A DNA stretch of 64,000 nt from Algoriphagus sp. CAU 1675. GTDB lineage: Bacteria > Bacteroidota > Bacteroidia > Cytophagales > Cyclobacteriaceae. Shown in pieces: positions 1 to 64,000 of the stretch. The position numbers were made by a program, and so were the translations under genes. The stretch is taken from the NCBI RefSeq assembly GCF_029222925.1, contig NZ_JARHUI010000002.1:62001-126000 (forward strand), read 5' to 3'. The notes beneath the pieces were generated by a model, which saw only the letters and a program-made list of their open reading frames with translations, ran no database searches and was not told the origin of the DNA. How positions within the stretch are numbered: position 1 is the first letter of the stretch; each line of letters begins with the position of its first letter.

Positions 1-919
1 TCTAAAAAAATCCAATGAGGAATTAAAACTATACTTTGAAGGCAAAAAAGACAGGTACGAAGCCGAAGTGCGAATGAAGCATAAAAACGGTTCCTGGAGA
101 TGGGTACTGGATAGAGGAAGGGCCTTTTCATGGACAGAAGATGGGAAACCTTTGATGATGTTTGGTACCCACCTCGACATTACCCATATAAAAACCCAAG
201 AGGAGGAAATACAGAAAACCAACCAAAAATTGCTCGCCGCCAATGAGGAATTGAAAGTGTTTGCGAGTTTGGCGTCTCATGATATGAAAGAGCCTTTGCG
301 AATGATCAGTTCCTTTCTTTCCCTTTTGAAGAAAAAGTACCAAGAGGTCTTGGATGCAAAGGGAAACCAATTCATTGATTTCGCAGTAGATGGATCCAAA
401 AGGCTTACAGCTCTGATTGACAACCTTTTAGAATACTCAAAAATCGGATTTGACCTCAATCTTGCTGAAAATATTAACACCAAAAAATTGCTTGATGAGA
501 TTTTGGAACTAAAAAAACAAGTAATTCTCGAAATTGGAGCCGAAATCACTATCGGAGATCTTCCAAACATTCGTGGAGTAAAAACACCTATTCAATCTCT
601 ATTTCAGAATCTAATAAGCAATGCACTGAAATTCCGCCAAAAAGGCAAAGTCCCGAAAATTGTAATTAATGGCCATGAAACGGAAAATTTCTGGGAATTT
701 TCTGTATCGGATAATGGGATAGGTATTGAATCCGAGTATATTGATAAAATCTTTGAAATTCTGGTTAAACTCCATTCAAAAGATGAATATTCAGGAACAG
801 GCTTAGGACTTGCAATGTGTAAAAAAATCGTCAATCAACATGGAGGGAATATTTGGGTAGAGTCTACCCCTGGCCTAGGAAGTAAATTTAACTTTTCAAT
901 TAAAAAGAATGGAATATAA
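1..919 (+). CDS. PAS-domain sensor histidine kinase, 5'-truncated by window edge
   Basis: The open frame runs in from the left edge (first full codon at 2), so the N-terminus is missing. Visible part: the end of a PAS domain (KNGSWRWVLDRGRAF then GTHLDITHIK, the usual PAS_3/PAC ending), a short coiled coil, then a phytochrome-type DHp with H-box SHDMKEPLR (phospho-acceptor His at about visible residue 93) and an HATPase_c domain with N-box NLISNALKF, G1 DNGIGIE and G2 GTGLGLAMC. No transmembrane segment is visible. The stop overlaps the start of the receiver gene at 909, so the two are translationally coupled and the receiver is its likely partner. The signal sensed cannot be told from this fragment. 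Confidence 0.93.
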   Translation, partial: LKKSNEELKLYFEGKKDRYEAEVRMKHKNGSWRWVLDRGRAFSWTEDGKPLMMFGTHLDITHIKTQEEEIQKTNQKLLAANEELKVFASLASHDMKEPLRMISSFLSLLKKKYQEVLDAKGNQFIDFAVDGSKRLTALIDNLLEYSKIGFDLNLAENINTKKLLDEILELKKQVILEIGAEITIGDLPNIRGVKTPIQSLFQNLISNALKFRQKGKVPKIVINGHETENFWEFSVSDNGIGIESEYIDKIFEILVKLHSKDEYSGTGLGLAMCKKIVNQHGGNIWVESTPGLGSKFNFSIKKNGI

Positions 920-1346
920 ACCAATCAAAATTTTACTGGTCGAAGACAACGAAGGCGATATTTTCCTGACAAAAGAAGCCTTATCAGAAGCCAGAATCAA
1001 AAACGTAACGGAGGTTGTTCGAGACGGTGAACAGGCTATTTCTTTATTGGAGAACAGACTGAAAAAAAATCCAGACGAACTACCCGACCTGATCATTCTC
1101 GATATCAACCTTCCCAAAAAAAATGGGCATGAAGTTTTGATGCACCTCAAAAAAAATAAAGGCTTAACACATGTACCCATTATCATTTTAAGCACCTCAT
1201 TTTCAGATCAGGATGTTTTAAAAGCATATCAAGAACATGCCAATTGCTATATAGTTAAACCTATTGATGTCTTTGATTTTATGCAAGTTGTTTCGAAAAT
1301 TGAGGACTTTTGGTTTAATATTATCAAATACCCTAAAATTAAATAA
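909..1346 (+). CDS. Single-domain response regulator (Rcp1-like)
   Basis: A 145-residue stand-alone receiver domain. It has the acidic pair in LLVEDNEGD, the phospho-acceptor Asp in LIILDINLPKKNG, the conserved Thr/Ser in IIILSTSF and the Lys in YIVKPID. The EDNEGD opening and HVPIIILSTS are typical of Rcp1-type regulators that partner phytochrome-family kinases. There is no output domain, so it probably relays phosphate or acts by protein contact. It overlaps the kinase gene upstream by 11 bp and is followed 12 bp later by a REC-PAS protein. Confidence 0.93.
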   Translation: MEYKPIKILLVEDNEGDIFLTKEALSEARIKNVTEVVRDGEQAISLLENRLKKNPDELPDLIILDINLPKKNGHEVLMHLKKNKGLTHVPIIILSTSFSDQDVLKAYQEHANCYIVKPIDVFDFMQVVSKIEDFWFNIIKYPKIK

Positions 1347-1358
1347 TTAGGCTATTTC

Positions 1359-2381
1359 ATGAGAAAGGACAAAAAAATATACACTTTCCTAGTAATTGAA
1401 GATAATCTAGGCGACTATGTATTGATTGATGAGTACCTTTCTGAAGTTTTTGTCAACCCAATTTCGGTCAATTGCCGTTCCTTTCAAGAAGCAAAATCAA
1501 TACTTGAAGGACCCGAAAAAATCGATTTGGTATTTTTAGACCTTTCCCTTCCTGATCTCTCCGGAGAAACCCTGATTAAAGCAGTGGTAGAATCTGCGCA
1601 GGAAATTCCAGTCATTGCCTTAACTGGATTTTCTGATCTGGATTTTAGCATTCGGTCCCTTTCTTTGGGAATATCAGATTACCTTCTCAAAGACGAATTG
1701 ACTCCTACGGTTCTATACAAGAGCATCATTTATTCTATAGAAAGAAACAAACACATTGAGGAACTTCAGCATTCGGAAAAGCGATACAGTGACTTATTCC
1801 ACCTCAATCCTACCCCTATGATGGTTTATGATTTGGCCACATTGAAAATATTGAATGTCAATGAAGCTGCAATTGAGGCATATGGCTATTCTCATCAGGA
1901 GTTTATTTCTATGACATTGAAAGATATTCGCCCCGATGAGGATGTTCCCAAGCTTCTTCAATCAGTGGAAGACTTTTGGGTAAATAACAACCCCAACTAC
2001 CTAAGAATTTCCAGACACATTAAAAAATCAGGAGAAATAATAGATGTGGAAATCAGCCCTGCAAAAATCACTTATAATGGAAAAGAAGGGGCAATGGTTT
2101 TGATTCAGGACATCACCGAAAAACTGAAATATATCCGCACTATTGAGAATCAGAACAAAACATTTAGGGAAATTGCCTGGATTCAATCCCATGTGGTTCG
2201 GGCCCCTTTAGCCAGACTCATGGGTTTGATTAATCTATTTGAGAGCATTACAGAGTCCAACTCTGAAAAACAAGAGTTGATAAAATACATCAAAGCATCT
2301 TCAGAGGAACTAGACCAAATTATAAGGGATATCAGCAAAAAATCTGAAGGTCTGGAAGATTTCCATCAAAAAAACACCTAA
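1359..2381 (+). CDS. REC-PAS-DHp hybrid protein without ATPase domain
   Basis: 340 residues. An N-terminal receiver (about 8-125; acidic pair EDNLGD, phospho-acceptor in LVFLDLSLPDLSG, KDE near 113) is followed by a PAS domain (about 140-255; RYSDLFHLNPTPMMVYD to IQDITEKLKY). The C-terminus is a DHp-like helical hairpin (about 262-330) with a candidate acceptor His in QSHVVRAPLARLMGLINL. The protein ends there: no N, G1 or G2 box exists in this frame before the stop, so it cannot use ATP itself. It probably receives phosphate from the upstream kinase or acts as a phosphotransfer or scaffold protein. Such truncated PAS-DHp proteins occur in Bacteroidota, but the function is not known to me. 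Confidence 0.85.
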   Translation: MRKDKKIYTFLVIEDNLGDYVLIDEYLSEVFVNPISVNCRSFQEAKSILEGPEKIDLVFLDLSLPDLSGETLIKAVVESAQEIPVIALTGFSDLDFSIRSLSLGISDYLLKDELTPTVLYKSIIYSIERNKHIEELQHSEKRYSDLFHLNPTPMMVYDLATLKILNVNEAAIEAYGYSHQEFISMTLKDIRPDEDVPKLLQSVEDFWVNNNPNYLRISRHIKKSGEIIDVEISPAKITYNGKEGAMVLIQDITEKLKYIRTIENQNKTFREIAWIQSHVVRAPLARLMGLINLFESITESNSEKQELIKYIKASSEELDQIIRDISKKSEGLEDFHQKNT

Positions 2382-2490
2382 AGTGATTTTATACCAAGGA
2401 GAAATCCTTTCAGAGCATTCTAAAACAGCAAACTAGATATCAACAGAAAGTAATACAAAAGAGCCAAGAATATTCGCCGTTAATCCACTT

Positions 2491-2498
2491 TAGCTTTG
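2491..2498 (+). promoter_or_regulatory. Putative -7 box (TAGCTTTG) for the deoxyhexose operon
   Basis: TAGCTTTG fits the Bacteroidota housekeeping -7 consensus TAnnTTTG and lies 53 bp before the ATG at 2551. I see no good TTG -33 element at the usual distance, so the promoter may need an activator. Confidence 0.4.
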
Positions 2499-2550
2499 GT
2501 TATCATTTGATTTTTGAGCATTTTTTGACTTGATCTATAATCAAAAATCC

Positions 2551-3309
2551 ATGAAGCATAAGACTGTCCTCATTACAGGAGGAGCGAGCGGAATAGGCCA
2601 GGCAATGGTCAGAAAATTTGCCGCCGAAGGTTGTTTGGTACATTTCATTGATACCAATCACGCCGAAGGAGTCAAACTCCAGTTCGAAGAACATGAAAAA
2701 GGCCTGCATGTCAAGTTCCATGAAGGAGACATCACAGACTACAATCAAGTAGAGAACATCATCCAATCCATCCCCGGAAAACTGGACGTATTGATTAATA
2801 ATGCCGGCGTTTCCCACATAGGAAAGGCCGAATCCACCTCAGGAGAAGACTTTGACAGGGTATTTCAGGTAAATGTCAAAGGGATGTTCCATTGCATCAA
2901 AGCCGCCCTTCCCAAATTGAAAGAAAATGGAGGAGGCTCCATTTTAAACATGGCCTCCGTGGCAGCCACCATAGGTATCCCGGACAGATTTGCCTACAGT
3001 ATGACTAAAGGCGCTGCTCTTTCCATGACCCTAAGCGTGGCTCGGGATTATGTTCAGGATGGCATTCGCTGCAACTGCCTTTCGCCCGGAAGAGTGCATA
3101 CTCCATTCGTCGATGGGTTCCTAGCTAAAAATTATCCAGGACAAGAAAAGGAAATGTTTGATAAACTGGCAGCAACCCAACCTATTGGAAGGATGGGAAC
3201 TCCAGCTGAAATCGCTGAATTGGCCTTTTTTGTAAGTTCGGATGCGGGTAGCTTCATCACAGGAGCCAATATCCCAATTGACGGGGGATTCTTGGGGCTT
3301 AAAATGTAA
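2551..3309 (+). CDS. SDR oxidoreductase, probable 2-keto-3-deoxy-L-fuconate (or -rhamnonate) dehydrogenase
   Basis: 252 residues, a classical short-chain dehydrogenase: TGGASGIGQA cofactor loop, NNAGVS, catalytic Ser in NMASVAA, and YSMTKGA (YxxxK). Asp in HFIDTN after beta-2 suggests NAD rather than NADP. The C-terminal stretch CNCLSPGRVHTPFVDGF resembles BDH2-like dehydrogenases that oxidise 2-keto-3-deoxy sugar acids. It is the first gene of the operon and sits beside a fumarylacetoacetase-family hydrolase, the next enzyme in that route. The ATG at 2551 is chosen over an upstream TTG at 2530. Substrate (fuconate versus rhamnonate series) is inferred from the neighbours. Confidence 0.85.
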   Translation: MKHKTVLITGGASGIGQAMVRKFAAEGCLVHFIDTNHAEGVKLQFEEHEKGLHVKFHEGDITDYNQVENIIQSIPGKLDVLINNAGVSHIGKAESTSGEDFDRVFQVNVKGMFHCIKAALPKLKENGGGSILNMASVAATIGIPDRFAYSMTKGAALSMTLSVARDYVQDGIRCNCLSPGRVHTPFVDGFLAKNYPGQEKEMFDKLAATQPIGRMGTPAEIAELAFFVSSDAGSFITGANIPIDGGFLGLKM

Positions 3310-3381
3310 ATTCCTCTTCTGCAGAAACCAACAACATTAAATCTTAAAACATCAATTCTCAATACCTAAAAAAACCTATAT

Positions 3382-4242
3382 ATGAAACTAATTCGATTTG
3401 GAGAAGCCGGACAGGAAAAGCCTGGGGTTCTGGACGAAAATGGAAAATATCTGGACTGTAGTTCTTTTGGTGAAGATTGGAATGAAACATTCTTCACAAA
3501 CGAAGGATTGGAAAGACTTTTGGTTTGGCTACATGCCAATCAAAAAAACTTGCCTGAGATTCCAGCTGGGTCAAGAATCGGATCTCCAATAGCGAGACCA
3601 TCCAAAATTCTATGCATTGGCCTAAATTATAGAAAACATGCCGCGGAAGCAGGAATGGCAGTTCCTGAAGTACCCATCGTTTTTATGAAAGCCACTTCTT
3701 CCCTATCCGGTCCTTATGACCCGGTGTTTATACCCAAAAATTCAGTAAAAACCGACTGGGAAGTAGAACTCGCGGTCGTAATCGGAAAAAGAGCCAAATA
3801 TGTCAGTAAAGAAGAGGCCATGGATTATGTCGCGGGCTATTGTCTCCACAATGATGTCAGTGAACGGGATTTCCAATTGAATCACGGGGGCCAGTGGGTC
3901 AAAGGAAAAAGTGCAGATCACTTTGCTCCTTTAGGCCCTGTACTTGCCACCAAGGATGAAATCCCCGATCCTCACAACTTAAGACTTTGGCTCAAACTCA
4001 ATGGAGAAATGCTGCAGGACAGCAATACCTCTGATCTGATTTTCGATATCCCAACCATTGTTTCTCATCTTTCCCAATACATGACCCTACTTCCCGGTGA
4101 TGTGATTTCCACAGGAACACCAGCAGGTGTAGGGATGGGGCTAAATCCCCCCACCTACCTGAAAGACGGAGATGTCATGGAACTTGGAATTGATGGTTTG
4201 GGCAGTTCCAAGCAGGTGGCAGTCAATGATCCTGAAGCATGA
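3382..4242 (+). CDS. FAH-family hydrolase, probable 2,4-diketo-3-deoxy-L-fuconate hydrolase
   Basis: 286 residues, fumarylacetoacetate hydrolase fold. ILCIGLNYRKHAAEAG opens the FAH domain near residue 75. Metal ligands are expected in DWEVELAVVIG and in the HNDVSERDFQ region, and GDVISTGTPAGVGMG is the typical C-terminal motif. In the non-phosphorylating fucose/rhamnose pathway this enzyme splits the diketo acid into pyruvate and lactate. The stop overlaps the next start by 4 bp (ATGA), so it is translationally coupled to the lactonase. Family certain, exact substrate inferred. Confidence 0.87.
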   Translation: MKLIRFGEAGQEKPGVLDENGKYLDCSSFGEDWNETFFTNEGLERLLVWLHANQKNLPEIPAGSRIGSPIARPSKILCIGLNYRKHAAEAGMAVPEVPIVFMKATSSLSGPYDPVFIPKNSVKTDWEVELAVVIGKRAKYVSKEEAMDYVAGYCLHNDVSERDFQLNHGGQWVKGKSADHFAPLGPVLATKDEIPDPHNLRLWLKLNGEMLQDSNTSDLIFDIPTIVSHLSQYMTLLPGDVISTGTPAGVGMGLNPPTYLKDGDVMELGIDGLGSSKQVAVNDPEA

Positions 4243-5066
4243 AAATTGACGCCCATCAGCACTTCTGGCAGTTCGATCCTGTAAGGGATTCCTGGATCAC
4301 AGAGGACATGGGGCGAATCCGGAGAAACTTCCTTCCGGAGGACCTTTACCCCTTGCTCAAAAGCAGTGGAATAGAGGCCTGTATTGCTGTGCAGGCAGAT
4401 ACAAGCTTGAGAGAAACAGACTTCTTGCTGGATTTGGCAGGGCAGTACAGCTGGATTTCGGGGGTAGTTGGTTGGGTGGACCTAAGTAGCCTAAACCTGG
4501 ACCAGACATTAGAGGTTTATTCCGGGAATTCTAAACTATTGGGCTTTCGGGAAATCTTACAGAGCAAAGACCCTCAGTTTATGCTGAGAGAAAAATTCAT
4601 CCAAGGAATTCAAGCCATAGGAAAAAAGGGATACACCTATGATATTTTGGTGTATCCCCACCACCTTTCTGCAAGCCTAGAGCTGGTCAAAAAATGTCCA
4701 AACCAAAAATTCGTGATCGATCATTTGGCCAAACCCTATATCAAGGACAAGGAATGGAAGGAATGGAAAAAAGCCATGCAGCCTATAGCTGAAAGGGAGT
4801 TGGTCTATTGCAAGGTTTCGGGAATGGTGACGGAGGCCGATTGGAAAAACTGGACTGAAGATGACCTTGCCCCTTACCTGGAAATTGCATTGGAGCTCTT
4901 TGGTCCTGACCGCCTGATGTATGGAAGTGACTGGCCTGTATGTCTCCTTGCCGGGGAATACGGACAGGTTTATGAAGTCATTCAAAATTGGACATCTCGT
5001 CTGAGCAAATCGGAGCGGGATAGAATTTTGGGAGAAACAGCAGCCGAATTCTACCATATCTACTGA
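4239..5066 (+). CDS. Amidohydrolase-family sugar lactonase, probable L-fuconolactonase
   Basis: 275 residues of the amidohydrolase_2 family. IDAHQHFW gives the N-terminal HxH metal motif. EACIAVQADTSLRET, FVIDHLAKP and YGSDWPV (the late Asp) are hallmarks of the L-fuconolactonase/L-rhamnono-lactonase group. It hydrolyses the lactone produced by the sugar dehydrogenase to the open acid. It overlaps the FAH gene by 4 bp and is followed 54 bp later by the second SDR gene, with a small hairpin between. The enzyme class is clear; fuconolactone is favoured because FucP is encoded next door. Confidence 0.87.
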   Translation: MKIDAHQHFWQFDPVRDSWITEDMGRIRRNFLPEDLYPLLKSSGIEACIAVQADTSLRETDFLLDLAGQYSWISGVVGWVDLSSLNLDQTLEVYSGNSKLLGFREILQSKDPQFMLREKFIQGIQAIGKKGYTYDILVYPHHLSASLELVKKCPNQKFVIDHLAKPYIKDKEWKEWKKAMQPIAERELVYCKVSGMVTEADWKNWTEDDLAPYLEIALELFGPDRLMYGSDWPVCLLAGEYGQVYEVIQNWTSRLSKSERDRILGETAAEFYHIY

Positions 5067-5078
5067 ATAAAAATCAGG

Positions 5079-5097
5079 CCCATTGGAAATGGGTTTT
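5079..5097 (+). terminator. Small hairpin with short T run between lactonase and SDR genes
   Basis: CCCATT, a 3-nt loop, AATGGG, then TTTT. The stem is only six base pairs and the operon continues, so it is at best an attenuator or an mRNA-processing hairpin. Confidence 0.3.
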
Positions 5098-5099
5098 GA

Positions 5100-7216
<2,117 letters not shown>

Positions 7217-7218
7217 CC

Positions 7219-7554
7219 ATGAAGACCTATGTTTTAATTTGTGATCTCAAAGACGAACCTGAAGCTATTCAAGCCTATGTGGAATGTCATAAGGCTGTGG
7301 CTCCGGAAATCCTAGAAAGTATCCGGGTGGCCGGAGTATTGGAAATGAGCATTTACAGATGGAGAAACCGACTGAGCATGATACTCATTGGTGACGAGAA
7401 TTTTAGCTTTGAAAGAAAAGCCGCTCTGGACAATGCCAATCCAAAAGTTCAGGAATGGGAAGCCTTTTTGGGGCAGTTCCAAACCAACCTTCCCGGTACT
7501 CCTCCAAATTGGCGCTGGGCTTTGACCGAGAAAATTTTCGACTTTAAGGCTTAA
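7219..7554 (+). CDS. L-rhamnose mutarotase-family protein (sugar anomerase)
   Basis: 111 residues, the normal length for the RhaM/DUF718 family. Features include YVECHKAVAPEILESI (family His), the central YRWRNRLSMILIGD, and a Trp-rich end (VQEWEAFL, TPPNWRWALTEKIFDF). It interconverts alpha and beta anomers of the imported sugar to feed the dehydrogenase. It lies between fucP and an exported esterase. Although the family is named for rhamnose, members occur in L-fucose clusters of Bacteroidota. Confidence 0.85.
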   Translation: MKTYVLICDLKDEPEAIQAYVECHKAVAPEILESIRVAGVLEMSIYRWRNRLSMILIGDENFSFERKAALDNANPKVQEWEAFLGQFQTNLPGTPPNWRWALTEKIFDFKA

Positions 7555-7586
7555 CTGCTTCCAACCATGAACCTAAAAATAACGCC

Positions 7587-8504
7587 ATGAAAAAAATCCT
7601 AACCTTAGTTTTCCTTTATATGACAATTTCAATCAGCCAAGCCCAAAATCATATTCTCCCCCTTTGGGAGGGTACCCCTCCGCTTCAGACCGACATGGGA
7701 TTGAAGGAAGAAGCCACTCAGGAAGGGATCTTAAGGATTGGAAATGTACAGACTCCAAGTATTGAGGTTTACCTGCCAACCAGACAGATCGCCACCGGAA
7801 AGGCAGTGGTGATTTTCCCCGGAGGAGGATATTCCATCCTAGCCTATGATTGGGAAGGAACTGATTTTGCAAAATGGCTCAACTCTCAAGGGATTGCCGG
7901 CATTGTGGTCAAATACCGTCTGCCCCGATCCAAATCCCTGACAGATCCCAAGGAAGTTCCTCTTTTGGATGCGCAGCGAGCCATCAGATTGGTCAGACAA
8001 CATGCCTCTGAATGGGACATAGACCCTGCCCAGGTTGGAGTTATGGGGTTCTCGGCGGGTGGACATCTGGCCTCCACACTGAGCACCCAGTATTTACATG
8101 AAATAGACCGAAAAAAAGATGAGGTAGATGCACTATCAGCCCGTCCTGATTTTTCCATTTTGGTTTATCCGGTGATTAGTTTCAGGGATGCTGCAGTGCA
8201 TTCAGGATCCAGAAACAATTTGATTGGCGAAAATGCCCCCCAGGAATTGATTGATCGCTTTTCCGGTGAACTCAACGTCAATTCCGAAACTCCCCCGACC
8301 TTTTTGGTTCATGCCCAGGATGACAAAGGTGTTCCTATAGAAAACAGCCTGTTATACTACCGTGCTTTGCATCAACAGGGAGTAAGTGCTTCCCTGCACA
8401 TCTACCCAACAGGTGGGCATGGGTTTGCTTTTGGGCTAGGCAAAGGAGCCGTAGAAAGCTGGAGAGATGTATTGCTGGCTTGGATAAAAGAAATTACACC
8501 TTAA
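7587..8504 (+). CDS. Secreted alpha/beta-hydrolase (acetyl-xylan-esterase-like)
   Basis: 305 residues. An N-terminal signal peptide (KKILTLVFLYMTISISQAQ) is followed by an alpha/beta-hydrolase domain: oxyanion segment FPGGGYSIL, nucleophile Ser in GVMGFSAGGHLAS, and a C-terminal His in PTGGHGFAFG. It resembles the dienelactone-hydrolase/acetyl-esterase group that removes acyl groups from polysaccharides. In this operon it may deacetylate fucose-containing glycans (fucoidan, rhamnan) in the periplasm before uptake. The next gene starts 1 bp after its stop. Confidence 0.83.
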   Translation: MKKILTLVFLYMTISISQAQNHILPLWEGTPPLQTDMGLKEEATQEGILRIGNVQTPSIEVYLPTRQIATGKAVVIFPGGGYSILAYDWEGTDFAKWLNSQGIAGIVVKYRLPRSKSLTDPKEVPLLDAQRAIRLVRQHASEWDIDPAQVGVMGFSAGGHLASTLSTQYLHEIDRKKDEVDALSARPDFSILVYPVISFRDAAVHSGSRNNLIGENAPQELIDRFSGELNVNSETPPTFLVHAQDDKGVPIENSLLYYRALHQQGVSASLHIYPTGGHGFAFGLGKGAVESWRDVLLAWIKEITP

Positions 8505-8505
8505 T

Positions 8506-9201
8506 ATGTCAATAAAAGTCATAGCTTTTGATGCCGATGATACCCTCTGGGTAAATGAGCCTTTCTTCCGGGAGGCTGAGGAAAAATTCGCCTCTCTGCT
8601 TGAAGACTTCATGCCCACACATGCCTGTATCAAGGAACTTTACCGTACAGAAATCGGAAACCTGAATCTTTACGGGTATGGCATAAAAGGCTTTATGCTT
8701 TCTATGATCGAAACAGCTATGAGGATTACGGATCAAAAGATCCCAATTTCTGTGGTGGAAAAAGTCATAGCCATTGGTCGGGAAATGTTGGAAAAACCTG
8801 TAGAATTATTGCCCGGTGTAGAAGCCGTATTGAAAAGCCTGAATGGAGACTTTCGGATGGTGATGGCCACGAAAGGTGACCTATTGGATCAGGAAAGGAA
8901 GTTGAAGAAATCAGGACTTGAAAAATACTTCCATCACATCGAGATCATGAGCGAAAAAAGGGTGCCTGACTACCAAAAGTTGATGCTGCATCTGGATGTA
9001 ATTCCAGGCGAATTTGTCATGATGGGAAACAGCCTGAAGTCTGATATTCTTCCGGTACTCGAACTGGGAGGTCATGGCATTCATATCCCCTTTCACATCA
9101 CCTGGGAACACGAACAAGTAGAACATGAGATCAGGCATGAGTTTTTTTACCAGGTTGAGCATATCAGTGAAGCCGCAGACCTGATCCGGAAGATGAGGTA
9201 A
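8506..9201 (+). CDS. HAD-superfamily hydrolase
   Basis: 231 residues. Motif I is AFDADDTLW, with nucleophile and acid Asp. The helical cap includes YGYGIKGFMLSM; motif II Thr is in MVMATKGD, the motif III Lys is near EKRVPDYQK, and motif IV lies in VMMGNSLKSDI. A phosphatase of the phosphoglycolate-phosphatase-like branch. It is the last gene of the co-directional 2551-9201 block and follows the esterase by 1 bp. Substrate unknown; a housekeeping phosphatase added to the operon is possible. Confidence 0.85.
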   Translation: MSIKVIAFDADDTLWVNEPFFREAEEKFASLLEDFMPTHACIKELYRTEIGNLNLYGYGIKGFMLSMIETAMRITDQKIPISVVEKVIAIGREMLEKPVELLPGVEAVLKSLNGDFRMVMATKGDLLDQERKLKKSGLEKYFHHIEIMSEKRVPDYQKLMLHLDVIPGEFVMMGNSLKSDILPVLELGGHGIHIPFHITWEHEQVEHEIRHEFFYQVEHISEAADLIRKMR

Positions 9202-9241
9202 GTGAGAAATCAGGTAAACTAATTAAGAATTTATTTCTCCA

Positions 9242-9646
9242 TCAAAATCGAATTTCCATGATGGTATAGTCCTTTCCTGATTTTTGAAATCTATTAAAGG
9301 TATCTACCATCCCAAAGCGCTCATAAAACCCCTTTTTTTCCAAGCGGGCATTGCACCAGACTCTTTTACATCCTTTTTTCTTTGCCTCTTCCAATAGATG
9401 CAGGAGCAATTTGGAGCCCCATCCTTTTCCCTGATGATCCAGGCTAGTTGCAAATTTCCTAAACTGCATTTCTCCATTGGATTCGAAGCAGGAAACCACA
9501 GAAGTCAGGTTTTCATCCAGAAACAATCCATAATGGATTCCTTCTTTATCTTCTTCAATTTTGACAAAGTCTATGGGATGGTCCGGCCACATGACCCGGT
9601 GGCGAAGAGGCCAAGTTTCCTCAGGCTGGATTTCTCGGATAAGCAT
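9242..9646 (-). CDS. GNAT-family N-acetyltransferase
   Basis: 134 residues from the ATG at 9646 (an upstream TTG at 9652 is less likely). A compact GNAT fold with the acetyl-CoA loop HQGKGWGSKLLLHLL (Q/RxxGxG/A) and VWCNARLEKKGFYERFGM, the usual beta-5/alpha-4 end of the family. It faces the deoxyhexose operon convergently with 40 bp between. The acceptor substrate cannot be predicted. Confidence 0.85.
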   Translation of the reverse strand: MLIREIQPEETWPLRHRVMWPDHPIDFVKIEEDKEGIHYGLFLDENLTSVVSCFESNGEMQFRKFATSLDHQGKGWGSKLLLHLLEEAKKKGCKRVWCNARLEKKGFYERFGMVDTFNRFQKSGKDYTIMEIRF

Positions 9647-9675
9647 TACCAAAAGTACTTCATCTGATTTTTTCT

Positions 9676-9918
9676 TCAGCTACTTTTTCTTGCTTTTTTG
9701 ATGATATCCCAAATAGCCAGGGCAACTCCCAAAGCGATCAAGGAGTAGCCGACCAATTGGTTTTCCCCAAAAAATATACCCGCAATGACCAGAGCAAAAG
9801 CAAGTCCTGCTATAGGGGACAGGCCTTTCTGGTCTTTATCCTTCCTGACAAAAAACATGATAAAAACCAGACCCAGCACCAAAACTAAAACAACAATATA
9901 AGTTAGCTCAACTTCCAT
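9676..9918 (-). CDS. Small three-helix membrane protein, function unknown
   Basis: 80 residues, almost entirely hydrophobic, with three predicted helices (about 5-23, 33-50 and 53-70) and a basic tail KKARKSS. I do not recognise a family. It is probably co-transcribed with the GNAT gene 29 bp downstream. The composition and clean membrane topology support a real gene. Confidence 0.6.
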   Translation of the reverse strand: MEVELTYIVVLVLVLGLVFIMFFVRKDKDQKGLSPIAGLAFALVIAGIFFGENQLVGYSLIALGVALAIWDIIKKARKSS

Positions 9919-10277
9919 AATCCTCCTTCTGTAAATGGGTTTTGAATCTACTCGTGATCTTAAATTTCAAAGAAAAATTTTCTCCTAAATCTGAGTTAAG
10001 TACAATTTGGCTAGATGCTACCGGATTTCAAATAAAATTATTCAGATATCATTTTAATCTTTACAGCTATCTATTTCAATTAGTTAAAGCAAAATCCTAC
10101 TTAAATAAAAAAAGGCCCATAGAGTTCAAAAAAGGCTGTTTATCCGACAACAAGCGACTACTGTCGGATACTAATGATTATTAACCGATTAGCGTATTGA
10201 ACAGCTGCCAACTTTGGTTCATCGATTTTCCTCTGGCGAAAACGAAAAATAAATTTTCTAACAAAAACAACATTATC
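9919..10277. other. 359-bp AT-rich intergenic region upstream of ssb
   Basis: Between two divergent genes. It holds a perfect 9-bp inverted repeat (10141-10170, listed separately). A short frame at 9942-10184 has no coding character. A possible weak promoter for ssb (TTG at 10197 with CAACTTTG at 10209) is not convincing. Confidence 0.6.
10141..10170. repeat. Perfect inverted repeat TATCCGACA-N12-TGTCGGATA
   Basis: Arms 10141-10149 and 10162-10170 match exactly and enclose 12 nt. No T run follows on either strand, so it is not a classical terminator. Lying 108 bp before ssb and 223 bp before the divergent membrane-protein gene, it could be an operator or a structured leader. Confidence 0.6.
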
Positions 10278-10661
10278 ATGAACACGCTAAGAAACAAAGT
10301 ACAGCTAATCGGTCGCTTGGGCGACAGAATTGAAGTGAAAAATCTAGAATCCGGAAAGAAACTGGGAAAGGTAAGTTTGGCCACAAACGAAAGCTACAGA
10401 AACAAGGACGGAGAAAAGGTGACAGAAACCACTTGGCATAACCTGGTCATTTGGGGTAAGCAGGTAGATATCCTCGAGAAGTACACCGACAAAGGTTCTG
10501 AACTAGCCATAGAAGGAAAGATCAGTAATCGGGATTATAAGGACAAAGATGGTGTAAAGCGCTACATCACAGAAATCATCGTAAATGATTTTCTTCTCAT
10601 GGGCAGCGGAAAAAGCGAGGCCAAAAACGGCTCTAAGGAAGAGGAGGATCTGCCTTTCTGA
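10278..10661 (+). CDS. ssb: Single-stranded DNA-binding protein
   Basis: 127 residues with one OB fold: NKVQLIGRLGD opening, the core strand KVSLATNESY, ETTWHNLVIWGKQ, KGSELAIEGKI and YITEIIVNDF. The acidic tail ends in EEEDLPF, matching the DDDIPF-type tip that recruits replication and repair proteins. The ATG at 10278 is preferred because the family starts MNxLxNKVQLIG; the frame stays open to 10197 but that part is not conserved in character. This is a short SSB without the long Gly-rich linker, so it may be a second paralogue. A strong terminator follows. Confidence 0.92.
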   Translation: MNTLRNKVQLIGRLGDRIEVKNLESGKKLGKVSLATNESYRNKDGEKVTETTWHNLVIWGKQVDILEKYTDKGSELAIEGKISNRDYKDKDGVKRYITEIIVNDFLLMGSGKSEAKNGSKEEEDLPF

Positions 10662-10690
10662 AAGTCTTGAAACTTCAAAAAAGGATGTTG

Positions 10691-10719
10691 AAAGCGGGTT
10701 TATATTACCCGCTTTTTTC
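10691..10719 (+). terminator. Rho-independent terminator of ssb
   Basis: Perfect 9-bp stem AAAGCGGGT / ACCCGCTTT with a 7-nt loop, then a run of T. It lies 30 bp after the ssb stop. Confidence 0.85.
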
Positions 10720-10745
10720 TCTTTAACTGAACCCTCTAAAAATTA

Positions 10746-10777
10746 AAAACCTCCGGAACATTGTTCCGAAGGTTTCA
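10746..10777 (-). terminator. Rho-independent terminator of the RND efflux operon
   Basis: Stem 10747-10759 with 10763-10775 (one mismatch in 13, 3-nt loop). On the minus strand it is followed by TTTTTAATT. It lies just past the RND stop at 10806 and so ends the minus-strand operon. Confidence 0.75.
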
Positions 10778-10805
10778 TAATAAAAAACCACCAACCTTAA
10801 ATCAA

Positions 10806-13800
10806 TCATGCTTTAATCTTACGCAGCGTCATATTCAACTTATCTGCCAGCAAATACATGACTGGTACGATCACTAACGTAAGGAAGGTCGCAAAGGTTA
10901 ACCCAAATATTACAGTCCATGCCATCGGTCCCCAAAATTCCGCATTGTCCCCTCCTACATAAAACTGTGGATCAAACTGGCTCAACAGAGTTCCAAAATT
11001 GACATTCATCCCAATTGCCAATGGGATCAAACCCAAGACAGTAGTGATAGCAGTCAGTAATACAGGTCTCAATCGGGTCTTGCCTGCCTCAATAATACTT
11101 GAAAGAAGGTCATTGTACTCCAAAAATCCTCCCTCTTCAATTCCCAATTCCTTGCGTCTTCGACTTCGGACCAGATTGGTATAGTCAATCAAAACGATCG
11201 CATTATTCACCACGACCCCTGCAAGGGAGATAATTCCGATACCGGTCATAATCACCACAAAGTCCATGTTGAAAATCACCAACCCTAAGAATACCCCAAT
11301 GGTACTGAGGACCACTGATGCCATGATAATCAAAGGAGTAATAATGGAATTAAACTGCGCGACAATGATCAAAAAGATCAATGAAACGGCTATCAGCAAA
11401 GCGTTTACCAAGAATGCCATGGATTTGGCCTGCTCCTCCTGCTCCCCGGTAAACTTGACGGTGATCCCGTCTGGAATCTGATAATCTGCCAATAAGTCTT
11501 GGATTTTCTGGTTGATCTCGGTAGGGTTATAACCATCCAGAACATTAGAATAGATCGTTACCGCTTTCTCCATGTCCTTTCTTTTTACCGAACCATAGGT
11601 AGAGCCATAGTGAATATCAGCAACTGCAGAAATTGGCACCTCTCTTTTTTCACCAAACTTATCCCTGAAACCGATTTTCTTATTCACCAAGGTATTGATG
11701 TCGTATCGGTAATCTTCTGCCAACCTCAACTGAATTGGATAATCATCTTCACCTTCTTTGTACTTTGAGACCTCCATACCAAATAAGGCAGTTCTCAGTT
11801 CGGTGGCAATCGTTGAAGTAGAAAGACCAAATCTTCTCGCCTTTTCCCTGTCTATATCCACAACAACTTCCGGGCTTCCCAGAGAAAGATCCGTCTTGAG
11901 TTCTTCAACACCTTCTATGTTTTTCTGATCCAAAAACTCCTTGGTCCGATTGACAAAGGCAATAAGCTGCTCATAGTCTTCGGAGACAAACTCAATATTA
12001 ATAGGATTACCAACTGGAGGGCCATTTCTCTGCTTGCCCACAGTGATCAAAACCCCTGGATATTTCTCAACTAGTTTACGAATATCTTCCATGGCCAAGT
12101 TGGTGTTCACTCCCTGTCGGTCTATATAATCCACAAAGCCGATGGTGATTTTAGCTTTATGGGGAGTGGCTTCGTTGGTGCTACCTTCAGTAGGATCGGA
12201 AGTTCCTTCTCCAACTTGGGTGATTACAGATTCGATGATTTTATTGTAAGGTTCAAGAACCTCCATCATCTCATCTTCCATGTCGTCCACAAAGGCATTG
12301 GTGGCCTCGATATCCGCACCCATCGGAAACTCCACATAGACATTGATCAACTGGGGCTTGTTGTCCGGAAACAAAAGCACCTTAGGTGAACGGATAGCCA
12401 AAAGGCCTGCAGACCCGATCAATACCAAGAAGATTCCACCGAAAAACCAAAATGGCCTACTTCCATTCAATGCAAATTTGAGGGTTCTCTCATAAATATC
12501 TTCCAATTTGGAAAGAAGCACGATTTGGAACCAGGCGATGGCCTTTCGTAAAACAAAGACGTTGAAGAGCGTAAGAACAGATGCCACCAAAGCCAAGGAT
12601 CCCATAGCAGTCAAGCCGGTGAGATAAAAGATAGCCGATAGCACCAAGAATATTCCCGAAACAATGATTGGTTTCTTTTTAGGCTTCACCTTGTTCACAT
12701 CTTCCACTTTCATAAACATGGAAGTCATCACTGGATTGATTACCAATGCAACAAACAAGGAAGAGGAAAGTACAATGATCAGAGTAATCGGAAGGTATTT
12801 CATAAATTCCCCGATGGTGTCTTGCCAGAAAGCCAGAGGTAGAAAAGCCCCCAAGGTCGTAGCAGTGGAAGTAATAATTGGCCAAGCCACTTCCCCTACC
12901 CCCTCTTTCGCTGCTCGAAGCGGGCTTTTTCCTTCCGACATCAGACGGTAGATATTCTCCACCACCACGATACCATTGTCCACGAGCATACCCAAAGCCA
13001 GGATCAGGGAAAACAGAACCATCAGGTTCAGTGTAATCCCAAAGGCATTGAGGATCAAGAAGGAGATAAACATGGATAGCGGAATCGCCGAACCCACGAA
13101 AAGGGCATTGCGGAAGCCCATGAAAAACATCAGCACCAAGACCACCAGTATAATCCCAAAGATGATGGAATTTTCCAAATCACTCACCTGGGTTCTGGTG
13201 CTCTTACTCTGGTCATTGGTGATGGTCACCTCCAGGTCTTTAGGAAATCTGTTGGCTTGGGTTTCATCGATGATCGCCTTGATTTTATCGGCCGCGTCCA
13301 ACAAGTTCTCCCCGGATCTCTTTACGACGTTGATCGTCACTACAGGAAGGTTCTTATTTCTGGCGTAGCTGCTTCTATCCTTGTAGGTATCCTTTACTTC
13401 AGCAACATCTCGCAGATATACAATTTTGTTGTTGTCTGTCTTGACGATAATGTCCAAAAGGTCCAAAGGATTGCTAAATTCCCCATCGATACGCAAGGTG
13501 CTCTGATAATCCCCGGCTCGGATATTTCCACCGGAAATTGTCACATTTTCTGCTTGAACTGCCCCAGAAATATCGGAGAAGCTAACCCCTACAGCCTCCA
13601 TTTTGTAAGGATCTGCGTTGATCTGAATCTCCCGCTCCACGGTACCTGCAAGGTCTGCTTTGGAGATTTCCGGAAGCTTTTCGATTTCATCCTCCAGGTA
13701 TTCCCCAAACTTCTTCAGTTCCGCTTCCGAATAATTTCCGGTAAGGTTCACGTTCATAATCGGAAAATCCGAAGTATTGATTTCCAATACACTCGGGTCC

Positions 13801-14210
13801 TGATCCAAATCAGTGGGCAATTCACTTTTTGCCTGATCCACAGCATCCTTTACATCCTGAATTGCCTTGGTAATTTCAACCCCAGGGGAAAAAGTGATCA
13901 CAATGGATGAAAAGTCCTGAACCGATGTGGATTTGATATCCTTGACATCGTTCAATCCCTTCAATTCCTTTTCAATAGGTCTCGTGATCAGGTTTTCCAT
14001 ATCCACCGGTGAATTACCAGGATAAGGTGTACCTACATAAACCGTAGGAATAACCACCTCTGGAAAACTTTCCTTGGGCATTGTTCTATAAGCCCCTAAT
14101 CCCAATACGGTGATAATCAGCGTCAATATGATCACAGAAGTAGAATTGTCCACACTGAAACTGGACAGTCCAAACTCCCTGATTACTTTATTATTTGATT
14201 GTTCAGCCAT
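10806..14210 (-). CDS. RND-family efflux pump permease (AcrB/HAE1-like)
   Basis: 1134 residues, full RND length. TM1 starts near residue 25 (STSVIILTLIITVLGLG), two large periplasmic loops follow TM1 and TM7, and the second membrane block begins at AKSMAFLVNALL. The TM4 proton-relay segment is LALGMLVDNGIVVVEN, and GVVVNNAIVLIDY is the matching TM10 region. It is the inner-membrane drug/solute:H+ antiporter. It is preceded with a 3-bp gap by its periplasmic adaptor and, further up, TolC and TetR genes, giving a complete tripartite operon. It belongs to the hydrophobic-substrate type rather than the heavy-metal CzcA type, judged only by motif appearance. Confidence 0.93.
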   Translation of the reverse strand: MAEQSNNKVIREFGLSSFSVDNSTSVIILTLIITVLGLGAYRTMPKESFPEVVIPTVYVGTPYPGNSPVDMENLITRPIEKELKGLNDVKDIKSTSVQDFSSIVITFSPGVEITKAIQDVKDAVDQAKSELPTDLDQDPSVLEINTSDFPIMNVNLTGNYSEAELKKFGEYLEDEIEKLPEISKADLAGTVEREIQINADPYKMEAVGVSFSDISGAVQAENVTISGGNIRAGDYQSTLRIDGEFSNPLDLLDIIVKTDNNKIVYLRDVAEVKDTYKDRSSYARNKNLPVVTINVVKRSGENLLDAADKIKAIIDETQANRFPKDLEVTITNDQSKSTRTQVSDLENSIIFGIILVVLVLMFFMGFRNALFVGSAIPLSMFISFLILNAFGITLNLMVLFSLILALGMLVDNGIVVVENIYRLMSEGKSPLRAAKEGVGEVAWPIITSTATTLGAFLPLAFWQDTIGEFMKYLPITLIIVLSSSLFVALVINPVMTSMFMKVEDVNKVKPKKKPIIVSGIFLVLSAIFYLTGLTAMGSLALVASVLTLFNVFVLRKAIAWFQIVLLSKLEDIYERTLKFALNGSRPFWFFGGIFLVLIGSAGLLAIRSPKVLLFPDNKPQLINVYVEFPMGADIEATNAFVDDMEDEMMEVLEPYNKIIESVITQVGEGTSDPTEGSTNEATPHKAKITIGFVDYIDRQGVNTNLAMEDIRKLVEKYPGVLITVGKQRNGPPVGNPINIEFVSEDYEQLIAFVNRTKEFLDQKNIEGVEELKTDLSLGSPEVVVDIDREKARRFGLSTSTIATELRTALFGMEVSKYKEGEDDYPIQLRLAEDYRYDINTLVNKKIGFRDKFGEKREVPISAVADIHYGSTYGSVKRKDMEKAVTIYSNVLDGYNPTEINQKIQDLLADYQIPDGITVKFTGEQEEQAKSMAFLVNALLIAVSLIFLIIVAQFNSIITPLIIMASVVLSTIGVFLGLVIFNMDFVVIMTGIGIISLAGVVVNNAIVLIDYTNLVRSRRRKELGIEEGGFLEYNDLLSSIIEAGKTRLRPVLLTAITTVLGLIPLAIGMNVNFGTLLSQFDPQFYVGGDNAEFWGPMAWTVIFGLTFATFLTLVIVPVMYLLADKLNMTLRKIKA

Positions 14211-14213
14211 GAT

Positions 14214-15350
14214 TTACAGCTTCGAAATGTTCACATTGAAATTGTCCCCTACTTCTCTAAAACCCTTGTCCACCAGGATCTCATCCCCTACCAGACCTTC
14301 CAGGATTTCGGTTTCGTTATTGAAGGTTTTTCCTCTTTTCACATATTTCTTCCTTGCAATATTCTCTTCAACCGTAAAGATGTAATCCCCACGATTGTCA
14401 CTTAGAATCAAGTAATTCGGAACGATCACCGAACTAGAATTTTCATAATCCTTGATTTTCAATACGGCAAGCATATTGGGTTTTACCTCCGAAATACTTG
14501 GTAAAAACACCTCCGCTTTGAAGGTTCTGTTGTTTGGATTGATAATGGAACCAATTGCAGAAACCTTGGTTTTCAAATCCTGCTCAATCGAAGGAAAATA
14601 AACTTCTACAGAATCTCCTTTTGTCAAAACCCCCACATAAGCTTCAGAAACGTCCGCTTCAATAAACAGGTCATTTTCTCCTACAAACTGGAACATTGCC
14701 GATCCAGGCTGCACCAATTCACCCAAGCGAACATTGATGGATTCGATCGTTCCGTCAAATGGAGCCTTAACTACTGTCTTCTGAAGCTGAGTTCTCAAAG
14801 TAGCCAAACTACGCTCCAAGCTTTCCTTTCTATTTTTTGCTTCCAGATATTGGATTTCCGTACCGATTTCCTGCCTCCACAATCTTTCCTGCTTTTCGAA
14901 TAAGGTTTTGGCTAAATCCAGGCTGATCGTCAATTCATCTATATTTCTCTGAATAGCTTCCGGATCGATCTTGGCAAGGACAGTCCCCTTGGAGACTCTC
15001 ATCCCCTCCACTGCAGGAATTTCCAAAATCACCCCAGCACTCTCGGAGCTAATGCTGACATTCTTTTTGGAAACAACGGAACCCGTCACTTCTACATAAT
15101 GCACAAAGCGGTCCTTTTTAGCATTTGTTGTGGATATTAATATTGATTTTTGGCCTGAACGGGCGAAATCCGGATCCAATTCAGCGATTTCCGCCTCCAG
15201 TGTTCTTATGGATTCAGCAATTTCATTGGCTTGAGTCTTCAATTCAGCCAATTGGTTCTTTTTAACCTCCAATTCTCTCTCATCAGTTGCACAGGACGCA
15301 ATCAAACCTCCGAGAATGATAATTGGTAAAAATTTAAGCGTTGCTTTCAT
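14214..15350 (-). CDS. RND efflux periplasmic adaptor (membrane fusion lipoprotein)
   Basis: 378 residues from the ATG at 15350; the frame is open upstream to 15455 but only this start gives a signal peptide. Lipobox GGLIASC, then a coiled coil (VKKNQLAELKTQANEIAES). A lipoyl/barrel-sandwich half follows (GVILEIPAVEGMRVSKGTVLAKID), then an alpha-hairpin (about 150-200), the second half (TVVKAPFDGTIESINVRLGE) and a beta-barrel/MPD end. It links the RND pump to the outer-membrane channel. Three bp separate it from the permease gene; 52 bp separate it from tolC. Confidence 0.93.
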   Translation of the reverse strand: MKATLKFLPIIILGGLIASCATDERELEVKKNQLAELKTQANEIAESIRTLEAEIAELDPDFARSGQKSILISTTNAKKDRFVHYVEVTGSVVSKKNVSISSESAGVILEIPAVEGMRVSKGTVLAKIDPEAIQRNIDELTISLDLAKTLFEKQERLWRQEIGTEIQYLEAKNRKESLERSLATLRTQLQKTVVKAPFDGTIESINVRLGELVQPGSAMFQFVGENDLFIEADVSEAYVGVLTKGDSVEVYFPSIEQDLKTKVSAIGSIINPNNRTFKAEVFLPSISEVKPNMLAVLKIKDYENSSSVIVPNYLILSDNRGDYIFTVEENIARKKYVKRGKTFNNETEILEGLVGDEILVDKGFREVGDNFNVNISKL

Positions 15351-15402
15351 GATTGATTTTATGATGTCTTTGGAATAATGCCTAAAAGGCAGTTGGTTTA
15401 GT

Positions 15403-16755
15403 TTAATTTTCTGTCGATAAAAGCCCCAGAGCTTTTTCGAGGTCCACTTTTGCAATCAGTCCGTCATAGAGTGCAGATAGGTAATTGATCTCTGCCTCGA
15501 TGAGTGCCGCATCTGCTTCTACTACTTCCAAGTTGGAACCTACGCCTTCATTGTACTTGATTTTGGAAATATCATAGACCTCTTTGGCAAGCTCGAGGTT
15601 TTCACGCTGCACATTGAGAACCTCCAAATCATTTCTAAGATTAGTTTTGGCGGTGAACACCTCATTTTTGATGGATTCATTCAAGAAGTAGCGCTGATTC
15701 TCCAATTGCTGGATCTGAATTCTGTTTTTTTGGATTCTTGCGCTTTTCCGGAGGCCATCAAAAACAGGAACGCTCATACTGAGTCCGATCAAGGAGCTTC
15801 CAAACCAGTTTTGCTTGTTGAAAGTTGTTTTCAGGGTATTCCCTGCTCCCAGTCGCTGCATATTCCCCACCAAGTCAATGGATGGCATATACTGGGCATG
15901 GTTGTTTTTCAAGTCCAGGTTGATCAGTTCTATATTTGTGTTCAATTGTTTGACCTCCACTCTCTCCGTTCCTTCCTCTGCAAGCAATGCATCCAGTTCC
16001 TCAATAGGATTGATGGTTTCCAGGGATTCGGTCAATTCCAAATCGAATTCCATAGGCATTCCCATTTGCAGTTTGAGGATTTGCTCACTAATCTCCAGCG
16101 CGGCCTGACTTCTTTCCACTTGGGTATAGGTATTGTTTCTCTGAACCTGAATTCTGGAAACCTCGATCTTTTCTGCAAAACCAGCTTCATTCAGAGCTTT
16201 GGTTTCCTGAAGTAAAGTATCGATCCTGCTCAGATTGGCCTTGGCAAGTTTGATTCTCTCCTGATTAACCAAGACTCCGAAATAAGCCTTTTTAACTGAC
16301 TCAATTACATCATTTTCAGCTTTAACCAAATCGAGATCCGTGAGATTTTTATAGGTTTTGGCGGCTCTTAATCCTACGAAAAAAGAACCGTCAAATAACA
16401 TTTGGGTCACATTGGCTGCTAAGGTTGACTGATAACTGACCCCAAATCTTGCCGGGATCACATCTCCAGGGATGTCGGGATTGGCAAAAGGGCCATCATT
16501 GGGCAAGAATACCACCGGAATGGATGGATTGTAATTGATTCCAAAGGACCCGTTGATCTGTGGTAGGCCATCCGCTGTAGTTTCCTTGACTGTAGCCTTG
16601 GAAATCAAAGTCTCCAATCGGGCATTTTTTGCATTGCTGTTATTTTCCAGGGAATAACTGAGAGCATCCTCAAGAGAAAGGCGCACAAACTGCTGTGCAG
16701 TCACCTCATAGGCTCCCATCACTAGAAATAAAAAGGCTAAAATGTAATTTTTCAT
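15403..16755 (-). CDS. TolC-family outer-membrane efflux channel
   Basis: 450 residues from the ATG at 16755 (a GTG one codon earlier also fits). Signal peptide MKNYILAFLFLVMGAYEVTAQ, then two TolC repeats with long amphipathic helices: LSLEDALSYSLENNSNAKNA opens repeat 1, and the second repeat ends in KYNEGVGSNLEVVEADAAL, a classic OEP motif. It forms the outer-membrane duct of the pump. The ATG overlaps the tetR stop in a TGATG arrangement, so translation is coupled. Confidence 0.93.
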   Translation of the reverse strand: MKNYILAFLFLVMGAYEVTAQQFVRLSLEDALSYSLENNSNAKNARLETLISKATVKETTADGLPQINGSFGINYNPSIPVVFLPNDGPFANPDIPGDVIPARFGVSYQSTLAANVTQMLFDGSFFVGLRAAKTYKNLTDLDLVKAENDVIESVKKAYFGVLVNQERIKLAKANLSRIDTLLQETKALNEAGFAEKIEVSRIQVQRNNTYTQVERSQAALEISEQILKLQMGMPMEFDLELTESLETINPIEELDALLAEEGTERVEVKQLNTNIELINLDLKNNHAQYMPSIDLVGNMQRLGAGNTLKTTFNKQNWFGSSLIGLSMSVPVFDGLRKSARIQKNRIQIQQLENQRYFLNESIKNEVFTAKTNLRNDLEVLNVQRENLELAKEVYDISKIKYNEGVGSNLEVVEADAALIEAEINYLSALYDGLIAKVDLEKALGLLSTEN

Positions 16756-17369
16756 CACGATGCTGTACGTTCTTGCGTTTCTTTTTGTGTTTGGTAGGCT
16801 TGTCTTCCTTTTTCGGTAAAAATCCCATGCAGAAAATGATCCAGCATCTGCATTTGAAAGTCTACCAGGTTAAAATCATTACGTTGAAAATTAGAAGGAT
16901 CAAATGCAGAAGTAATCTGCTCCACCCTTAAACGAGCCAGAATATTGGAGTCTATTTCACTTCTGAAGTATCCCAAAGTCTTTCCCTTTTCAAGAATAAA
17001 GACCAAGTCCTTTTGAATAATTCCCTCCTTGTGCCGTTCAAAAATTTCCCATACATCTGGAAAATATTTTTGAATCTCCAAAATGGCGATGGGGTTAATT
17101 TTTGATAGGCTCTCCCGCATATACTTGGATAAATTAACCAGGTGTTCGATCACTCCATCTTCTGATTCAATCAAAAAGGACATGTCCTCTTGGTCCTTTT
17201 GAAGCTTCTTTTCAAAGGTTTCCTTTAATAGTTCCTTCTTGTCCTTGAATTCCTGATAAAGTGTTTTTTTAGATATCCCGAGCTGCCTAGCTACATCATC
17301 CATGGTCACATTTCTGATACCATAAGTCGAAAATTGCCCAATAGCAAACTCCAAAATTTTTTCTCTCAT
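16755..17369 (-). CDS. TetR-family repressor of the efflux operon
   Basis: 204 residues. The N-terminal helix-turn-helix reads REKILEFAIGQFSTYGIRNV then TMDDVARQLGISKKTLYQEF, the typical TetR DNA-binding unit; the rest is a helical ligand domain. It is the first gene of the minus-strand operon, and an inverted-repeat operator covers its own promoter, which indicates autorepression relieved by a pump substrate. The ATG at 17369 is preferred over a GTG at 17375. Confidence 0.92.
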   Translation of the reverse strand: MREKILEFAIGQFSTYGIRNVTMDDVARQLGISKKTLYQEFKDKKELLKETFEKKLQKDQEDMSFLIESEDGVIEHLVNLSKYMRESLSKINPIAILEIQKYFPDVWEIFERHKEGIIQKDLVFILEKGKTLGYFRSEIDSNILARLRVEQITSAFDPSNFQRNDFNLVDFQMQMLDHFLHGIFTEKGRQAYQTQKETQERTAS

Positions 17370-17393
17370 CTCCACTCTTTATCAAATTTGAGG

Positions 17394-17424
17394 CAAAACT
17401 AAGGAAACTATTTACACCCCCAAA
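17394..17424 (-). promoter_or_regulatory. Bacteroidota-type promoter of the tetR-efflux operon
   Basis: On the minus strand, TTTG (17424-17421) lies 19 nt before TAGTTTTG (17401-17394). This fits the TTTG-N19-TAnnTTTG promoter of the group. The predicted start would give a leader of about 20 nt before the ATG at 17369. Confidence 0.7.
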
Positions 17425-17436
17425 GTTTCCGAAGTT
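17397..17436. promoter_or_regulatory. Putative TetR operator (inverted repeat)
   Basis: Arm AACTAAGGAAACT (17397-17409) and arm AGTTTCCGAAGTT (17424-17436) are inverted copies matching at 11 of 13 positions with a 14-nt spacer. The repeat spans both promoter boxes of the tetR operon, as expected for an autorepressor site. Confidence 0.7.
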
Positions 17437-17840
17437 TTAATTAAGAATTTTATTTGGGAAAAAGCTTGAATAAAAATACACCTAAAAAAAATCTCATGAA
17501 TCATCAAGGGATTAAAACAGATAATTTTGCAGGAAAGTCCATCCTGTTCTTTTGGAAAAACTAATTCATTTTGGAAACTGATCTCAAAATGACACCTTGG
17601 AGTCTGTACGTTAATTGCTTCACCTGAGTTTAAAAAGAACATTCAGAATACCGAACCAATTTACGTTGGTTCAAAACAGGCTCCTACTCTAGTTGATCTT
17701 GAATGGAAAAATGGAGGAGAAGATTCCCCTCCTAAAATCATCTTTGGTCAGTCTTTTAGCTAATTTTTATCATGTTTTGAATTGTCTTTTTTAAGTTTCT
17801 ATTCTAAAGGCTCCTTTTATATTAGCCGAAAATTACCGTT
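17437..17840. other. 404-bp intergenic region between tetR and fhs
   Basis: No coding frame looks real here. It contains a perfect 7-bp inverted repeat GAACCAA-N6-TTGGTTC (17653-17672) and an imperfect hairpin (17713-17732, GGAGGAGAA against TTCCCCTCC). Either could sit in the fhs leader. I found no clear TAnnTTTG box before fhs and no match to a known riboswitch. Confidence 0.5.
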
Positions 17841-19508
17841 ATGACTGACATAGAAATTGCAAATAGTATCACCCCGAGCCATATCAAGGAAGTAGCCTCC
17901 AAGTTGGATATTCCGGAAGATGAGTTGGAGTTTTATGGAAAATTCAAGGCCAAATTACCCCTGAACCTCATCAATGAAAACAAAATCAAACAAAGTAATT
18001 TGATATTGGTCACGGCCATTACCCCCACCCCTGCCGGTGAGGGCAAAACCACTACAACGATTGGCCTGGTAGATGCCTTAAATAAAACGGGAAATAAAAC
18101 CACCGCAGTGATCCGAGAACCCAGCCTTGGACCCGTATTTGGAATCAAGGGAGGTGCAGCCGGAGGTGGATGGAGTCAGGTGATCCCCATGGAGGACATC
18201 AATCTCCATTTTACAGGAGATTTTCATGCGATAGAAAAAGCCAACAATCTACTTGCCGCTCTTATTGACAACAATATCCAAAGCAAAACAAGAAGTCAGA
18301 ACATTGACCCCAGAAAGGTGCTTTGGAAAAGAGCCATGGACATGAATGACCGGGCACTTCGGAATACCGTAGTCGCTTTGGGCGGAATGGCTGGAGGCTT
18401 GCCACGGGAAACTGGATTTAATATCACGGCTGCCAGTGAGATCATGGCCATTCTTTGCCAAAGTAAGGGATTGCAAGACCTAAAAGACCGATTTTCAAAA
18501 ATCTATATAGGAGACCGTTTTGATGGGACACCCGTATTTGCGGGAGATCTCAATGCCCAAGGAGCCATGGCTACCTTGATGAAGGATGCCATCAAACCCA
18601 ACCTTGCCCAAACCCTGGAACACAACCCTGCCATCATTCATGGAGGACCTTTTGCAAATATTGCCCAGGGAACCAACTCTATTCTGGCTACCAAAATGGG
18701 AATGAGCCTAAGTGATTTTGTGGTCACTGAAGGAGGCTTTGGATCAGATTTGGGTGCCGAAAAGTTCTTCAACATCAAATGCAGGGAGGCCGAACTCTCC
18801 CCAAAAGTCGTGGTCCTGGTGGCTACCATCCGCGCTTTGAAATACCATGGAGGCAAAGCACTATCCGAATTAACCCAGGAAGATTTGTCCGCATTGGAAA
18901 AAGGATTTGAAAACTTAGCCGGACATATTGAATCCCTTCAAAGTTTTGGGGTTCCCATCGTAGTTTCCATTAATGCCTTCAGCAGCGACACAGAAGCCGA
19001 AAAACAAAGCCTGTTGCAGTATTGTAAAAACCTGGGAATTCCGGCCGCTTTAAGTTATGGCTGGGCCAAGGGCGGATCAGGCTGTCTTGATCTGGCAGAG
19101 CTCGTCATCAATGCCGCTGCCCACAGCGGGTCAACCTTCCATAAAACCTACGAGGACGAAGACCCAATCCTTACCAAAATCGAAAAAGTAGCAAAAACCA
19201 TTTACGGAGCTTCCCATGTCACGCTGAGCAATCAGGCACAATCCAAACTCAAGCGATTTGAGAATCTGGGCTATGGGAAATTACCAGTTTGCATCGCCAA
19301 AACCCAAAAAAGTTTCAGTGACAATGAAAAGCTGTTGGGTAGACCCAAAAATTTTGAACTCCATATCCGGGATTTTGAAATAGCCGCAGGGGCCGGATTT
19401 GTAATTCCAATTGCAGGAGACATTCTACGCATGCCCGGTTTGCCCGCAACTCCTGCAGCAGAATCCATTGATATTGATTCAGAAGGAACAATCACCGGCC
19501 TTTCCTGA
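17841..19508 (+). CDS. fhs: Formate--tetrahydrofolate ligase
   Basis: 555 residues, the normal length. The P-loop is TPTPAGEGKTTTTIG (about 61-75), followed by REPSLGPVFGIKGGAAGGG and the C-terminal GDILRMPGLPATPAAESID, all invariant in the family. The enzyme makes 10-formyl-THF from formate, ATP and THF, supplying one-carbon units for purine and initiator-tRNA formylation. The purL gene for purine synthesis follows 123 bp later with its own promoter, a sensible functional pairing. Confidence 0.97.
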   Translation: MTDIEIANSITPSHIKEVASKLDIPEDELEFYGKFKAKLPLNLINENKIKQSNLILVTAITPTPAGEGKTTTTIGLVDALNKTGNKTTAVIREPSLGPVFGIKGGAAGGGWSQVIPMEDINLHFTGDFHAIEKANNLLAALIDNNIQSKTRSQNIDPRKVLWKRAMDMNDRALRNTVVALGGMAGGLPRETGFNITAASEIMAILCQSKGLQDLKDRFSKIYIGDRFDGTPVFAGDLNAQGAMATLMKDAIKPNLAQTLEHNPAIIHGGPFANIAQGTNSILATKMGMSLSDFVVTEGGFGSDLGAEKFFNIKCREAELSPKVVVLVATIRALKYHGGKALSELTQEDLSALEKGFENLAGHIESLQSFGVPIVVSINAFSSDTEAEKQSLLQYCKNLGIPAALSYGWAKGGSGCLDLAELVINAAAHSGSTFHKTYEDEDPILTKIEKVAKTIYGASHVTLSNQAQSKLKRFENLGYGKLPVCIAKTQKSFSDNEKLLGRPKNFELHIRDFEIAAGAGFVIPIAGDILRMPGLPATPAAESIDIDSEGTITGLS

Positions 19509-19603
19509 GGCATCATTGAATTCAAACACATGGAAAGTTGAGAGATTGGTGATTTTTCCAATCTTTCAATTTTCAATTTTTTCCAAAGATTATTTCAATT
19601 CCT

Positions 19604-19611
19604 TACCTTTG
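19604..19611 (+). promoter_or_regulatory. -7 box (TACCTTTG) of purL
   Basis: TACCTTTG matches TAnnTTTG and lies 20 bp before the purL ATG. It implies a very short leader and transcription separate from fhs. Confidence 0.5.
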
Positions 19612-19631
19612 CATCTTACCAGCTCAAGGAC

Positions 19632-22600
19632 ATGATTTTCTTCTTTGAATCACCTCAGAAACTCGTTTACGCAGTTCAAACCCCACAGCCCTTCGCTTCC
19701 GAAGACATCGAAAAACTCACCTGGTTATTTGGCGGTGCCAAGGCGCTAGCAGCCTCATCCCTTGCCGGAAAATTCTCCGGACCGCGAAAGGAAATGATCA
19801 CCCCTTGGTCCACCAATGCCGTAGAAATCACCCTAAACATGGGAATTCCGGGCATTCAGAGAATTGAGGAGTTCAACCCTATGCAGGAAGGAGACGAAAT
19901 CGACCCCATGCTTCAAAAAGCATACGAGGGTCTGGACCAGGATATTTTCGACATCCATCTCCAGCCGGAACCAATTCAGGAGATCACGGACATCGAAAGC
20001 TACAACAAGCAGGAAGGGCTGGCTCTGAGCGAGGAAGAGGTACAATACCTTCAAAAAGTTTCTTCCCAATTGGGCAGACCACTGACTGATTCGGAAGTAT
20101 TTGGCTTTTCTCAGGTGAATTCCGAGCATTGCCGTCACAAAATTTTCAACGGGACCTTTGTCATCGATGGAGAGGAGAAGCCGATGACGCTTTTCCAATT
20201 GATCAAGGAAACTTCCAAGAAGCATCCCAACCGGATCGCATCCGCATACAAGGACAATGTAGCCTTTATCAAAGGCCCATCCGTCCAGCAATTTGCCCCA
20301 AAAACCCAGCACCAGGCTGACTTTTTTGAAACCCGGGACATTGACACCGTGATTTCCCTAAAAGCAGAAACCCATAACTTCCCTACCACTGTGGAGCCTT
20401 TCAACGGAGCTGCAACAGGATCCGGCGGGGAAATCCGGGACCGTATGGCAGGAGGAACAGCCTCCATTCCATTGGCAGGAACTGCGGTCTACATGACTTC
20501 CTATTCCCGAAGCGAAAAGGACAGAAGCTGGGAAAAAAATCTTCCTGAGCGTCCATGGCTCTATCAAACTCCAATGGACATTCTGATCAAGGCTTCCAAT
20601 GGAGCTTCTGATTTTGGAAACAAATTCGGACAACCTCTGATTTCTGGTTCTCTTTTGACCTTTGAGCATGAGGAAGGCGACAAACAATACGGTTTCGACA
20701 AAGTCATTATGCTAGCTGGCGGTGTTGGTTTTACCAATGCCAAATACACCAAAAAAGGAGAACCGGAAAAAGGCGATCAGATCGTCATCATGGGCGGAGA
20801 CAATTACCGAATTGGTATGGGTGGATCGGCTGTATCTTCTCTCAACACCGGTGAACTTTCCAATGCCATAGAACTTAACGCCATCCAGCGTTCCAATCCG
20901 GAAATGCAAAAGCGGGTTTCGAATGTGATCCGGGCCATGGCAGAAAATGAGAACAATCCCATCATTTCCATTCATGACCACGGAGCTGGCGGACATCTCA
21001 ACTGCCTTTCCGAATTGGTGGAAAACACTGGAGGAACTATTCATATTGACAAGCTCCCTATCGGGGACCCTACCCTCTCTGCCAAGGAAATCATCGGCAA
21101 TGAGTCTCAGGAACGAATGGGACTGGTAGTGGGTAAAAAAGACATAGATACCCTCAAGCAACTTTCCGACCGGGAAAGAGCTCCTTTCTACGTAGTGGGT
21201 GAGACCACCGGAGACATGCATTTCAAGTTTGAGAATGAGAAAACAGGTGAAAAACCGGTGGACTGGAACTTGATGTACATGTTCGGATCTTCTCCGAAAA
21301 CCGTATTGGAAGACAAGACTTCTGTTTCTTCCTTCTCAGAAGGCAGCTACGACAACATGAAGCTGAAAACCTACATCAAGGAAGTGCTTCAGTTGGAGGC
21401 CGTGGCCTGTAAGGACTGGTTGACCAATAAAGTGGACCGATCTGTGACAGGACGTGTAGCCACCCAACAGACTGTTGGCAAAATACAACTCCCATTGAAT
21501 GACGTGGCTGTCATGGCTCTGGACTTCACCGGAAACAAAGGAATTGCAACTTCCATTGGACATGCTCCGGTTGCAGCTTTGGCCAACCCTGAAGCAGGAA
21601 GCCGACTTGCGATCGCCGAGGCAATGACCAATTTGGTTTTTGCTCCGATTGCAGATGGCATGCAGGGGATTTCCCTGAGCGCCAACTGGATGTGGCCTGC
21701 TAAAAACGAAGGGGAAAACGACAGACTGTATAGAGCGGTTCAGGCAGTATCCGATTTTGCCATTGAATTGGGTGTGAATATCCCAACCGGAAAAGATTCC
21801 CTTTCCATGACTCAAAAATATCCCGACGGAAAAGTGGTCTACTCTCCGGGGACGGTGATCATCTCTACCGTTGGGGAGTGCAGCGATATCAACAAAACGG
21901 TGAAAGCCGCGCTGAAGCCTGTCAAGGGTTCCAAGGTATTTTACCTGGACTTCTCCAAAGATGCCGCCAAACTGGGAGGTTCCAGTTTCTATCAGGTACT
22001 CAACAAGATCGGAAACGAGACTCCTACTGTTCAGGACGCAGCATACTTTAGCAAGGCATTTATGACCGTGCAGAAGCTCATCGAACAGGGGCTTATTCTG
22101 GCAGGGCACGATATTTCCTCCGGTGGCATCATTACGGCATTGCTGGAAATGTGCTTCCCGGGAACCCATACCGGATTGAAAGTGAAAACCGGAAGACTGA
22201 AAGAAAGAGACCTGATTAAGGCCTTGTTCTCCGAAAATCCGGGCATCCTCATCCAAGTTTCTGAAGTAGAGAAAGTCAAATCCATCTTGGCTAATTTCGA
22301 GGTAGACTACATTTCTCTGGCAGATGTGACCTTGGATGGAAAAGTTGACTTGGATGAGGCAGGTTTGGTTCTGGATGTAGCTGAAATGCGGGACACCTGG
22401 TATCGATCTTCCTACCTATTGGACAGAAGACAAAGTGGGGAAAAACTTGCCAAAGCCCGTTTTGAAAACTATAAAAACCAACCACTTATTTACGATTTTG
22501 AAGAAGGATGGCAAGGACGCTTCGAGGAAGCAGGTATTGATCCCTTCCGAAAAAATACCGGAAAGGCCAAAGCCGCTATCATCCGTGAAAAAGGAGTGAA

Positions 22601-23312
22601 TGGAGACCGCGAGATGGCCTATTCCCTCTGGTTGGCTGGTTTCGAGGTGAAGGACGTCCACATGACCGACCTGATCTCCGGACGTGAAAATCTGGAAGAT
22701 GTGCAGATGATCGTCTTTGTGGGTGGGTTCTCCAACTCTGACGTATTGGGTTCTGCCAAAGGCTGGGCCGGTGCCTTCCTGTACAACCCTAAAGCCAAGC
22801 AGGCCCTGGATAACTTCTATGCAAGACCTGACACCCTGAGTTTGGGGGTGTGCAACGGATGCCAGCTGATGATTGAGCTTGGACTGGTCACTGCAGACCA
22901 CGACCAAAATCCGAAAATGCTCCACAATGAAAGCCACAAGTTCGAATCCGGGTTTGTGAACGTATCCATTCCTCAAAACAACTCCGTTATGCTGGGTAGC
23001 CTCAGCGGACAGAGACTGGGCGTTTGGGTAGCGCATGGAGAAGGTAAGTTCTCCCTTCCAAAAGAAGCTTCTGAATACAACTTCGCCATGAAATACAGCT
23101 ATGATGCCTATCCAGGAAATCCGAATGGGTCGGATCATTCCACTGCAGGGATTGCTTCCGCAGATGGAAGACACCTGGCAATCATGCCACATATTGAGCG
23201 AAGCATTAAGCCTTGGAACTGGGCCCATTACCCATCCGATCGTCAGGATGAGTTCACCCCTTGGCTGGAAGCCTTTGTGAATGCAAGAAAATGGGTGGAA
23301 GAGCAGCTGTAA
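19632..23312 (+). CDS. purL: Phosphoribosylformylglycinamidine synthase, single-chain
   Basis: 1226 residues, the large single-chain form that fuses PurS-like, synthase and glutaminase domains. Synthase motifs: FSQVNSEHCRHKIFNG, LKAETHNFPTTVEPFNGAAT (substrate and Mg site), GGSAVSSLNTGE and HDHGAGGHLNCLSELVE. The C-terminal glutamine amidotransferase has nucleophile Cys in LGVCNGCQLMIELG and the His/Glu pair in IMPHIERS. It converts FGAR to FGAM with glutamine and ATP in purine synthesis. It carries its own promoter and ends at a strong terminator. Confidence 0.97.
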   Translation: MIFFFESPQKLVYAVQTPQPFASEDIEKLTWLFGGAKALAASSLAGKFSGPRKEMITPWSTNAVEITLNMGIPGIQRIEEFNPMQEGDEIDPMLQKAYEGLDQDIFDIHLQPEPIQEITDIESYNKQEGLALSEEEVQYLQKVSSQLGRPLTDSEVFGFSQVNSEHCRHKIFNGTFVIDGEEKPMTLFQLIKETSKKHPNRIASAYKDNVAFIKGPSVQQFAPKTQHQADFFETRDIDTVISLKAETHNFPTTVEPFNGAATGSGGEIRDRMAGGTASIPLAGTAVYMTSYSRSEKDRSWEKNLPERPWLYQTPMDILIKASNGASDFGNKFGQPLISGSLLTFEHEEGDKQYGFDKVIMLAGGVGFTNAKYTKKGEPEKGDQIVIMGGDNYRIGMGGSAVSSLNTGELSNAIELNAIQRSNPEMQKRVSNVIRAMAENENNPIISIHDHGAGGHLNCLSELVENTGGTIHIDKLPIGDPTLSAKEIIGNESQERMGLVVGKKDIDTLKQLSDRERAPFYVVGETTGDMHFKFENEKTGEKPVDWNLMYMFGSSPKTVLEDKTSVSSFSEGSYDNMKLKTYIKEVLQLEAVACKDWLTNKVDRSVTGRVATQQTVGKIQLPLNDVAVMALDFTGNKGIATSIGHAPVAALANPEAGSRLAIAEAMTNLVFAPIADGMQGISLSANWMWPAKNEGENDRLYRAVQAVSDFAIELGVNIPTGKDSLSMTQKYPDGKVVYSPGTVIISTVGECSDINKTVKAALKPVKGSKVFYLDFSKDAAKLGGSSFYQVLNKIGNETPTVQDAAYFSKAFMTVQKLIEQGLILAGHDISSGGIITALLEMCFPGTHTGLKVKTGRLKERDLIKALFSENPGILIQVSEVEKVKSILANFEVDYISLADVTLDGKVDLDEAGLVLDVAEMRDTWYRSSYLLDRRQSGEKLAKARFENYKNQPLIYDFEEGWQGRFEEAGIDPFRKNTGKAKAAIIREKGVNGDREMAYSLWLAGFEVKDVHMTDLISGRENLEDVQMIVFVGGFSNSDVLGSAKGWAGAFLYNPKAKQALDNFYARPDTLSLGVCNGCQLMIELGLVTADHDQNPKMLHNESHKFESGFVNVSIPQNNSVMLGSLSGQRLGVWVAHGEGKFSLPKEASEYNFAMKYSYDAYPGNPNGSDHSTAGIASADGRHLAIMPHIERSIKPWNWAHYPSDRQDEFTPWLEAFVNARKWVEEQL

Positions 23313-23337
23313 GCCTCAAAACATAAGCTCTATTAAC

Positions 23338-23374
23338 AAATCCCTTTTGGTAAAAACCTGAAGGGATTTTTTTT
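23338..23374 (+). terminator. Rho-independent terminator of purL
   Basis: Stem AAATCCCTT / AAGGGATTT around a 14-nt loop, then eight T. It lies 26 bp after the purL stop. Confidence 0.85.
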
Positions 23375-23546
23375 GCCTTTGGAATAAAGAATTTGTAGTG
23401 TTTCTATTGAATCCTATATAATTATCAGTTTTTTTAATAATACCACCTCACGAGGTTTTGTTCTGTATTAATCTAGGTTATACCCATTCCTATCCTTTGG
23501 AATTTGTATTTTGGGAATATTGACTAAACCCTGACTGATTTAAAAA

Positions 23547-23822
23547 ATGATTGAACTCTTATTCTTTTCCGGCAAAACCTGTGGAGTCTGTCAGGTGCTT
23601 AAACCCAAACTTTTACCTGCTGTACAAGAGGAGTTTCCTGAGGTCAACGTTCGTGTGATCGATGTGGAAGAAGAGGCAGAGCTGGCAGGACAATCCATGG
23701 TGTTTACCCTTCCGGTGGTAATCATCAAGTTTGATGGCCAAGAAATGCACCGTTTTGCGAGAAGTTTTTCTGTTTACGAGGTATTAAACTATTTGGATCG
23801 CTTGGTAAAAATGACCCAATAG
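23547..23822 (+). CDS. Thioredoxin-like protein
   Basis: 91 residues, a minimal thioredoxin fold. FFSGKTCGVCQVLKPKL gives an active site CGVC (CxxC near residues 12-15), and the cis-Pro loop is MVFTLPVVIIKFDGQ. No signal peptide, so it is cytoplasmic and probably reduces an unknown partner. It stands alone between purL and a VOC gene. The CGVC motif differs from the CGPC of general thioredoxins, suggesting a dedicated partner. Confidence 0.85.
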   Translation: MIELLFFSGKTCGVCQVLKPKLLPAVQEEFPEVNVRVIDVEEEAELAGQSMVFTLPVVIIKFDGQEMHRFARSFSVYEVLNYLDRLVKMTQ

Positions 23823-24009
23823 AAGTATCTCCAACGATACTGTCATAAAATTGCATTCAATTAGATGTGATCCTCTGGCAGTAATTGCACCAAATGGTTT
23901 CGTGGATTTTATTCAGTGTTTTGCTAAATTTTGAAGGGCTTGAACCAAACACCGCCAAGTTGAAGGCTTAAGCACAAGAAAGCAATCAAAAATTCCAAAT
24001 CCTGAAAAT

Positions 24010-24420
24010 ATGTTGAGGAGCCACCCATTTCTTTTATTTGATGGCAACTGTGCCGAGGCGATGACTTTTTACCACCATTGTCTTGGTGGTGAATTAAGGT
24101 TAACCAAGTTGGCTGACACGCCCATGAAAGATCAGTTTCCGCCGGAGAAACATGCCAGAATCATCAATGCCCATTTGAAGAGCAACCTGATTGAAATAGA
24201 AGCTACGGACTGGATGGCCTCGCCGGAATTTGACCCGGTACATGGAAATACCTTTGCCCTATTCATTACCGGGGATAATTATCAGGAAATGAAGGTGGTT
24301 TTTGACAAACTAAAGGATGGAACCAACAACAGCAGATTGCAGGATCTACATGAGTTGCCCATGGGAATCTATGGTCAGTTCTACGACAAGTATGGCATCC
24401 AATGGATTTTCCTTTGCTAG
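24010..24420 (+). CDS. VOC-family protein (PhnB/3-demethylubiquinone-like)
   Basis: 136 residues, the glyoxalase/bleomycin-resistance (VOC) fold of the PhnB type: PFLLFDGNCAEAMTFYHHCLGGEL at the N-terminus and MGIYGQFYDKYGIQWIFLC at the C-terminus are standard. The family binds metal and varied small molecules, and many members have no known substrate. Not obviously linked to its neighbours. Confidence 0.85.
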   Translation: MLRSHPFLLFDGNCAEAMTFYHHCLGGELRLTKLADTPMKDQFPPEKHARIINAHLKSNLIEIEATDWMASPEFDPVHGNTFALFITGDNYQEMKVVFDKLKDGTNNSRLQDLHELPMGIYGQFYDKYGIQWIFLC

Positions 24421-24467
24421 TCTTTGAATAATGAATAACTGGATCTACAGAAGAAATTGAAAATACC

Positions 24468-25166
24468 ATGAAAACAATAGGACTGATCGGAGGAATGAGT
24501 TGGGAATCTTCAGCAGTGTATTACAAGCTGATCAATCAAAGGGTACATGAATTACTGGGAGGCTTTCATTCCTGTCAATGCATCATGTACTCAGTTGACT
24601 TTGCTGAAATTGAAAAGCTACAGCGGGAGGATAAGTGGGCCGAGCTGGATACCCTAATGGCAGACGCTGCAAAAAGACTGGAAAATGCCGGAGCAGACCT
24701 TCTTGTTTTATGCACGAATACCATGCATCTGTGTAGCGAAGCAATTCAGAAGGCCATATCAATTCCATTCCTTCATATTGCCGAGGCTGCCGGGGAGGAA
24801 ATTGTAAAAGGAAACCTGAGGAAGGTCGGATTGCTTGGAACGAAGTTTACCATGGAAAAGGATTTCTACAAAGAAGTGCTAACCGGCAAATTTGGAATCG
24901 AGGTCATCATCCCCAATGAACAGGAAAGAGAAGAGGTGCACAGGATCATATATGATGAGTTGGTTCATGGACAAATCAAAGGAGAATCCAGAGAGAGGTA
25001 TCAGGCAATCATCCACAATCTTGAAAAAAATGGAGCTGAGGGAGTAATTCTGGGCTGTACCGAAATCCCCTTACTGATTTCGAGTTCCGATGTAAATATC
25101 CCTGTTTTTGATACCACAAGATTACATGCAGAAAAAGCCGTAGAATGGATAGTAAAGAATAGCTAA
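24468..25166 (+). CDS. Aspartate/glutamate racemase family protein
   Basis: 232 residues. GLIGGMSWESSAVYYKLIN opens the domain. The two catalytic Cys are in LLVLCTNTMHLC and VILGCTEIPLLI, both present. It is closest in look to the YgeA-type broad-spectrum amino-acid racemases. It starts 48 bp after the VOC gene and may be co-transcribed with it. It likely interconverts D- and L-Asp, Glu or related amino acids. Confidence 0.88.
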   Translation: MKTIGLIGGMSWESSAVYYKLINQRVHELLGGFHSCQCIMYSVDFAEIEKLQREDKWAELDTLMADAAKRLENAGADLLVLCTNTMHLCSEAIQKAISIPFLHIAEAAGEEIVKGNLRKVGLLGTKFTMEKDFYKEVLTGKFGIEVIIPNEQEREEVHRIIYDELVHGQIKGESRERYQAIIHNLEKNGAEGVILGCTEIPLLISSSDVNIPVFDTTRLHAEKAVEWIVKNS

Positions 25167-25252
25167 GCCCCTGTTTGCAATAACAAGGAGAGGATTTTTT
25201 TGTATATTAATTTGCTGTAAATCAATTTTTTAATAATTAAATCCTATTGCAA

Positions 25253-25984
25253 ATGGAGAAATACAAGGACCTATACAAGTGGATGTTGATCCCAATGGTC
25301 ATTATGCAACTTGGAATTTTCAGGGATTATTGGGGAGATTTTTCAGACAACGCCTGGTCGGTCCATATTCATTATTGGACAGGTACGATATGGTATCTCT
25401 ATTTGATTATCCAGCCTTATTATGCCACGCATGGAAAGCTGGAAAAGCACCGTACCAATGGAATTATAGGTATGTTTTTAGCGGGGGGCGTTACTATAAC
25501 TGCCTTGAGCATGATGCATAGAGATATTGTTACCACCCAAAATGCAGCTCAAATGCCGGAAATTTTCGGTCCCTTTGAACCTTGGTTTTTCTTTGGGGTG
25601 GCTGCGGTTGAAATCCCTCAAATTACTGCATTTGGCTTTGCCGTCATCAAGAGCATTCTCAACAGAAAAAAGCTTGAAGATCATGCCTGGTGGTTGATCT
25701 GTTCCGTTTTTATAATCATGATGCCTGCTTTGGGCCGGGGTGTTCAAAACTTCTATGTGGGGATTCACATGGACACTTGGCCTGACATAGACATAATGCT
25801 GCCTTTGTATTATGCCCAATTCATCATTATCGGACTGCTTTTACTGACTGCATGGAAATTTAAAAACCTTAAACACCCAGGTACTTACCTGGCAGTGGGA
25901 GTGAATATTTATACCTGTTTCCTAGCACCAATTGGCAAATCAGAAGCGGTGCAGAACTTTTTAGAAAGCTTCATCAAAGGGTAA
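25253..25984 (+). CDS. Seven-helix membrane protein, function unknown
   Basis: 243 residues from the ATG at 25253 (TTG at 25247 is an alternative). About seven hydrophobic helices; polar clusters HIHYWTGTIWYLYLI, MHRDIVTT and GRGVQNFYVGIHMDTWP contain conserved-looking His residues that could bind heme or metal. It resembles DUF2306-like predicted membrane proteins only in general shape. It has no clear operon partner and is followed by a degraded hydrolase fragment. Confidence 0.7.
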   Translation: MEKYKDLYKWMLIPMVIMQLGIFRDYWGDFSDNAWSVHIHYWTGTIWYLYLIIQPYYATHGKLEKHRTNGIIGMFLAGGVTITALSMMHRDIVTTQNAAQMPEIFGPFEPWFFFGVAAVEIPQITAFGFAVIKSILNRKKLEDHAWWLICSVFIIMMPALGRGVQNFYVGIHMDTWPDIDIMLPLYYAQFIIIGLLLLTAWKFKNLKHPGTYLAVGVNIYTCFLAPIGKSEAVQNFLESFIKG

Positions 25985-26235
25985 GCTCTATCCCGGCAAA
26001 ACCTAGAAAATACGGCTCTCTCCCACTATTTCGGGTAAAACCCTTGCAGGAACACTTTCACTTCCGGAAGGATCTGGCAGCAAGCAAGTCCAAAAAGCAG
26101 GAGGTTATTTTGTTAGAAGGATTAAATCATTTATTTCAGGAAAGCAAAACAGGTCATCTTTCTGAATACCCTCAAATTGAACAAACATTTGCACCTGTGG
26201 CTTTAGAAAAAATCAGTAATTGGATAATAGAATAA
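25985..26235 (+). pseudogene. Remnant of an alpha/beta-hydrolase (C-terminal end only)
   Basis: The frame from about 25984 to 26235 is open, and its last 50 residues (KKQEVILLEGLNHLFQ, then GHLSEYPQIEQTFAPVALEK and ISNWI) match the invariant end of secreted alpha/beta-hydrolase/S9-type peptidases, including the catalytic His in GLNHLFQ. Nothing upstream encodes the rest of the domain, since the preceding reading is the membrane-protein gene. No ATG precedes it; only a TTG at 26044. I take it as the 3' tail of a deleted gene. Confidence 0.65.
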
Positions 26236-26254
26236 CCCAACTAGAATTTGTCTC

Positions 26255-26617
26255 ATGAAAGTGAATTTGAAAGAAAAATTCTCCAAAATCAATCAGCACT
26301 GGCATCCCTATATCATAGGGGAGTTAAATGAAAACTATGTAAAGCTGGCAAAGCTTAAAGGAGAATTGGTATGGCATAGCCATCAGGAAGAGGACGAGAT
26401 GTTTGTCGTGGTGAGTGGCACGCTAATGATGGACTTTAGAGATGGAAAAACAATCCAAACAGAACCAGGAGAGATTTTAATTGTGCCAAAAGGAGTGGAA
26501 CACAAACCATGGACCCAAGATGAAGAAGTTTTGGTAATGCTTATAGAACCCAAGACCACCCTTCATACCGGTGATCTTAAAGTCGAGCAAACGATAGAAA
26601 AATTGAATTGGATATAA
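26255..26617 (+). CDS. Cupin-domain protein
   Basis: 120 residues, one small cupin barrel. Motif 1 is WHSHQEEDEMFVVVSG (His, His, Glu metal ligands) and motif 2 is PGEILIVPKGVEHKPW (His). It could be an isomerase, dioxygenase or sensor; the substrate is unknown. It sits just after the hydrolase remnant and ends at a hairpin terminator shared with the convergent remnant gene. Confidence 0.85.
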   Translation: MKVNLKEKFSKINQHWHPYIIGELNENYVKLAKLKGELVWHSHQEEDEMFVVVSGTLMMDFRDGKTIQTEPGEILIVPKGVEHKPWTQDEEVLVMLIEPKTTLHTGDLKVEQTIEKLNWI

Positions 26618-26631
26618 GGTAAGGCAATAGT

Positions 26632-26668
26632 AAAAAAACCGGGCGAATCGACTTCTACCCGGTTTTTT
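26632..26668. terminator. Bidirectional terminator
   Basis: Stem of A-run plus CCGGG (26632-26643) against CCCGG plus T-run (26658-26668) with a 14-nt loop. Flanking A and T runs make it work on both strands, for the cupin gene (+) and the remnant at 26689-27192 (-). Confidence 0.85.
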
Positions 26669-26688
26669 CATTTCTATCGATTCAAGGA

Positions 26689-27192
26689 TTAACGCCCGAA
26701 TTTTTTAGCGGTCTCTATTACTCCCCTATAGACATTTTTGCCCTCTTCCAGAACCTTCAGCACTTCCTGCTTTTGCTCTTCTGAGTAGAACAAACCTTTG
26801 GTGTTGACCCACTCTTCCAACTGTTCCGTAATTTCAATAAACCTTTCTGCTGGTTCGGACATGCCGGCTGGCCTTCCCTTGAAATTGACAAAGACAGGAT
26901 TGGAATGGGCTCCGTTCGTCCTAACAGCCAAACAGCCGGAGTCTTCAAGGATGATCGTTTCATTCATACTTGTCCCTGATTGGATCACCTTCCCATTGAA
27001 GACAATTTCCACCGGCAATTCTCCTTCAGGAGAAAGAGCTTTTGCAGAGATTTCAAGCTTTGCTTTTTTGCCATTGACATTGAATTTTGTTCCTGCCAAT
27101 TGCCCATTTACGGTAAAAAACAGCATTGGCCCTTTGGTAATAAAGCTTCTACCTCCTTTGCTTTGACAAACCTTAAAAAGTGAAAAAACCAT
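26689..27192 (-). pseudogene. Remnant of a CehA/McbA-type metallohydrolase (C-terminal part)
   Basis: 167 residues that look like the end of a larger protein: GGRSFITKGPMLFFTVNGQL, SGCLAVRTNGAHSNPVFVNF and KGRPAG followed by an acidic helix occur at the C-terminus of PHP-like CehA/McbA metallohydrolases. The metal-binding N-terminal domain is absent. The sequence upstream on the minus strand (27193-27326) does not encode it, and there is no signal peptide. Either a decayed gene or a stand-alone relic domain; I favour decay. Confidence 0.55.
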
Positions 27193-27326
27193 TGCTTAAA
27201 AAATAAAAGCCACCTATTCTCCGACACTTTTTTTATCTCACTTTTCTGGTTAATTTATTGAACGGGGTTAGGAAATTTTCAAATCCTTGGGGCAATCGAG
27301 TTTCCTTAAAAACGTCTTATTTGAAA

Positions 27327-28175
27327 ATGGGAGCAATAAATAATCCTGCCGAAATGCGCAAAAGAGTATATAGGCACATGCTCGAAACGAGGGGCTGGAA
27401 ATACCGTGTGTTTCTCCGCTACCTACGAGTTTTTAAGTATGCTGCTTTTGCACCAACAAGAGGTGAATTCCTGGAATCCTACTATGTTTTGATGCGCTAT
27501 CTGGATGATATTGTGGACGGAGATGCTCCCCTTCCTGAAGGCTATCATTCTGCAAGTGATTACCTATTGGGCAAAATTAAATTCTCGAAAAACCCAATTG
27601 ACCCAAAAGACGAGGTGGATCATTTGATGAGCTATTGCTTTGACTTGGCAAAAAAGTTCGGGGAGGAATTTAATAACGAGACTGAGGACATCTTGAATTC
27701 CCTGCTTTTCGATGCCAACAGAAGAGGAAAAATGATCATTTTCCCCAAAAAGGATTTGATGCATCACTTCCACCTGCTGGACATCAGGGGAACAATCAAA
27801 GCCACCTTGAAAGTATTCAATGATGACCCTGAAAAATACCTGCTGCTGGAGCCGCTTGGGATTGCATGCCGCTACCAGTTCGATATAGAAGATATAGAAA
27901 CAGATCTGGCAGTTGGTTTCGTGAATATTTCAAAAGAGGAATGTGAGCAATTCGGAATAGACCAGGAAGATCTGAAGAATCCGAATTCATTGAAGCTCAA
28001 AAAATGGTTGAGGCAAAGAGCAAAGGACGGATTGCTCCTTCTTGAAGAACACCACCGCAGAATCCCGGAAGGCAATTTTTCCTTGCTTGAAAGAATGACC
28101 TTTTCATTGGTCTATGAAAATCCAGCCCGGAAAGTTTTTGAAAAAGTAATCTCAGACACCAAAACCATCGCGTAA
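27327..28175 (+). CDS. Divergent squalene/phytoene synthase-like protein
   Basis: 282 residues from the ATG at 27327; a TTG at 27258 would add 23 residues without family character. All-helical head-to-head prenyl synthase fold. The first Asp-rich motif is YLDDIVDGD (Asp 60, 61, 64), where the family has YxDDIVDD. The second is RYQFDIEDIETDLAVGF (Asp 189 and 193), where the family has NxxRDxxED followed by GRxYLP. The second motif is altered (Arg to Glu, Gly-Arg to Gly-Phe), so the condensation chemistry or substrate may differ from squalene or phytoene formation. First gene of a five-gene operon; the next start is 1 bp after its stop. Confidence 0.8.
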   Translation: MGAINNPAEMRKRVYRHMLETRGWKYRVFLRYLRVFKYAAFAPTRGEFLESYYVLMRYLDDIVDGDAPLPEGYHSASDYLLGKIKFSKNPIDPKDEVDHLMSYCFDLAKKFGEEFNNETEDILNSLLFDANRRGKMIIFPKKDLMHHFHLLDIRGTIKATLKVFNDDPEKYLLLEPLGIACRYQFDIEDIETDLAVGFVNISKEECEQFGIDQEDLKNPNSLKLKKWLRQRAKDGLLLLEEHHRRIPEGNFSLLERMTFSLVYENPARKVFEKVISDTKTIA

Positions 28176-28176
28176 A

Positions 28177-28992
28177 ATGGGAAGATCTGATTTTCATCTG
28201 GAAAAATGGTACCTCGATTTTGTGGGCAGGAATGGTGAAATCATGATCTTTTATGCAGCTAAATTATCGTTCAAAAGCATTACAGTACACTACGCAAGTT
28301 GGATAAACTACCAAACCCAAAGTGGACTAAAAGTGGAGTCGCACTTTAGACATGTCAATCTTCCGGAGAAGAAAGGCAATCTGATTACCTGGAAAAACGA
28401 CGCTTTCCAAATTTCTGGAAGTTGGCAAGCTATATCCACACCGATTCAGGCACGGATAGTTGAGGATCACCAAGGCTACCTGGATTGGAACTGTTTCCAG
28501 CCAGCATCCAATGTCCAGTTAAAAATCAAGGACAAAACTCTTGAAGGCACAGGTTACGCCGAACTATTAACTCTGACCACCTATCCTTGGAACATCCCCA
28601 TGAATCACCTCCGTTGGGGAAGGTTTCATTCCTTTCAGGATACTTTGGTCTGGATTGAACTGAGAGGAGACCAAAAGCAGCAATGGGTATGGCTCAATAG
28701 AAAAAGGCTTTCCGAATGTACCATTGAGAACGATCAACTTTCCTCAACAGAAGAGGGCTTTTCACTCACATTCGATCGCGGGATTGTACTGGAATCCGAA
28801 AAGAAAATAGGGAGTGTTGTCAAAAATATTTTGCGCTTTATCCCGGGATTCAATCATCTGATGAACCAAAATTTCCTTACCGCAACCAACCACAAATGGT
28901 TTAGCAAGTGCGAATTTCAAAAAAAGGGATGTTCCACTGTCCAAGGTTCAGCCATTCACGAATGGGTAAACTTTAACTCCGATACCCCATGA
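28177..28992 (+). CDS. CrtC/lipocalin-like protein, possible terpenoid hydratase or carrier
   Basis: 271 residues, beta-rich, no signal peptide. FHLEKWYLDFVGRNGEIMIFY opens like CrtC/AttH-type lipocalin-superfamily proteins. The segment GTGYAELLTLTTYPW followed by LRWGRFHS matches the half-repeat in which such proteins carry a G-x-G-Y/W motif before a WGR sequence. CrtC hydrates carotenoid ends, and relatives cyclise terpenoids. Placed between a prenyl-synthase-like gene and an ABC exporter, it may modify or hold an isoprenoid. It overlaps the ABC gene by 4 bp. Family assignment is moderate; the role is inference. Confidence 0.55.
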   Translation: MGRSDFHLEKWYLDFVGRNGEIMIFYAAKLSFKSITVHYASWINYQTQSGLKVESHFRHVNLPEKKGNLITWKNDAFQISGSWQAISTPIQARIVEDHQGYLDWNCFQPASNVQLKIKDKTLEGTGYAELLTLTTYPWNIPMNHLRWGRFHSFQDTLVWIELRGDQKQQWVWLNRKRLSECTIENDQLSSTEEGFSLTFDRGIVLESEKKIGSVVKNILRFIPGFNHLMNQNFLTATNHKWFSKCEFQKKGCSTVQGSAIHEWVNFNSDTP

Positions 28993-29588
28993 TTTTAGAA
29001 GTGAAAAATATTGAAAAGGCTTTTGGAAGAAAACCCGTTTTGAAGGACATCAATTTCTTGTTGGAGCCCGGTTCTATTACGGGAATAGTCGGAGAAAATG
29101 GGTCGGGAAAAACCGTCCTAATGGAAATAATCGTTGGGGTGAAAAAGGCTCAAAAAGGAAAAGTCCACATCAATGGAAAACTGGGATATTGCCCTCAGAA
29201 AGCAATGCTCTTCTCACATCTGACTGTAAAAGAGCATTTTGATTATTTTTCAATTGCCTATGAACTCGATAAGACTCAATCGAAATTGAGAACTGAGGAG
29301 TTGCTGGACCATTTCAATTTCGGAAAGTACAAACAGGAACGAATAATCAACCTAAGCGGGGGGACACAACAGAAACTCAACCTCTCACTGGCCCTTCTCC
29401 ATCAACCCAACTTACTGATTCTTGATGAGCCATACAATGGATTTGACTGGGAGACCTATGAACGATTTTGGAACTATACTACTACATTAAAAAACCAAGG
29501 TTGTGCCATCCTAATCGTCACTCATTTGTTGAGCGAAAAAGTAAGACTTGACCGCATTTATAAACTCGAAAACGGGATTCTGGTATGA
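28989..29588 (+). CDS. ABC transporter ATP-binding protein
   Basis: 199 residues, one complete but short NBD: Walker A GENGSGKT, Q-loop in GYCPQKAM, signature LSGGTQQKLNLSLAL, Walker B LLILDEPYNGFDWET and H-switch VTHLL. It powers the permease encoded next (4-bp overlap). It resembles ATPases of two-gene ABC-2 exporters. Position in a prenyl-synthase operon suggests export or membrane translocation of a lipid product. Confidence 0.93.
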   Translation: MILEVKNIEKAFGRKPVLKDINFLLEPGSITGIVGENGSGKTVLMEIIVGVKKAQKGKVHINGKLGYCPQKAMLFSHLTVKEHFDYFSIAYELDKTQSKLRTEELLDHFNFGKYKQERIINLSGGTQQKLNLSLALLHQPNLLILDEPYNGFDWETYERFWNYTTTLKNQGCAILIVTHLLSEKVRLDRIYKLENGILV

Positions 29589-30346
29589 GCGTCAAGAAAA
29601 TCACCACGGGCGTTTCAATGATTTTGCGGATGCTAGTCCGGCAAAAAATAGTGATCCTGTTAATTCTGGTCATCCCGGCTTTTTTCTTAACCATTGTTGA
29701 ACTTACTTCCTCGGATCGAATTCTACCATTTCAACTTGCCTCTGTTGGGGAGGATATTTTTGTAAACATCAGTGAAAATGGCATCTCCTTTATTTTTTTC
29801 TCAGTTGCCTCCTCTGGTTTTTTGGTTTCATTCTTAGCTCTCAATCTGATTCAAAAAAACAACCTGGTAAACCGTCGACTCATCATTTGCGGATACCACC
29901 CGGTAGAATTGCTTCTCTCGATTTTAACAGTATTGGTTTTAGTGATCACCTTTATCGCCGTCTATGTTGGTCTTCTCACCAATGCCTTTTACTCCATCGA
30001 GCACCTTGAAAAATTTATTCTGGGTTTAGTCCTGATAGGGTTCGTGTATGGAAGTTATGGCCTTGCGGTTGGTAGTTTGATTAAAGGAGAATTAGAGGGG
30101 ATTTTGATGATTGTCTTGTTGGTAAACATTGATGTGGGCTGGCTACAGAACCCGCTTTTCTATGCCGAGGCGCAAAATCAAATCATTATCAAATTTCTCC
30201 CGGCTTACTTTCCTTCCCAAACCTGCATCATTACGGCAGTCACAGACTTTTCTTCTTCCTCATCAACGATGTACAGTTTAGCCTATGGATCAATATTTTT
30301 ATTTTTCTCTATGCTTACCTTTTTCTACAAAATGCGGACAAAATGA
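29585..30346 (+). CDS. ABC-2-type permease
   Basis: 253 residues with about six transmembrane helices (first at 20-40, then around 62-85, 105-125, 133-160, 165-190 and 230-250) and a periplasmic loop after helix 1. This is the layout of ABC-2 exporter subunits. It overlaps the ATPase gene by 4 bp and the following gene by 4 bp. No family signature identifies the cargo. Confidence 0.8.
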   Translation: MSVKKITTGVSMILRMLVRQKIVILLILVIPAFFLTIVELTSSDRILPFQLASVGEDIFVNISENGISFIFFSVASSGFLVSFLALNLIQKNNLVNRRLIICGYHPVELLLSILTVLVLVITFIAVYVGLLTNAFYSIEHLEKFILGLVLIGFVYGSYGLAVGSLIKGELEGILMIVLLVNIDVGWLQNPLFYAEAQNQIIIKFLPAYFPSQTCIITAVTDFSSSSSTMYSLAYGSIFLFFSMLTFFYKMRTK

Positions 30347-32217
30347 AAACTGGAAAAACACTCTTGAACAAGATATTTTATGCTCTCACGTTTCTGGTCC
30401 TTATTCCTGCATTACTCTGGTTTTGGGCAAAAAAAACTGAAGATTTTATAAATCTGCCTGTTATTGATTCCATCGGATCGGGTTGGTTTTTGATCATTTT
30501 AGGAGGCTTACTCATGCTTTGGGCGATGTATAGTTTAAAGAAATTCGGGAAAGGTCTGCCCATGAATGCCTTTCCGCCCAAAAATTTTGTCACAAAAGGG
30601 CCTTATCATTTTCTCCGACATCCAATTTATATCGGATTCGGCCTATTTCTCACGGGATATTTTATTGTAACCCAATCGCCAAGTGGTCTTTGGTTCGTCA
30701 CCCCAATAACCCTGCTGGCCATGGTCGCTCTTGTGCTGGGGTATGAATCCATTGATTTGAAAGAACGGTTTCCTGATGAATCCTTCCGGGTCCTTTTAGA
30801 CCTTCCTGAAAACAGAGAAGCTCCTGCGAGTACAAAGGATAGACTTGTAGCTTTATTTTGGGCGGCATTGAGCTTGGGAGCAAGCAATTACATCATTGCT
30901 TTGTTGGTTGGAAGCTCAACTCCACTTTTCGGCAAACCCTGGGTTTTGGGATCCATTTCCGAAAACATCCAATTTCTTCTCCTTCCGACTTTACTTTTAC
31001 TGACCATGCCTTTCCTTCTCAAAAGGAAGGATATTTTGCGTAATTGGTCCTATTCAGGTCTAATTGCCCTTGCAGTCTCCACTTTTTTGGCCTTGCTATA
31101 TCCGAAAATTGGAGCCCAATTTTTCCCAATAGAGCAAATGCCTGTTTACACAGTTCCTATTTTCATGCTTTTACTTTCCGTAAAATCTGCTTTTCAACAA
31201 GATCAAAGGCTAGGCTTTTTGGTTGGTTTGATCACAGCAGGTTTGCTGGCCATAGAAGTTTCGTTTAGCCGTTCGGCAATACTCCATGTTTTCACTTCAA
31301 TTTTCCTATTCCTAATTGGAGGCTATTATTTCCAAATCTGGATTTTCTTAAAAAACACTGCGGAAAAAATCGCCAATTCATGGCAGGAATGGATTTTTGG
31401 AAAGGTAAGGGTCATCAACCATGGCTTTTATGTTGGTTTTGGTTCCTTCTTCGGAATTGCACTTGCCGGGTATTTAGTAGGGGATGCTTATTCCTGGGCA
31501 ATTTTAATGTTTGCCTTTGTGGTCATTATATTTTCAGCCCTCTGGGCCCAGATCATAGAAGGGTCGGAAAAACTGAAACGACCTTTTGGGTATTACGGGG
31601 CTTTGGTTGGGATAATTTTCGCCAGTACCGTGGTTTGGGCATTAGGGTTTGATGTTTGGGTGATCATTGGAGTGATTTCCGTAGTGATGCCATGGGTACA
31701 AGGAATCGGTCGTTTTCGCTGTTTGGTAAATGGTTGCTGTCATGGAAGCAAGGTCCCAGACCCCAACATCGGGATTCGTTATTTTCATGAACGTTCCCGA
31801 GTTTGTGGCATTTCACATCTAAAAGGAGAACTAATACACCCAACCCCATTGTATTCAATAATTTGGCTCTTCTGGGCGGGTTTTATACTTCTCTCACTCT
31901 GGCGAAATGGCTTTTCTCCTTCCTTCATTTTCGGCAGTTATTTGATTCTAAACGGGATAGGACGCTTTGTAGAGGAAGCCTACCGGGGTGAGGTTCAAAC
32001 ACCGATTTTAAAAGGCCTTAGGCTATATCAATGGACCGCCATTCTATCCGTCTTGATAGGAATCAGCATGACCATGATCCCAATTTCTGTGGAATTGAAC
32101 CCATCATCCTTTGGCTGGCAAACGATTCTTTCTGCGATTTCCGGTGGCTTATTTACGGCTTTTGCGATGGGGATAGATTTCCCGTTTTCCAATGCCCGTT
32201 TCTCCAGACTGGTGTGA
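30343..32217 (+). CDS. Multidomain membrane protein: ICMT-like methyltransferase fused to an Lgt-like domain
   Basis: 624 residues, about 16 membrane helices. The N-terminal quarter has GPYHFLRHPIYIGFG (near 86-100) and LGYESIDLKERFP, the signature of isoprenylcysteine carboxyl methyltransferase/PEMT enzymes. The C-terminal third has GRFRCLVNGCCHG (near 456-468), HPTPLYSI, LNGIGRFVEEAYRGEV and GLRLYQW, the pattern of Lgt (prolipoprotein diacylglyceryl transferase) paralogues. The middle has a stretch (ending SFSRSAILHVFTSIFLFLIGG) that may be a degenerate PAP2 phosphatase, a weak guess. It likely modifies a membrane lipid or isoprenoid made by this operon. Last gene of the operon. Confidence 0.8.
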   Translation: MKTGKTLLNKIFYALTFLVLIPALLWFWAKKTEDFINLPVIDSIGSGWFLIILGGLLMLWAMYSLKKFGKGLPMNAFPPKNFVTKGPYHFLRHPIYIGFGLFLTGYFIVTQSPSGLWFVTPITLLAMVALVLGYESIDLKERFPDESFRVLLDLPENREAPASTKDRLVALFWAALSLGASNYIIALLVGSSTPLFGKPWVLGSISENIQFLLLPTLLLLTMPFLLKRKDILRNWSYSGLIALAVSTFLALLYPKIGAQFFPIEQMPVYTVPIFMLLLSVKSAFQQDQRLGFLVGLITAGLLAIEVSFSRSAILHVFTSIFLFLIGGYYFQIWIFLKNTAEKIANSWQEWIFGKVRVINHGFYVGFGSFFGIALAGYLVGDAYSWAILMFAFVVIIFSALWAQIIEGSEKLKRPFGYYGALVGIIFASTVVWALGFDVWVIIGVISVVMPWVQGIGRFRCLVNGCCHGSKVPDPNIGIRYFHERSRVCGISHLKGELIHPTPLYSIIWLFWAGFILLSLWRNGFSPSFIFGSYLILNGIGRFVEEAYRGEVQTPILKGLRLYQWTAILSVLIGISMTMIPISVELNPSSFGWQTILSAISGGLFTAFAMGIDFPFSNARFSRLV

Positions 32218-32355
32218 TTTTTTTCCAAAATGAAGATTGAAATGGAAGGGATTTCAAAAAGGGGGAGAAAACCAATCTTTAACTGATTTCAGAAAATTTA
32301 AAGGTGAATGAACTGTCTTATTTTTCATTTTGATAGTCCTTATTAACTTAACTTA

Positions 32356-33162
32356 ATGAAACGTCGGCCTTTCCTCCAAAAACTCAGCCTCATTGGCTCC
32401 ACTTTAATGACCATGCCATTTATCACCTATGGGAAAATGGAATTCCCAAAAGCTACACGACTCAAATTCATCACTGCTTCCGATGGACATTATGGACAGC
32501 CGGATACAGATTTTGAAAGTTCTCACCGCCAACTGATAGATGCGATCAACCGGGAACAGGGAGTGGATTTTGTGGTATTCAACGGGGACTTGATCCATGA
32601 TGACCCCAAGTGGATGCCGGAGGTAAAAAAAGTATATGATCAGTTGAACTACCCCTATTATGTATGCAGGGGAAACCATGATCGAGTAACCAAAGAAGCC
32701 TGGCTTCAGATCTGGGACCAACCTGAAGATTTTGCCTTTGTAGAAAAAGAAGACAAGGGAATTATTCTGCTTAATTGTTCCAATGAAGCTGGAGAATACC
32801 TATGCGCAGATCTGGCATTTCTAAAAGCCAAACTGGAGGAGTTTAAGCAACTTTCCCAGGTATTTGTTTTTGTCCATATTTCTCAAAACGACTGGACCAG
32901 GCATGGAGTAGCCTGCGAGGAAATCCTAGACGAAATCGCAGCTTATCCAAATGTAAAGGCTACTTTCCATGGCCATGATCATGATGTGGATGGGATCATG
33001 CTTCGAAAGAAAAAGGCCTTCCTCTGGTCTGGACACTTTGGTGGAAGTTGGGGAAACCCCTTCCCTTCCTACCGTGTCTGTGAAGTGGGGGAAGATGGGA
33101 AAACCATTTCCTACCTTAAGACGGTAAAAGATGGAACCATCCTGAATGGACATACACTTTGA
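32356..33162 (+). CDS. Exported calcineurin-like metallophosphoesterase
   Basis: 268 residues. The N-terminus MKRRPFLQKLSLIGSTL resembles a Tat signal (RRxFLQ). Metal motifs: ASDGHYG (D-x-H), FNGDLIHDD (GDxxHD), CRGNHDR (GNHD), VFVHIS (late His) and HGHDHD (GHxH). It is a dimetal phosphoesterase acting outside the cytoplasm. It is monocistronic or followed 58 bp later by an MgtC-type gene. Substrate unknown. Confidence 0.9.
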   Translation: MKRRPFLQKLSLIGSTLMTMPFITYGKMEFPKATRLKFITASDGHYGQPDTDFESSHRQLIDAINREQGVDFVVFNGDLIHDDPKWMPEVKKVYDQLNYPYYVCRGNHDRVTKEAWLQIWDQPEDFAFVEKEDKGIILLNCSNEAGEYLCADLAFLKAKLEEFKQLSQVFVFVHISQNDWTRHGVACEEILDEIAAYPNVKATFHGHDHDVDGIMLRKKKAFLWSGHFGGSWGNPFPSYRVCEVGEDGKTISYLKTVKDGTILNGHTL

Positions 33163-33220
33163 CCCTGAATACAGCTAAAGGCATTAATTCTGCTTTTCGA
33201 CGACAAAACCAACCCTTCTT

Positions 33221-34507
33221 ATGGAAAGCCTGCTGATAGACACCGAAACCTTCCGCTTGACCCAGGGGGAGTTTATCCTAAGGTTATTGGTTGCAATGGG
33301 GATTGGTGCGGTCATTGGACTGGAGAGGCAGCATGCTGCATTTCTTGAAAAGGTCACCGGATTTGCAGGAATCCGTTCATTTGTCTTTGTGACCCTTTTG
33401 GGTTTCATGGCAGGCCTGACTTATTTTCTTCTTTCCCCTTGGGTGTATTTGGGAATTTTGATTTCCGTTGCCATCCTTACCGGGGTATCCTATTGGGTCA
33501 CGGCAACTAAAGGAGACATAGGATCTACTACTGAATTTTCAGTGTTGATCAGTTTTGTCCTTGGCACCTTGGCTTTTCTCGGTATCATCGAGCTCAGTCT
33601 GATGATCATGGTATTGGTGGTGGTATTCCTCTCTTCCAAATTCAGATTTATCAGGATCATCGGTAAAATCACTCCTGACGAGCTTTATGCCTTTATTCGG
33701 TTTGTGGTCATAGCCTTGTTGGTTTTCCCCTTCCTTCCGGATCAAACTTTTGGACCCTATCAAGTTCTCAATCCTCGAGAAGTCGGCTGGGTAATAATCC
33801 TGACCTCCGGTTTGGGATTTTTGGGATATATCCTGATCAAGTTTCTTGGAGCTCAAAAAGGAATTCTCTTGAGTGGGATTTTGGGAGGCTTGGTCTCCAG
33901 TACTGCGACTACTTGGATATTTGCCAAAAAAAGTAAAGAAAGCCCCAGGTATTCCTCCAGTTGCTCAGTTGCCATCATGGCCTCCTCCTCCATTATGATT
34001 TTGCGGGTGATGCTGTGGACCTTTGTTTTCAACAAGGGACTCTTCAACGACCTTTACCTTGAGTTTTTCCTGGTCTTTCTGAGTGGGTTTGGCATGACCA
34101 TTTTCTATTTTTTCAAACAAAAGGAAAAGAAGCAAGTGAAGACCGAATTACCGGAAGGCAAACCTCTGGACATACCCGGGGCCCTTATGTTTGGATTGAT
34201 TTATGTTGCCATCCTATTGATTGTGAGCTATGCAAATGAAAACTTAGGGGAGCGGGGAATCCTGATCTCCAGTGCTATTGCCGGTCTGACCGATATTGAT
34301 GCCATTACCATCACGGTCTCCAAGCTTGCGGACCTGAAACTGGATTATTCCATCGCCTTTGTGGCACTATTGATTTCCTCTATTTCCAATACCATTTTCA
34401 AATTTGCGATCGGAGCCTGGGCAGGAAGCTCTGCACTCAGAAAGGATTTGTTTTGGGGATATGGGGCATTTTTTTTAGCAGCCTTATTGGTTTTGGTATT
34501 TAGATAA
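33221..34507 (+). CDS. MgtC/SapB family membrane protein with DUF4010
   Basis: 428 residues, about 12 hydrophobic helices. The N-terminal MgtC-like part has LLVAMGIGAVIGLERQ and AGIRSFVFVTLLG; the C-terminal half is DUF4010-like (GALMFGLIYVAILLIV, GLTDIDAITITVSKLA). Such proteins are thought to be membrane regulators or ion-related transporters, with no proven activity. Start ATG at 33221. Confidence 0.87.
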   Translation: MESLLIDTETFRLTQGEFILRLLVAMGIGAVIGLERQHAAFLEKVTGFAGIRSFVFVTLLGFMAGLTYFLLSPWVYLGILISVAILTGVSYWVTATKGDIGSTTEFSVLISFVLGTLAFLGIIELSLMIMVLVVVFLSSKFRFIRIIGKITPDELYAFIRFVVIALLVFPFLPDQTFGPYQVLNPREVGWVIILTSGLGFLGYILIKFLGAQKGILLSGILGGLVSSTATTWIFAKKSKESPRYSSSCSVAIMASSSIMILRVMLWTFVFNKGLFNDLYLEFFLVFLSGFGMTIFYFFKQKEKKQVKTELPEGKPLDIPGALMFGLIYVAILLIVSYANENLGERGILISSAIAGLTDIDAITITVSKLADLKLDYSIAFVALLISSISNTIFKFAIGAWAGSSALRKDLFWGYGAFFLAALLVLVFR

Positions 34508-34667
34508 TCCCAACCGGAAAAAGAGATCTTCCTTCTGTTAGTTCCTACCATTGGACTAGGCATTTTTGTGTTTACATCAAAAGGACTTTTTTATTGCTGA
34601 TTTTTAGTTAATTTCTGCCATAGCCTTTGGCATAGTTACAAAAACCCAAAATAAATCCGTTCCTTAA

Positions 34668-35999
34668 ATGCTTACCCTTTTCCTGATCCTTTTGGCCCTC
34701 GGCCTTATTTTATTGGCAATTTTAAAGTTCGACATTCATCCTTTTTTGGCTCTTTTCTCCGGGGCTATTCTCTATGGCCTGATGTCCGGTATGCCCACTG
34801 AGTTAATCATCAAGTCCGTATCTGAAGGTTTTGGGGGAGTATTGGGTTCTGTGGGTTTATTGATTTTGTTGGGGGTAATATTGGGCACCTTTTTGGAAAA
34901 AACTGGGGGAGCGATCGTGATCGCAGAAAAAATCCTGAGTTGGATTGGAAAAAAATCGGTCAACCTGACCATGATGCTTGGAGGTTATGTGCTTTCCATT
35001 CCGGTTTTCGGAGACAGCACCATCATCATGATGAACCCAATTGCCAAATCCCTTTCAGTACAGAGTAAAGTTTCCTATGCAGCCACCATGATCGCACTTT
35101 CTTTGGGAGCCATGTGCAGTCATTCCCTGGTCCCACCCACTCCAGGCCCGATTGCTACGGCAGGTTTATTGGGAGCGGATTTGGGATTGATGATTTTCTG
35201 GGGGATCATCGTCTCCCTGATCACCTTGATCCCGGGCTATATTTTTGTAAATAAGTTTGTAACCAAAATCCCCTTGGAAGCTAAAATGGCAACCAATGAC
35301 ACAGCGCCTGACAGAAATAAATTCCCTTCCGCTTTCAAGTCTTTTTTACCCATCATATTCCCTCTAATTCTGATCATCCTGGCTTCCATTGCCAAGTATC
35401 CTACCAAACCTTTTGGGGAAGGTGGATTTTATACGGTCATAGAGTTTTTGGGAACTCCCTTCGTCGCTTTGTTTATCGGGGCTTTGCTTTCGTTTTCCCT
35501 TCCTAAAAAGCTGGACAAAAAGATGCTTTCCGCTTCTGGATGGGCAGGGGAAGCCATGTTGATAGCCGCCCCGGTGATCTTCATTACGGGAGCAGGTGGA
35601 GTTTTTGGGAAAATGCTCCAAAATTCAGGAATAGGAGATTTGGTGAGTTCGGGAATGAGCGGTGCAAGCTGGGGAATATTCCTTCCCTTCTTGATTGCAT
35701 TTGCATTAAAAACCGCCCAAGGATCCTCCACAGTAGCCATGATCACCACGGCCTCCATTATCGCTCCTCTTTTGGGATCTTTAGGTTTGGACTCCGAATC
35801 CATGAAAGTTTTTACTGCCTTGGCAGTGGGTGCAGGTGCCTTGGCAATTTCCCATGCGAATGACAGTGGTTTTTGGGTAGTAACCCAACTTTCCGGGATG
35901 AGCATCCGTCAAGGAAATAAATCCCACAGTTTGGGCACGCTGATCATGTCCCTGTCAGCAATTTCCGTCATCTACGTCCTATCCCTCTTTTTCGAATAA
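34668..35999 (+). CDS. GntP-family gluconate/organic-acid permease
   Basis: 443 residues, about 12 helices. HPFLALFSGAILYGL, GDSTIIMMNPIAKSLS, LGAMCSHSLVPPTPGPIATA and the late SHANDSGFWVVTQLSGMS are typical GntP motifs. It imports gluconate or a related sugar acid with H+. Convergent with a minus-strand operon encoding a gluconate-5-dehydrogenase-like SDR, a sugar isomerase and a sugar-dehydrogenase-like lipoprotein, which suggests a shared sugar-acid theme. A bidirectional terminator separates them. Confidence 0.92.
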   Translation: MLTLFLILLALGLILLAILKFDIHPFLALFSGAILYGLMSGMPTELIIKSVSEGFGGVLGSVGLLILLGVILGTFLEKTGGAIVIAEKILSWIGKKSVNLTMMLGGYVLSIPVFGDSTIIMMNPIAKSLSVQSKVSYAATMIALSLGAMCSHSLVPPTPGPIATAGLLGADLGLMIFWGIIVSLITLIPGYIFVNKFVTKIPLEAKMATNDTAPDRNKFPSAFKSFLPIIFPLILIILASIAKYPTKPFGEGGFYTVIEFLGTPFVALFIGALLSFSLPKKLDKKMLSASGWAGEAMLIAAPVIFITGAGGVFGKMLQNSGIGDLVSSGMSGASWGIFLPFLIAFALKTAQGSSTVAMITTASIIAPLLGSLGLDSESMKVFTALAVGAGALAISHANDSGFWVVTQLSGMSIRQGNKSHSLGTLIMSLSAISVIYVLSLFFE

Positions 36000-36012
36000 A
36001 AGACAAAAAATG

Positions 36013-36042
36013 AAGGCAGTTCCTTAATTGAAACTGCCTTTT
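36013..36042. terminator. Bidirectional terminator
   Basis: Perfect 9-bp stem AAGGCAGTT / AACTGCCTT with a 10-nt loop, preceded by an A run and followed by TTT. It serves gntP (+) and the SDR operon (-). Confidence 0.8.
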
Positions 36043-36047
36043 ACATA

Positions 36048-36845
36048 TCATCGAGCTGTCCAGCCCCCATCGACTGTCACCATGGACCCGACCATATAGG
36101 TCCCTGCTTCGGAGGCCAATAAAATCGCTGCTCCCTGAATTTCTGAGAGCTTCCCCCATCGGCCTAGGGCCGTAGCACCCACCACAAATTTCTTACCCTC
36201 TTCAGTATCTGCTATGGGCAAATTCATTTCTGTCAAAAAGGGTCCAGGACAAATGGCATTTACAGCAATATTCCAAGGTGCAAGCTCCAAAGCCAATGCC
36301 CGGGTCATTTGAACCACAGCGCCTTTACTTGCGGTATAAGGAGTCCGGTTAGCCAAGCCAACCAAACCAAGCGTACTTGCCAAATTGATAATGGAACCTT
36401 TTTTCTGGTTTTTCATATAAGGGGTTACTGCTTTGGAAGCCAACCAGGTACCATTGACATTGATTTTCATCACCTGATTAAAGTCCTCCTGGGTCAGCTC
36501 GTCAATAGCTCCACGGATATTGATCCCTGCGGAATTGATCAAGACATCAATGCTTCCAAATGCCTCGAAGGCTGTTTTGGCCATTTCCTCCATGGCACTT
36601 TCCTCACTGACATCACCAGCAAAGGAAATCGCCTTGACTCCATATTCCTGGGCTATCTGCTTCGCGGATTCATGACCTTCCTGTTTGTTTCTGCTGACCA
36701 GCATGACATTGGCTCCGGCAGATGCCAAGCCAGCGGCCATCGCAAGGCCCAAGCCTTTGGACCCTCCCGTTATGATTGCGGATTTACCGCTCAGATCAAA
36801 AAGTTTTATTCCCGGTAATTGAGTGAAATCGGTTTTTTGAAACAT
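36048..36845 (-). CDS. SDR oxidoreductase, gluconate-5-dehydrogenase-like
   Basis: 265 residues: TGGSKGLGLA cofactor loop, Arg in LVSRNKQEG (NADP preference), NSAGINIRG, Ser in NLASTLGL, YTASKGA (YxxxK), and C-terminal VDGGWTAR. The LFDLSGKSAIITGGSKGLG opening is typical of gluconate 5-dehydrogenase/2-deoxygluconate dehydrogenase proteins. Last gene of the minus operon from 40547; the next upstream gene ends 49 bp before it. Confidence 0.85.
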   Translation of the reverse strand: MFQKTDFTQLPGIKLFDLSGKSAIITGGSKGLGLAMAAGLASAGANVMLVSRNKQEGHESAKQIAQEYGVKAISFAGDVSEESAMEEMAKTAFEAFGSIDVLINSAGINIRGAIDELTQEDFNQVMKINVNGTWLASKAVTPYMKNQKKGSIINLASTLGLVGLANRTPYTASKGAVVQMTRALALELAPWNIAVNAICPGPFLTEMNLPIADTEEGKKFVVGATALGRWGKLSEIQGAAILLASEAGTYMVGSMVTVDGGWTAR

Positions 36846-36894
36846 GTCGAATTGTTTTAATTGGTAATTGAGAGTTTTGATTCAGCAATAATTC

Positions 36895-37989
36895 TTAAGA
36901 TAAAAGGTTTGCTTTGGAATACTCCAAGCAAGCCACTACGTTTTCTTCCTCAAAAGCCAAGCGCTCTTCAGAGTTCAAGCCTTGAACTTTAGGCAAATCC
37001 TTTTTAGACTCCTTACTTCGGATATAGTCCAGCTTTTTGGCAAGGTCAGTTGCCTGAAAATCTCCGAAGGTAGCCCAATATTTTTCTGTCAGACAAGGAA
37101 CCTCCAAGGGATCTCTAGTGATCATTTCCAGGGAAAAGGTGATTTGGGAATTGTGTTTCTTACATAGCTCCACTCCCCTTTTCAAATCCACGATTCCTTC
37201 TCCCAAAGGAACCTCGGAAAGTAAAAACCCTTCTGTATTCTGCTTCACTCCCATATCTTTCACATGAGTGGAAAATGAGTAGGGAGCTAAAACTTCTATC
37301 ACCTCATCCGGATCTTCAAGAAGTGAGACATTATTTCCAAAATCCAGGGTCACTCCTACCCACTCGCTTCCCAGGTTTTGGATCAGTTCAGCCAATTCTT
37401 TGGCCTTCCAATCCTTGTGATTTTCAATAGCCAAACGAACCTGATGCTTCCGGACTATGGACTCTGCTAGATGTATGGATTCCAACGCGCGGGACTTGAA
37501 ACCCTGGAATTCCCCGGCTGAGGCAAAATTCTCATAGCGCCTTCCATTCAGACAAACCGTCCTAAGTACCGTCGCTCCGGCTTCCTTGGCTGCTTTCACC
37601 TCCTTCTCAAAACGGGTTACATCATCCCTGCTTTTAGGCATGGAAATACTCCCCTCCAAATAAAGCCCAAGGTTTTCTCTGGCATCCCTGACCTTTTTTG
37701 CAAAGTCTGTTTCCCAGCCATTCACCATGACCTGAATCCCTCCTGCTCCTATGGATTTGCAGTGCTCCATCATGTCAATCGCATCCTGAAATGCAGGGTA
37801 TTTGGTGCTTCCTGCCTTGGAACCCCATCTTGCCCCATAAGAATGCACCACTACCCCCATGGGTATATCCCTGAGAAAATCCGGAATCATTGAAAAAGGA
37901 AATGCAAGAGCCAAGGCGCTGGCACTTGAGGATTTGAGAAAGTCCCTTCTGGAGACAGTCGGCCGAAAGTGTTTTTCGGATAAGTTCAT
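36895..37989 (-). CDS. Tat-exported sugar isomerase/epimerase (TIM-barrel)
   Basis: 364 residues from the ATG at 37989; the frame is open further up but inside the neighbouring gene. Tat signal SRRDFLKSSSASALALAF. The rest is an AP-endonuclease-2/xylose-isomerase-like barrel: GGIQVMVNG, YLEGSISMPKSRD, LAIENHKDWKAKEL (Glu metal ligand), GVTLDFGNN, FSTHVKDM and SLEMITRDP. Acts in the periplasm on an unknown sugar. It starts 17 bp after the dehydrogenase-cytochrome gene, so the two are co-transcribed. Confidence 0.87.
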   Translation of the reverse strand: MNLSEKHFRPTVSRRDFLKSSSASALALAFPFSMIPDFLRDIPMGVVVHSYGARWGSKAGSTKYPAFQDAIDMMEHCKSIGAGGIQVMVNGWETDFAKKVRDARENLGLYLEGSISMPKSRDDVTRFEKEVKAAKEAGATVLRTVCLNGRRYENFASAGEFQGFKSRALESIHLAESIVRKHQVRLAIENHKDWKAKELAELIQNLGSEWVGVTLDFGNNVSLLEDPDEVIEVLAPYSFSTHVKDMGVKQNTEGFLLSEVPLGEGIVDLKRGVELCKKHNSQITFSLEMITRDPLEVPCLTEKYWATFGDFQATDLAKKLDYIRSKESKKDLPKVQGLNSEERLAFEEENVVACLEYSKANLLS

Positions 37990-38006
37990 AGGCTGAGTTT
38001 TAAAGG

Positions 38007-40547
38007 TTATTGGGCTTTGTTTAGGGATTCCATATGTTGGTTCAGTTCGGCAGCGGACCAAGGATACACCCTTCCCTGTGAGGTATGGCGTACCCCTCCG
38101 ACAGTTCTGCCTTGTACCGGTGGGGCTTGATTTCCCCACTCGTTTCGGATATAGGTAAGAATAGCTGCAATACTTCCATCATCCATGGTGGAATGAGCAG
38201 GCATAACCGGAAGAATATCCGGTGCATCATACTTTTTACCAGCAACTTCTATAGGGCCCTCTATCCCGTGGAGAAGTATCAGGGAAAGCCTTTTTTCATC
38301 TCCAAGCACCCATTCCGATCCGGCAAGAGGTGGCCCCATTCTATTCACCCCTTTGCCATTGGAGGCATGACATCCGGCACAACTGGCCAGGTATTTTTGC
38401 CGTCCTTGGGCAAATTGTTTCATTCCTGCATCATCCAGAGAATTCCCTGTAGAAGCAATTTCCCCAGGTGAGAAACCCGGCAATGAAAACAGTCTTTTCA
38501 GCATTTCCAAACGGGTCCCTTCCAAAGGAAGGTCTTCTCTTTGAAAGAGCTCAGGTTCAGAATCCAATGCCACTAAACCCAAAGCTTCCTGATCGGAGGC
38601 ATGAATGGCCATAGCACCTAAAATCACTTCTTCTTTCCAGGTAAAATCGGGCTGGTCGCAAATCACCAATAGTTCTTTTATCTCCCCGATTTCTCCATTT
38701 TTCACCACAGCAGCAGTCAGCATTTCCAGAAATATTTCTTTATCTGTATCCTGATTTTGCCAAGAAGGATCTTTGAGTATTTGAGTCAGAAAAGCATATT
38801 CAGCATTTTCCAAACTGCTCATCACCGCATCCCGTATCAAAGGACTGTCTTTATGTTCTTGTATTACCTGAAAAAGAATGGATGCAGCTTGGTTCTTTTC
38901 CAAAACTCCGGCACTCAAAGCCAATTGAAGTGCTAGTTTTTCAGAAGCATTTTCAGAGATTCGAGCCATGGCACTGCCCAGTTTTTGACGCAGGGATGCA
39001 TCTTCCAAGGATTGGCCTTCAAAAATTCTAAGGCTATTGGTCTGGATGAGTACGCTTGGATCTTCAAGGAGTATCAGCATAGACTCATCCAAAGGCTCAT
39101 GCACCCCCTCTAAAACCCAAAGGGCATGAAACCTTCCCAACTCACTTTCTCCATTGATCAGGAGTTCTTTCAAATTCTGCACTATTTCCTTATTATTTCT
39201 TTCAACCAATAATCGCTGAGCTCTGTCCCTATACCAACCATCGGTATGACTTAAAAAAGAAATCAATTGCCCGTCTTCTAACTCCGAAAGTTTTTCTGGC
39301 TTTTTATAATGAGAATTTTCCGGAACTACTCTCCATATCCTTCCCAAATGAACCGGAGTCTCCAAGCCTCTTTCCAGGGTTTGCTCCTTCAAGTATGGAG
39401 TCATATACGATCCATGCTGCACAATCCCGTGGTACATGTCTACGATGTATAGTCCTCCATCAGGGCCTATGGCTCCATGCACAGGTCTGAACCTTTCGTC
39501 TGTGGATGCCAAAAACTCCCTACCGGGATTGGGGTCATGTGCCTCCAGCAAAATCCCGTTTTCCCGGACCACATTCCGCTTTACAATATTTCCGGCATTT
39601 TCCATGACAAACATATTCCCATAGTACTCTCCTGGAAAAAGATGGCTTCTGTAGACTACAGGTGAGCATGCAGATGTAAATTCTAAAAGTCTGCCCTCCT
39701 CATTGAGGGTTCCCGGTATATAGCCTCTATTGACAGCCGGATTGGATCGGATTGGAAATATTTTCCGGTCAATGGTCAACCCATGGTCTATTCCAGTGCT
39801 ACTTTGATGATTGGCATTTCTGGACAAATAATTAGCTGGAACCATATCTCCATGAAGTTGGGACCAGTTGTAATTATAAATCAACCTCCCCTCATCATCC
39901 TGGGCGATACCCCATTGTCCCCGGAATTCTGTACTATCTCTGATCCAAGCCCCCTTTTCATAGCGGTATCTCAGTCTGGATTTGGCACTGTAATACCAAT
40001 TGTCTACGTTTCTCAAAAAACCATTATCGGAATGCTCGGGAATCCCGTTGGACGCATACGTAGAGTCCAACAGTTCTTTGCTGTCAGCTATGAGGTCTCC
40101 GTCCAAATCCCTGGTAAACCAAAGGGAATTATTTTCTGCAACCAAAGCCCCACCGGAAACCAATCCCAAAGCCCGCGGCATGACCAGGCTGTCCAGATAA
40201 ATCGTGGATTTATCCATTTTCCCATCCCCGTCTTCATCTTCCAATACGGATATTCTTCCAATAGGAAGATCTTCCTCGCTGCCCTCAATATCCGTCATAT
40301 AGCCTCTCATCTCCACCACCCAGAGTCTTCCATCTTCATCAAAGTCAATCAGTACGGGATCTTCCACAAGTGGCTCAGAAGCCACCAACTCCACACGAAA
40401 TCCTGGCTCGACCTGAAAGGTCTCCAATTCCTCCTCTGCAGTTCGTGCCGGGGAAAGTCCTTCTTCCTCAAGGAGACCTTGCTTTTTACAGGAACTAAGC
40501 GCAATTGCAATAAAAAAGGCGCTGCATAGAATGCGGGAAAAAGACAT
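38007..40547 (-). CDS. PVC-type dehydrogenase lipoprotein with HEAT repeats and cytochrome c
   Basis: 846 residues from the ATG at 40547. Lipobox AIALSSC. Residues about 45-400 form a beta-propeller of the membrane-bound dehydrogenase type (VEPGFRVELVASEPLVEDPV, DEDGRLWVVEMRGY, DGGLYIVDMYHGIVQ). About 420-700 are HEAT-like helices. The C-terminal cytochrome c domain has CAGCHASNGKG with a distal Met region (VMPAHSTM). It probably oxidises a sugar or polyol in the periplasm and hands electrons to the chain. Heads the three-gene minus operon 40547-36048. Confidence 0.88.
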   Translation of the reverse strand: MSFSRILCSAFFIAIALSSCKKQGLLEEEGLSPARTAEEELETFQVEPGFRVELVASEPLVEDPVLIDFDEDGRLWVVEMRGYMTDIEGSEEDLPIGRISVLEDEDGDGKMDKSTIYLDSLVMPRALGLVSGGALVAENNSLWFTRDLDGDLIADSKELLDSTYASNGIPEHSDNGFLRNVDNWYYSAKSRLRYRYEKGAWIRDSTEFRGQWGIAQDDEGRLIYNYNWSQLHGDMVPANYLSRNANHQSSTGIDHGLTIDRKIFPIRSNPAVNRGYIPGTLNEEGRLLEFTSACSPVVYRSHLFPGEYYGNMFVMENAGNIVKRNVVRENGILLEAHDPNPGREFLASTDERFRPVHGAIGPDGGLYIVDMYHGIVQHGSYMTPYLKEQTLERGLETPVHLGRIWRVVPENSHYKKPEKLSELEDGQLISFLSHTDGWYRDRAQRLLVERNNKEIVQNLKELLINGESELGRFHALWVLEGVHEPLDESMLILLEDPSVLIQTNSLRIFEGQSLEDASLRQKLGSAMARISENASEKLALQLALSAGVLEKNQAASILFQVIQEHKDSPLIRDAVMSSLENAEYAFLTQILKDPSWQNQDTDKEIFLEMLTAAVVKNGEIGEIKELLVICDQPDFTWKEEVILGAMAIHASDQEALGLVALDSEPELFQREDLPLEGTRLEMLKRLFSLPGFSPGEIASTGNSLDDAGMKQFAQGRQKYLASCAGCHASNGKGVNRMGPPLAGSEWVLGDEKRLSLILLHGIEGPIEVAGKKYDAPDILPVMPAHSTMDDGSIAAILTYIRNEWGNQAPPVQGRTVGGVRHTSQGRVYPWSAAELNQHMESLNKAQ

Positions 40548-40787
40548 AGTCAATAGGGTAATTTTGGGTTTGAAGATTTGAGGGATTATCTCTAATTCAA
40601 TTCAGTGAAGCGAGAGGTAAATCCCTTAGTTGTAATTTGATATATATTCTATAGATACACAAACAGGTTTTATCTGAATGGCTGATAATAAAAAAGTAGG
40701 CTTACTCTTCTTCTATCAAATCCAAGAAAAAGCCAATGATTCAAGTCATGAATCCACCTTAAAGGCAAATTCCTGAACTACAAAGCT

Positions 40788-40795
40788 TAACTTTG
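40788..40795 (+). promoter_or_regulatory. -7 box (TAACTTTG) of the DEAD-box helicase gene
   Basis: TAACTTTG matches TAnnTTTG and lies 15 bp before the ATG at 40811. It overlaps a possible TTG start at 40793, which supports the ATG as the real start and implies a very short leader. Confidence 0.45.
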
Positions 40796-40810
40796 CCCAA
40801 AATCTCCTTT

Positions 40811-41944
40811 ATGAATTTTTCAGACCTAGGATTATCCGACCAATTACTCAAAGCCATTGAGAAAGCGAACTATGAAAGCCCTTATCCCATACAGATTCAA
40901 GGGATTCCTGCTGTATTGAGCGGAAAGGATGTTCTTGGTATTGCGCCCACTGGTTCAGGAAAAACCGCTTCCTATATACTTCCCATTCTTCAGGTTTTAC
41001 AGAAAAAAGAGGAGACCATCGGGAGGTCTGTTCCGGTTTTGGTTTTGGTTCCCACCCGGGAACTTGCGTCTCAGGTTGCCATGGTAGCAGAGGAATTCAG
41101 TCGCTTTCTGGACCGAAAAGTCAAGTCCTTCGCCGTATTTGGCGGGGTATCCATCAACCCCCAAATGAAAAAACTGAACCGGACGGATATTTTGATTGCC
41201 ACTCCCGGGCGTTTGTTGGATCTGCTTTCCAGAAATGCACTTTCTCTTTCAAATGTGGAAATTCTTGTTTTGGATGAGATGGACAAGGTCCTCAACATGG
41301 GATTCAAGGAAGAGGTCGATCAGATTCTTTCTCAACTTCCCAAAAAGCGTCAAAACATCCTCTATTCCGCAACCCAAGACGAAAACATAGAAGATGTAAT
41401 CAAAAAATTATTAAAAAACCCAGTCAGCATTTCCCTGCAACCTGAATCCATTGGGGTGGATCAGATCAATCAATACGCATACCGGGTCAGTCCGGAAAAG
41501 AAAGGTCCCTTCCTCCGACACTTGATCAGCTCAAAGGGCTGGAGTCAAGTCTTGGTTTTCGTTTCTTCCATCAGGACTGCCGACAACGTAGTGGGAAAAC
41601 TGAATAAAAACGGGATTGAAGCCGTAGCCTTCCATGGAGATAAAAGCCAAGGGGCAAGAACAGAGGCTTTGAGCAGATTCAAATCCGGAAAAACAAAAGT
41701 CTTGGTCGCCACTGACCTTGCTGCCAGAGGAATAGACATTAAGTTTTTACCGGTAGTGATCAACTATGAGCTCCCAAGATCTCCAAAAGACTATGTACAC
41801 CGGATAGGAAGGACCGGTCGTGCCGGAGCCGAAGGCGAGGCTATTTCCCTGATAACGGAAGAAGAGCTTCACCATTTCAAGGTCATTCAGAAAAAAATGA
41901 AAAAACGGGTTCAACTGCTCAATTCGGAAGATTTGGATTTTTAA
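40811..41944 (+). CDS. DEAD-box RNA helicase (DEMD variant)
   Basis: 377 residues, a core helicase without C-terminal extension. Q-motif YPIQIQGIP, motif I APTGSGKT, Ia PTRELASQ, motif II VLDEMD (DEMD in place of DEAD), III YSAT, V ATDLAARGID, VI HRIGRTGR. It unwinds structured RNA, perhaps in ribosome assembly, mRNA decay or cold growth. The Ala-to-Met change at the third position of motif II is unusual but keeps both acidic residues. Monocistronic. Confidence 0.92.
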   Translation: MNFSDLGLSDQLLKAIEKANYESPYPIQIQGIPAVLSGKDVLGIAPTGSGKTASYILPILQVLQKKEETIGRSVPVLVLVPTRELASQVAMVAEEFSRFLDRKVKSFAVFGGVSINPQMKKLNRTDILIATPGRLLDLLSRNALSLSNVEILVLDEMDKVLNMGFKEEVDQILSQLPKKRQNILYSATQDENIEDVIKKLLKNPVSISLQPESIGVDQINQYAYRVSPEKKGPFLRHLISSKGWSQVLVFVSSIRTADNVVGKLNKNGIEAVAFHGDKSQGARTEALSRFKSGKTKVLVATDLAARGIDIKFLPVVINYELPRSPKDYVHRIGRTGRAGAEGEAISLITEEELHHFKVIQKKMKKRVQLLNSEDLDF

Positions 41945-42029
41945 TTTTTGATAATTGAAAAGAACCTCTTCTGTCACTGAATAGGAAGTAATTCTTTTGT
42001 ATTTTGGGTGTGAAGACCTGAAAACAACC

Positions 42030-44615
42030 ATGAATTTTTTCTCCATTTCAGAAAAAGAACTTTATGAATCCCTAAAGTCGGGGCCTTCAGGACTTTCTCA
42101 ACAGGAAGCAGCCAATCGCCTTCTTTCCAAGGGCCCCAACAAGCTCATCGAAAAAAAGAAACAACCGGCTTGGAAGCTTTTTTTGGGTCAGTTTAAAGAT
42201 TTCATGATCAGCATTCTGATCATTGCGGCTCTACTTTCCGGAATAGCAGGAGAAATCACTGACACAATCATTATTCTGGTGATTATTATCCTGAATGCCA
42301 TTTTGGGATTTGTCCAGGAATACAGAGCTGAAAAGGCCATGGAATCCTTGAAAAAGCTCACCCAGCCCCATTCTAAGGTAATCCGGGAAGGTCAGCTACT
42401 CACCCTTTTGTCAGAAGAGCTGGTACCCGGGGATTTGGTTCTCCTCGAAGCCGGAAACATGGTTCCGGCAGACATCCGGTTACTGGAAATTTTTTCATTG
42501 AAAGTAGATGAATCCTCCCTTACCGGGGAATCCGTAGCTGTCGAAAAATCCACTTTACTTTTAACGGACGAAAACCTAAATCCCGGTGACCAAAAGAACA
42601 TGGCTTTCAAAGGCACTTTGATCACCAGTGGAAGGGGAAAAGGAATTGTGGTCTCCACAGGTATGGACACCATGCTGGGTAAAATCGCCAGCATGCTACA
42701 GGAAAAGGAAGGAAAAACTCCCCTTCAGGAAAGAATGAACCGATTTGGAAAAATGATTTCCTATATCATTCTCTTGATTTGTCTCTTCCTGTTTGGTTTG
42801 GGATGGCTAAGGGGTGAGGAATTTTTACCATTGCTACTGCTGACTGTCAGTTTGGCTGTCGCTGCTATCCCGGAAGCTCTTCCTGCCTTGATCACCATCG
42901 CCCTTTCTCTCGGGGCCGCCAGACTAGCCAAAAAGAATACGTTGATCCGAAAGCTACCCGCTGTGGAAAGTCTGGGCTCCGTCACCTTCATCTGCACTGA
43001 CAAGACAGGCACCATCACCCAAAACAAAATGAAGGTGGTGAAAATGGAAGATGAGAGTACAGCCCCTCTTTTTTCAGGAATCAACAATTTGCTTTTGAGT
43101 ATGGGGCTCAATGAGGACGTACACTTAGATGAAAACAGTGTACCTCAAGGAGAAGCGACCGAACTAGCCATGGTGGAAGAGCTCATTTTCCAAACCTCCC
43201 TTGAAGAATTCAAAAAAGTCAACAGTACTTTTAAGCGGATTGGTGAAGTCCCTTTTGATTCTGAAAGAAAAAGAATGAGTACCATCCATCTATTTGGAGA
43301 CCGATACTTAGTCGTTACCAAAGGAGCAAGTGAATCTGTTGCCAGCCTTCTACAATCCCGGGAAAAGGCAGATCATTTCAGGGAAAAATCCCAGGAATGG
43401 GCTTGCCAAGGAATCCGTGTTTTGGCATTTGCCATGAAAATAGTGGATCATTTACCTGAAGAAAACCAATGGACCGAACTTGAAAGTGAGTTGGAAGCTA
43501 TTGGGTTAGTAGGGCTGATAGATCCTCCAAGGGAGGAAGTCAATCTTGCCATTGAGGAATGCAAGACAGCGGGAATACGGCCTGTGATGATAACTGGAGA
43601 TCATCCTGCTACCGCCAAAGCCATCGCTCAGGACGTAGGAATCTGGAACGAGGGAGATTTAGTGCTCAGTGGCTCGGAACTGGCCCAAATGAATGATCAG
43701 GAGTTTGCCGATAAGGTAGAAAAAACCACCGTATATGCTCGGGTGTCCCCAGACCAAAAACTCCGGATAGTCCGTGCCCTACAAGCGAAAGGGCATTATG
43801 CAGCCATGACCGGAGATGGGGTCAACGACGCCCCTTCCCTGCGAGCTGCCAACATGGGAATCGCCATGGGCATATCCGGAACCGATGTCAGTAAGGAAGC
43901 CGCACATATGATCCTGCTGGATGATAATTTCTCCACCATAGTCAATGCGGTGAAGGAAGGCAGAAGGATTTTTGACAATATCCGGAAGTTTGTCAAATAC
44001 ATCATGACCTGCAATAGCGCTGAAATATGGACTATTGCCCTTGCACCTGTATTGGGACTTCCCATCCCGCTATTGCCCATTCATATTCTTTGGATCAATT
44101 TGGTCACTGACGGACTGCCTGCTTTGGCCCTTGCAGGGGAACGCTCTGAAAAAAATGTCATGAAACGCCCTCCTCGAAAACCTCAGGAAAGCCTTTTTTC
44201 AGATGGAGTGGGCTACCATATTATTTGGGTGGGAATCCTGATGGCCGGGTTAACACTCTTCACACAATATTGGTCTTTGGAAACCGGAAAGGAACACTGG
44301 CAAACCATGGTTTTTGCCGTTTTGTCCTTTTCCCAACTTGCCCATGTCATGGCAGTCAGAAGCGACCATACCTTCCTGTACCGACAGGGATTTTTTTCCA
44401 ACATGCCTCTATTGATTGCGGTTTCTATGACCATGGTATTTCAATTGGCAGTGATTTATCTCCCCTCTTTTAATTATCTATTCAAAACTCAGGCGCTGTC
44501 CTTGGAAGAACTGATTTTCTGTTTCAGTATGGCACTAATCCTATTTCATGCAGTGGAACTTGAAAAATTTGTCCGGAGAAAATTGAAAAACAAGCACCAA
44601 AAGAATACAGATTAA
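42030..44615 (+). CDS. P-type Ca2+-ATPase (PMR1/SERCA-like)
   Basis: 861 residues from the ATG at 42030; an upstream TTG at 41997 is unlikely. An N-terminal cation-ATPase domain, then TGES in DESSLTGESVAVEK, the TM4 site AAIPEALPALITI (PEALP), phospho-Asp324 in CTDKTGTITQNKM, KGAS nucleotide site, TGDGVNDAP hinge and TM6 NLVTDGLPALALA. The PEALP plus N..TDG pattern indicates Ca2+ (possibly Mn2+) export. It follows the helicase gene by 85 bp. Full length with no defects. Confidence 0.93.
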   Translation: MNFFSISEKELYESLKSGPSGLSQQEAANRLLSKGPNKLIEKKKQPAWKLFLGQFKDFMISILIIAALLSGIAGEITDTIIILVIIILNAILGFVQEYRAEKAMESLKKLTQPHSKVIREGQLLTLLSEELVPGDLVLLEAGNMVPADIRLLEIFSLKVDESSLTGESVAVEKSTLLLTDENLNPGDQKNMAFKGTLITSGRGKGIVVSTGMDTMLGKIASMLQEKEGKTPLQERMNRFGKMISYIILLICLFLFGLGWLRGEEFLPLLLLTVSLAVAAIPEALPALITIALSLGAARLAKKNTLIRKLPAVESLGSVTFICTDKTGTITQNKMKVVKMEDESTAPLFSGINNLLLSMGLNEDVHLDENSVPQGEATELAMVEELIFQTSLEEFKKVNSTFKRIGEVPFDSERKRMSTIHLFGDRYLVVTKGASESVASLLQSREKADHFREKSQEWACQGIRVLAFAMKIVDHLPEENQWTELESELEAIGLVGLIDPPREEVNLAIEECKTAGIRPVMITGDHPATAKAIAQDVGIWNEGDLVLSGSELAQMNDQEFADKVEKTTVYARVSPDQKLRIVRALQAKGHYAAMTGDGVNDAPSLRAANMGIAMGISGTDVSKEAAHMILLDDNFSTIVNAVKEGRRIFDNIRKFVKYIMTCNSAEIWTIALAPVLGLPIPLLPIHILWINLVTDGLPALALAGERSEKNVMKRPPRKPQESLFSDGVGYHIIWVGILMAGLTLFTQYWSLETGKEHWQTMVFAVLSFSQLAHVMAVRSDHTFLYRQGFFSNMPLLIAVSMTMVFQLAVIYLPSFNYLFKTQALSLEELIFCFSMALILFHAVELEKFVRRKLKNKHQKNTD

Positions 44616-44746
44616 GCAGGAAAAAATTATTGAATTTATCCCAAAGTCCCATTGAATTTTGACCATAGAACCCTTTCCTCTGCATGTAAATAGTATTTTT
44701 CATTTATCTTCCGAAATCAGAGTAAAATCAAATTTCTTTTAGAATC

Positions 44747-46069
44747 GTGATTCAAAATACCAGGCAGGGAGAAATCCAGGAAAAATTACCAAGAAATCTA
44801 GGGCTTTGGGGAATATGGATGTTGGTGGTAAATGGCCTGATCGGGGCGGGGATTTTTGGGCTTCCCAGTGGAGCTGCTGCACTTGCCGGAGAATATAGTG
44901 TTCTGATCTACGCCTTTTGTGCACTTTTGATCTTGCCGGTCATCTTGTCCTTTGCAGAACTTGGCAGTTATTTTAGAGGAACGGGTGGACCAATACGCTA
45001 TGGGACTTTGGCTTTTGGACCTTTCATTGGTTTTCAGGGAGGCTGGCTGTATTACCTTGCGCGTTTGATTTCCTTTTCGGCTAATACAGTACTTCTAACA
45101 GACAGCATCGCCTATTTTATCCCTGTTGCAGGGGATGGTACAGGAAGATTAATCTCCCTTGCTTTGACCTGCATAGTCTTGAGTTTGGTAAACATGGTGG
45201 GCTCTGTGGAGTCCATCCGCTCCATGACCCTTTTTACCATTATCAAGTTTGCCGTATTGATCGGTTTGGTTTTGGGAGGATTTAGCATTCTTGGCTCAGA
45301 AGTCATTCCTGATTTTAGCAGTCCTGCCCCTCCAATCTCAGATCTTGGAAGTGCTGCATTGTTGTTGATTTATGCATTTGTGGGATTTGAAGGGGCGGTT
45401 GTACCTGCAGGGGAAGCCAAACGTCCGGAGCGTGATATGCCGATGGGCTTATTGCTGGGACTGGGTATTGTCGCAGCTTTGTATATGCTGATCCAAGTCG
45501 TATCCCAAGCGGCAGTTCCCAACTTGGCCGAATCAACCACTCCCCTTTTGGATGCATCCTCTGCTCTTTTTGGACATGCAGGAGCAGTTGTACTGATGAT
45601 CGGCGTTGCCACTTCTGTCTTAGCCAATCTTATCAGCTCAATGTTTTCGGCTACAAGAGTTACTTATGCCCTTTCTCTGGAAAACTCACTTCCAAAATGG
45701 TTTGGAGAAGTTCATCCCAAGTACCTTACCCCAGCCAACTCCGTCCTGTTTTTTGGTTTGGCGGCCTTTGTTTTGGCAGCAATGGGTTCCTTCACCGTAT
45801 TGGCAGCAATGACGGTTCTGTCCCGTTTGTTCTTATTTATCATGAGCTGTGCTGCAATTCCGGTATTGAGACCGAAATTCAGGCAGGAAGGGAGATTCAT
45901 CTTAAAAGGAGGATACCTCATCCCTGCGTTGGGGATTCTGGCTTGCATCTGGTTGATGTTTCAGGTAAGCTGGAATTCCGTATGGATGACGGCCCTGTTT
46001 ATAATGATTGGGTCTGCTTTGTACTGGGTTGGAAAAAAACAGCAAAAAAATAAAGATCAGGAAAACTAA
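44747..46069 (+). CDS. APC-superfamily amino-acid permease
   Basis: 440 residues, about 12 helices. TM1 GLIGAGIFGLPSGAAAL (the GxG(I/V)F substrate loop) and TM6 YAFVGFEGAVVPAGEAKRPERD are APC hallmarks. It starts with GTG at 44747, giving a charged N-tail before TM1; the next Met is already inside TM1. Transports an amino acid or amine. No partner gene is evident. Confidence 0.9.
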   Translation: MIQNTRQGEIQEKLPRNLGLWGIWMLVVNGLIGAGIFGLPSGAAALAGEYSVLIYAFCALLILPVILSFAELGSYFRGTGGPIRYGTLAFGPFIGFQGGWLYYLARLISFSANTVLLTDSIAYFIPVAGDGTGRLISLALTCIVLSLVNMVGSVESIRSMTLFTIIKFAVLIGLVLGGFSILGSEVIPDFSSPAPPISDLGSAALLLIYAFVGFEGAVVPAGEAKRPERDMPMGLLLGLGIVAALYMLIQVVSQAAVPNLAESTTPLLDASSALFGHAGAVVLMIGVATSVLANLISSMFSATRVTYALSLENSLPKWFGEVHPKYLTPANSVLFFGLAAFVLAAMGSFTVLAAMTVLSRLFLFIMSCAAIPVLRPKFRQEGRFILKGGYLIPALGILACIWLMFQVSWNSVWMTALFIMIGSALYWVGKKQQKNKDQEN

Positions 46070-46134
46070 GGCTGAGCCCTTTCCCATTTTTTTCAAAAAA
46101 GCCAAGCAATCGAAGAATTTGTATAATTTGCTAA

Positions 46135-47007
46135 ATGACCCCTTCTAACCTAGCAATCCGTACTGTGATTTTCAGCATGTTGGGCAATATTGTCCTTGCT
46201 GGGATCAAGTTTTTGACTGGAATATTGGGGAATTCCTATGCGCTGATTGCGGATGCTATCGAATCAGTAGTAGATGTTTTTACCGGGATTTTGATTTTGA
46301 TAGGGCTGAAATACGCAGCCAGACCCGCTGATGAAAATCATCCCTATGGTCATGGAAAGGCAGAACCCTTGGTCACTTTTTTGGTAGTTGGCTTTTTGAT
46401 AGTGTCGGCGGCTACCATCGCCTGGCAAGCCATATCCAATATCCAAACTCCCCATCAGGGGCCTGAAAACTGGACCTTATTGGTTTTAGGGTCCATCATT
46501 CTCTGGAAAGAAGTTTCCTTTCAGTTGGTCATGAGTCGGAGCAAAAACCTAAAAAGCTCCTCATTAAAAGCCGAAGCCTGGCATCATCGCAGTGATGCCA
46601 TTACTTCGATCGCTGCTTTTATCGGAATTGTGATTGCTATTATTGGAGGAGAAGGGTATGAAGTGGCAGATGATTACGCAGCATTGGTTGCAGTTCTCTT
46701 TATTCTTTACAACTGTTATAAAATTTTCCGTCCCGCATTGGGAGAAGTGATGGATGAGGATTCCCACGAAGACTTGACCCAGGAAATTCGAAAAATAGCC
46801 CTTACTGTAGAAGGTGTAAAAGACACGGAGAAGTGTTTTATCCGGAAGGCGGGCATGAAATACCATGTGGATCTACACGCGAATGTCAACGGAGAACTCA
46901 GTGTAAAAGCAGGTCATGATATAGCCCATGATCTGAAGGATACGCTGAGGAAAGAGCTCCCCCAGCTCGGCCATGTTTTGATTCATATTGAGCCCTACGG
47001 GGATTAA
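46135..47007 (+). CDS. Cation diffusion facilitator (Zn/Fe/Mn exporter)
   Basis: 290 residues, six helices plus a cytoplasmic domain. Metal sites: TM2 DAIESVVDV, the loop HPYGHGKAEPL and TM5 HHRSDAITS (HxxxD), followed by a ferredoxin-like C-terminal domain (GVKDTEKCFIRKAGMKYHVDLHANV). Exports divalent metal by H+ antiport. HxxxD fits Zn2+/Cd2+ transport, but specificity is not settled by sequence alone. Confidence 0.92.
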   Translation: MTPSNLAIRTVIFSMLGNIVLAGIKFLTGILGNSYALIADAIESVVDVFTGILILIGLKYAARPADENHPYGHGKAEPLVTFLVVGFLIVSAATIAWQAISNIQTPHQGPENWTLLVLGSIILWKEVSFQLVMSRSKNLKSSSLKAEAWHHRSDAITSIAAFIGIVIAIIGGEGYEVADDYAALVAVLFILYNCYKIFRPALGEVMDEDSHEDLTQEIRKIALTVEGVKDTEKCFIRKAGMKYHVDLHANVNGELSVKAGHDIAHDLKDTLRKELPQLGHVLIHIEPYGD

Positions 47008-47059
47008 GATGCTACCCTTTGGACCCCAACTGATCATCCAAACCAAATTTAATACAATC

Positions 47060-47485
47060 ATGAAACGACTTTCCCTGCTTTCCCTGGCCTTATTTCTCTC
47101 CCTGACTCAGGTTTTCGCTCAAGCCAAACAAGACGTTGAGGCTTCTTTTTTAAAATTCAACCAAGCGCTTTTGGATGAGAACGTTGAGGCACTCCAATCC
47201 CTTACCTCCAAAGACTTGAGTTATGGACATTCCAGCGGAGGCATTGAAGACCAGGAAGCTTTTTTGGACGTGTTTAGAAATAAGAGCAATGACTATCAGC
47301 GTTGGGATGTTAGTGAAGTTAGCATACAAACTCCAAGTCCAAACCTCGCGATTCTAAGACATATGGTGGATGGGGTGATTTCAGCCAACGGTCAGGATAT
47401 CCCTCTCAGTCTGGGAGTCATGATGATTTGGGTCAAGGAAAAAGGAAACTGGAAACTACTCGCTCGCCAAGCCTACAAACGATAA
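47060..47485 (+). CDS. Secreted NTF2-like protein (DUF4440)
   Basis: 141 residues from the ATG at 47060, which gives the signal peptide KRLSLLSLALFLSLTQVFAQ. The rest is a cone-shaped NTF2-like domain: VEASFLKFNQALLDENVEALQ and the C-terminal VMMIWVKEKGNWKLLARQAY. Ligand and role unknown; such proteins bind small molecules or act as isomerase-like domains in the periplasm. Confidence 0.82.
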   Translation: MKRLSLLSLALFLSLTQVFAQAKQDVEASFLKFNQALLDENVEALQSLTSKDLSYGHSSGGIEDQEAFLDVFRNKSNDYQRWDVSEVSIQTPSPNLAILRHMVDGVISANGQDIPLSLGVMMIWVKEKGNWKLLARQAYKR

Positions 47486-47546
47486 GTCATAATTTTTCCT
47501 ATTTTTATACAAAAGTGTAGTTTAAGTACAATTTATTTTTAAAACC

Positions 47547-48086
47547 ATGCCTAAAATAGTTATACAACCCTTCCAAAGCCCTGTAGGTGAACTCCTGTTG
47601 GGTTCTTTTGAAGATAAGCTATGTCTTTGTGACTGGACTTTCCGAAGTATGCGGGGTGTGGTGGATCATCGGATCCAAAAAGGACTGAGTGCCGAATTTG
47701 TATCCGGAGATAGTTCTGTTATTCAAGAGACCATATCCCAACTCGGAGAATATTTCAAAGGGGAAAGAAAAGAATTTAACATTCCAACGCTGTTAATCGG
47801 CACTGATTTTCAGAAACAGGTCTGGGCGGCTTTGATGAAAATACCTTATGGAGAAACCCGCACCTATCTTCAACTTTCCAAGGAACTCGGGAATCCAGAC
47901 GCCAACCGGGCCGTGGCCTCTGCCAATGGAGCCAATGCACTTTCCATTCTAATTCCTTGCCACAGAATTATCGGTTCAGATGGAAGCTTAGTAGGCTATG
48001 CCGGAGGATTGGGAGCAAAAAAACAACTCCTGAAGCTTGAAAAAGCCCGCATTAGTCCAGGCAATGGCCAATTAGCCATCTTTTGA
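47547..48086 (+). CDS. ogt: Methylated-DNA--protein-cysteine S-methyltransferase
   Basis: 179 residues. The active-site PCHR lies in ILIPCHRIIGSDGSLVGYAGG; the helix-turn-helix reads QVWAALMKIPYGETRTYLQL and NANRAVASANGAN has the Asn/Arg finger region. It removes methyl groups from O6-methylguanine in a suicidal reaction. Stand-alone Ogt type, no Ada regulatory domain. Ends at a hairpin shared with the nitroreductase gene. Confidence 0.94.
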   Translation: MPKIVIQPFQSPVGELLLGSFEDKLCLCDWTFRSMRGVVDHRIQKGLSAEFVSGDSSVIQETISQLGEYFKGERKEFNIPTLLIGTDFQKQVWAALMKIPYGETRTYLQLSKELGNPDANRAVASANGANALSILIPCHRIIGSDGSLVGYAGGLGAKKQLLKLEKARISPGNGQLAIF

Positions 48087-48101
48087 ATCTCAAAAAAAGA
48101 A

Positions 48102-48143
48102 AAAACATCTGTCTAGAATCATACAACTAAACAGATGTTTTAA
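48102..48143. terminator. Bidirectional terminator
   Basis: Perfect 11-bp stem AAAACATCTGT / ACAGATGTTTT (48102-48112 and 48131-48141) with A and T runs on the flanks. It separates ogt (+) from the nitroreductase gene (-). Confidence 0.85.
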
Positions 48144-48154
48144 TACACTCTCTT

Positions 48155-48784
48155 TTAAATCAGTTCAAACAGTTGCCTATTTTCCTTCCTTACTTTTTTT
48201 CTAAACTGACTTTTGTCTTGAACTGATCGGTAACCTACCGGGACAATAATTGCAGCATTTAGTCCTTGATTTCTGAGACCCAGGATTTCATTGTATGCCG
48301 TGGAATCAAATCCCTCCATAGGACAAGAATCTATCCTTAGTTCCGCACATGCCATCAGCAAATTATTCATGGCCACGTAGCATTGTTTTTCAGACCAGGA
48401 GTTTCTTTCTGAGGAGCTCATTTTGCGGATATCCTCCTTGATAGATTTACCATAATTCTTCAGATTCTCTGAGTCAGCATGATTCGTTTCGATCACCAAA
48501 TCAATGTACTCCTCCACTCCTGAGCAGAAGTTTGAATTGTAATTACAAAAAACAAAGAGCTGTGAAGAGTCCGTGATTTGGGGTTGATCATAAGAATGTT
48601 CTCTTAATTTTTGCCGGATGGATTGATCCTCGATAATGAGGATTTTATAAAGCTGAAGCCCATAGGATGAAACGGACAAGCGAACAGCTTCCTTTAGGAG
48701 TTCGAGATTCTCTTCGCTGATTTTTTTATTGGGGTCAAATAATTTAGTGGCATAGCGCCAATTGAGATGATGGATTAAATTCAT
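48155..48784 (-). CDS. Nitroreductase-family NAD(P)H oxidoreductase (NfsB-like)
   Basis: 209 residues, FMN-binding nitroreductase fold: WRYATKLFDPNKKISEENL at the N-terminus (Arg FMN contact), LRLSVSSYGLQ-type segment (written here as VRLSVSSYGLQLYKILII), a central helix EKQCYVAMNNLLMACAELRID and CPMEGFD. C-terminal KSQFRKKVR. It reduces quinones or nitro compounds. It starts 2 bp after the stop of the GNAT gene, so they form an operon. Confidence 0.9.
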   Translation of the reverse strand: MNLIHHLNWRYATKLFDPNKKISEENLELLKEAVRLSVSSYGLQLYKILIIEDQSIRQKLREHSYDQPQITDSSQLFVFCNYNSNFCSGVEEYIDLVIETNHADSENLKNYGKSIKEDIRKMSSSERNSWSEKQCYVAMNNLLMACAELRIDSCPMEGFDSTAYNEILGLRNQGLNAAIIVPVGYRSVQDKSQFRKKVRKENRQLFELI

Positions 48785-48786
48785 GA

Positions 48787-49518
48787 TTAAGGTCTTTTTA
48801 CTGTGAAAATTTTGATCGTAAAATCCTCCTCAAAGCCGGTTTTCAGGTAAAGTCCCTTACCCATTTCTGAAGCTTGGAGAATTGCATATTTGGACCCTTG
48901 GCTCTTGGCCTGATCCAAAACCTGTAGGAAAATATCCTCTGCATAACCTTTTCTTCTATGTGCAGGAATGATTCCAAGGGAATATATCCCTGCCGTCTCA
49001 AGTCCTTGCCCCTTGTAGATCAAGGCTGTCCCTACGGGATTCTCCCCTTCCCATGCAATCAGCCAATCCGCATGATTTCTCAATAGAAAAACTGACTCAG
49101 GACTGATCACGTAACCAAACGCCTCTTCAAACAAGCCCGACCAAAGACTTGCATTCTGTGGGTTTTCCACTTGAGTTAATCTAAGTTGGGCAGTATGGGG
49201 CGGCAATTCTGCTAAAGGGGCTGACATGCCGATGATTTCCATTTTCTTTTCCAAACCAAGGCTTAGAAGCCGATTTTCCTCCTCTTCAGTATGAATTTCC
49301 CAAATGGGAAGGGTCAGTGAGTTACGGAACAGGAGTGGATGAATGACTTTCCAGTTCTGCTGGGACAGTCCCCCTTTTAGCCATAGCTTGTTAGGCCAAT
49401 GGGAATTTTCCACCATACTGAAATCATACGTGTCGGTGGAGACAAATTCACCTCCGATTTCACCACCTAGTTTCCATAATCCAGTCAGATTATCAATATT
49501 CAATTGTTTAAAATCCAT
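48787..49518 (-). CDS. GNAT-family acetyltransferase
   Basis: 243 residues from the ATG at 49518; the frame extends upstream without family features, overlapping the next gene. The C-terminal GNAT domain has SLGIIPAHRRKGYAEDIFLQVL (acetyl-CoA loop) and the end KYAILQASEMGKGLYLKTGFEE. The N-terminal half is degenerate, as in two-domain GNATs. Operon with the nitroreductase gene. Substrate unknown. Confidence 0.85.
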   Translation of the reverse strand: MDFKQLNIDNLTGLWKLGGEIGGEFVSTDTYDFSMVENSHWPNKLWLKGGLSQQNWKVIHPLLFRNSLTLPIWEIHTEEEENRLLSLGLEKKMEIIGMSAPLAELPPHTAQLRLTQVENPQNASLWSGLFEEAFGYVISPESVFLLRNHADWLIAWEGENPVGTALIYKGQGLETAGIYSLGIIPAHRRKGYAEDIFLQVLDQAKSQGSKYAILQASEMGKGLYLKTGFEEDFTIKIFTVKRP

Positions 49519-49537
49519 GTCAGTTTTTACGCAGCTT

Positions 49538-49999
49538 TTACCAATATTCAGTGATTCTGAAAATCTTGCCGTCCTTGAACTCAAATACAGCCATTTCACC
49601 ATCTTCCTGTTGAGGATTTGGGTTGGTTTGGGACACATATCTCTTGCTGACTGCCAATGCATCTTTTCCGGATATGACCGAAAACACACGGATATCATAA
49701 ATGCTACCATCGTAGTCCCCCTTTTCTATATTCCGGCTATATCCATTATACAAATCTTCTCTTGTATACACTCCTCCATACTCCTCATGAACATACGTGA
49801 AGTCTTCTGAAAACATTTGAAAGAGCTTTTCAACATCCTTTATATCAGAATCTTTACTGAAAATCTTCAGATTGAGTTGATAATATTGATGGAGCAGTTC
49901 CTCCTGTTTGATTTTTTTATCAGCATCAGGGTTTCTTTCATTTTGAATTCCCAAAAACCCCAAAAACAGCAAATAAGCAATGGTAATGGCAATTTTCAT
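49538..49999 (-). CDS. Exported NTF2-like protein (DUF4440-like)
   Basis: 153 residues with a hydrophobic N-terminus (KIAITIAYLLFLGFLG). The body fits an NTF2-like fold: DVEKLFQMFSEDFTYVHEEYGG, YTREDLYNGYSRNIE, DALAVSKRYVSQT and the ending MAVFEFKDGKIFRITEYW. It lies 19 bp upstream of the GNAT gene and probably heads that minus-strand operon. Function unknown. Confidence 0.78.
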   Translation of the reverse strand: MKIAITIAYLLFLGFLGIQNERNPDADKKIKQEELLHQYYQLNLKIFSKDSDIKDVEKLFQMFSEDFTYVHEEYGGVYTREDLYNGYSRNIEKGDYDGSIYDIRVFSVISGKDALAVSKRYVSQTNPNPQQEDGEMAVFEFKDGKIFRITEYW

Positions 50000-50033
50000 T
50001 TCAAGTACTTTTGTTTTTCATGTGATTTAAAAA

Positions 50034-50048
50034 GGTTCAGATCGAACC
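50034..50048. promoter_or_regulatory. Short palindrome GGTTC-N5-GAACC before the Crp/Fnr gene
   Basis: GGTTCAGATCGAACC is symmetric around AGATC and lies between the divergent NTF2-like and Crp/Fnr genes, 60 bp before the latter's ATG. It differs from the FNR-like boxes elsewhere in this region, so it may bind another regulator. Confidence 0.35.
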
Positions 50049-50108
50049 CCGTACTATTTTATCCAAGATTTACACAGCCAGATTTTTAGAAAATCCTTAT
50101 TTTCGACG

Positions 50109-50681
50109 ATGGTCACGCGTAGTTCATCCCTATTTGAAATCCCCCTCACAGAGGAAGAAGCCCAAATCATTGACGAATTGATCCCAATCAAAACCTTCAA
50201 AAAAGGAACAATCCTTTTAGAAGAGGGGCAGGTTGCGAGGGAATCCTATTTCAACCTCAAAGGTCTTGTACGTCTCTATTACCTGATTGACGGAGAAGAA
50301 AGAACCATCCACTTTTTTGAGGAAGGCCAGCCGATTGCTTCCCTTTCCAGCTATCTGAATAAAACTCCCGCTAACCACTATTTTGAATGTGTGGAGGACA
50401 CGACCTTGACCATTCTCAGCTATGATAATGAGCAGGAATTAATCAAGCGGGTGCCAGTTTTCGAATCAGTATGCAGAGTTTCGATTGAGCAGGAATTTGG
50501 GAAAAACCAGCAAATGCTCGCCGACTACATGATCAAATCCCCAGAGAAACGTTACTTGGAACTACAGAAAAAGCAACCTGAACTCCTCAACCGGGTTCCC
50601 CAGTATATTCTTGCTTCTTACCTAGGAGTAAAACCAGAGTCTCTTAGCAGGATTCGAAAACGATTGGCGACCAAAGCCTGA
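50109..50681 (+). CDS. Crp/Fnr-family transcriptional regulator
   Basis: 190 residues. Cyclic-nucleotide-binding-type beta roll (about 15-115: GTILLEEGQVARESYFNLKG, LIDGEERTIHFFEEGQ), a dimer helix, and a winged helix-turn-helix VPQYILASYLGVKPESLSR. The recognition helix carries Glu177, Ser180 and Arg181, the E-xx-SR set that in FNR reads TTGA half-sites. There is no N-terminal Cys cluster for an Fe-S centre and no obvious cAMP Arg-Ser pocket, so the signal is unknown. Three FNR-like boxes in the next 4 kb are its probable targets. Confidence 0.92.
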   Translation: MVTRSSSLFEIPLTEEEAQIIDELIPIKTFKKGTILLEEGQVARESYFNLKGLVRLYYLIDGEERTIHFFEEGQPIASLSSYLNKTPANHYFECVEDTTLTILSYDNEQELIKRVPVFESVCRVSIEQEFGKNQQMLADYMIKSPEKRYLELQKKQPELLNRVPQYILASYLGVKPESLSRIRKRLATKA

Positions 50682-50682
50682 T

Positions 50683-51642
50683 CTAAGCTACCTTAATGGC
50701 CACATTCCCAGCTTTTCTCCCTTTTTCCACATAGGCATGCGCGGCAGGAATTTCCTCGAAAGAGTAAACTCTATCCAAGTATGGGCTGATTTTTTTTTCA
50801 GCAAGCAGGGATTGAATTACTTTCAAATCAGTCTTTTTCTGATCGGCAATCCCCAACAAAATCTGCTCCTTTTTACCACTCAGGGTTTGGGTAAACAAAT
50901 CCAGGTAATCTGAAAGAGAGGCGTCATTGGACAGGTATTTTCCTGTACTCTTGAGCAAATGTTTGACTTCCCGATAGGAGGTTTTTCCCACCGCATTGAT
51001 GATCAAATCAAATTTTTCAGGAATTTGAGTGAAGTCTTCCTGCTCATAGCTAATCACCTGATCTGCTCCCAATTTTTTTACCCAACTCGCATTTCTTGAA
51101 CTGCAAACCCCTACTACATACGATTGCTTCACTTTTGCCAATTGGAGCATGGCTGAGCCGACAGATCCGGAAACTCCATGGATCAGCACGTTCATTCCCG
51201 GCTGCAGATTTACTTTTTGGAGGAAATAATAGGCAGAAAGAAAACCTACTGGAACGACCGCAGCTTCCTCAAAGCTCAATCCCTCAGGGATTTTTGCCAA
51301 AGGCAATTCAGAATCTACCACCACGTATTCGGCATAGGTCCCTGAATTCATCCCCAAACTGCCAAAAATTCTATCCCCTACCTGGAATTCTGAGACATCC
51401 GTACCTACCTCCTCTACAACTCCGGCAAACTCATGCCCAAGCAAGGTGTTTTTTGGCTTCAGCAATCCGGCGTGAAACCGAATAGGAAAGGGAGTTGCAC
51501 TCCGGATTCTCCAGTCTCCGGCAGTCACAGAAGTAGCACGAATTTTCACCAAAATCTGATTTGCTTTTGGTTTTGGCTTTTCCAGCGCATCGGGATTCAA
51601 CACATCCGAAGCCCCATATCTTTTGAAGGTAAATGCTTTCAT
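50683..51642 (-). CDS. NAD(P)-dependent zinc-less alcohol dehydrogenase / quinone oxidoreductase
   Basis: 319 residues from the ATG at 51642. MDR fold: GroES-like N-terminus (KPKPKANQILVKIRATSVTAGDWRIRS, GHEFAGVVEEVG) and a Rossmann domain with GVSGSVGSAMLQLAKV. The structural zinc Cys cluster is absent, as in quinone oxidoreductase/NADPH reductase types. It ends 1 bp from the convergent Crp/Fnr gene and has an FNR-like box with a well-placed -7 element upstream, so it is probably controlled by that regulator. Confidence 0.9.
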   Translation of the reverse strand: MKAFTFKRYGASDVLNPDALEKPKPKANQILVKIRATSVTAGDWRIRSATPFPIRFHAGLLKPKNTLLGHEFAGVVEEVGTDVSEFQVGDRIFGSLGMNSGTYAEYVVVDSELPLAKIPEGLSFEEAAVVPVGFLSAYYFLQKVNLQPGMNVLIHGVSGSVGSAMLQLAKVKQSYVVGVCSSRNASWVKKLGADQVISYEQEDFTQIPEKFDLIINAVGKTSYREVKHLLKSTGKYLSNDASLSDYLDLFTQTLSGKKEQILLGIADQKKTDLKVIQSLLAEKKISPYLDRVYSFEEIPAAHAYVEKGRKAGNVAIKVA

Positions 51643-51667
51643 TTTCAAATGTTTTTGATTTACGCTT

Positions 51668-51675
51668 CAAAAGTA
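51668..51675 (-). promoter_or_regulatory. -7 box (TACTTTTG) of the quinone oxidoreductase gene
   Basis: Read on the minus strand, TACTTTTG matches TAnnTTTG. It lies 25 bp before the ATG at 51642. The FNR-like box centre is 36.5 bp upstream of its 3' end. Confidence 0.6.
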
Positions 51676-51676
51676 A

Positions 51677-51721
51677 AATCCACTTCTTCCCCAAAAATTG
51701 ATCTGGGTTAAGAAGTGGATT
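51677..51721. repeat. Perfect 12-bp inverted repeat enclosing an FNR-like box
   Basis: AATCCACTTCTT (51677-51688) and AAGAAGTGGATT (51710-51721) are exact inverted copies 21 nt apart. The right arm begins at the end of the FNR-like box 51698-51711. It could add a second protein-binding unit or a hairpin. Confidence 0.65.
51698..51711 (-). promoter_or_regulatory. FNR-like box (TTAACCCAGATCAA on minus)
   Basis: Imperfect palindrome of the FNR/CRP type (TTGAY-N4-RTYAA). With flanks it reads TTCTTAACCCAGATCAAT on the minus strand, matching the two boxes at 53838 and 53890. Predicted centre about -43.5 from the start site. Confidence 0.7.
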
Positions 51722-51764
51722 AATTAGAAAAAAGGCCTTTACAAAAAATTTAAAAGATGAATTT

Positions 51765-52853
51765 TTATAGACTTTCTATAGCCAATTTGGCTATTTCTCG
51801 GGTAATTACAGTAGGTGAATTGCAATCGCAGTTACTCAATCCAACCACATAAATATCCTGCTCCGGAAGGTAAACTCCCATGGATTTAAAGCCAAAAACA
51901 CTTCCCCCATGCTCTCTAATCGGCATTCCTCCTAACTCCTTGATATGCCAACCATAGCCATAGGTCAAGGTTTCTCCATTGGACAAAGTCCCGGGAGTGA
52001 AGGCCTTTCGTATGGTTTCCTGCTTCAGAAGTTTCTCCGAATTCAAGGCATTTTGCCAAATCAGTAAATCATCCACTGTGGACATCAATGAACCTGATGC
52101 AAAGGGAATATTCAAACTCACCCACATTTTATTGGTATAACCACCCCGGTCATGATAGCCATAGGCTCTGTTTTTTACCAATTCACGATCGGAGGCATAG
52201 CGCGAGTCATTCATTCCCAATTTTTGAAAAATTCGCTGCTCCACAAAATCCTCATAGCTCATTCCGGAAACCAACTCAATCACATATCCTAAAACCACAT
52301 ACCCTGAATTGTTGTATTCAAATTTTTCTCCCGGAAGAAAATCCACTGGCTCATCCTTGAAAAAATCAACTATTTCTTTTGGACTAAGGTCATTCCGGGC
52401 AATCGACATAATGCTTTTCATTCTGGTGAAATCCTTGATCCCAGAGGTATGATTCATTAATTGCTGAATGGTTAATTGATCTCCCTGAACAGGAAAATCG
52501 GGAATGTACTTTCTAACATCATCTTCGATATCGAGTTTCCCATCTTCTTCCAACATCAAAATTCCAACCGCAGTGAACTGCTTGGTCATGGAACCGATCT
52601 GAAAAATATTTTCGGGAACCATTGGCACCTCTAACTCCAGATTTGCCATTCCAAAGGCTTTTCTATAGATAGGCTTGCCATCTTTGGCTACCATAAAAAC
52701 TGCCCCAGGCCCCTCCGTTTCAAACATCTTCGTCAATAGACTGTCAATTTTAGTTTCGAGAGTTTGGGCTTTGAGACTTAGTTGGCTTAAAAGCAACAAT
52801 GCTATAAGCATACAGAAGGTGAATGCGTTTCTAGTTTGTTTTTGAGTTTTCAT
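51765..52853 (-). CDS. Secreted serine hydrolase (class C beta-lactamase family)
   Basis: 362 residues. Signal peptide through about residue 29 (LLSQLSLKAQ). SxxK motif at Ser88-Lys91 (GSMTKQF), YxN at Tyr180-Asn182 (EYNNSGY), and the HxG-like motif in REHGGSVFG. Catalytic machinery is complete. It lacks the extra C-terminal domain that many relatives have. The upstream neighbour at 53138 encodes just such a tail domain, detached. Probably a periplasmic esterase or peptidase. Confidence 0.9.
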   Translation of the reverse strand: MKTQKQTRNAFTFCMLIALLLLSQLSLKAQTLETKIDSLLTKMFETEGPGAVFMVAKDGKPIYRKAFGMANLELEVPMVPENIFQIGSMTKQFTAVGILMLEEDGKLDIEDDVRKYIPDFPVQGDQLTIQQLMNHTSGIKDFTRMKSIMSIARNDLSPKEIVDFFKDEPVDFLPGEKFEYNNSGYVVLGYVIELVSGMSYEDFVEQRIFQKLGMNDSRYASDRELVKNRAYGYHDRGGYTNKMWVSLNIPFASGSLMSTVDDLLIWQNALNSEKLLKQETIRKAFTPGTLSNGETLTYGYGWHIKELGGMPIREHGGSVFGFKSMGVYLPEQDIYVVGLSNCDCNSPTVITREIAKLAIESL

Positions 52854-52955
52854 TTTTATCGTTATGATTAATAATACAGTATTGTCAATTCCTTTGGAGA
52901 TAGTTTTTGAATTGATTTAAAGCCTGAGATTTTTGTCTAGGGAATGGCTTTGAGC

Positions 52956-53105
52956 TTATTGGGAAGCATTGATTTCCAGAACTTCCTTCAACAAGGAATC
53001 CATGGCTTTCACATTCACATAGTTAACCAGCAGGTTATCAGTACTTTTATCCATTTTTACCCCGTTCAGAAAAGGCAATAGGATTCCCAGAATGAATAAT
53101 TTCAT
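52956..53105 (-). CDS. Possible 49-residue exported small protein
   Basis: A complete small frame (ATG at 53105, TAA at 52956) whose N-terminus MKLFILGILLPFLNGVKMDK looks like a short signal peptide, followed by a polar helix VNVKAMDSLLKEVLE. It sits 32 bp after the truncated serine-hydrolase gene and 102 bp before the intact one. It may be a real small protein or another relic of a hydrolase gene. Confidence 0.4.
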   Translation of the reverse strand: MKLFILGILLPFLNGVKMDKSTDNLLVNYVNVKAMDSLLKEVLEINASQ

Positions 53106-53137
53106 TTCAAAATTTTGTTTATTAGTTAGTTAGGAAA

Positions 53138-53776
53138 TTAATCCAGACGGGAAAGCCTAAGGCTTTTTACCCATCCATTTGAAAGGTTTACTTCCGTCGC
53201 CTTAGCCTCTGAATCAGGGACAATTTCAACGGAAAGCACAGGCCATGCTCCCCGAAACGCATTTGCGGCAATTCTTTCCAAAGGAATTTCCCCATGGCGT
53301 GGATGATAGGCCACTAAGCCATCTCCTTTTACTGAAACCCAATAAGAAGTCTGAAGCTCCTCACTGTAATACTCCCCTTCCAAACCCACCAAATCGGATG
53401 TTGAAAAGGAATTTTCTCCATTTCCCCAATACTGAAGTGGGCGTTCGGAAGTTCCTATCGTACCAATAAGGCCCTGCTCCATCATTAGAATTTGAATCAT
53501 ATGCTTATCGTAGGTATCCCAGTAATTCCCCTCCAAAAGCATTAACTCATTTGGATCAGGAATTTGTGTCCCTACCTTTTCAGATGCGGATAGGTGATTG
53601 GAGGTTACAGCTTTTTCCAAAATTATTTCAGAACCCCCCTTAAACTTTTGGCCTAGGTTAGAGGAATTGAAGTTGGAAAGCATTACCATACTTAGCTTCA
53701 AGTCAGGACTAAACCGTGCCAAAGAATTTCCTATTGCACTTAAATAAAAGATGAAAATGAAGACTAGCTTTTTCAA
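53138..53776 (-). pseudogene. Internally deleted serine hydrolase: signal peptide joined to C-terminal domain
   Basis: 212 residues. A good signal peptide (MKKLVFIFIFYLSAIGNSLA) is followed directly by FSPDLKLSMVMLSNFNSSNLG, which in serine beta-lactamase-family proteins comes at the very end of the catalytic domain. After that comes the usual C-terminal lipocalin-like domain (LVGLEGEYYSEELQTSYWV, RHGEIPLERI, SNGWVKSLRLSRLD). The whole catalytic core (SxxK, YxN) is missing, yet the frame and promoter are intact. Either an in-frame deletion relic or a domain reused as an exported binding protein. Confidence 0.7.
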
Positions 53777-53807
53777 AGGCTTATGCGGACTTGATTTTTT
53801 CTTGGTT

Positions 53808-53815
53808 CAAAATTA
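53808..53815 (-). promoter_or_regulatory. -7 box (TAATTTTG) of the deleted serine hydrolase gene
   Basis: Minus-strand TAATTTTG matches TAnnTTTG, 32 bp before the ATG at 53776. An FNR-like box is centred 36.5 bp upstream of its 3' end. No TTG -33 element is present. Confidence 0.6.
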
Positions 53816-53837
53816 AGGCACCTATTTCCCTTTGACA

Positions 53838-53851
53838 TTGACTTAGGTTAA
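53838..53851 (-). promoter_or_regulatory. FNR-like box (TTAACCTAAGTCAA on minus)
   Basis: On the minus strand the extended site reads TTCTTAACCTAAGTCAAT. It faces the gene ending at 53138. With the box at 53890 it forms a 20-bp inverted repeat (53836-53855 and 53886-53905, 18 of 20 matching). Confidence 0.7.
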
Positions 53852-53889
53852 GAATTCATTTTTTTACGGAAACCACCAATTTTTCATTC

Positions 53890-53903
53890 TTAACCTAGAT
53901 CAA
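53890..53903 (+). promoter_or_regulatory. FNR-like box (TTAACCTAGATCAA)
   Basis: Near-palindromic site for a Crp/Fnr protein, extended form TTCTTAACCTAGATCAAT. It is centred 36.5 bp before the end of the -7 box at 53926-53933, i.e. about -43.5, the position from which class II activators work. Confidence 0.75.
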
Positions 53904-53925
53904 TGTACAGCCTTTTTCAGCACCC

Positions 53926-53933
53926 TAGGTTTG
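53926..53933 (+). promoter_or_regulatory. -7 box (TAGGTTTG) of the DUF4386 gene
   Basis: TAGGTTTG matches TAnnTTTG and lies 17 bp before the ATG at 53951. It shows that an earlier in-frame start at 53903 is not used. Confidence 0.6.
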
Positions 53934-53950
53934 TAGAAAATTTAGACAAA

Positions 53951-54643
53951 ATGAAAAAGGAACTTCATCCAAATGACAGAAACCTCCATTTAGGGCTAAC
54001 TGGCATACTTTATTTAATAGTAATTGTCGGCGGACTTTTCAGTGAACTGGGCGTACGAGGAGCTTTATTCCTACCTGAAAATCTCTTTCAGACCATGGAA
54101 AACATCCAAGGAAACCAAAGTCTACTTAAACTAGGCGTGGCTTCAGACATGGTGATGTTTTTAGCAGATATAGGATTGGCTTGGTTCTTCTTGATTCTGT
54201 TTCAGCAAAACTTTCCAAGACTTTCTTATCTAGCTGCCTTCTTCCGATTGGTTCAGGCGGGGATTATTGGGATCAATCTGATCCACCTGCTACAGATTCC
54301 TGCTCTATTTCAGTTTTTCCCCGAGACCAAAGATGCGCAATGGATAGCTCAACAAATAGGCTATCTGATTGAATCCCATCGTATGGGCTATTTACTCAGC
54401 GGGATTCCATTTGGAATGAGCTGTATTCTTTTGGGCTATATGATGTACCAATCCGGCTGGTTTTCCCGCCTTCTTGGAGCCATGGTACTGATTGCAGGAT
54501 TTTCCTATTTGATTGATTCCTTCACCAACATCCTCTTTCCGGAGTATTCCCCAAAAAGTGAAATCCTGGTTATGGCGATTGCTGTCATCACAGAATTATC
54601 CCTATGCATCTATCTGATAATTAAAGGAATAAAGAAATACTAA
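53951..54643 (+). CDS. DUF4386 membrane protein
   Basis: 230 residues from the ATG at 53951, fixed by the promoter just upstream. About six to seven helices: GLTGILYLIVIVGGLFSE (TM1), SDMVMFLADIGLAWFFLILF, LAAFFRLVQAGIIGINLIHL, the amphipathic SHRMGYLLSGIPFGMSCILLGY, GAMVLIAGFSYLIDSF and a last helix. This is the DUF4386 pattern, including the conserved R in FFRLVQA. Function unknown; members often lie next to regulators in Bacteroidota and Firmicutes. Probably activated by the Crp/Fnr protein. Confidence 0.87.
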   Translation: MKKELHPNDRNLHLGLTGILYLIVIVGGLFSELGVRGALFLPENLFQTMENIQGNQSLLKLGVASDMVMFLADIGLAWFFLILFQQNFPRLSYLAAFFRLVQAGIIGINLIHLLQIPALFQFFPETKDAQWIAQQIGYLIESHRMGYLLSGIPFGMSCILLGYMMYQSGWFSRLLGAMVLIAGFSYLIDSFTNILFPEYSPKSEILVMAIAVITELSLCIYLIIKGIKKY

Positions 54644-54676
54644 ACCAACTATTCTATTTACTTAAACACAAACAAA

Positions 54677-54970
54677 ATGAGAAAAATCGTTTCAACGTTC
54701 GCTGTGGTTCTAGCCACTACCCTCCTTTTGAGTTCCTGCCATTCGTACACAGTCACAGTGGGAGAAGGCTCGCAAACCGGGATCGAGTACAAAGAGAAAA
54801 ACCATTACCTGATTGAGGGATTGGCTCCTTTAAAAGTATCCGATCCTGAGAAAATGGCCCGGGGTGCCAAAGATTACGAAGTCACCACCAAGCACACCTT
54901 TGTGGATGGATTGATCCACGTGTTGACTTTCGGAATCTATGCTCCTACGACTACCATTGTAAGGAAGTAA
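54677..54970 (+). CDS. Bor/Iss-like lipoprotein
   Basis: 97 residues. Lipobox LLLSSC at about residues 16-21, then a compact domain with KNHYLIEGLAPLKVSDPEKM, ARGAKDYEVTTKHTFVDG and LIHVLTFGIYAPTTTIV. This matches the Bor family: phage lambda Bor ends in a similar TFVNG-LGIYTP segment. Enterobacterial Bor/Iss proteins affect serum survival; in Bacteroidota the role is unknown. It starts 33 bp after the DUF4386 stop and may belong to that operon. Confidence 0.75.
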   Translation: MRKIVSTFAVVLATTLLLSSCHSYTVTVGEGSQTGIEYKEKNHYLIEGLAPLKVSDPEKMARGAKDYEVTTKHTFVDGLIHVLTFGIYAPTTTIVRK

Positions 54971-54995
54971 AAATCAGGCATAATCAAAAAAGAAA

Positions 54996-55024
54996 GGGGG
55001 TCCGCAGGTTACCTGTGGATACCC
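54996..55024. repeat. Strong intergenic hairpin
   Basis: GGG-gg-TCCGCAGGT, 1-nt loop, ACCTGTGGA-ta-CCC: a long near-perfect palindrome between the Bor-like and esterase-like genes. No T run follows, so it is not a standard terminator; it could protect the 3' end or bind a protein. Confidence 0.5.
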
Positions 55025-55026
55025 TA

Positions 55027-55854
55027 TCAATTATCAATGGAATTAACCCATGAACAAATCCTTTTCCTTAAGCTTATTGGCCCTATTCCTGACTTGGAGC
55101 CATTTGGCTGCACAAACTGAGGACAATGTGGTTGGAACAAATCATTGGATAGACTCCAACATACTGGAGGAAAAAAGAAATATCCAGATTTTCTTTCCGG
55201 AAGGCTATGAGGATTCACAAAGCAATTTCCCGGTTCTTTACCTGCTGGATGGACAGCGGTTTTTCCTTCATGGAGTTAGTCTTCAGCAATCTTTCCGACA
55301 ATATGAACTGACTCCGGGCTTCATTGTCGTGGGAATCACCAACCAATATCCCAGTCGATTTAACCATTTTGGAGATGGGAAGGAAAAATTCCTGGCATTT
55401 CTCAAAGAAGAGGTAATCCCTTATATAGAGGAAAAATTCCGTGTCAACAAAAGTGAACGGATTCTCTTTGGTTGGGAATATGGAGCCGGTTTTACTTTTC
55501 ATAGTTTATTGACCCAACCCGATCTATTTGATGCCTATTTACTAGCAAGCCCATACCCCATTCTAGATAAAACCCAGGATCTTGGCCAGTTTGATAGTTT
55601 AAAAAAGGTTTTGGTATATGCGGTAAGTCCGGATGAACACGAAATCAATCATGCGGTAGACCAACTGGATTCCCTGCTTTCAGCCAAAAAAATAAGTGGA
55701 TTAGATCCAATTGGATTAAGACTTGAAAATGAGGAACATCGATCAACTGGCTGCCCTACACTTTATCATGGATTGAGACATTATTTTCGCTTCTATCCCG
55801 AACTTCAGGAAGACAACCTTTACAAGTTTCTGGAAAAGGGAGGTTTGGATTATG
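55027..55854. repeat. Direct repeat copy 1 (near-identical to 59799-60626)
   Basis: 828 bp, without gaps, covering the 23-bp leader and the first 268 codons of the esterase-like gene. The copies are 4772 bp apart. By eye only about 18 amino-acid differences lie in this stretch, then similarity falls abruptly. Confidence 0.85.
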
Positions 55855-56180
55855 CTGAAAACTATACAATGGAGAGATCAAAACGGTATGGCTTTCCTGC
55901 TGAACTCTCAATTTGGTCCAAATACAGCATTATCCGAAGTGCCATCAGAGCAAGTGAATTTGGTCATTTCCAAGAATTTATAAAAAGGCTAAATCTTGAA
56001 TCACTGATCTCTGACCTGATTGAGGATCAGAGGAATTATGCGGTTTTTCAAATACTTTCCTTTTACTATAAAAATGATCAAACTGAAAAGGTAGAATATC
56101 TCTTGGAGTTTCTAAATGATCAATATCCTGATCTCAAAATCCCTGATTCAATTTTAGAAAAATTGAAATCATCAGAATGA
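55050..56180 (+). CDS. Esterase-fold (PF00756-like) pseudoenzyme, copy 1
   Basis: 376 residues. Signal peptide through about residue 21 (FLTWSHLAAQ). Alpha/beta-hydrolase of the putative-esterase (Fes/IroE-like) type: NIQIFFPEGYEDS, FPVLYLLDGQRFFLHG, GFIVVGITNQYPSR. At the nucleophile elbow the expected GHSxGG is GWEYGAGF, so Glu143 replaces the catalytic Ser. The C-terminal 100 residues are helical and differ from the paralogue at 59822. Probably catalytically dead as a classical serine esterase; perhaps a binding protein, or uses different chemistry. Confidence 0.82.
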   Translation: MNKSFSLSLLALFLTWSHLAAQTEDNVVGTNHWIDSNILEEKRNIQIFFPEGYEDSQSNFPVLYLLDGQRFFLHGVSLQQSFRQYELTPGFIVVGITNQYPSRFNHFGDGKEKFLAFLKEEVIPYIEEKFRVNKSERILFGWEYGAGFTFHSLLTQPDLFDAYLLASPYPILDKTQDLGQFDSLKKVLVYAVSPDEHEINHAVDQLDSLLSAKKISGLDPIGLRLENEEHRSTGCPTLYHGLRHYFRFYPELQEDNLYKFLEKGGLDYAENYTMERSKRYGFPAELSIWSKYSIIRSAIRASEFGHFQEFIKRLNLESLISDLIEDQRNYAVFQILSFYYKNDQTEKVEYLLEFLNDQYPDLKIPDSILEKLKSSE

Positions 56181-56229
56181 AAAAAAATCATATCAGAACA
56201 ACCATCTCTCACTTTATCCATAAAATATT

Positions 56230-56607
56230 ATGCCCCACTTTATTATTGACTGTTCAAAGGTGCTTTTAGAAAAGCAGCCCCCGGAAAAAATTATGAAAAC
56301 GGTTTATGAAGCAGTAAGCTCATCAGGCCTATTTCAACCGGAAGATATAAAAGTCAGAATTAGTCCTTTTGCCTATTCATTCGGAACATTTACTCCATCT
56401 GAGTTTATCCATGTCTTTGGAAATATTATGGAAGGCCGAACGGCTGATCAGAAAAATGCACTTTCGGAAAGAGTAGTAACCGAACTAAACCGGCTTTTCC
56501 CGGAGCTTACAATCCTATCCATTAATATCAGAGATTTTGAAAAGCAAGGCTATTTCAATAAATCAATGATATCTGGATCTCCCCTAGAAACTAATTATAA
56601 GGCATAA
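56230..56607 (+). CDS. 5-carboxymethyl-2-hydroxymuconate isomerase-like tautomerase
   Basis: 125 residues. MPHFIIDCSKVLLEKQPPEKIM at the N-terminus gives the catalytic Pro (Pro2, N-terminal after Met removal) of the CHMI/tautomerase superfamily, and ISPFAYSFGT with the following FIHVFGNIMEGRTADQKNAL matches CHMI. Normal length. In aromatic degraders it isomerises 5-carboxymethyl-2-hydroxymuconate, but no such pathway is nearby, so the true substrate is uncertain. Confidence 0.85.
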   Translation: MPHFIIDCSKVLLEKQPPEKIMKTVYEAVSSSGLFQPEDIKVRISPFAYSFGTFTPSEFIHVFGNIMEGRTADQKNALSERVVTELNRLFPELTILSINIRDFEKQGYFNKSMISGSPLETNYKA

Positions 56608-56622
56608 ACGAATCGAGATAAA

Positions 56623-57831
56623 ATGAGAACGATATTAGTTATCCTGGCATTCACATTCAGCCAACTTAGTGTAAATGCCCAGTTAGCAAGAAACATAGAA
56701 ATGACTCCCGACAATCAACTATTGGGCTTGGGACAACAGCATTTAATACAGTCAGAGATTTTACAAGAGGAACGTCCAATTATTGTTTCGTTGCCCAATG
56801 ACTATGAAAATAGCGAAGCAGGTTATCCGGTGATTTATGTTTTGGATGGTCTGGAAAATATCAAGCATACTGTGGGTACGATAGAAATTTTATCCGAATC
56901 AGGTCTCATCCCTCCAATGATCATTGTTGGAATTCAAAGTTTAGACCGAGCGAGAGATTTAACTCCTTCGAATGCAGGGCAAAACGTTTACGGAGGAACC
57001 GGAAATAAGGGAATCCCACAAAGTGGTGGGGCCAAAAGATTCTTACAATTCATCAGCGAAGAAGTGTTCACTTTCGTGGAGAAGAACTACCGCACGTACC
57101 CTTATCGAGTCCTTGAAGGACATTCTTTTGGAGGTTTATTTGGTGTTTACACCTTGATGGAAAGCCCAGAATTATTTGATGCCTTCATCATAGAAGCTCC
57201 GGCACTGTGGTGGAATGAGGAGCAGATGACCCAAAAAGCATCTACTTTTTTCGCAGAAAATCAATCCCTAAATAAGACCGTCTACTTGGGTATAGGTGGT
57301 GGAGATGGATGGGGTATGAAACAGGAGTTGATCAGGTATGTGGATGAGATCAAAAAGAACCAACCGGAAGAGTTTCGCTGGCTTCATGAAGAAGTGGGCG
57401 ATGAAGATCACATGGCTTCTCGCCTGTTGCTCAATTATCATGGGTTGAAATTCTTGTTCTCTGACATAAAACTTTCGGATAGTTTGAAGTCCAATTTTTC
57501 GGAGGAAGAATTTCTCCAAGGTGAGGAACAACTAATGCTGAAATATGGAGGCAACGTCAGGCGAGGTGCCAATGAGTATGTAAATCTGGCTTTTGAAGAG
57601 ATTGACAAAAAAAATGAAAAAGGAGCAATAACTATCTTAAAAAGAGCGACCCAAGCTTATCCCAAATACATTGGAATGTTGACATTATTGGCACAGACCT
57701 ATGAGAAGACTGGTCAGATTGAGCTTGCAATAGATACCTACAGGAAGGGAATAGAGGTTTCCAAACGCTATAAACTAGGAATGGAAGATGATTTTGTTCA
57801 AAAAATAGAACAGCTGAAACAGTCAAAATAG
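56623..57831 (+). CDS. Secreted esterase with TPR tail (intact catalytic Ser)
   Basis: 402 residues. Signal peptide FTFSQLSVNAQ. Putative-esterase (PF00756-like) domain with ERPIIVSLPNDYEN, YPVIYVLDGLENI, nucleophile Ser168 in LEGHSFGGLFG and a late His in GDEDHMASR. C-terminal TPR-like helices (GAITILKRATQAYP, QIELAIDTYRKGIE). It is the intact relative of the two Glu-for-Ser copies on either side and may hydrolyse siderophore- or phenolic-type esters. It starts 16 bp after the tautomerase gene. Confidence 0.88.
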   Translation: MRTILVILAFTFSQLSVNAQLARNIEMTPDNQLLGLGQQHLIQSEILQEERPIIVSLPNDYENSEAGYPVIYVLDGLENIKHTVGTIEILSESGLIPPMIIVGIQSLDRARDLTPSNAGQNVYGGTGNKGIPQSGGAKRFLQFISEEVFTFVEKNYRTYPYRVLEGHSFGGLFGVYTLMESPELFDAFIIEAPALWWNEEQMTQKASTFFAENQSLNKTVYLGIGGGDGWGMKQELIRYVDEIKKNQPEEFRWLHEEVGDEDHMASRLLLNYHGLKFLFSDIKLSDSLKSNFSEEEFLQGEEQLMLKYGGNVRRGANEYVNLAFEEIDKKNEKGAITILKRATQAYPKYIGMLTLLAQTYEKTGQIELAIDTYRKGIEVSKRYKLGMEDDFVQKIEQLKQSK

Positions 57832-57941
57832 TGCGCTTGATACTCTGATTTTCGTCTCCATTTGGAAGTTGTACCTATCAACCACTCAGACCTAAGTATT
57901 CTTCTATTAACATATTTTCTCACGATAAATCCATCCAAAAA

Positions 57942-58694
57942 ATGAAAAAAGGTACAAGCCTACTCTTGGCCATACTGCTTTTGATTTCCTGCAACTCTCC
58001 TAAAAAAGAGCGGGGAAGAATATTGATCATCGTTTCCAATACCGAAGACATGGGAGACCCCGAAAAGCATTTTGCTGGAAATAACCTCTGGGAAGTAGCG
58101 CCGCCTTACCACATTTTTGTCTCGCATGGTTATGAAGTGGATTTTCTATCACCTACCGGCGTAGAAGTCCCTTTTTCCATGGACCCCATGGGAATCAGCA
58201 GTTATACGATAAAGTATGAGAACTTCCTTGAAAGGGTTGAAAATTCCTTAACCCCTGATGAGGTAGATTTTGAAGAATATCAAGCAGTATTTATTGGCGG
58301 TGGATATGGGCCTTTGTTCGATGTGGCCTATGATGAAAAAATCATGTCCCTAATCGCCAAAATCTATGAAAATGGTGGAATCGTAGGAGGCTGTGGCCAT
58401 GGTCCTGGTGCTTTTGCAAATGTCAAACTTAGCAATGGCGATTATATGGTTAAAGATAAAAAAGTAACTGGCTTCCCAAATTCTACCGAAATCACTAAAG
58501 ATTGGGCTAAAAATGGCACCTTATTACCAATAATGCTCGAGGATCAATTAAGAGACAATGGTGCGGTGTTTCAAACCAAAAGTGATTTGGCCGATAAGCA
58601 CGATGTAGTGATTGACGAGAGGATCGTGACCACCATGTTTCTTCCTTCCTCTGCCATAGTTGCCAAAGAAATGATAAATCAAATTGAAAACTAA
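57942..58694 (+). CDS. DJ-1/PfpI-family lipoprotein with displaced Cys
   Basis: 250 residues. Lipobox LLLISC at about residue 17. A type-1 glutamine-amidotransferase-like (DJ-1/Hsp31) domain follows: ILIIVSNTE, AFIGGGYGPLFDV-type segment (VFIGGGYGPLFD), and NVKLSNGDYMVKDKKVTGFP. Relatives have AVCHGP with Cys directly before His; here it is GGCGHGPGAF, so Cys151 is one place earlier and Gly152 takes the nucleophile site. The acid residue of the elbow may also differ. A lipid-anchored member is unusual; activity is doubtful. Confidence 0.82.
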   Translation: MKKGTSLLLAILLLISCNSPKKERGRILIIVSNTEDMGDPEKHFAGNNLWEVAPPYHIFVSHGYEVDFLSPTGVEVPFSMDPMGISSYTIKYENFLERVENSLTPDEVDFEEYQAVFIGGGYGPLFDVAYDEKIMSLIAKIYENGGIVGGCGHGPGAFANVKLSNGDYMVKDKKVTGFPNSTEITKDWAKNGTLLPIMLEDQLRDNGAVFQTKSDLADKHDVVIDERIVTTMFLPSSAIVAKEMINQIEN

Positions 58695-58705
58695 AGTAAC
58701 AAGAT

Positions 58706-59638
58706 GTGTTAGGTCTATCGGCAGTAATTAAAACAAACAAAACATTCAAAAATCTTATTATTAAACTCTCAGCACTTGTGTTTTTAGCATTCTTAAGTGC
58801 TTGTAAAATTGAGAAATCAGAAACAAAAAAGAATGATTCTTCAACAGAGGAAAACCTCTACTTTGGGTATAAGCCACCCGGACTAACCCCTGAAATTTTT
58901 ATTCCTAAAAGGAGTGCTTCTGAAGATTGGAAATTAGGGAACAAAGACTCTTTGGATATGCAGGAATTTTACTTCACATATTCAGGGAACGACCCCTTTC
59001 AGCCGGCTGTGGTTGTATATCGAAATGAAGGAAGTTATTACAGGGTCAATAAGTATAGCTTCAAACATAATCCTGGCGATAGTAACATCTTATACTCTAG
59101 ATGGAACTACATAGAACGTACAGATTCCGGTTGGTCAAAGCTAAAAAGCCTGGGTCCAATGTTTGACAGGGAAGATTGGGGCATTATGGTCATGTCAGTA
59201 TCTACTAAAGGGACCATGATTTTTGACGATTACAAAAGTAATGATGTACTCCGCATCTCAAGGGTTGTAGACGGAAAGCGTGAAGAACCAAAATTACTCG
59301 GTAAACATATTAACACAGGCAAATGGACCGCTCACCCCTTTATAGCTCCTGATGAATCCTTCATAATATGGGGTAGTGAGCGAGAAGAGGGATATGGCAA
59401 GTCGGACAATTACATCAGTTTTCAACAGCCCGATGGTTCATATGGTCCAGCTATTAATATGGGAGATAAGATAAATACAGAACTAATAGAAAATGGCGCC
59501 CGATTAACACCTGACGGAAAATATTTACTTTTTTCAAGGTCAGAAGAAAAAGTAAGGGAAGATGGAAGTACATATTCGGAATCAAAAAATTATTGGGTTG
59601 ATGCTAAAATCATTGACCAGTTAAGACCTCAACAATGA
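58706..59638 (+). CDS. PD40-type beta-propeller lipoprotein
   Basis: 310 residues from a GTG at 58706 (no ATG precedes the signal peptide). Lipobox FLSAC, then a TolB-like propeller with PD40/WD40-like blades: KGTMIFDDYK, HPFIAPDESFIIWGSER and GARLTPDGKYLLFSRSEE. Such proteins bind other envelope proteins or ligands. It starts 11 bp after the DJ-1 gene and is probably co-transcribed. Confidence 0.8.
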   Translation: MLGLSAVIKTNKTFKNLIIKLSALVFLAFLSACKIEKSETKKNDSSTEENLYFGYKPPGLTPEIFIPKRSASEDWKLGNKDSLDMQEFYFTYSGNDPFQPAVVVYRNEGSYYRVNKYSFKHNPGDSNILYSRWNYIERTDSGWSKLKSLGPMFDREDWGIMVMSVSTKGTMIFDDYKSNDVLRISRVVDGKREEPKLLGKHINTGKWTAHPFIAPDESFIIWGSEREEGYGKSDNYISFQQPDGSYGPAINMGDKINTELIENGARLTPDGKYLLFSRSEEKVREDGSTYSESKNYWVDAKIIDQLRPQQ

Positions 59639-59798
59639 TTTGTAATAAAAATTAAGGTTAAAAAAGTGTAACTATAGCCAACAAGGTATATATGTAACAG
59701 CTGTTTTAAGTGATATAACGAAAGTATAAATATGAAACAACGGTTACTGTAAAACCTAAAGGTTTGTTGTAGATCCCTGCAATTTCTCATGCACTTGA

Positions 59799-60626
59799 CC
59801 AATTATCAAAGCAATTAACCCATGAATAAATTCTTTTCCATAAGCTTTTTGTCCCTATTCCTGACTTGGAGTCATTTGGCTGCACAGACTGAGGACCATG
59901 TGGTTGGAAAAAATCATTGGATAGACTCCAATATACTGGAGGAAAAAAGAAATATCCAGATTTTCATCCCGGAGGGCTATGAGGATTCACAAAGCAATTT
60001 CCCGGTTCTTTACCTGCTGGATGGACAGCGGTTTTTCCTTCATGGAGTTAGTCTTCAGCAATCTTTCCGACAATATGAACTGACTCCGGGCTTCATTGTC
60101 GTGGGAATCACCAACCAATATCCCAGTCGATTTAACCATTTTGGAGAGGGGAAGGAAAAATTCCTGGCATTTCTCAAAGAAGAGGTAATCCCCTATGTAG
60201 AGGAAAAATTCCGTGTCAACAAAAGTGAACGGATTCTCTTTGGTTGGGAATATGGGGCCGGTTTTACTTTTCATAGTCTATTGACCCAGCCCGATCTATT
60301 TGATGCCTATTTACTAGCAAGCCCATACCCCATTCTAGATAAAATCCAGGATCTTGAAAAGTTTGATAGTTTAAAAAAGGTATTGGTATATGCGGTAAGT
60401 ACTGATGAATACGAAATCAATCATGCAGTAGACCAACTGGATTCCCTGCTTTCAGCCAAAAAAATAAATGGATTAGATCCAATTGGATTAAGACTTGAAA
60501 ATGAGGAACATCGATCAACTGGCTATGCTACACTTTATCATGGATTGAGACATTATTTTCGCTTCTATCCCGAACTTCAGGAAGACAACCTTTACAAGTT
60601 TTTGGAAAAGGGAGGTTTGAATTATG
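59799..60626. repeat. Direct repeat copy 2 (near-identical to 55027-55854)
   Basis: Ungapped partner of the repeat at 55027. It starts in the leader (CAATTATCAA, AATTAACCCATGAA shared) and stops inside the gene near codon 268, where identity drops sharply. Confidence 0.85.
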
Positions 60627-60973
60627 CAAAAGCCCATGCCATTGAAAGAGCTAGACGCTATGGTTTTGCTCCGGAACTCAGCCTTTGGTCCAGATTCACC
60701 ATAATTCGGAGTGCAATCCGGGCAGAAGATTTTCCTCATTTCGAAATGTTATTGGAAGGGCTTGAATCTGAAAAATTTATCGATGAGTTGGTAAATAGTA
60801 ATTGGGCTTATGGAGCAGGAATGATTGCCGAGTTCTATGAAAAAAACGCCCACTATGAGGAAACCATCCCCATTTATAAAAAGCTTTTGGAAAAAAATCC
60901 GGAATCTGAGCGTTTATTGAGCCGAATAGCCAATGCATTTCTGCAACTCGGAAAAGAAAAAGAGGCAAATTAG
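59822..60973 (+). CDS. Esterase-fold pseudoenzyme with TPR tail, copy 2
   Basis: 383 residues. The first 268 are nearly the same as the protein at 55050, again with GWEYGAGF and no catalytic Ser. The tail differs: AHAIERARRYGFAPEL, then TPR-like helices ending in IPIYKKLLEKNPESERLLSR. Signal peptide FLTWSHLAAQ. The shared Glu at the elbow means the loss of Ser predates the duplication and has been kept, which argues for a function rather than random decay. Confidence 0.82.
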   Translation: MNKFFSISFLSLFLTWSHLAAQTEDHVVGKNHWIDSNILEEKRNIQIFIPEGYEDSQSNFPVLYLLDGQRFFLHGVSLQQSFRQYELTPGFIVVGITNQYPSRFNHFGEGKEKFLAFLKEEVIPYVEEKFRVNKSERILFGWEYGAGFTFHSLLTQPDLFDAYLLASPYPILDKIQDLEKFDSLKKVLVYAVSTDEYEINHAVDQLDSLLSAKKINGLDPIGLRLENEEHRSTGYATLYHGLRHYFRFYPELQEDNLYKFLEKGGLNYAKAHAIERARRYGFAPELSLWSRFTIIRSAIRAEDFPHFEMLLEGLESEKFIDELVNSNWAYGAGMIAEFYEKNAHYEETIPIYKKLLEKNPESERLLSRIANAFLQLGKEKEAN

Positions 60974-61036
60974 TATTTTCAACAAGCCAAAAAGAAAAAA
61001 TCTGGCCAATAGCTAGCTTTTAAAAAAAGAAGAAAG

Positions 61037-61501
61037 ATGACGATGGCCGAATATGTGCTCAAAAGAAACGGAGTGCCTTTGGGAGAATCCAATTCCCTGA
61101 GGAATATGCTCCTGCGTTCCCTTGGAGCTAAAAATTTTGCCGAGTTTTGGAATTATTGGAATCCCATTTTCGGATATTTCTTGGGTTATAAAATATTCAA
61201 ACCCATTAAGACCATCTTACCGGATTCAATGGCATTTCTGACGACTTTTTTGGTAAGTGGATTGATCCATGATCTGGCGGCCTTGATTTTTACAGGCAGG
61301 ACTTCTTTCCTATTTTCAATATGGTTTCTATGGATGGCAACGGGAGTTCTTTTAACTCAACTTTTGAAGTTCAATTTCAGCAAGAAACCTTTTGTCATTC
61401 GGGCCTTGATCAATCTGACCATCATTCTATTCTGCCTTGCTATTGCTTTTTCTCTGAAAAAATTCTTGGGATTCGAAATTTTACTCTCCCAATTCCTTTA
61501 A
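61037..61501 (+). CDS. MBOAT/wax-synthase-like short membrane protein
   Basis: 154 residues. LRNMLLRSLGAKNFAEFWNYWNP resembles the FW-RWN segment of MBOAT and wax-synthase acyltransferases, and FLVSGLIHDLAAL carries the invariant His of that family. About three to four helices follow. Full MBOAT proteins are two to three times as long, so this is either a short family or a C-terminal half. It follows the esterase paralogue by 63 bp. Confidence 0.55.
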   Translation: MTMAEYVLKRNGVPLGESNSLRNMLLRSLGAKNFAEFWNYWNPIFGYFLGYKIFKPIKTILPDSMAFLTTFLVSGLIHDLAALIFTGRTSFLFSIWFLWMATGVLLTQLLKFNFSKKPFVIRALINLTIILFCLAIAFSLKKFLGFEILLSQFL

Positions 61502-61518
61502 AATAAGGAGGACAAGTA

Positions 61519-62655
61519 TTACCCGAGCATTGCAGCTACTGCAAATCCCAAGTAGGTTCCAAGCGCATTTCCCAAACTCCCTACAAGTACTCCAGGAATC
61601 AGCAGATCAGGTCGATTTAAGCTTTCTGCCGCAGCAATTGCCGTGGTATTCCCTCCTACATTTGCTTGTGAAGCCACAGCTACCACATCCCAATCCATCT
61701 TGAAAAAAGAACCCAATCCGAAAATCACCAACCCATGGATGAAAACCAGAAGGCCAACGAAAAGGATCAAGGTTACTGCCAGTTCTCCCGTTTCAGAAAG
61801 TGCACTTATATCGCAAAGGGTACCGATGACAGCAAGGAAAATCAGAATAAAGAAAAAGCCTAAAGTATGTTTGCCTTTAAGTTTCTGAACAGAGGGCAAT
61901 TGAGCCATAATCAAAGCAATAGTAGTCAGGGTAATGATTTCAGGAATCTGAGGAAAATATTCCGCTACGATCTTGCTAATCACCATTGCAAAAAAAGCAT
62001 AAGCCAAAAGTATTGCTAAAGAAGCAATAGAAACCTGCTCTTTTGGTAACGCATGCTCTCCCTGCTCTGCAGATTTTAGCTTTTTTCTGGGAAATAATTT
62101 TTGAAGGTATTTGGGCAGAATCAAAGTTGCGATCACCCAGGGAGTCCCGATCAAATTATCTACCACAGTGGTAGCAGCGTAGAGTGTTCCGTTTTCATTT
62201 ACTCCATAGCCCAAGGCAACCGCATTGAAATTGATGCTCCCACCGATATAAGTTCCAGTATACATCCCTGCTACCGCAGCAGCCATATCCCCTATTTCCA
62301 CTTCAGGGTTGACCAAATACCAGGACACCATAACTCCAACCAAAGTCCCCAATGTGCCGATTCCAAACATCAATAAAATGGGCAGACCTGCTTTTTTTAA
62401 ACTTTTCAGATCCACTTCCAATAAGGCTATAAAAATTCCCAAAGGAGCCAGGTAAAGAAATACCCCGTCATAAACAGGATTTCCCTGCATGGCACTGGGA
62501 ATAATTCCCACATTGGAAAGAACCGCACAGATCAGAATAACCAAGATGGGTGTTCCTATAGTTTTGCCCCAGGAAAACTTGGTGAGCCAGGTTGAAAAAA
62601 ACACAGAAATACTCAGGATGCCGGCAACAAAGAGTGGGTCTTGGGTAAAAGTCAT
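61519..62655 (-). CDS. DUF819-family membrane protein (permease-like)
   Basis: 378 residues from the ATG at 62655. About 10 to 12 helices: GNPVYDGVFLYLAPLGIFIAL, MAAAVAGMYTGTYIGGSINF, VASQANVGGNTTAIAAAESL and GVLVGSLGNALGTYLGFA are strong DUF819 (YjcL-like) motifs. Two inverted halves with NxxG loops suggest a transporter-type fold. Substrate unknown. Confidence 0.88.
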   Translation of the reverse strand: MTFTQDPLFVAGILSISVFFSTWLTKFSWGKTIGTPILVILICAVLSNVGIIPSAMQGNPVYDGVFLYLAPLGIFIALLEVDLKSLKKAGLPILLMFGIGTLGTLVGVMVSWYLVNPEVEIGDMAAAVAGMYTGTYIGGSINFNAVALGYGVNENGTLYAATTVVDNLIGTPWVIATLILPKYLQKLFPRKKLKSAEQGEHALPKEQVSIASLAILLAYAFFAMVISKIVAEYFPQIPEIITLTTIALIMAQLPSVQKLKGKHTLGFFFILIFLAVIGTLCDISALSETGELAVTLILFVGLLVFIHGLVIFGLGSFFKMDWDVVAVASQANVGGNTTAIAAAESLNRPDLLIPGVLVGSLGNALGTYLGFAVAAMLG

Positions 62656-62701
62656 TTTTGAAAATAAATAAAATGAGGAGAAGTCCAACCCAGCTTTTTA
62701 C

Positions 62702-63790
62702 TCAAGGTCTAAAAAACGCCCTGATTCTATTCACTATAAACCAAACGTCTTCTTCCGAAAGCCAGGGATTGAGCGGCAAGGACAAAGCCTCTCGGGTAAT
62801 TTTTCTGGAAGTTCCAAAATCACCATTTTGAAAAAACACATCCATATCTGGCAATATCTGAGGATAATGTATAGCGGTCCCTATTCCTTCACTCGCCAAA
62901 AATTCTTTCAAACTGTCTCTGAATTGGGTCTGAATAACAAATAAATGAGCATTGTGATTATCAGAAAGGATTTTTTCGGGCAATTTCAGTTCGGAAATTT
63001 CAGCAAGACCCTCCAGATAGATCTGAGCTAATTTTTTGCGCTTTCCTTGGTGGACTTGGAAGTCCTCCAACATCACATTTAAAAATGCAGCCTGAACAGT
63101 ATCGATTCGGCTATTCCTACCTATCAGGACATGTTCGTCCCGAATTGGCTGGCCGTGATTTCCCAGCAATCGTATCTTCTCTGCTATTTCTTTGTTTTGA
63201 CTCAAGCACATCCCCGCCTCTCCCAAAGCTCCCAGATTTTTTGTGGGATAAAAACTCAGGCATCCCACCTCTGAAAAAGTGCCAGCTGGTTTTCCATTTT
63301 GCTTAGCTCCAAATGCCTGGGCAGCGTCTTCGATTACAAAAATCCCGAGTTCCCTAGCTTTTTCTCCCAAGGTTTTCATATCCGCCATTTGTCCATAAAG
63401 GTGAACTGGCACTACCGCTTTGGTAGTTGCATTGACGGCCTGAACCCAATCAGAACGAAGGAGACCTTCTTCATCCGTATCCCAAAAAACCGGTTTTGCA
63501 CCAACCATAACCACCGCTTCTGCGGTACTTACCCAAGTCAGAGCAGGAACAATTACCTCATCCCCGGGACCGATTCCCAAAGCCCGGAATGCAAGTTCCA
63601 AAGCATCTGTCCCATTGGCGCAGGCTATGGCAAATTGGCTATTCAAAGTAGATTTAAAAGTCCCTTCCAACAGTTGTACTTCCTTTCCCCCGGAAAAGAC
63701 TCCTTCCTCCAAAAGAGCAGCAAACCGAAGTTTCAATTTCTCTTTCAGCTTTTGGTCTAGTTTGCTCAGATCAAGAAACGGAATGTTCAT
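62702..63790 (-). CDS. DegT/DnrJ/EryC1-family sugar aminotransferase
   Basis: 362 residues, PLP fold type I. IPFLDLSKL opening, ANGTDALELAFRALGIGPGD (phosphate loop), VIEDAAQAFGAKQNG (Asp for the pyridine), SFYPTKNLGALGEAG with the Schiff-base Lys, and RNSRIDTVQAAFL. It makes amino-deoxy-NDP-sugars for surface glycans. Its start lies 20 bp inside the end of the upstream glycosyltransferase gene, so they form an operon of the polysaccharide type. Confidence 0.93.
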   Translation of the reverse strand: MNIPFLDLSKLDQKLKEKLKLRFAALLEEGVFSGGKEVQLLEGTFKSTLNSQFAIACANGTDALELAFRALGIGPGDEVIVPALTWVSTAEAVVMVGAKPVFWDTDEEGLLRSDWVQAVNATTKAVVPVHLYGQMADMKTLGEKARELGIFVIEDAAQAFGAKQNGKPAGTFSEVGCLSFYPTKNLGALGEAGMCLSQNKEIAEKIRLLGNHGQPIRDEHVLIGRNSRIDTVQAAFLNVMLEDFQVHQGKRKKLAQIYLEGLAEISELKLPEKILSDNHNAHLFVIQTQFRDSLKEFLASEGIGTAIHYPQILPDMDVFFQNGDFGTSRKITREALSLPLNPWLSEEDVWFIVNRIRAFFRP

Positions 63791-64000
63791 CCAGAATTTT
63801 GGCTAGTTGGAAACTCAATGTGCGTCTGGAATACTTCTCCAAATCAGGGGAATCTATTTGTAAAGAAGTCGATTCAAATAATTCTCTGAGTCTCCTTCGG
63901 ATTCCAGCAAGATCGGAATGAGGCAAGACAACTCCAGCCCCGGCATTTTTAAGAATCAACGCCGAATCCCCCTCAGGGTCCCCCAAAGCCAAGACTGGTA
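63771..64000 (-). CDS. Glycosyltransferase, C-terminal end only (runs off right edge)
   Basis: About 76 residues, open to the window end. LALGDPEGDSALILKNAGAGVV then a helix RRRLRELFE and YSRRTLSFQLAKILDE match the end of family-4-type (GT-B) glycosyltransferases, where the Glu/Asp near GDSA contacts the sugar nucleotide. It overlaps the DegT gene by 20 bp. The N-terminal part is not in this window. Confidence 0.7.
   Translation of the reverse strand, partial: PVLALGDPEGDSALILKNAGAGVVLPHSDLAGIRRRLRELFESTSLQIDSPDLEKYSRRTLSFQLAKILDEHSVS

Follow-up and report, generated by a model that had tools for sequence, protein, structure and literature searches.

The window analysed here, a stretch of 64,000 nucleotides from Algoriphagus sp. 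CAU 1675, carries five co-directional genes, g1 to g5 (Table 1). Their open reading frames are separated by +1, -4, -4 and -4 bp (g1-g2, g2-g3, g3-g4 and g4-g5, respectively), which reproduces the tight packing reported in the initial annotation. A viral or plasmid origin was ruled out, as a search with the window g5 protein found no relative among viral contigs and plasmids.

Table 1. Genes of the operon and predicted domains of g5, in window positions.
Feature	Position	Strand	Description
g1	27327..28175	+	Divergent prenyl enzyme of the squalene/phytoene synthase fold; 282 aa
g2	28177..28992	+	Lipocalin-like, CrtC/AttH/Diels-Alderase fold; core gene; 271 aa
g3	28989..29588	+	ABC transporter ATPase; 199 aa
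g4	29585..30346	+	Membrane partner of g3, own family; 253 aa, 5 hydrophobic stretches
g5	30343..32217	+	Fusion of ICMT/PEMT methyltransferase, decayed PAP2 and Lgt-like domain; core gene; 624 aa
g5 methyltransferase domain (PEMT/ICMT), residues 47-131	30481..30735	+	Pfam and conserved residues
g5 middle region, about residues 160-341 (approximate limits)	30820..31365	+	PAP2 in relatives; the window copy has lost its catalytic motifs
g5 Lgt-like domain, residues 412-578	31576..32076	+	LGT 4.4e-21; family profile vs 5azb

Relatives in genome contigs were reached with the g5 alignment; g1 alone, used as the query of a narrow pattern search, found none there. The resulting set comprises 83 loci from the best 80 of 185 confirmed relatives, and these are not 83 genomes since a single MAG supplies L039, L040 and L041. 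The g5 alignment (A5) contains 71 sequences plus the window copy (72), taken from 77 g5 ORFs of 600-690 aa after L039, L041, L092, L093 and two ORFs of L080 were left out by hand; the off-length g5s of L054, L059, L063 and L108, and also L029 and L036, lie outside it. The g2 alignment (A4) contains 66 sequences plus the window copy (67), L076 and L089 having been dropped from 68 ORFs, and the g1 alignment (A3) contains 16 plus the window copy (17), without L029 and the partial sequences of L039 and L063. One L080 ORF was rejected as a second g5, since its 205 bits against a broadened g5 profile fell to 37 against that of A5; it is another Lgt-domain protein. The short g5 type of L036 had no further relatives in 296 genomes, a set that says little because it does not include genome G462.

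The description of g1 as squalene/phytoene synthase-like is borne out by fold. Its own score against Pfam SQS_PSY is below the cut-off (14.6 bits against 26, E 0.027), 10 of the 17 family members match with an E of at most 0.5, the lowest being 1e-7, and fold comparison places g1 among the all-helical head-to-head prenyl synthases, with HpnC, CrtM and squalene synthases as the top matches. The two Asp-rich motifs (D60, D61, D64 and D189, D193) are invariant in all 17 sequences. Identity to HpnC, CrtM, SQS and the SQS-like carbazole prenyltransferases LvqB4/CqsB4 is 11-17%, a marginal sequence match, and near the second Asp motif g1 has F/Y and E where the CrtM-like chain 8is6 shows N and R. 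We assign g1 to the SQS_PSY fold and do not file it as a member of that family.

Neither g2 nor g4 of the window matched anything in Pfam or NCBIfam. The label CrtC-like for g2 is correct, but this is visible solely through profile and fold comparison, which give a lipocalin-like CrtC/AttH fold whose kin are CrtC, AttH, fungal Diels-Alderases, kievitone hydratase and 25-phosphosteroid lyase; identity to solved structures of this group is 7-11%. The name 25-phosphosteroid lyase is used for phosphate removal from an isoprenoid side chain in the relevant passages of PMC8449060 and PMC11061730. Aligned by hhalign, the g2 profile pairs with the CrtC-type proteins L125/L126, which match annotated carotenoid 1,2-hydratase genes that adjoin crtD on plasmids. 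A CruF-like identity for L125/L126 was ruled out by these matches and by the evolutionary distance of cruF from crtC given in a section of PMC10784355.

Alanine mutants of His239, Trp241, Tyr266 and Asp268 of RgCrtC are inactive, according to the portion of PMC4717167 on these residues, which also names PF07143 as the CrtC Pfam family. The equivalent sites in g2 were located by aligning it with hhalign to annotated CrtCs, RgCrtC not included, in which HxW and YxD are present. The Trp and Tyr are present in 67/67 sequences and the acid is Glu in 66 and Asp in 1; the His is found in 0/67, so that g2 lacks the full His/Trp/Tyr/Asp set. None of the 67 members matched the CrtC Pfam family at E 0.1, and the CrtC-type L125/L126 likewise had no match to it at 0.01. 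Set against CrtC and its fold kin, g2 has lost the His equivalent, shows no convincing Pfam match in 67 members and occurs almost exclusively with g5.

The call of an ABC nucleotide-binding domain for g3 agrees with Pfam (ABC_tran, 9.4e-29). The accompanying call of an ABC-2 permease for g4 draws on the paired ATPase gene and the 5 hydrophobic stretches, g4 itself having no match to any family. The g3-g4 pair is a candidate ABC exporter with a clear ATPase. The best NCBIfam matches of g3, all below cut-off, include the exporters DrrA (drug) and LptB (LPS), as might be expected if the ABC pair and the membrane enzymes served lipid-based resistance or envelope homeostasis and not the synthesis of a specific product. 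However, most loci (best 80 of 185 relatives) have g2 and g5 but no ABC pair, and we regard this explanation as very improbable.

Pfam matches to PEMT (6e-11), ICMT (1.4e-5) and LGT (4.4e-21) reproduce the methyltransferase and Lgt-like domains first proposed for g5. Among the aligned g5s, LGT and PEMT are matched in 72/72 and ICMT in 53/72. An RHPxY-type motif and a downstream Glu, which we take to bind SAM, are present: P94, Y96 and E135 are conserved in 72/72 and H93 in 70/72. The HPIY and downstream Glu are thus shared with ICMT/PEMT, whereas the placement of the methyltransferase in a multi-domain fusion is not. At the other end of the protein, g5 belongs to Pfam LGT (75.8 bits, cut-off 24.9) and falls outside the NCBIfam Lgt equivalog (55.9 bits, cut-off 334). 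The family profile matches the Lgt structure 5azb (E 3.9e-7), and the GR, RF.EE and Q residues of the Lgt signature are found in 72/72, with HPT.LY in most. The differences from Lgt that we list are the GCCHG signature, a Tyr at a site occupied by His in the aligned chain, and the fusion to methyltransferase and PAP2 domains in a host that has its own Lgt; the hmmsearch alignment of the Lgt-like domain covers mainly its C-terminal part. Attachment to, or alteration on, a lipid, as initially suggested, would be a reasonable reading of the Lgt-like domain.

A lipidated cysteine is the site of action of both canonical Lgt and canonical ICMT, and here LGT and PEMT share one chain in 72/72 proteins (ICMT in 53). 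The Lgt-like domain could then form a thioether lipid on cysteine and the ICMT-like domain methylate the carboxylate, in a bacterial analogue of CAAX end-processing. The operon has no peptide gene, though, and a short-ORF pattern scan of window positions 26000-33600 returned six matches with no convincing CAAX or lipobox precursor. As g1 and g2 are also left unexplained, we consider such a pathway improbable.

The middle domain of g5 matches PAP2_3 in 37/72 proteins, and the PAP2 H...H...D motifs are kept in 39/72 and lost in the window copy. The PAP2 domain is ancestral and has decayed in the window copy; the initial annotation had overlooked it. PAP2 loss and the gain of g1 and the ABC genes map to essentially one clade in a quick tree, which provides no test with independent pairs. 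We therefore claim no functional replacement of PAP2 by ABC/g1: the contrast is clear, yet the link has no independent replication. The part of PMC12419801 that mentions Lgt and PAP2 does so in other contexts.

Within the 83 loci (best 80 of 185 relatives), all five labelled genes occur in the window order in 14 by script, window counted, with L063 in addition; the order g2-ABC-g4-g5 occurs in 21, the nearest labelled gene before g5 is g2 in 52, g4 is present in 29 and g1 in 20. The operon is conserved, while the obligate five-gene linkage first proposed is not supported by the counts for g4 and g1. In 22 of 24 genomes chosen for a g1-less locus, many of them MAGs and with one positive control added, no g1 was found anywhere. 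Across 395 genomes, g5 and g2 are found in the same 9, two weak CrtC-type matches excepted, and g1 in 2, both also with g5. The g2 and g5 distance matrices correlate at r 0.91 over the 61 loci present in both alignments (maximum of 999 permutations, 0.18), and shared descent accounts for part of this value. Genome G462 keeps g2, g5, ABC and g4 together in a changed order, and in Ginsengibacter (L056), an isolate, g1 and g5 are present but g2 gives no match at E 1e-5. In the L067 genome a g1-g2 pair lies 211 bases from the end of another contig and one g5 was found in the assembly, which may reflect a split operon or a second set cut by assembly. Chance adjacency was ruled out by recurrence across loci and genomes and by the distance correlation. 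A two-gene core of g2 and g5 recurs in distant bacteria.

Additional partner genes recur at these loci, all overlooked initially: a LysA-like decarboxylase, sulfotransferase, radical SAM and one P450. In L049 a sulfotransferase fused to APS kinase follows g5, as expected of a tailoring pathway. The decarboxylase adjoins the genes in L042 (where it sits between g1 and g2 of the five-gene set), L051, L053, L064 and L036, and suggests an amino-acid-derived part that an isoprenoid-lipid model leaves unexplained. One alternative is an aminolipid head-group pathway with no isoprenoid core, in which the PEMT-type domain would N-methylate an amine that the LysA-like partner produces from an amino acid by decarboxylation, Lgt-like chemistry would link this amine to diacylglycerol, g2 would be a lipid binder or cyclase and g1 a late extra. 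PEMT scoring above ICMT in g5, its match in 72/72 and the absence of g1 from most loci all fit. However, the decarboxylase is limited to 5/83 loci (best 80 of 185 relatives), the kin of g2 act on C=C bonds and g2 retains the acid, Trp and Tyr, and g1 retains both Asp motifs; we judge this pathway unlikely, if the most credible of the alternatives.

The host genome encodes a separate full Lgt elsewhere and a full CrtB on another contig, beside genes that read by eye as CrtI and lycopene cyclase. Therefore g5 and g1 are not the housekeeping Lgt and CrtB, an identity that these copies rule out. Spheroidene synthesis (CrtB-CrtC-CrtF) uses a synthase, a hydratase and a methylase, a set that the operon resembles, and g2 is alignable with CrtC-type proteins. 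Given the host CrtB and its neighbours, the operon could be a variant carotenoid pathway, g1 being an extra phytoene synthase, g2 a 1,2-hydratase and g5 an O-methylase with an acyl anchor. In contrast to the spheroidene type, no desaturase was seen among the families recurring in at least 4 loci (best 80 of 185 relatives) and a PAP2/Lgt fusion and an ABC exporter are present; furthermore, the core is found without g1 and the host CrtB is on a different contig. This pathway too is most improbable.

Taking the computed gene order, families, folds, invariant sites and co-occurrence together, we tentatively favour, at somewhat less than even confidence, the biosynthesis and export of an isoprenoid-derived membrane lipid. 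In this model g1 would ionise an allylic prenyl diphosphate at its two Mg-binding Asp motifs to give a head-to-head product or a prenylated acceptor. Soluble g2 would protonate an isoprenoid C=C through Glu129, assisted by Trp104 and Tyr127, and yield a tertiary alcohol or ring, or alternatively perform the reverse elimination. The ICMT/PEMT domain of membrane-bound g5 would methylate the product with SAM, and its Lgt-like domain would add to this product, or take from it, a lipid group of the diacylglyceryl type; where PAP2 is kept, that domain would remove a phosphate, a step presumably lost in the window clade. The g3-g4 exporter would then carry the product across the membrane. We infer the isoprenoid substrate, the step order, the group transferred by the Lgt-like domain and the export from these features.

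Isoprenoids are substrates of ICMT, SQS/PSY and CrtC. The isoprenoid link is drawn from the fold matches of g1 to HpnC, CrtM and squalene synthases, and from the alignment of g2 with CrtC-type proteins and its fold kinship to 25-phosphosteroid lyase; since g1 is missing from most loci, the case for an isoprenoid as substrate of the core depends on the g2 fold, ICMT and PAP2. Several observations point away from an isoprenoid lipid: the fungal Diels-Alderases and kievitone hydratase, which share the g2 fold, have substrates that are not isoprenoid chains, g2 is without the CrtC His and a CrtC Pfam match, PEMT outscores ICMT in g5, and Ginsengibacter has g1 and g5 with no g2 at E 1e-5. Of the initial interpretation, the families of g1, g2, g3 and g5 and the conservation stand, and obligate linkage does not. 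Its statement that no described pathway has this gene combination agrees with our search of the open-licence literature (PMC), in which none matching the operon was found.

A broader proposal, which we put forward as possible though doubtful, is that the core makes an undescribed lipid class in about seven phyla. Such a lipid would be an isoprenoid, hydrated or cyclised and also methylated, that Lgt-like transfer links to a glycerolipid; its tailoring would differ between lineages (prenyl synthase, decarboxylase, sulfotransferase, P450), and it would be exported. In distant bacteria, among them culturable carriers such as Christiangramia gaetbulicola and Arenibacter palladensis, the g2 orphan family, which has no Pfam entry, is tied to an unusual membrane enzyme of three domains (methyltransferase-PAP2-Lgt), and an undescribed bacterial lipid may await isolation. 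If such a lipid exists, Lgt chemistry would no longer be limited to lipoproteins, and CrtC-fold chemistry would reach membrane lipids.

The operon consists of g1, a divergent prenyl enzyme of the squalene/phytoene-synthase fold; g2, a lipocalin-like protein of the CrtC/AttH/Diels-Alderase fold; g3 and its membrane partner g4 (the ABC pair); and g5, a fusion of methyltransferase, PAP2 and Lgt-like domains. The coordinates of the five ORFs agree with the initial annotation, which described co-directional genes with intergenic gaps of +1, -4, -4 and -4. The gene upstream runs in the opposite direction, and downstream of g5 there is a gap of 138 bases before the next gene. Of the families first assigned, Pfam searches upheld the ABC ATPase for g3 and PEMT/ICMT plus LGT for g5 and gave a sub-threshold SQS_PSY match for g1, but returned no match for g2 or g4. 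Beyond Pfam, all NCBIfam matches for the operon proteins fell under the cut-off.

A scan of public genomes with the g5 alignment confirmed 185 g5 relatives, and the locus analysis drew on the best 80. These belong to Bacteroidota (with Ignavibacteriae), Acidobacteria, Planctomycetota, Verrucomicrobia, Gemmatimonadota, Zixibacteria/GN15 and Proteobacteria, and the majority are MAGs, which may contain binning errors. Named strains include Arenibacter palladensis, Mangrovimonas sp. TPBH4, two Christiangramia, Ginsengibacter hankyongi, Labilibacter sediminis and Flavilitoribacter nigricans in the Bacteroidota, and Actibacterium atlanticum and two Neisseria in the Proteobacteria. N. wadsworthii and Neisseria sp. 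83E34 (L105, L110) carry a g2-g5 pair with intact PAP2 motifs.

With the window, L029 and L036 added, 83 loci were compared, three of them from one MAG. The proposed five-gene synteny recurs in full in 14 loci by script (window counted) and in L063, where the called g5 ORF is too long, but the set is not uniformly kept: iterated profiles found g5 in 83, g2 in 76, g4 in 29 and g1 in only 20, absences being lower bounds because of contig ends. The order g2-ABC-g4-g5 occurred in 21 of the 83, and in 52 the first labelled gene upstream of g5 was g2. For the seven loci lacking g2, a match lay elsewhere in four genomes (in those of L092 and L059 only at a contig edge), and g2 was found nowhere in the genomes of L056, L071 and L050. 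In L056, from the isolate G. hankyongi, g1 adjoins g5 and the genome has no g2 at E 1e-5. A distant version, L036, comprises g2, a P450 gene, a short g5 lacking PAP2, ABC, g4 and a LysA-like decarboxylase. In L067 and L156, ABC-g4-g5 lies in one place and a g1-g2 pair 211 bases from another contig's end; the assembly has a single g5, and the arrangement is either a split operon or a second set cut by assembly.

Coordinates of the features discussed
Feature	Sequence	Position	Strand
Window gene with homologues in L145, L146 and L147	window	19632-23312	
167-aa ORF	window	26689-27192	-
Operon g1-g5	window	27327-32217	+
Post-operon gene	window	32356-33162	
Distant operon	L036	6417-12860	
Sulfotransferase-APS kinase fusion	L049	11890-13509	
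g1 adjoining g5	L056	8989-11884	
609-aa ORF	L080	2915-4741	
CrtC-type protein	L125	4788-5858	
CrtC-type protein	L126	4787-5866	
Locus L156	G493:C38	49552-51278	

Among 395 genomes sampled from the phylum, g5 was present in nine, window counted (eight full-length and the shorter G462), and g2 was found in the same nine, with two further weak matches (G236, G267); g1 occurred in two, both with g5. A tenth g5 match, in G135, proved to be a lone methyltransferase. When 24 genomes picked for a g1-less locus were searched throughout, with a 25th as positive control, g1 lay elsewhere in two and was not found anywhere in 22. Distances for g2 and g5 correlated at 0.91 over 61 loci (maximum of 0.18 in 999 permutations), a correlation partly explained by shared descent. 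The two weak g2 matches are the Bacteroidota CrtC-type proteins L125 and L126. The Pfam Diels-Alderase N-domain matched L126 (1.3e-6) and, marginally below the cut-off, L125 (1.1e-5); neither matched the CrtC family in the Pfam search. Both adjoin a GT2 glycosyltransferase, and L125 also an acyltransferase; L126 matches, at 22-32% identity, plasmid genes that carry the annotation carotenoid 1,2-hydratase and in several cases adjoin crtD.

All 72 aligned g5 members matched LGT and PEMT, and 37 matched PAP2_3. Invariant in 72/72 were methyltransferase P94, Y96 and E135 and Lgt-like G456, R457, C460, G464, C465, C466, H467, G468, R541, E544, E545, R548, E550 and Q552. PAP2 H-H-D motifs were intact in 39 members (g1 in none, the ABC pair in two) and lost in 33 (g1 in 17, the ABC pair in 22). 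On a quick g5 tree built without PAP2 columns, the PAP2 state changed twice, in one clade of 32 that includes the window and in L096. Because the residues of both outer domains are invariant, these domains look active, whereas PAP2, with its motifs lost, is dispensable in the window's clade. Upstream of g2-g5 in L080, a membrane-like ORF carries another Lgt-like domain; it scored 37 bits against the g5 profile (positions 438-595) and is apparently a different Lgt-domain protein.

Both Asp motifs of g1 are invariant in 17/17 members. Its closest PDB sequence match had E 0.039, and its predicted structure (pLDDT 89.8) best matched HpnC (20.9), a CrtM-like protein (19.6), CrtM and LvqB4, a carbazole prenyltransferase (both 18.6). 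Either head-to-head synthesis or prenylation of another acceptor may be its reaction. Since g1, g2 and ICMT have isoprenoid-acting kin, the simplest reading is that the operon would make an isoprenoid-derived lipid, and the protein families further predict lipid-group transfer, SAM methylation and export of the product. An aminolipid pathway, with an N-methylated amine head group and no isoprenoid core, is a serious rival: g1 is often absent from the loci, and LysA-like PLP decarboxylases lie within or adjoin the operon in L042 (between g1 and g2), L051, L053, L064 and L036. Biosynthetic clusters typically swap tailoring genes around a fixed core. A sulfotransferase gene lies 3' of g5 in L048, L049, L050, L058 (by Pfam) and L059 (by clustering); in L049 it is fused to an APS kinase, which suggests that this branch makes a sulfated product. 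Radical SAM/SPASM genes recur close to the operons of L048, L049, L055, L056, L058 and L061, of which L049, L055 and L058 were run through Pfam.

The closest g5 relatives in the quick tree are Flavobacteriaceae and other Flavobacteriales MAGs, and no full-length g5 was found in 58 congeners, some with incomplete genomes; together these results suggest that the operon was acquired horizontally. Among 97 genomes searched, the 16 matches beyond the genome itself were short methyltransferase matches. Of 36 genomes of the genus, counting this one, 30 carry the post-operon gene. Five relatives were examined for its surroundings, and in three (L145, L146, L147) it sits close to the homologue of the window gene listed first in the table, with no operon between. 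In the 58 genomes, the 167-aa ORF that abuts the operon has a single match, to part of a 754-aa open frame in congener G023, and it has the look of a gene truncated at the edge of an insertion. Operon GC is ordinary (0.420 versus 0.428 for the window).

The initial annotation knew of no described pathway with this combination, and we likewise found no paper on the gene set in the open-licence literature. The folds of the operon enzymes are all already known. The pathway appears to be undescribed, as do the g5 fusion and the g2 family, and together they appear to represent a lipid or isoprenoid biosynthetic cluster.
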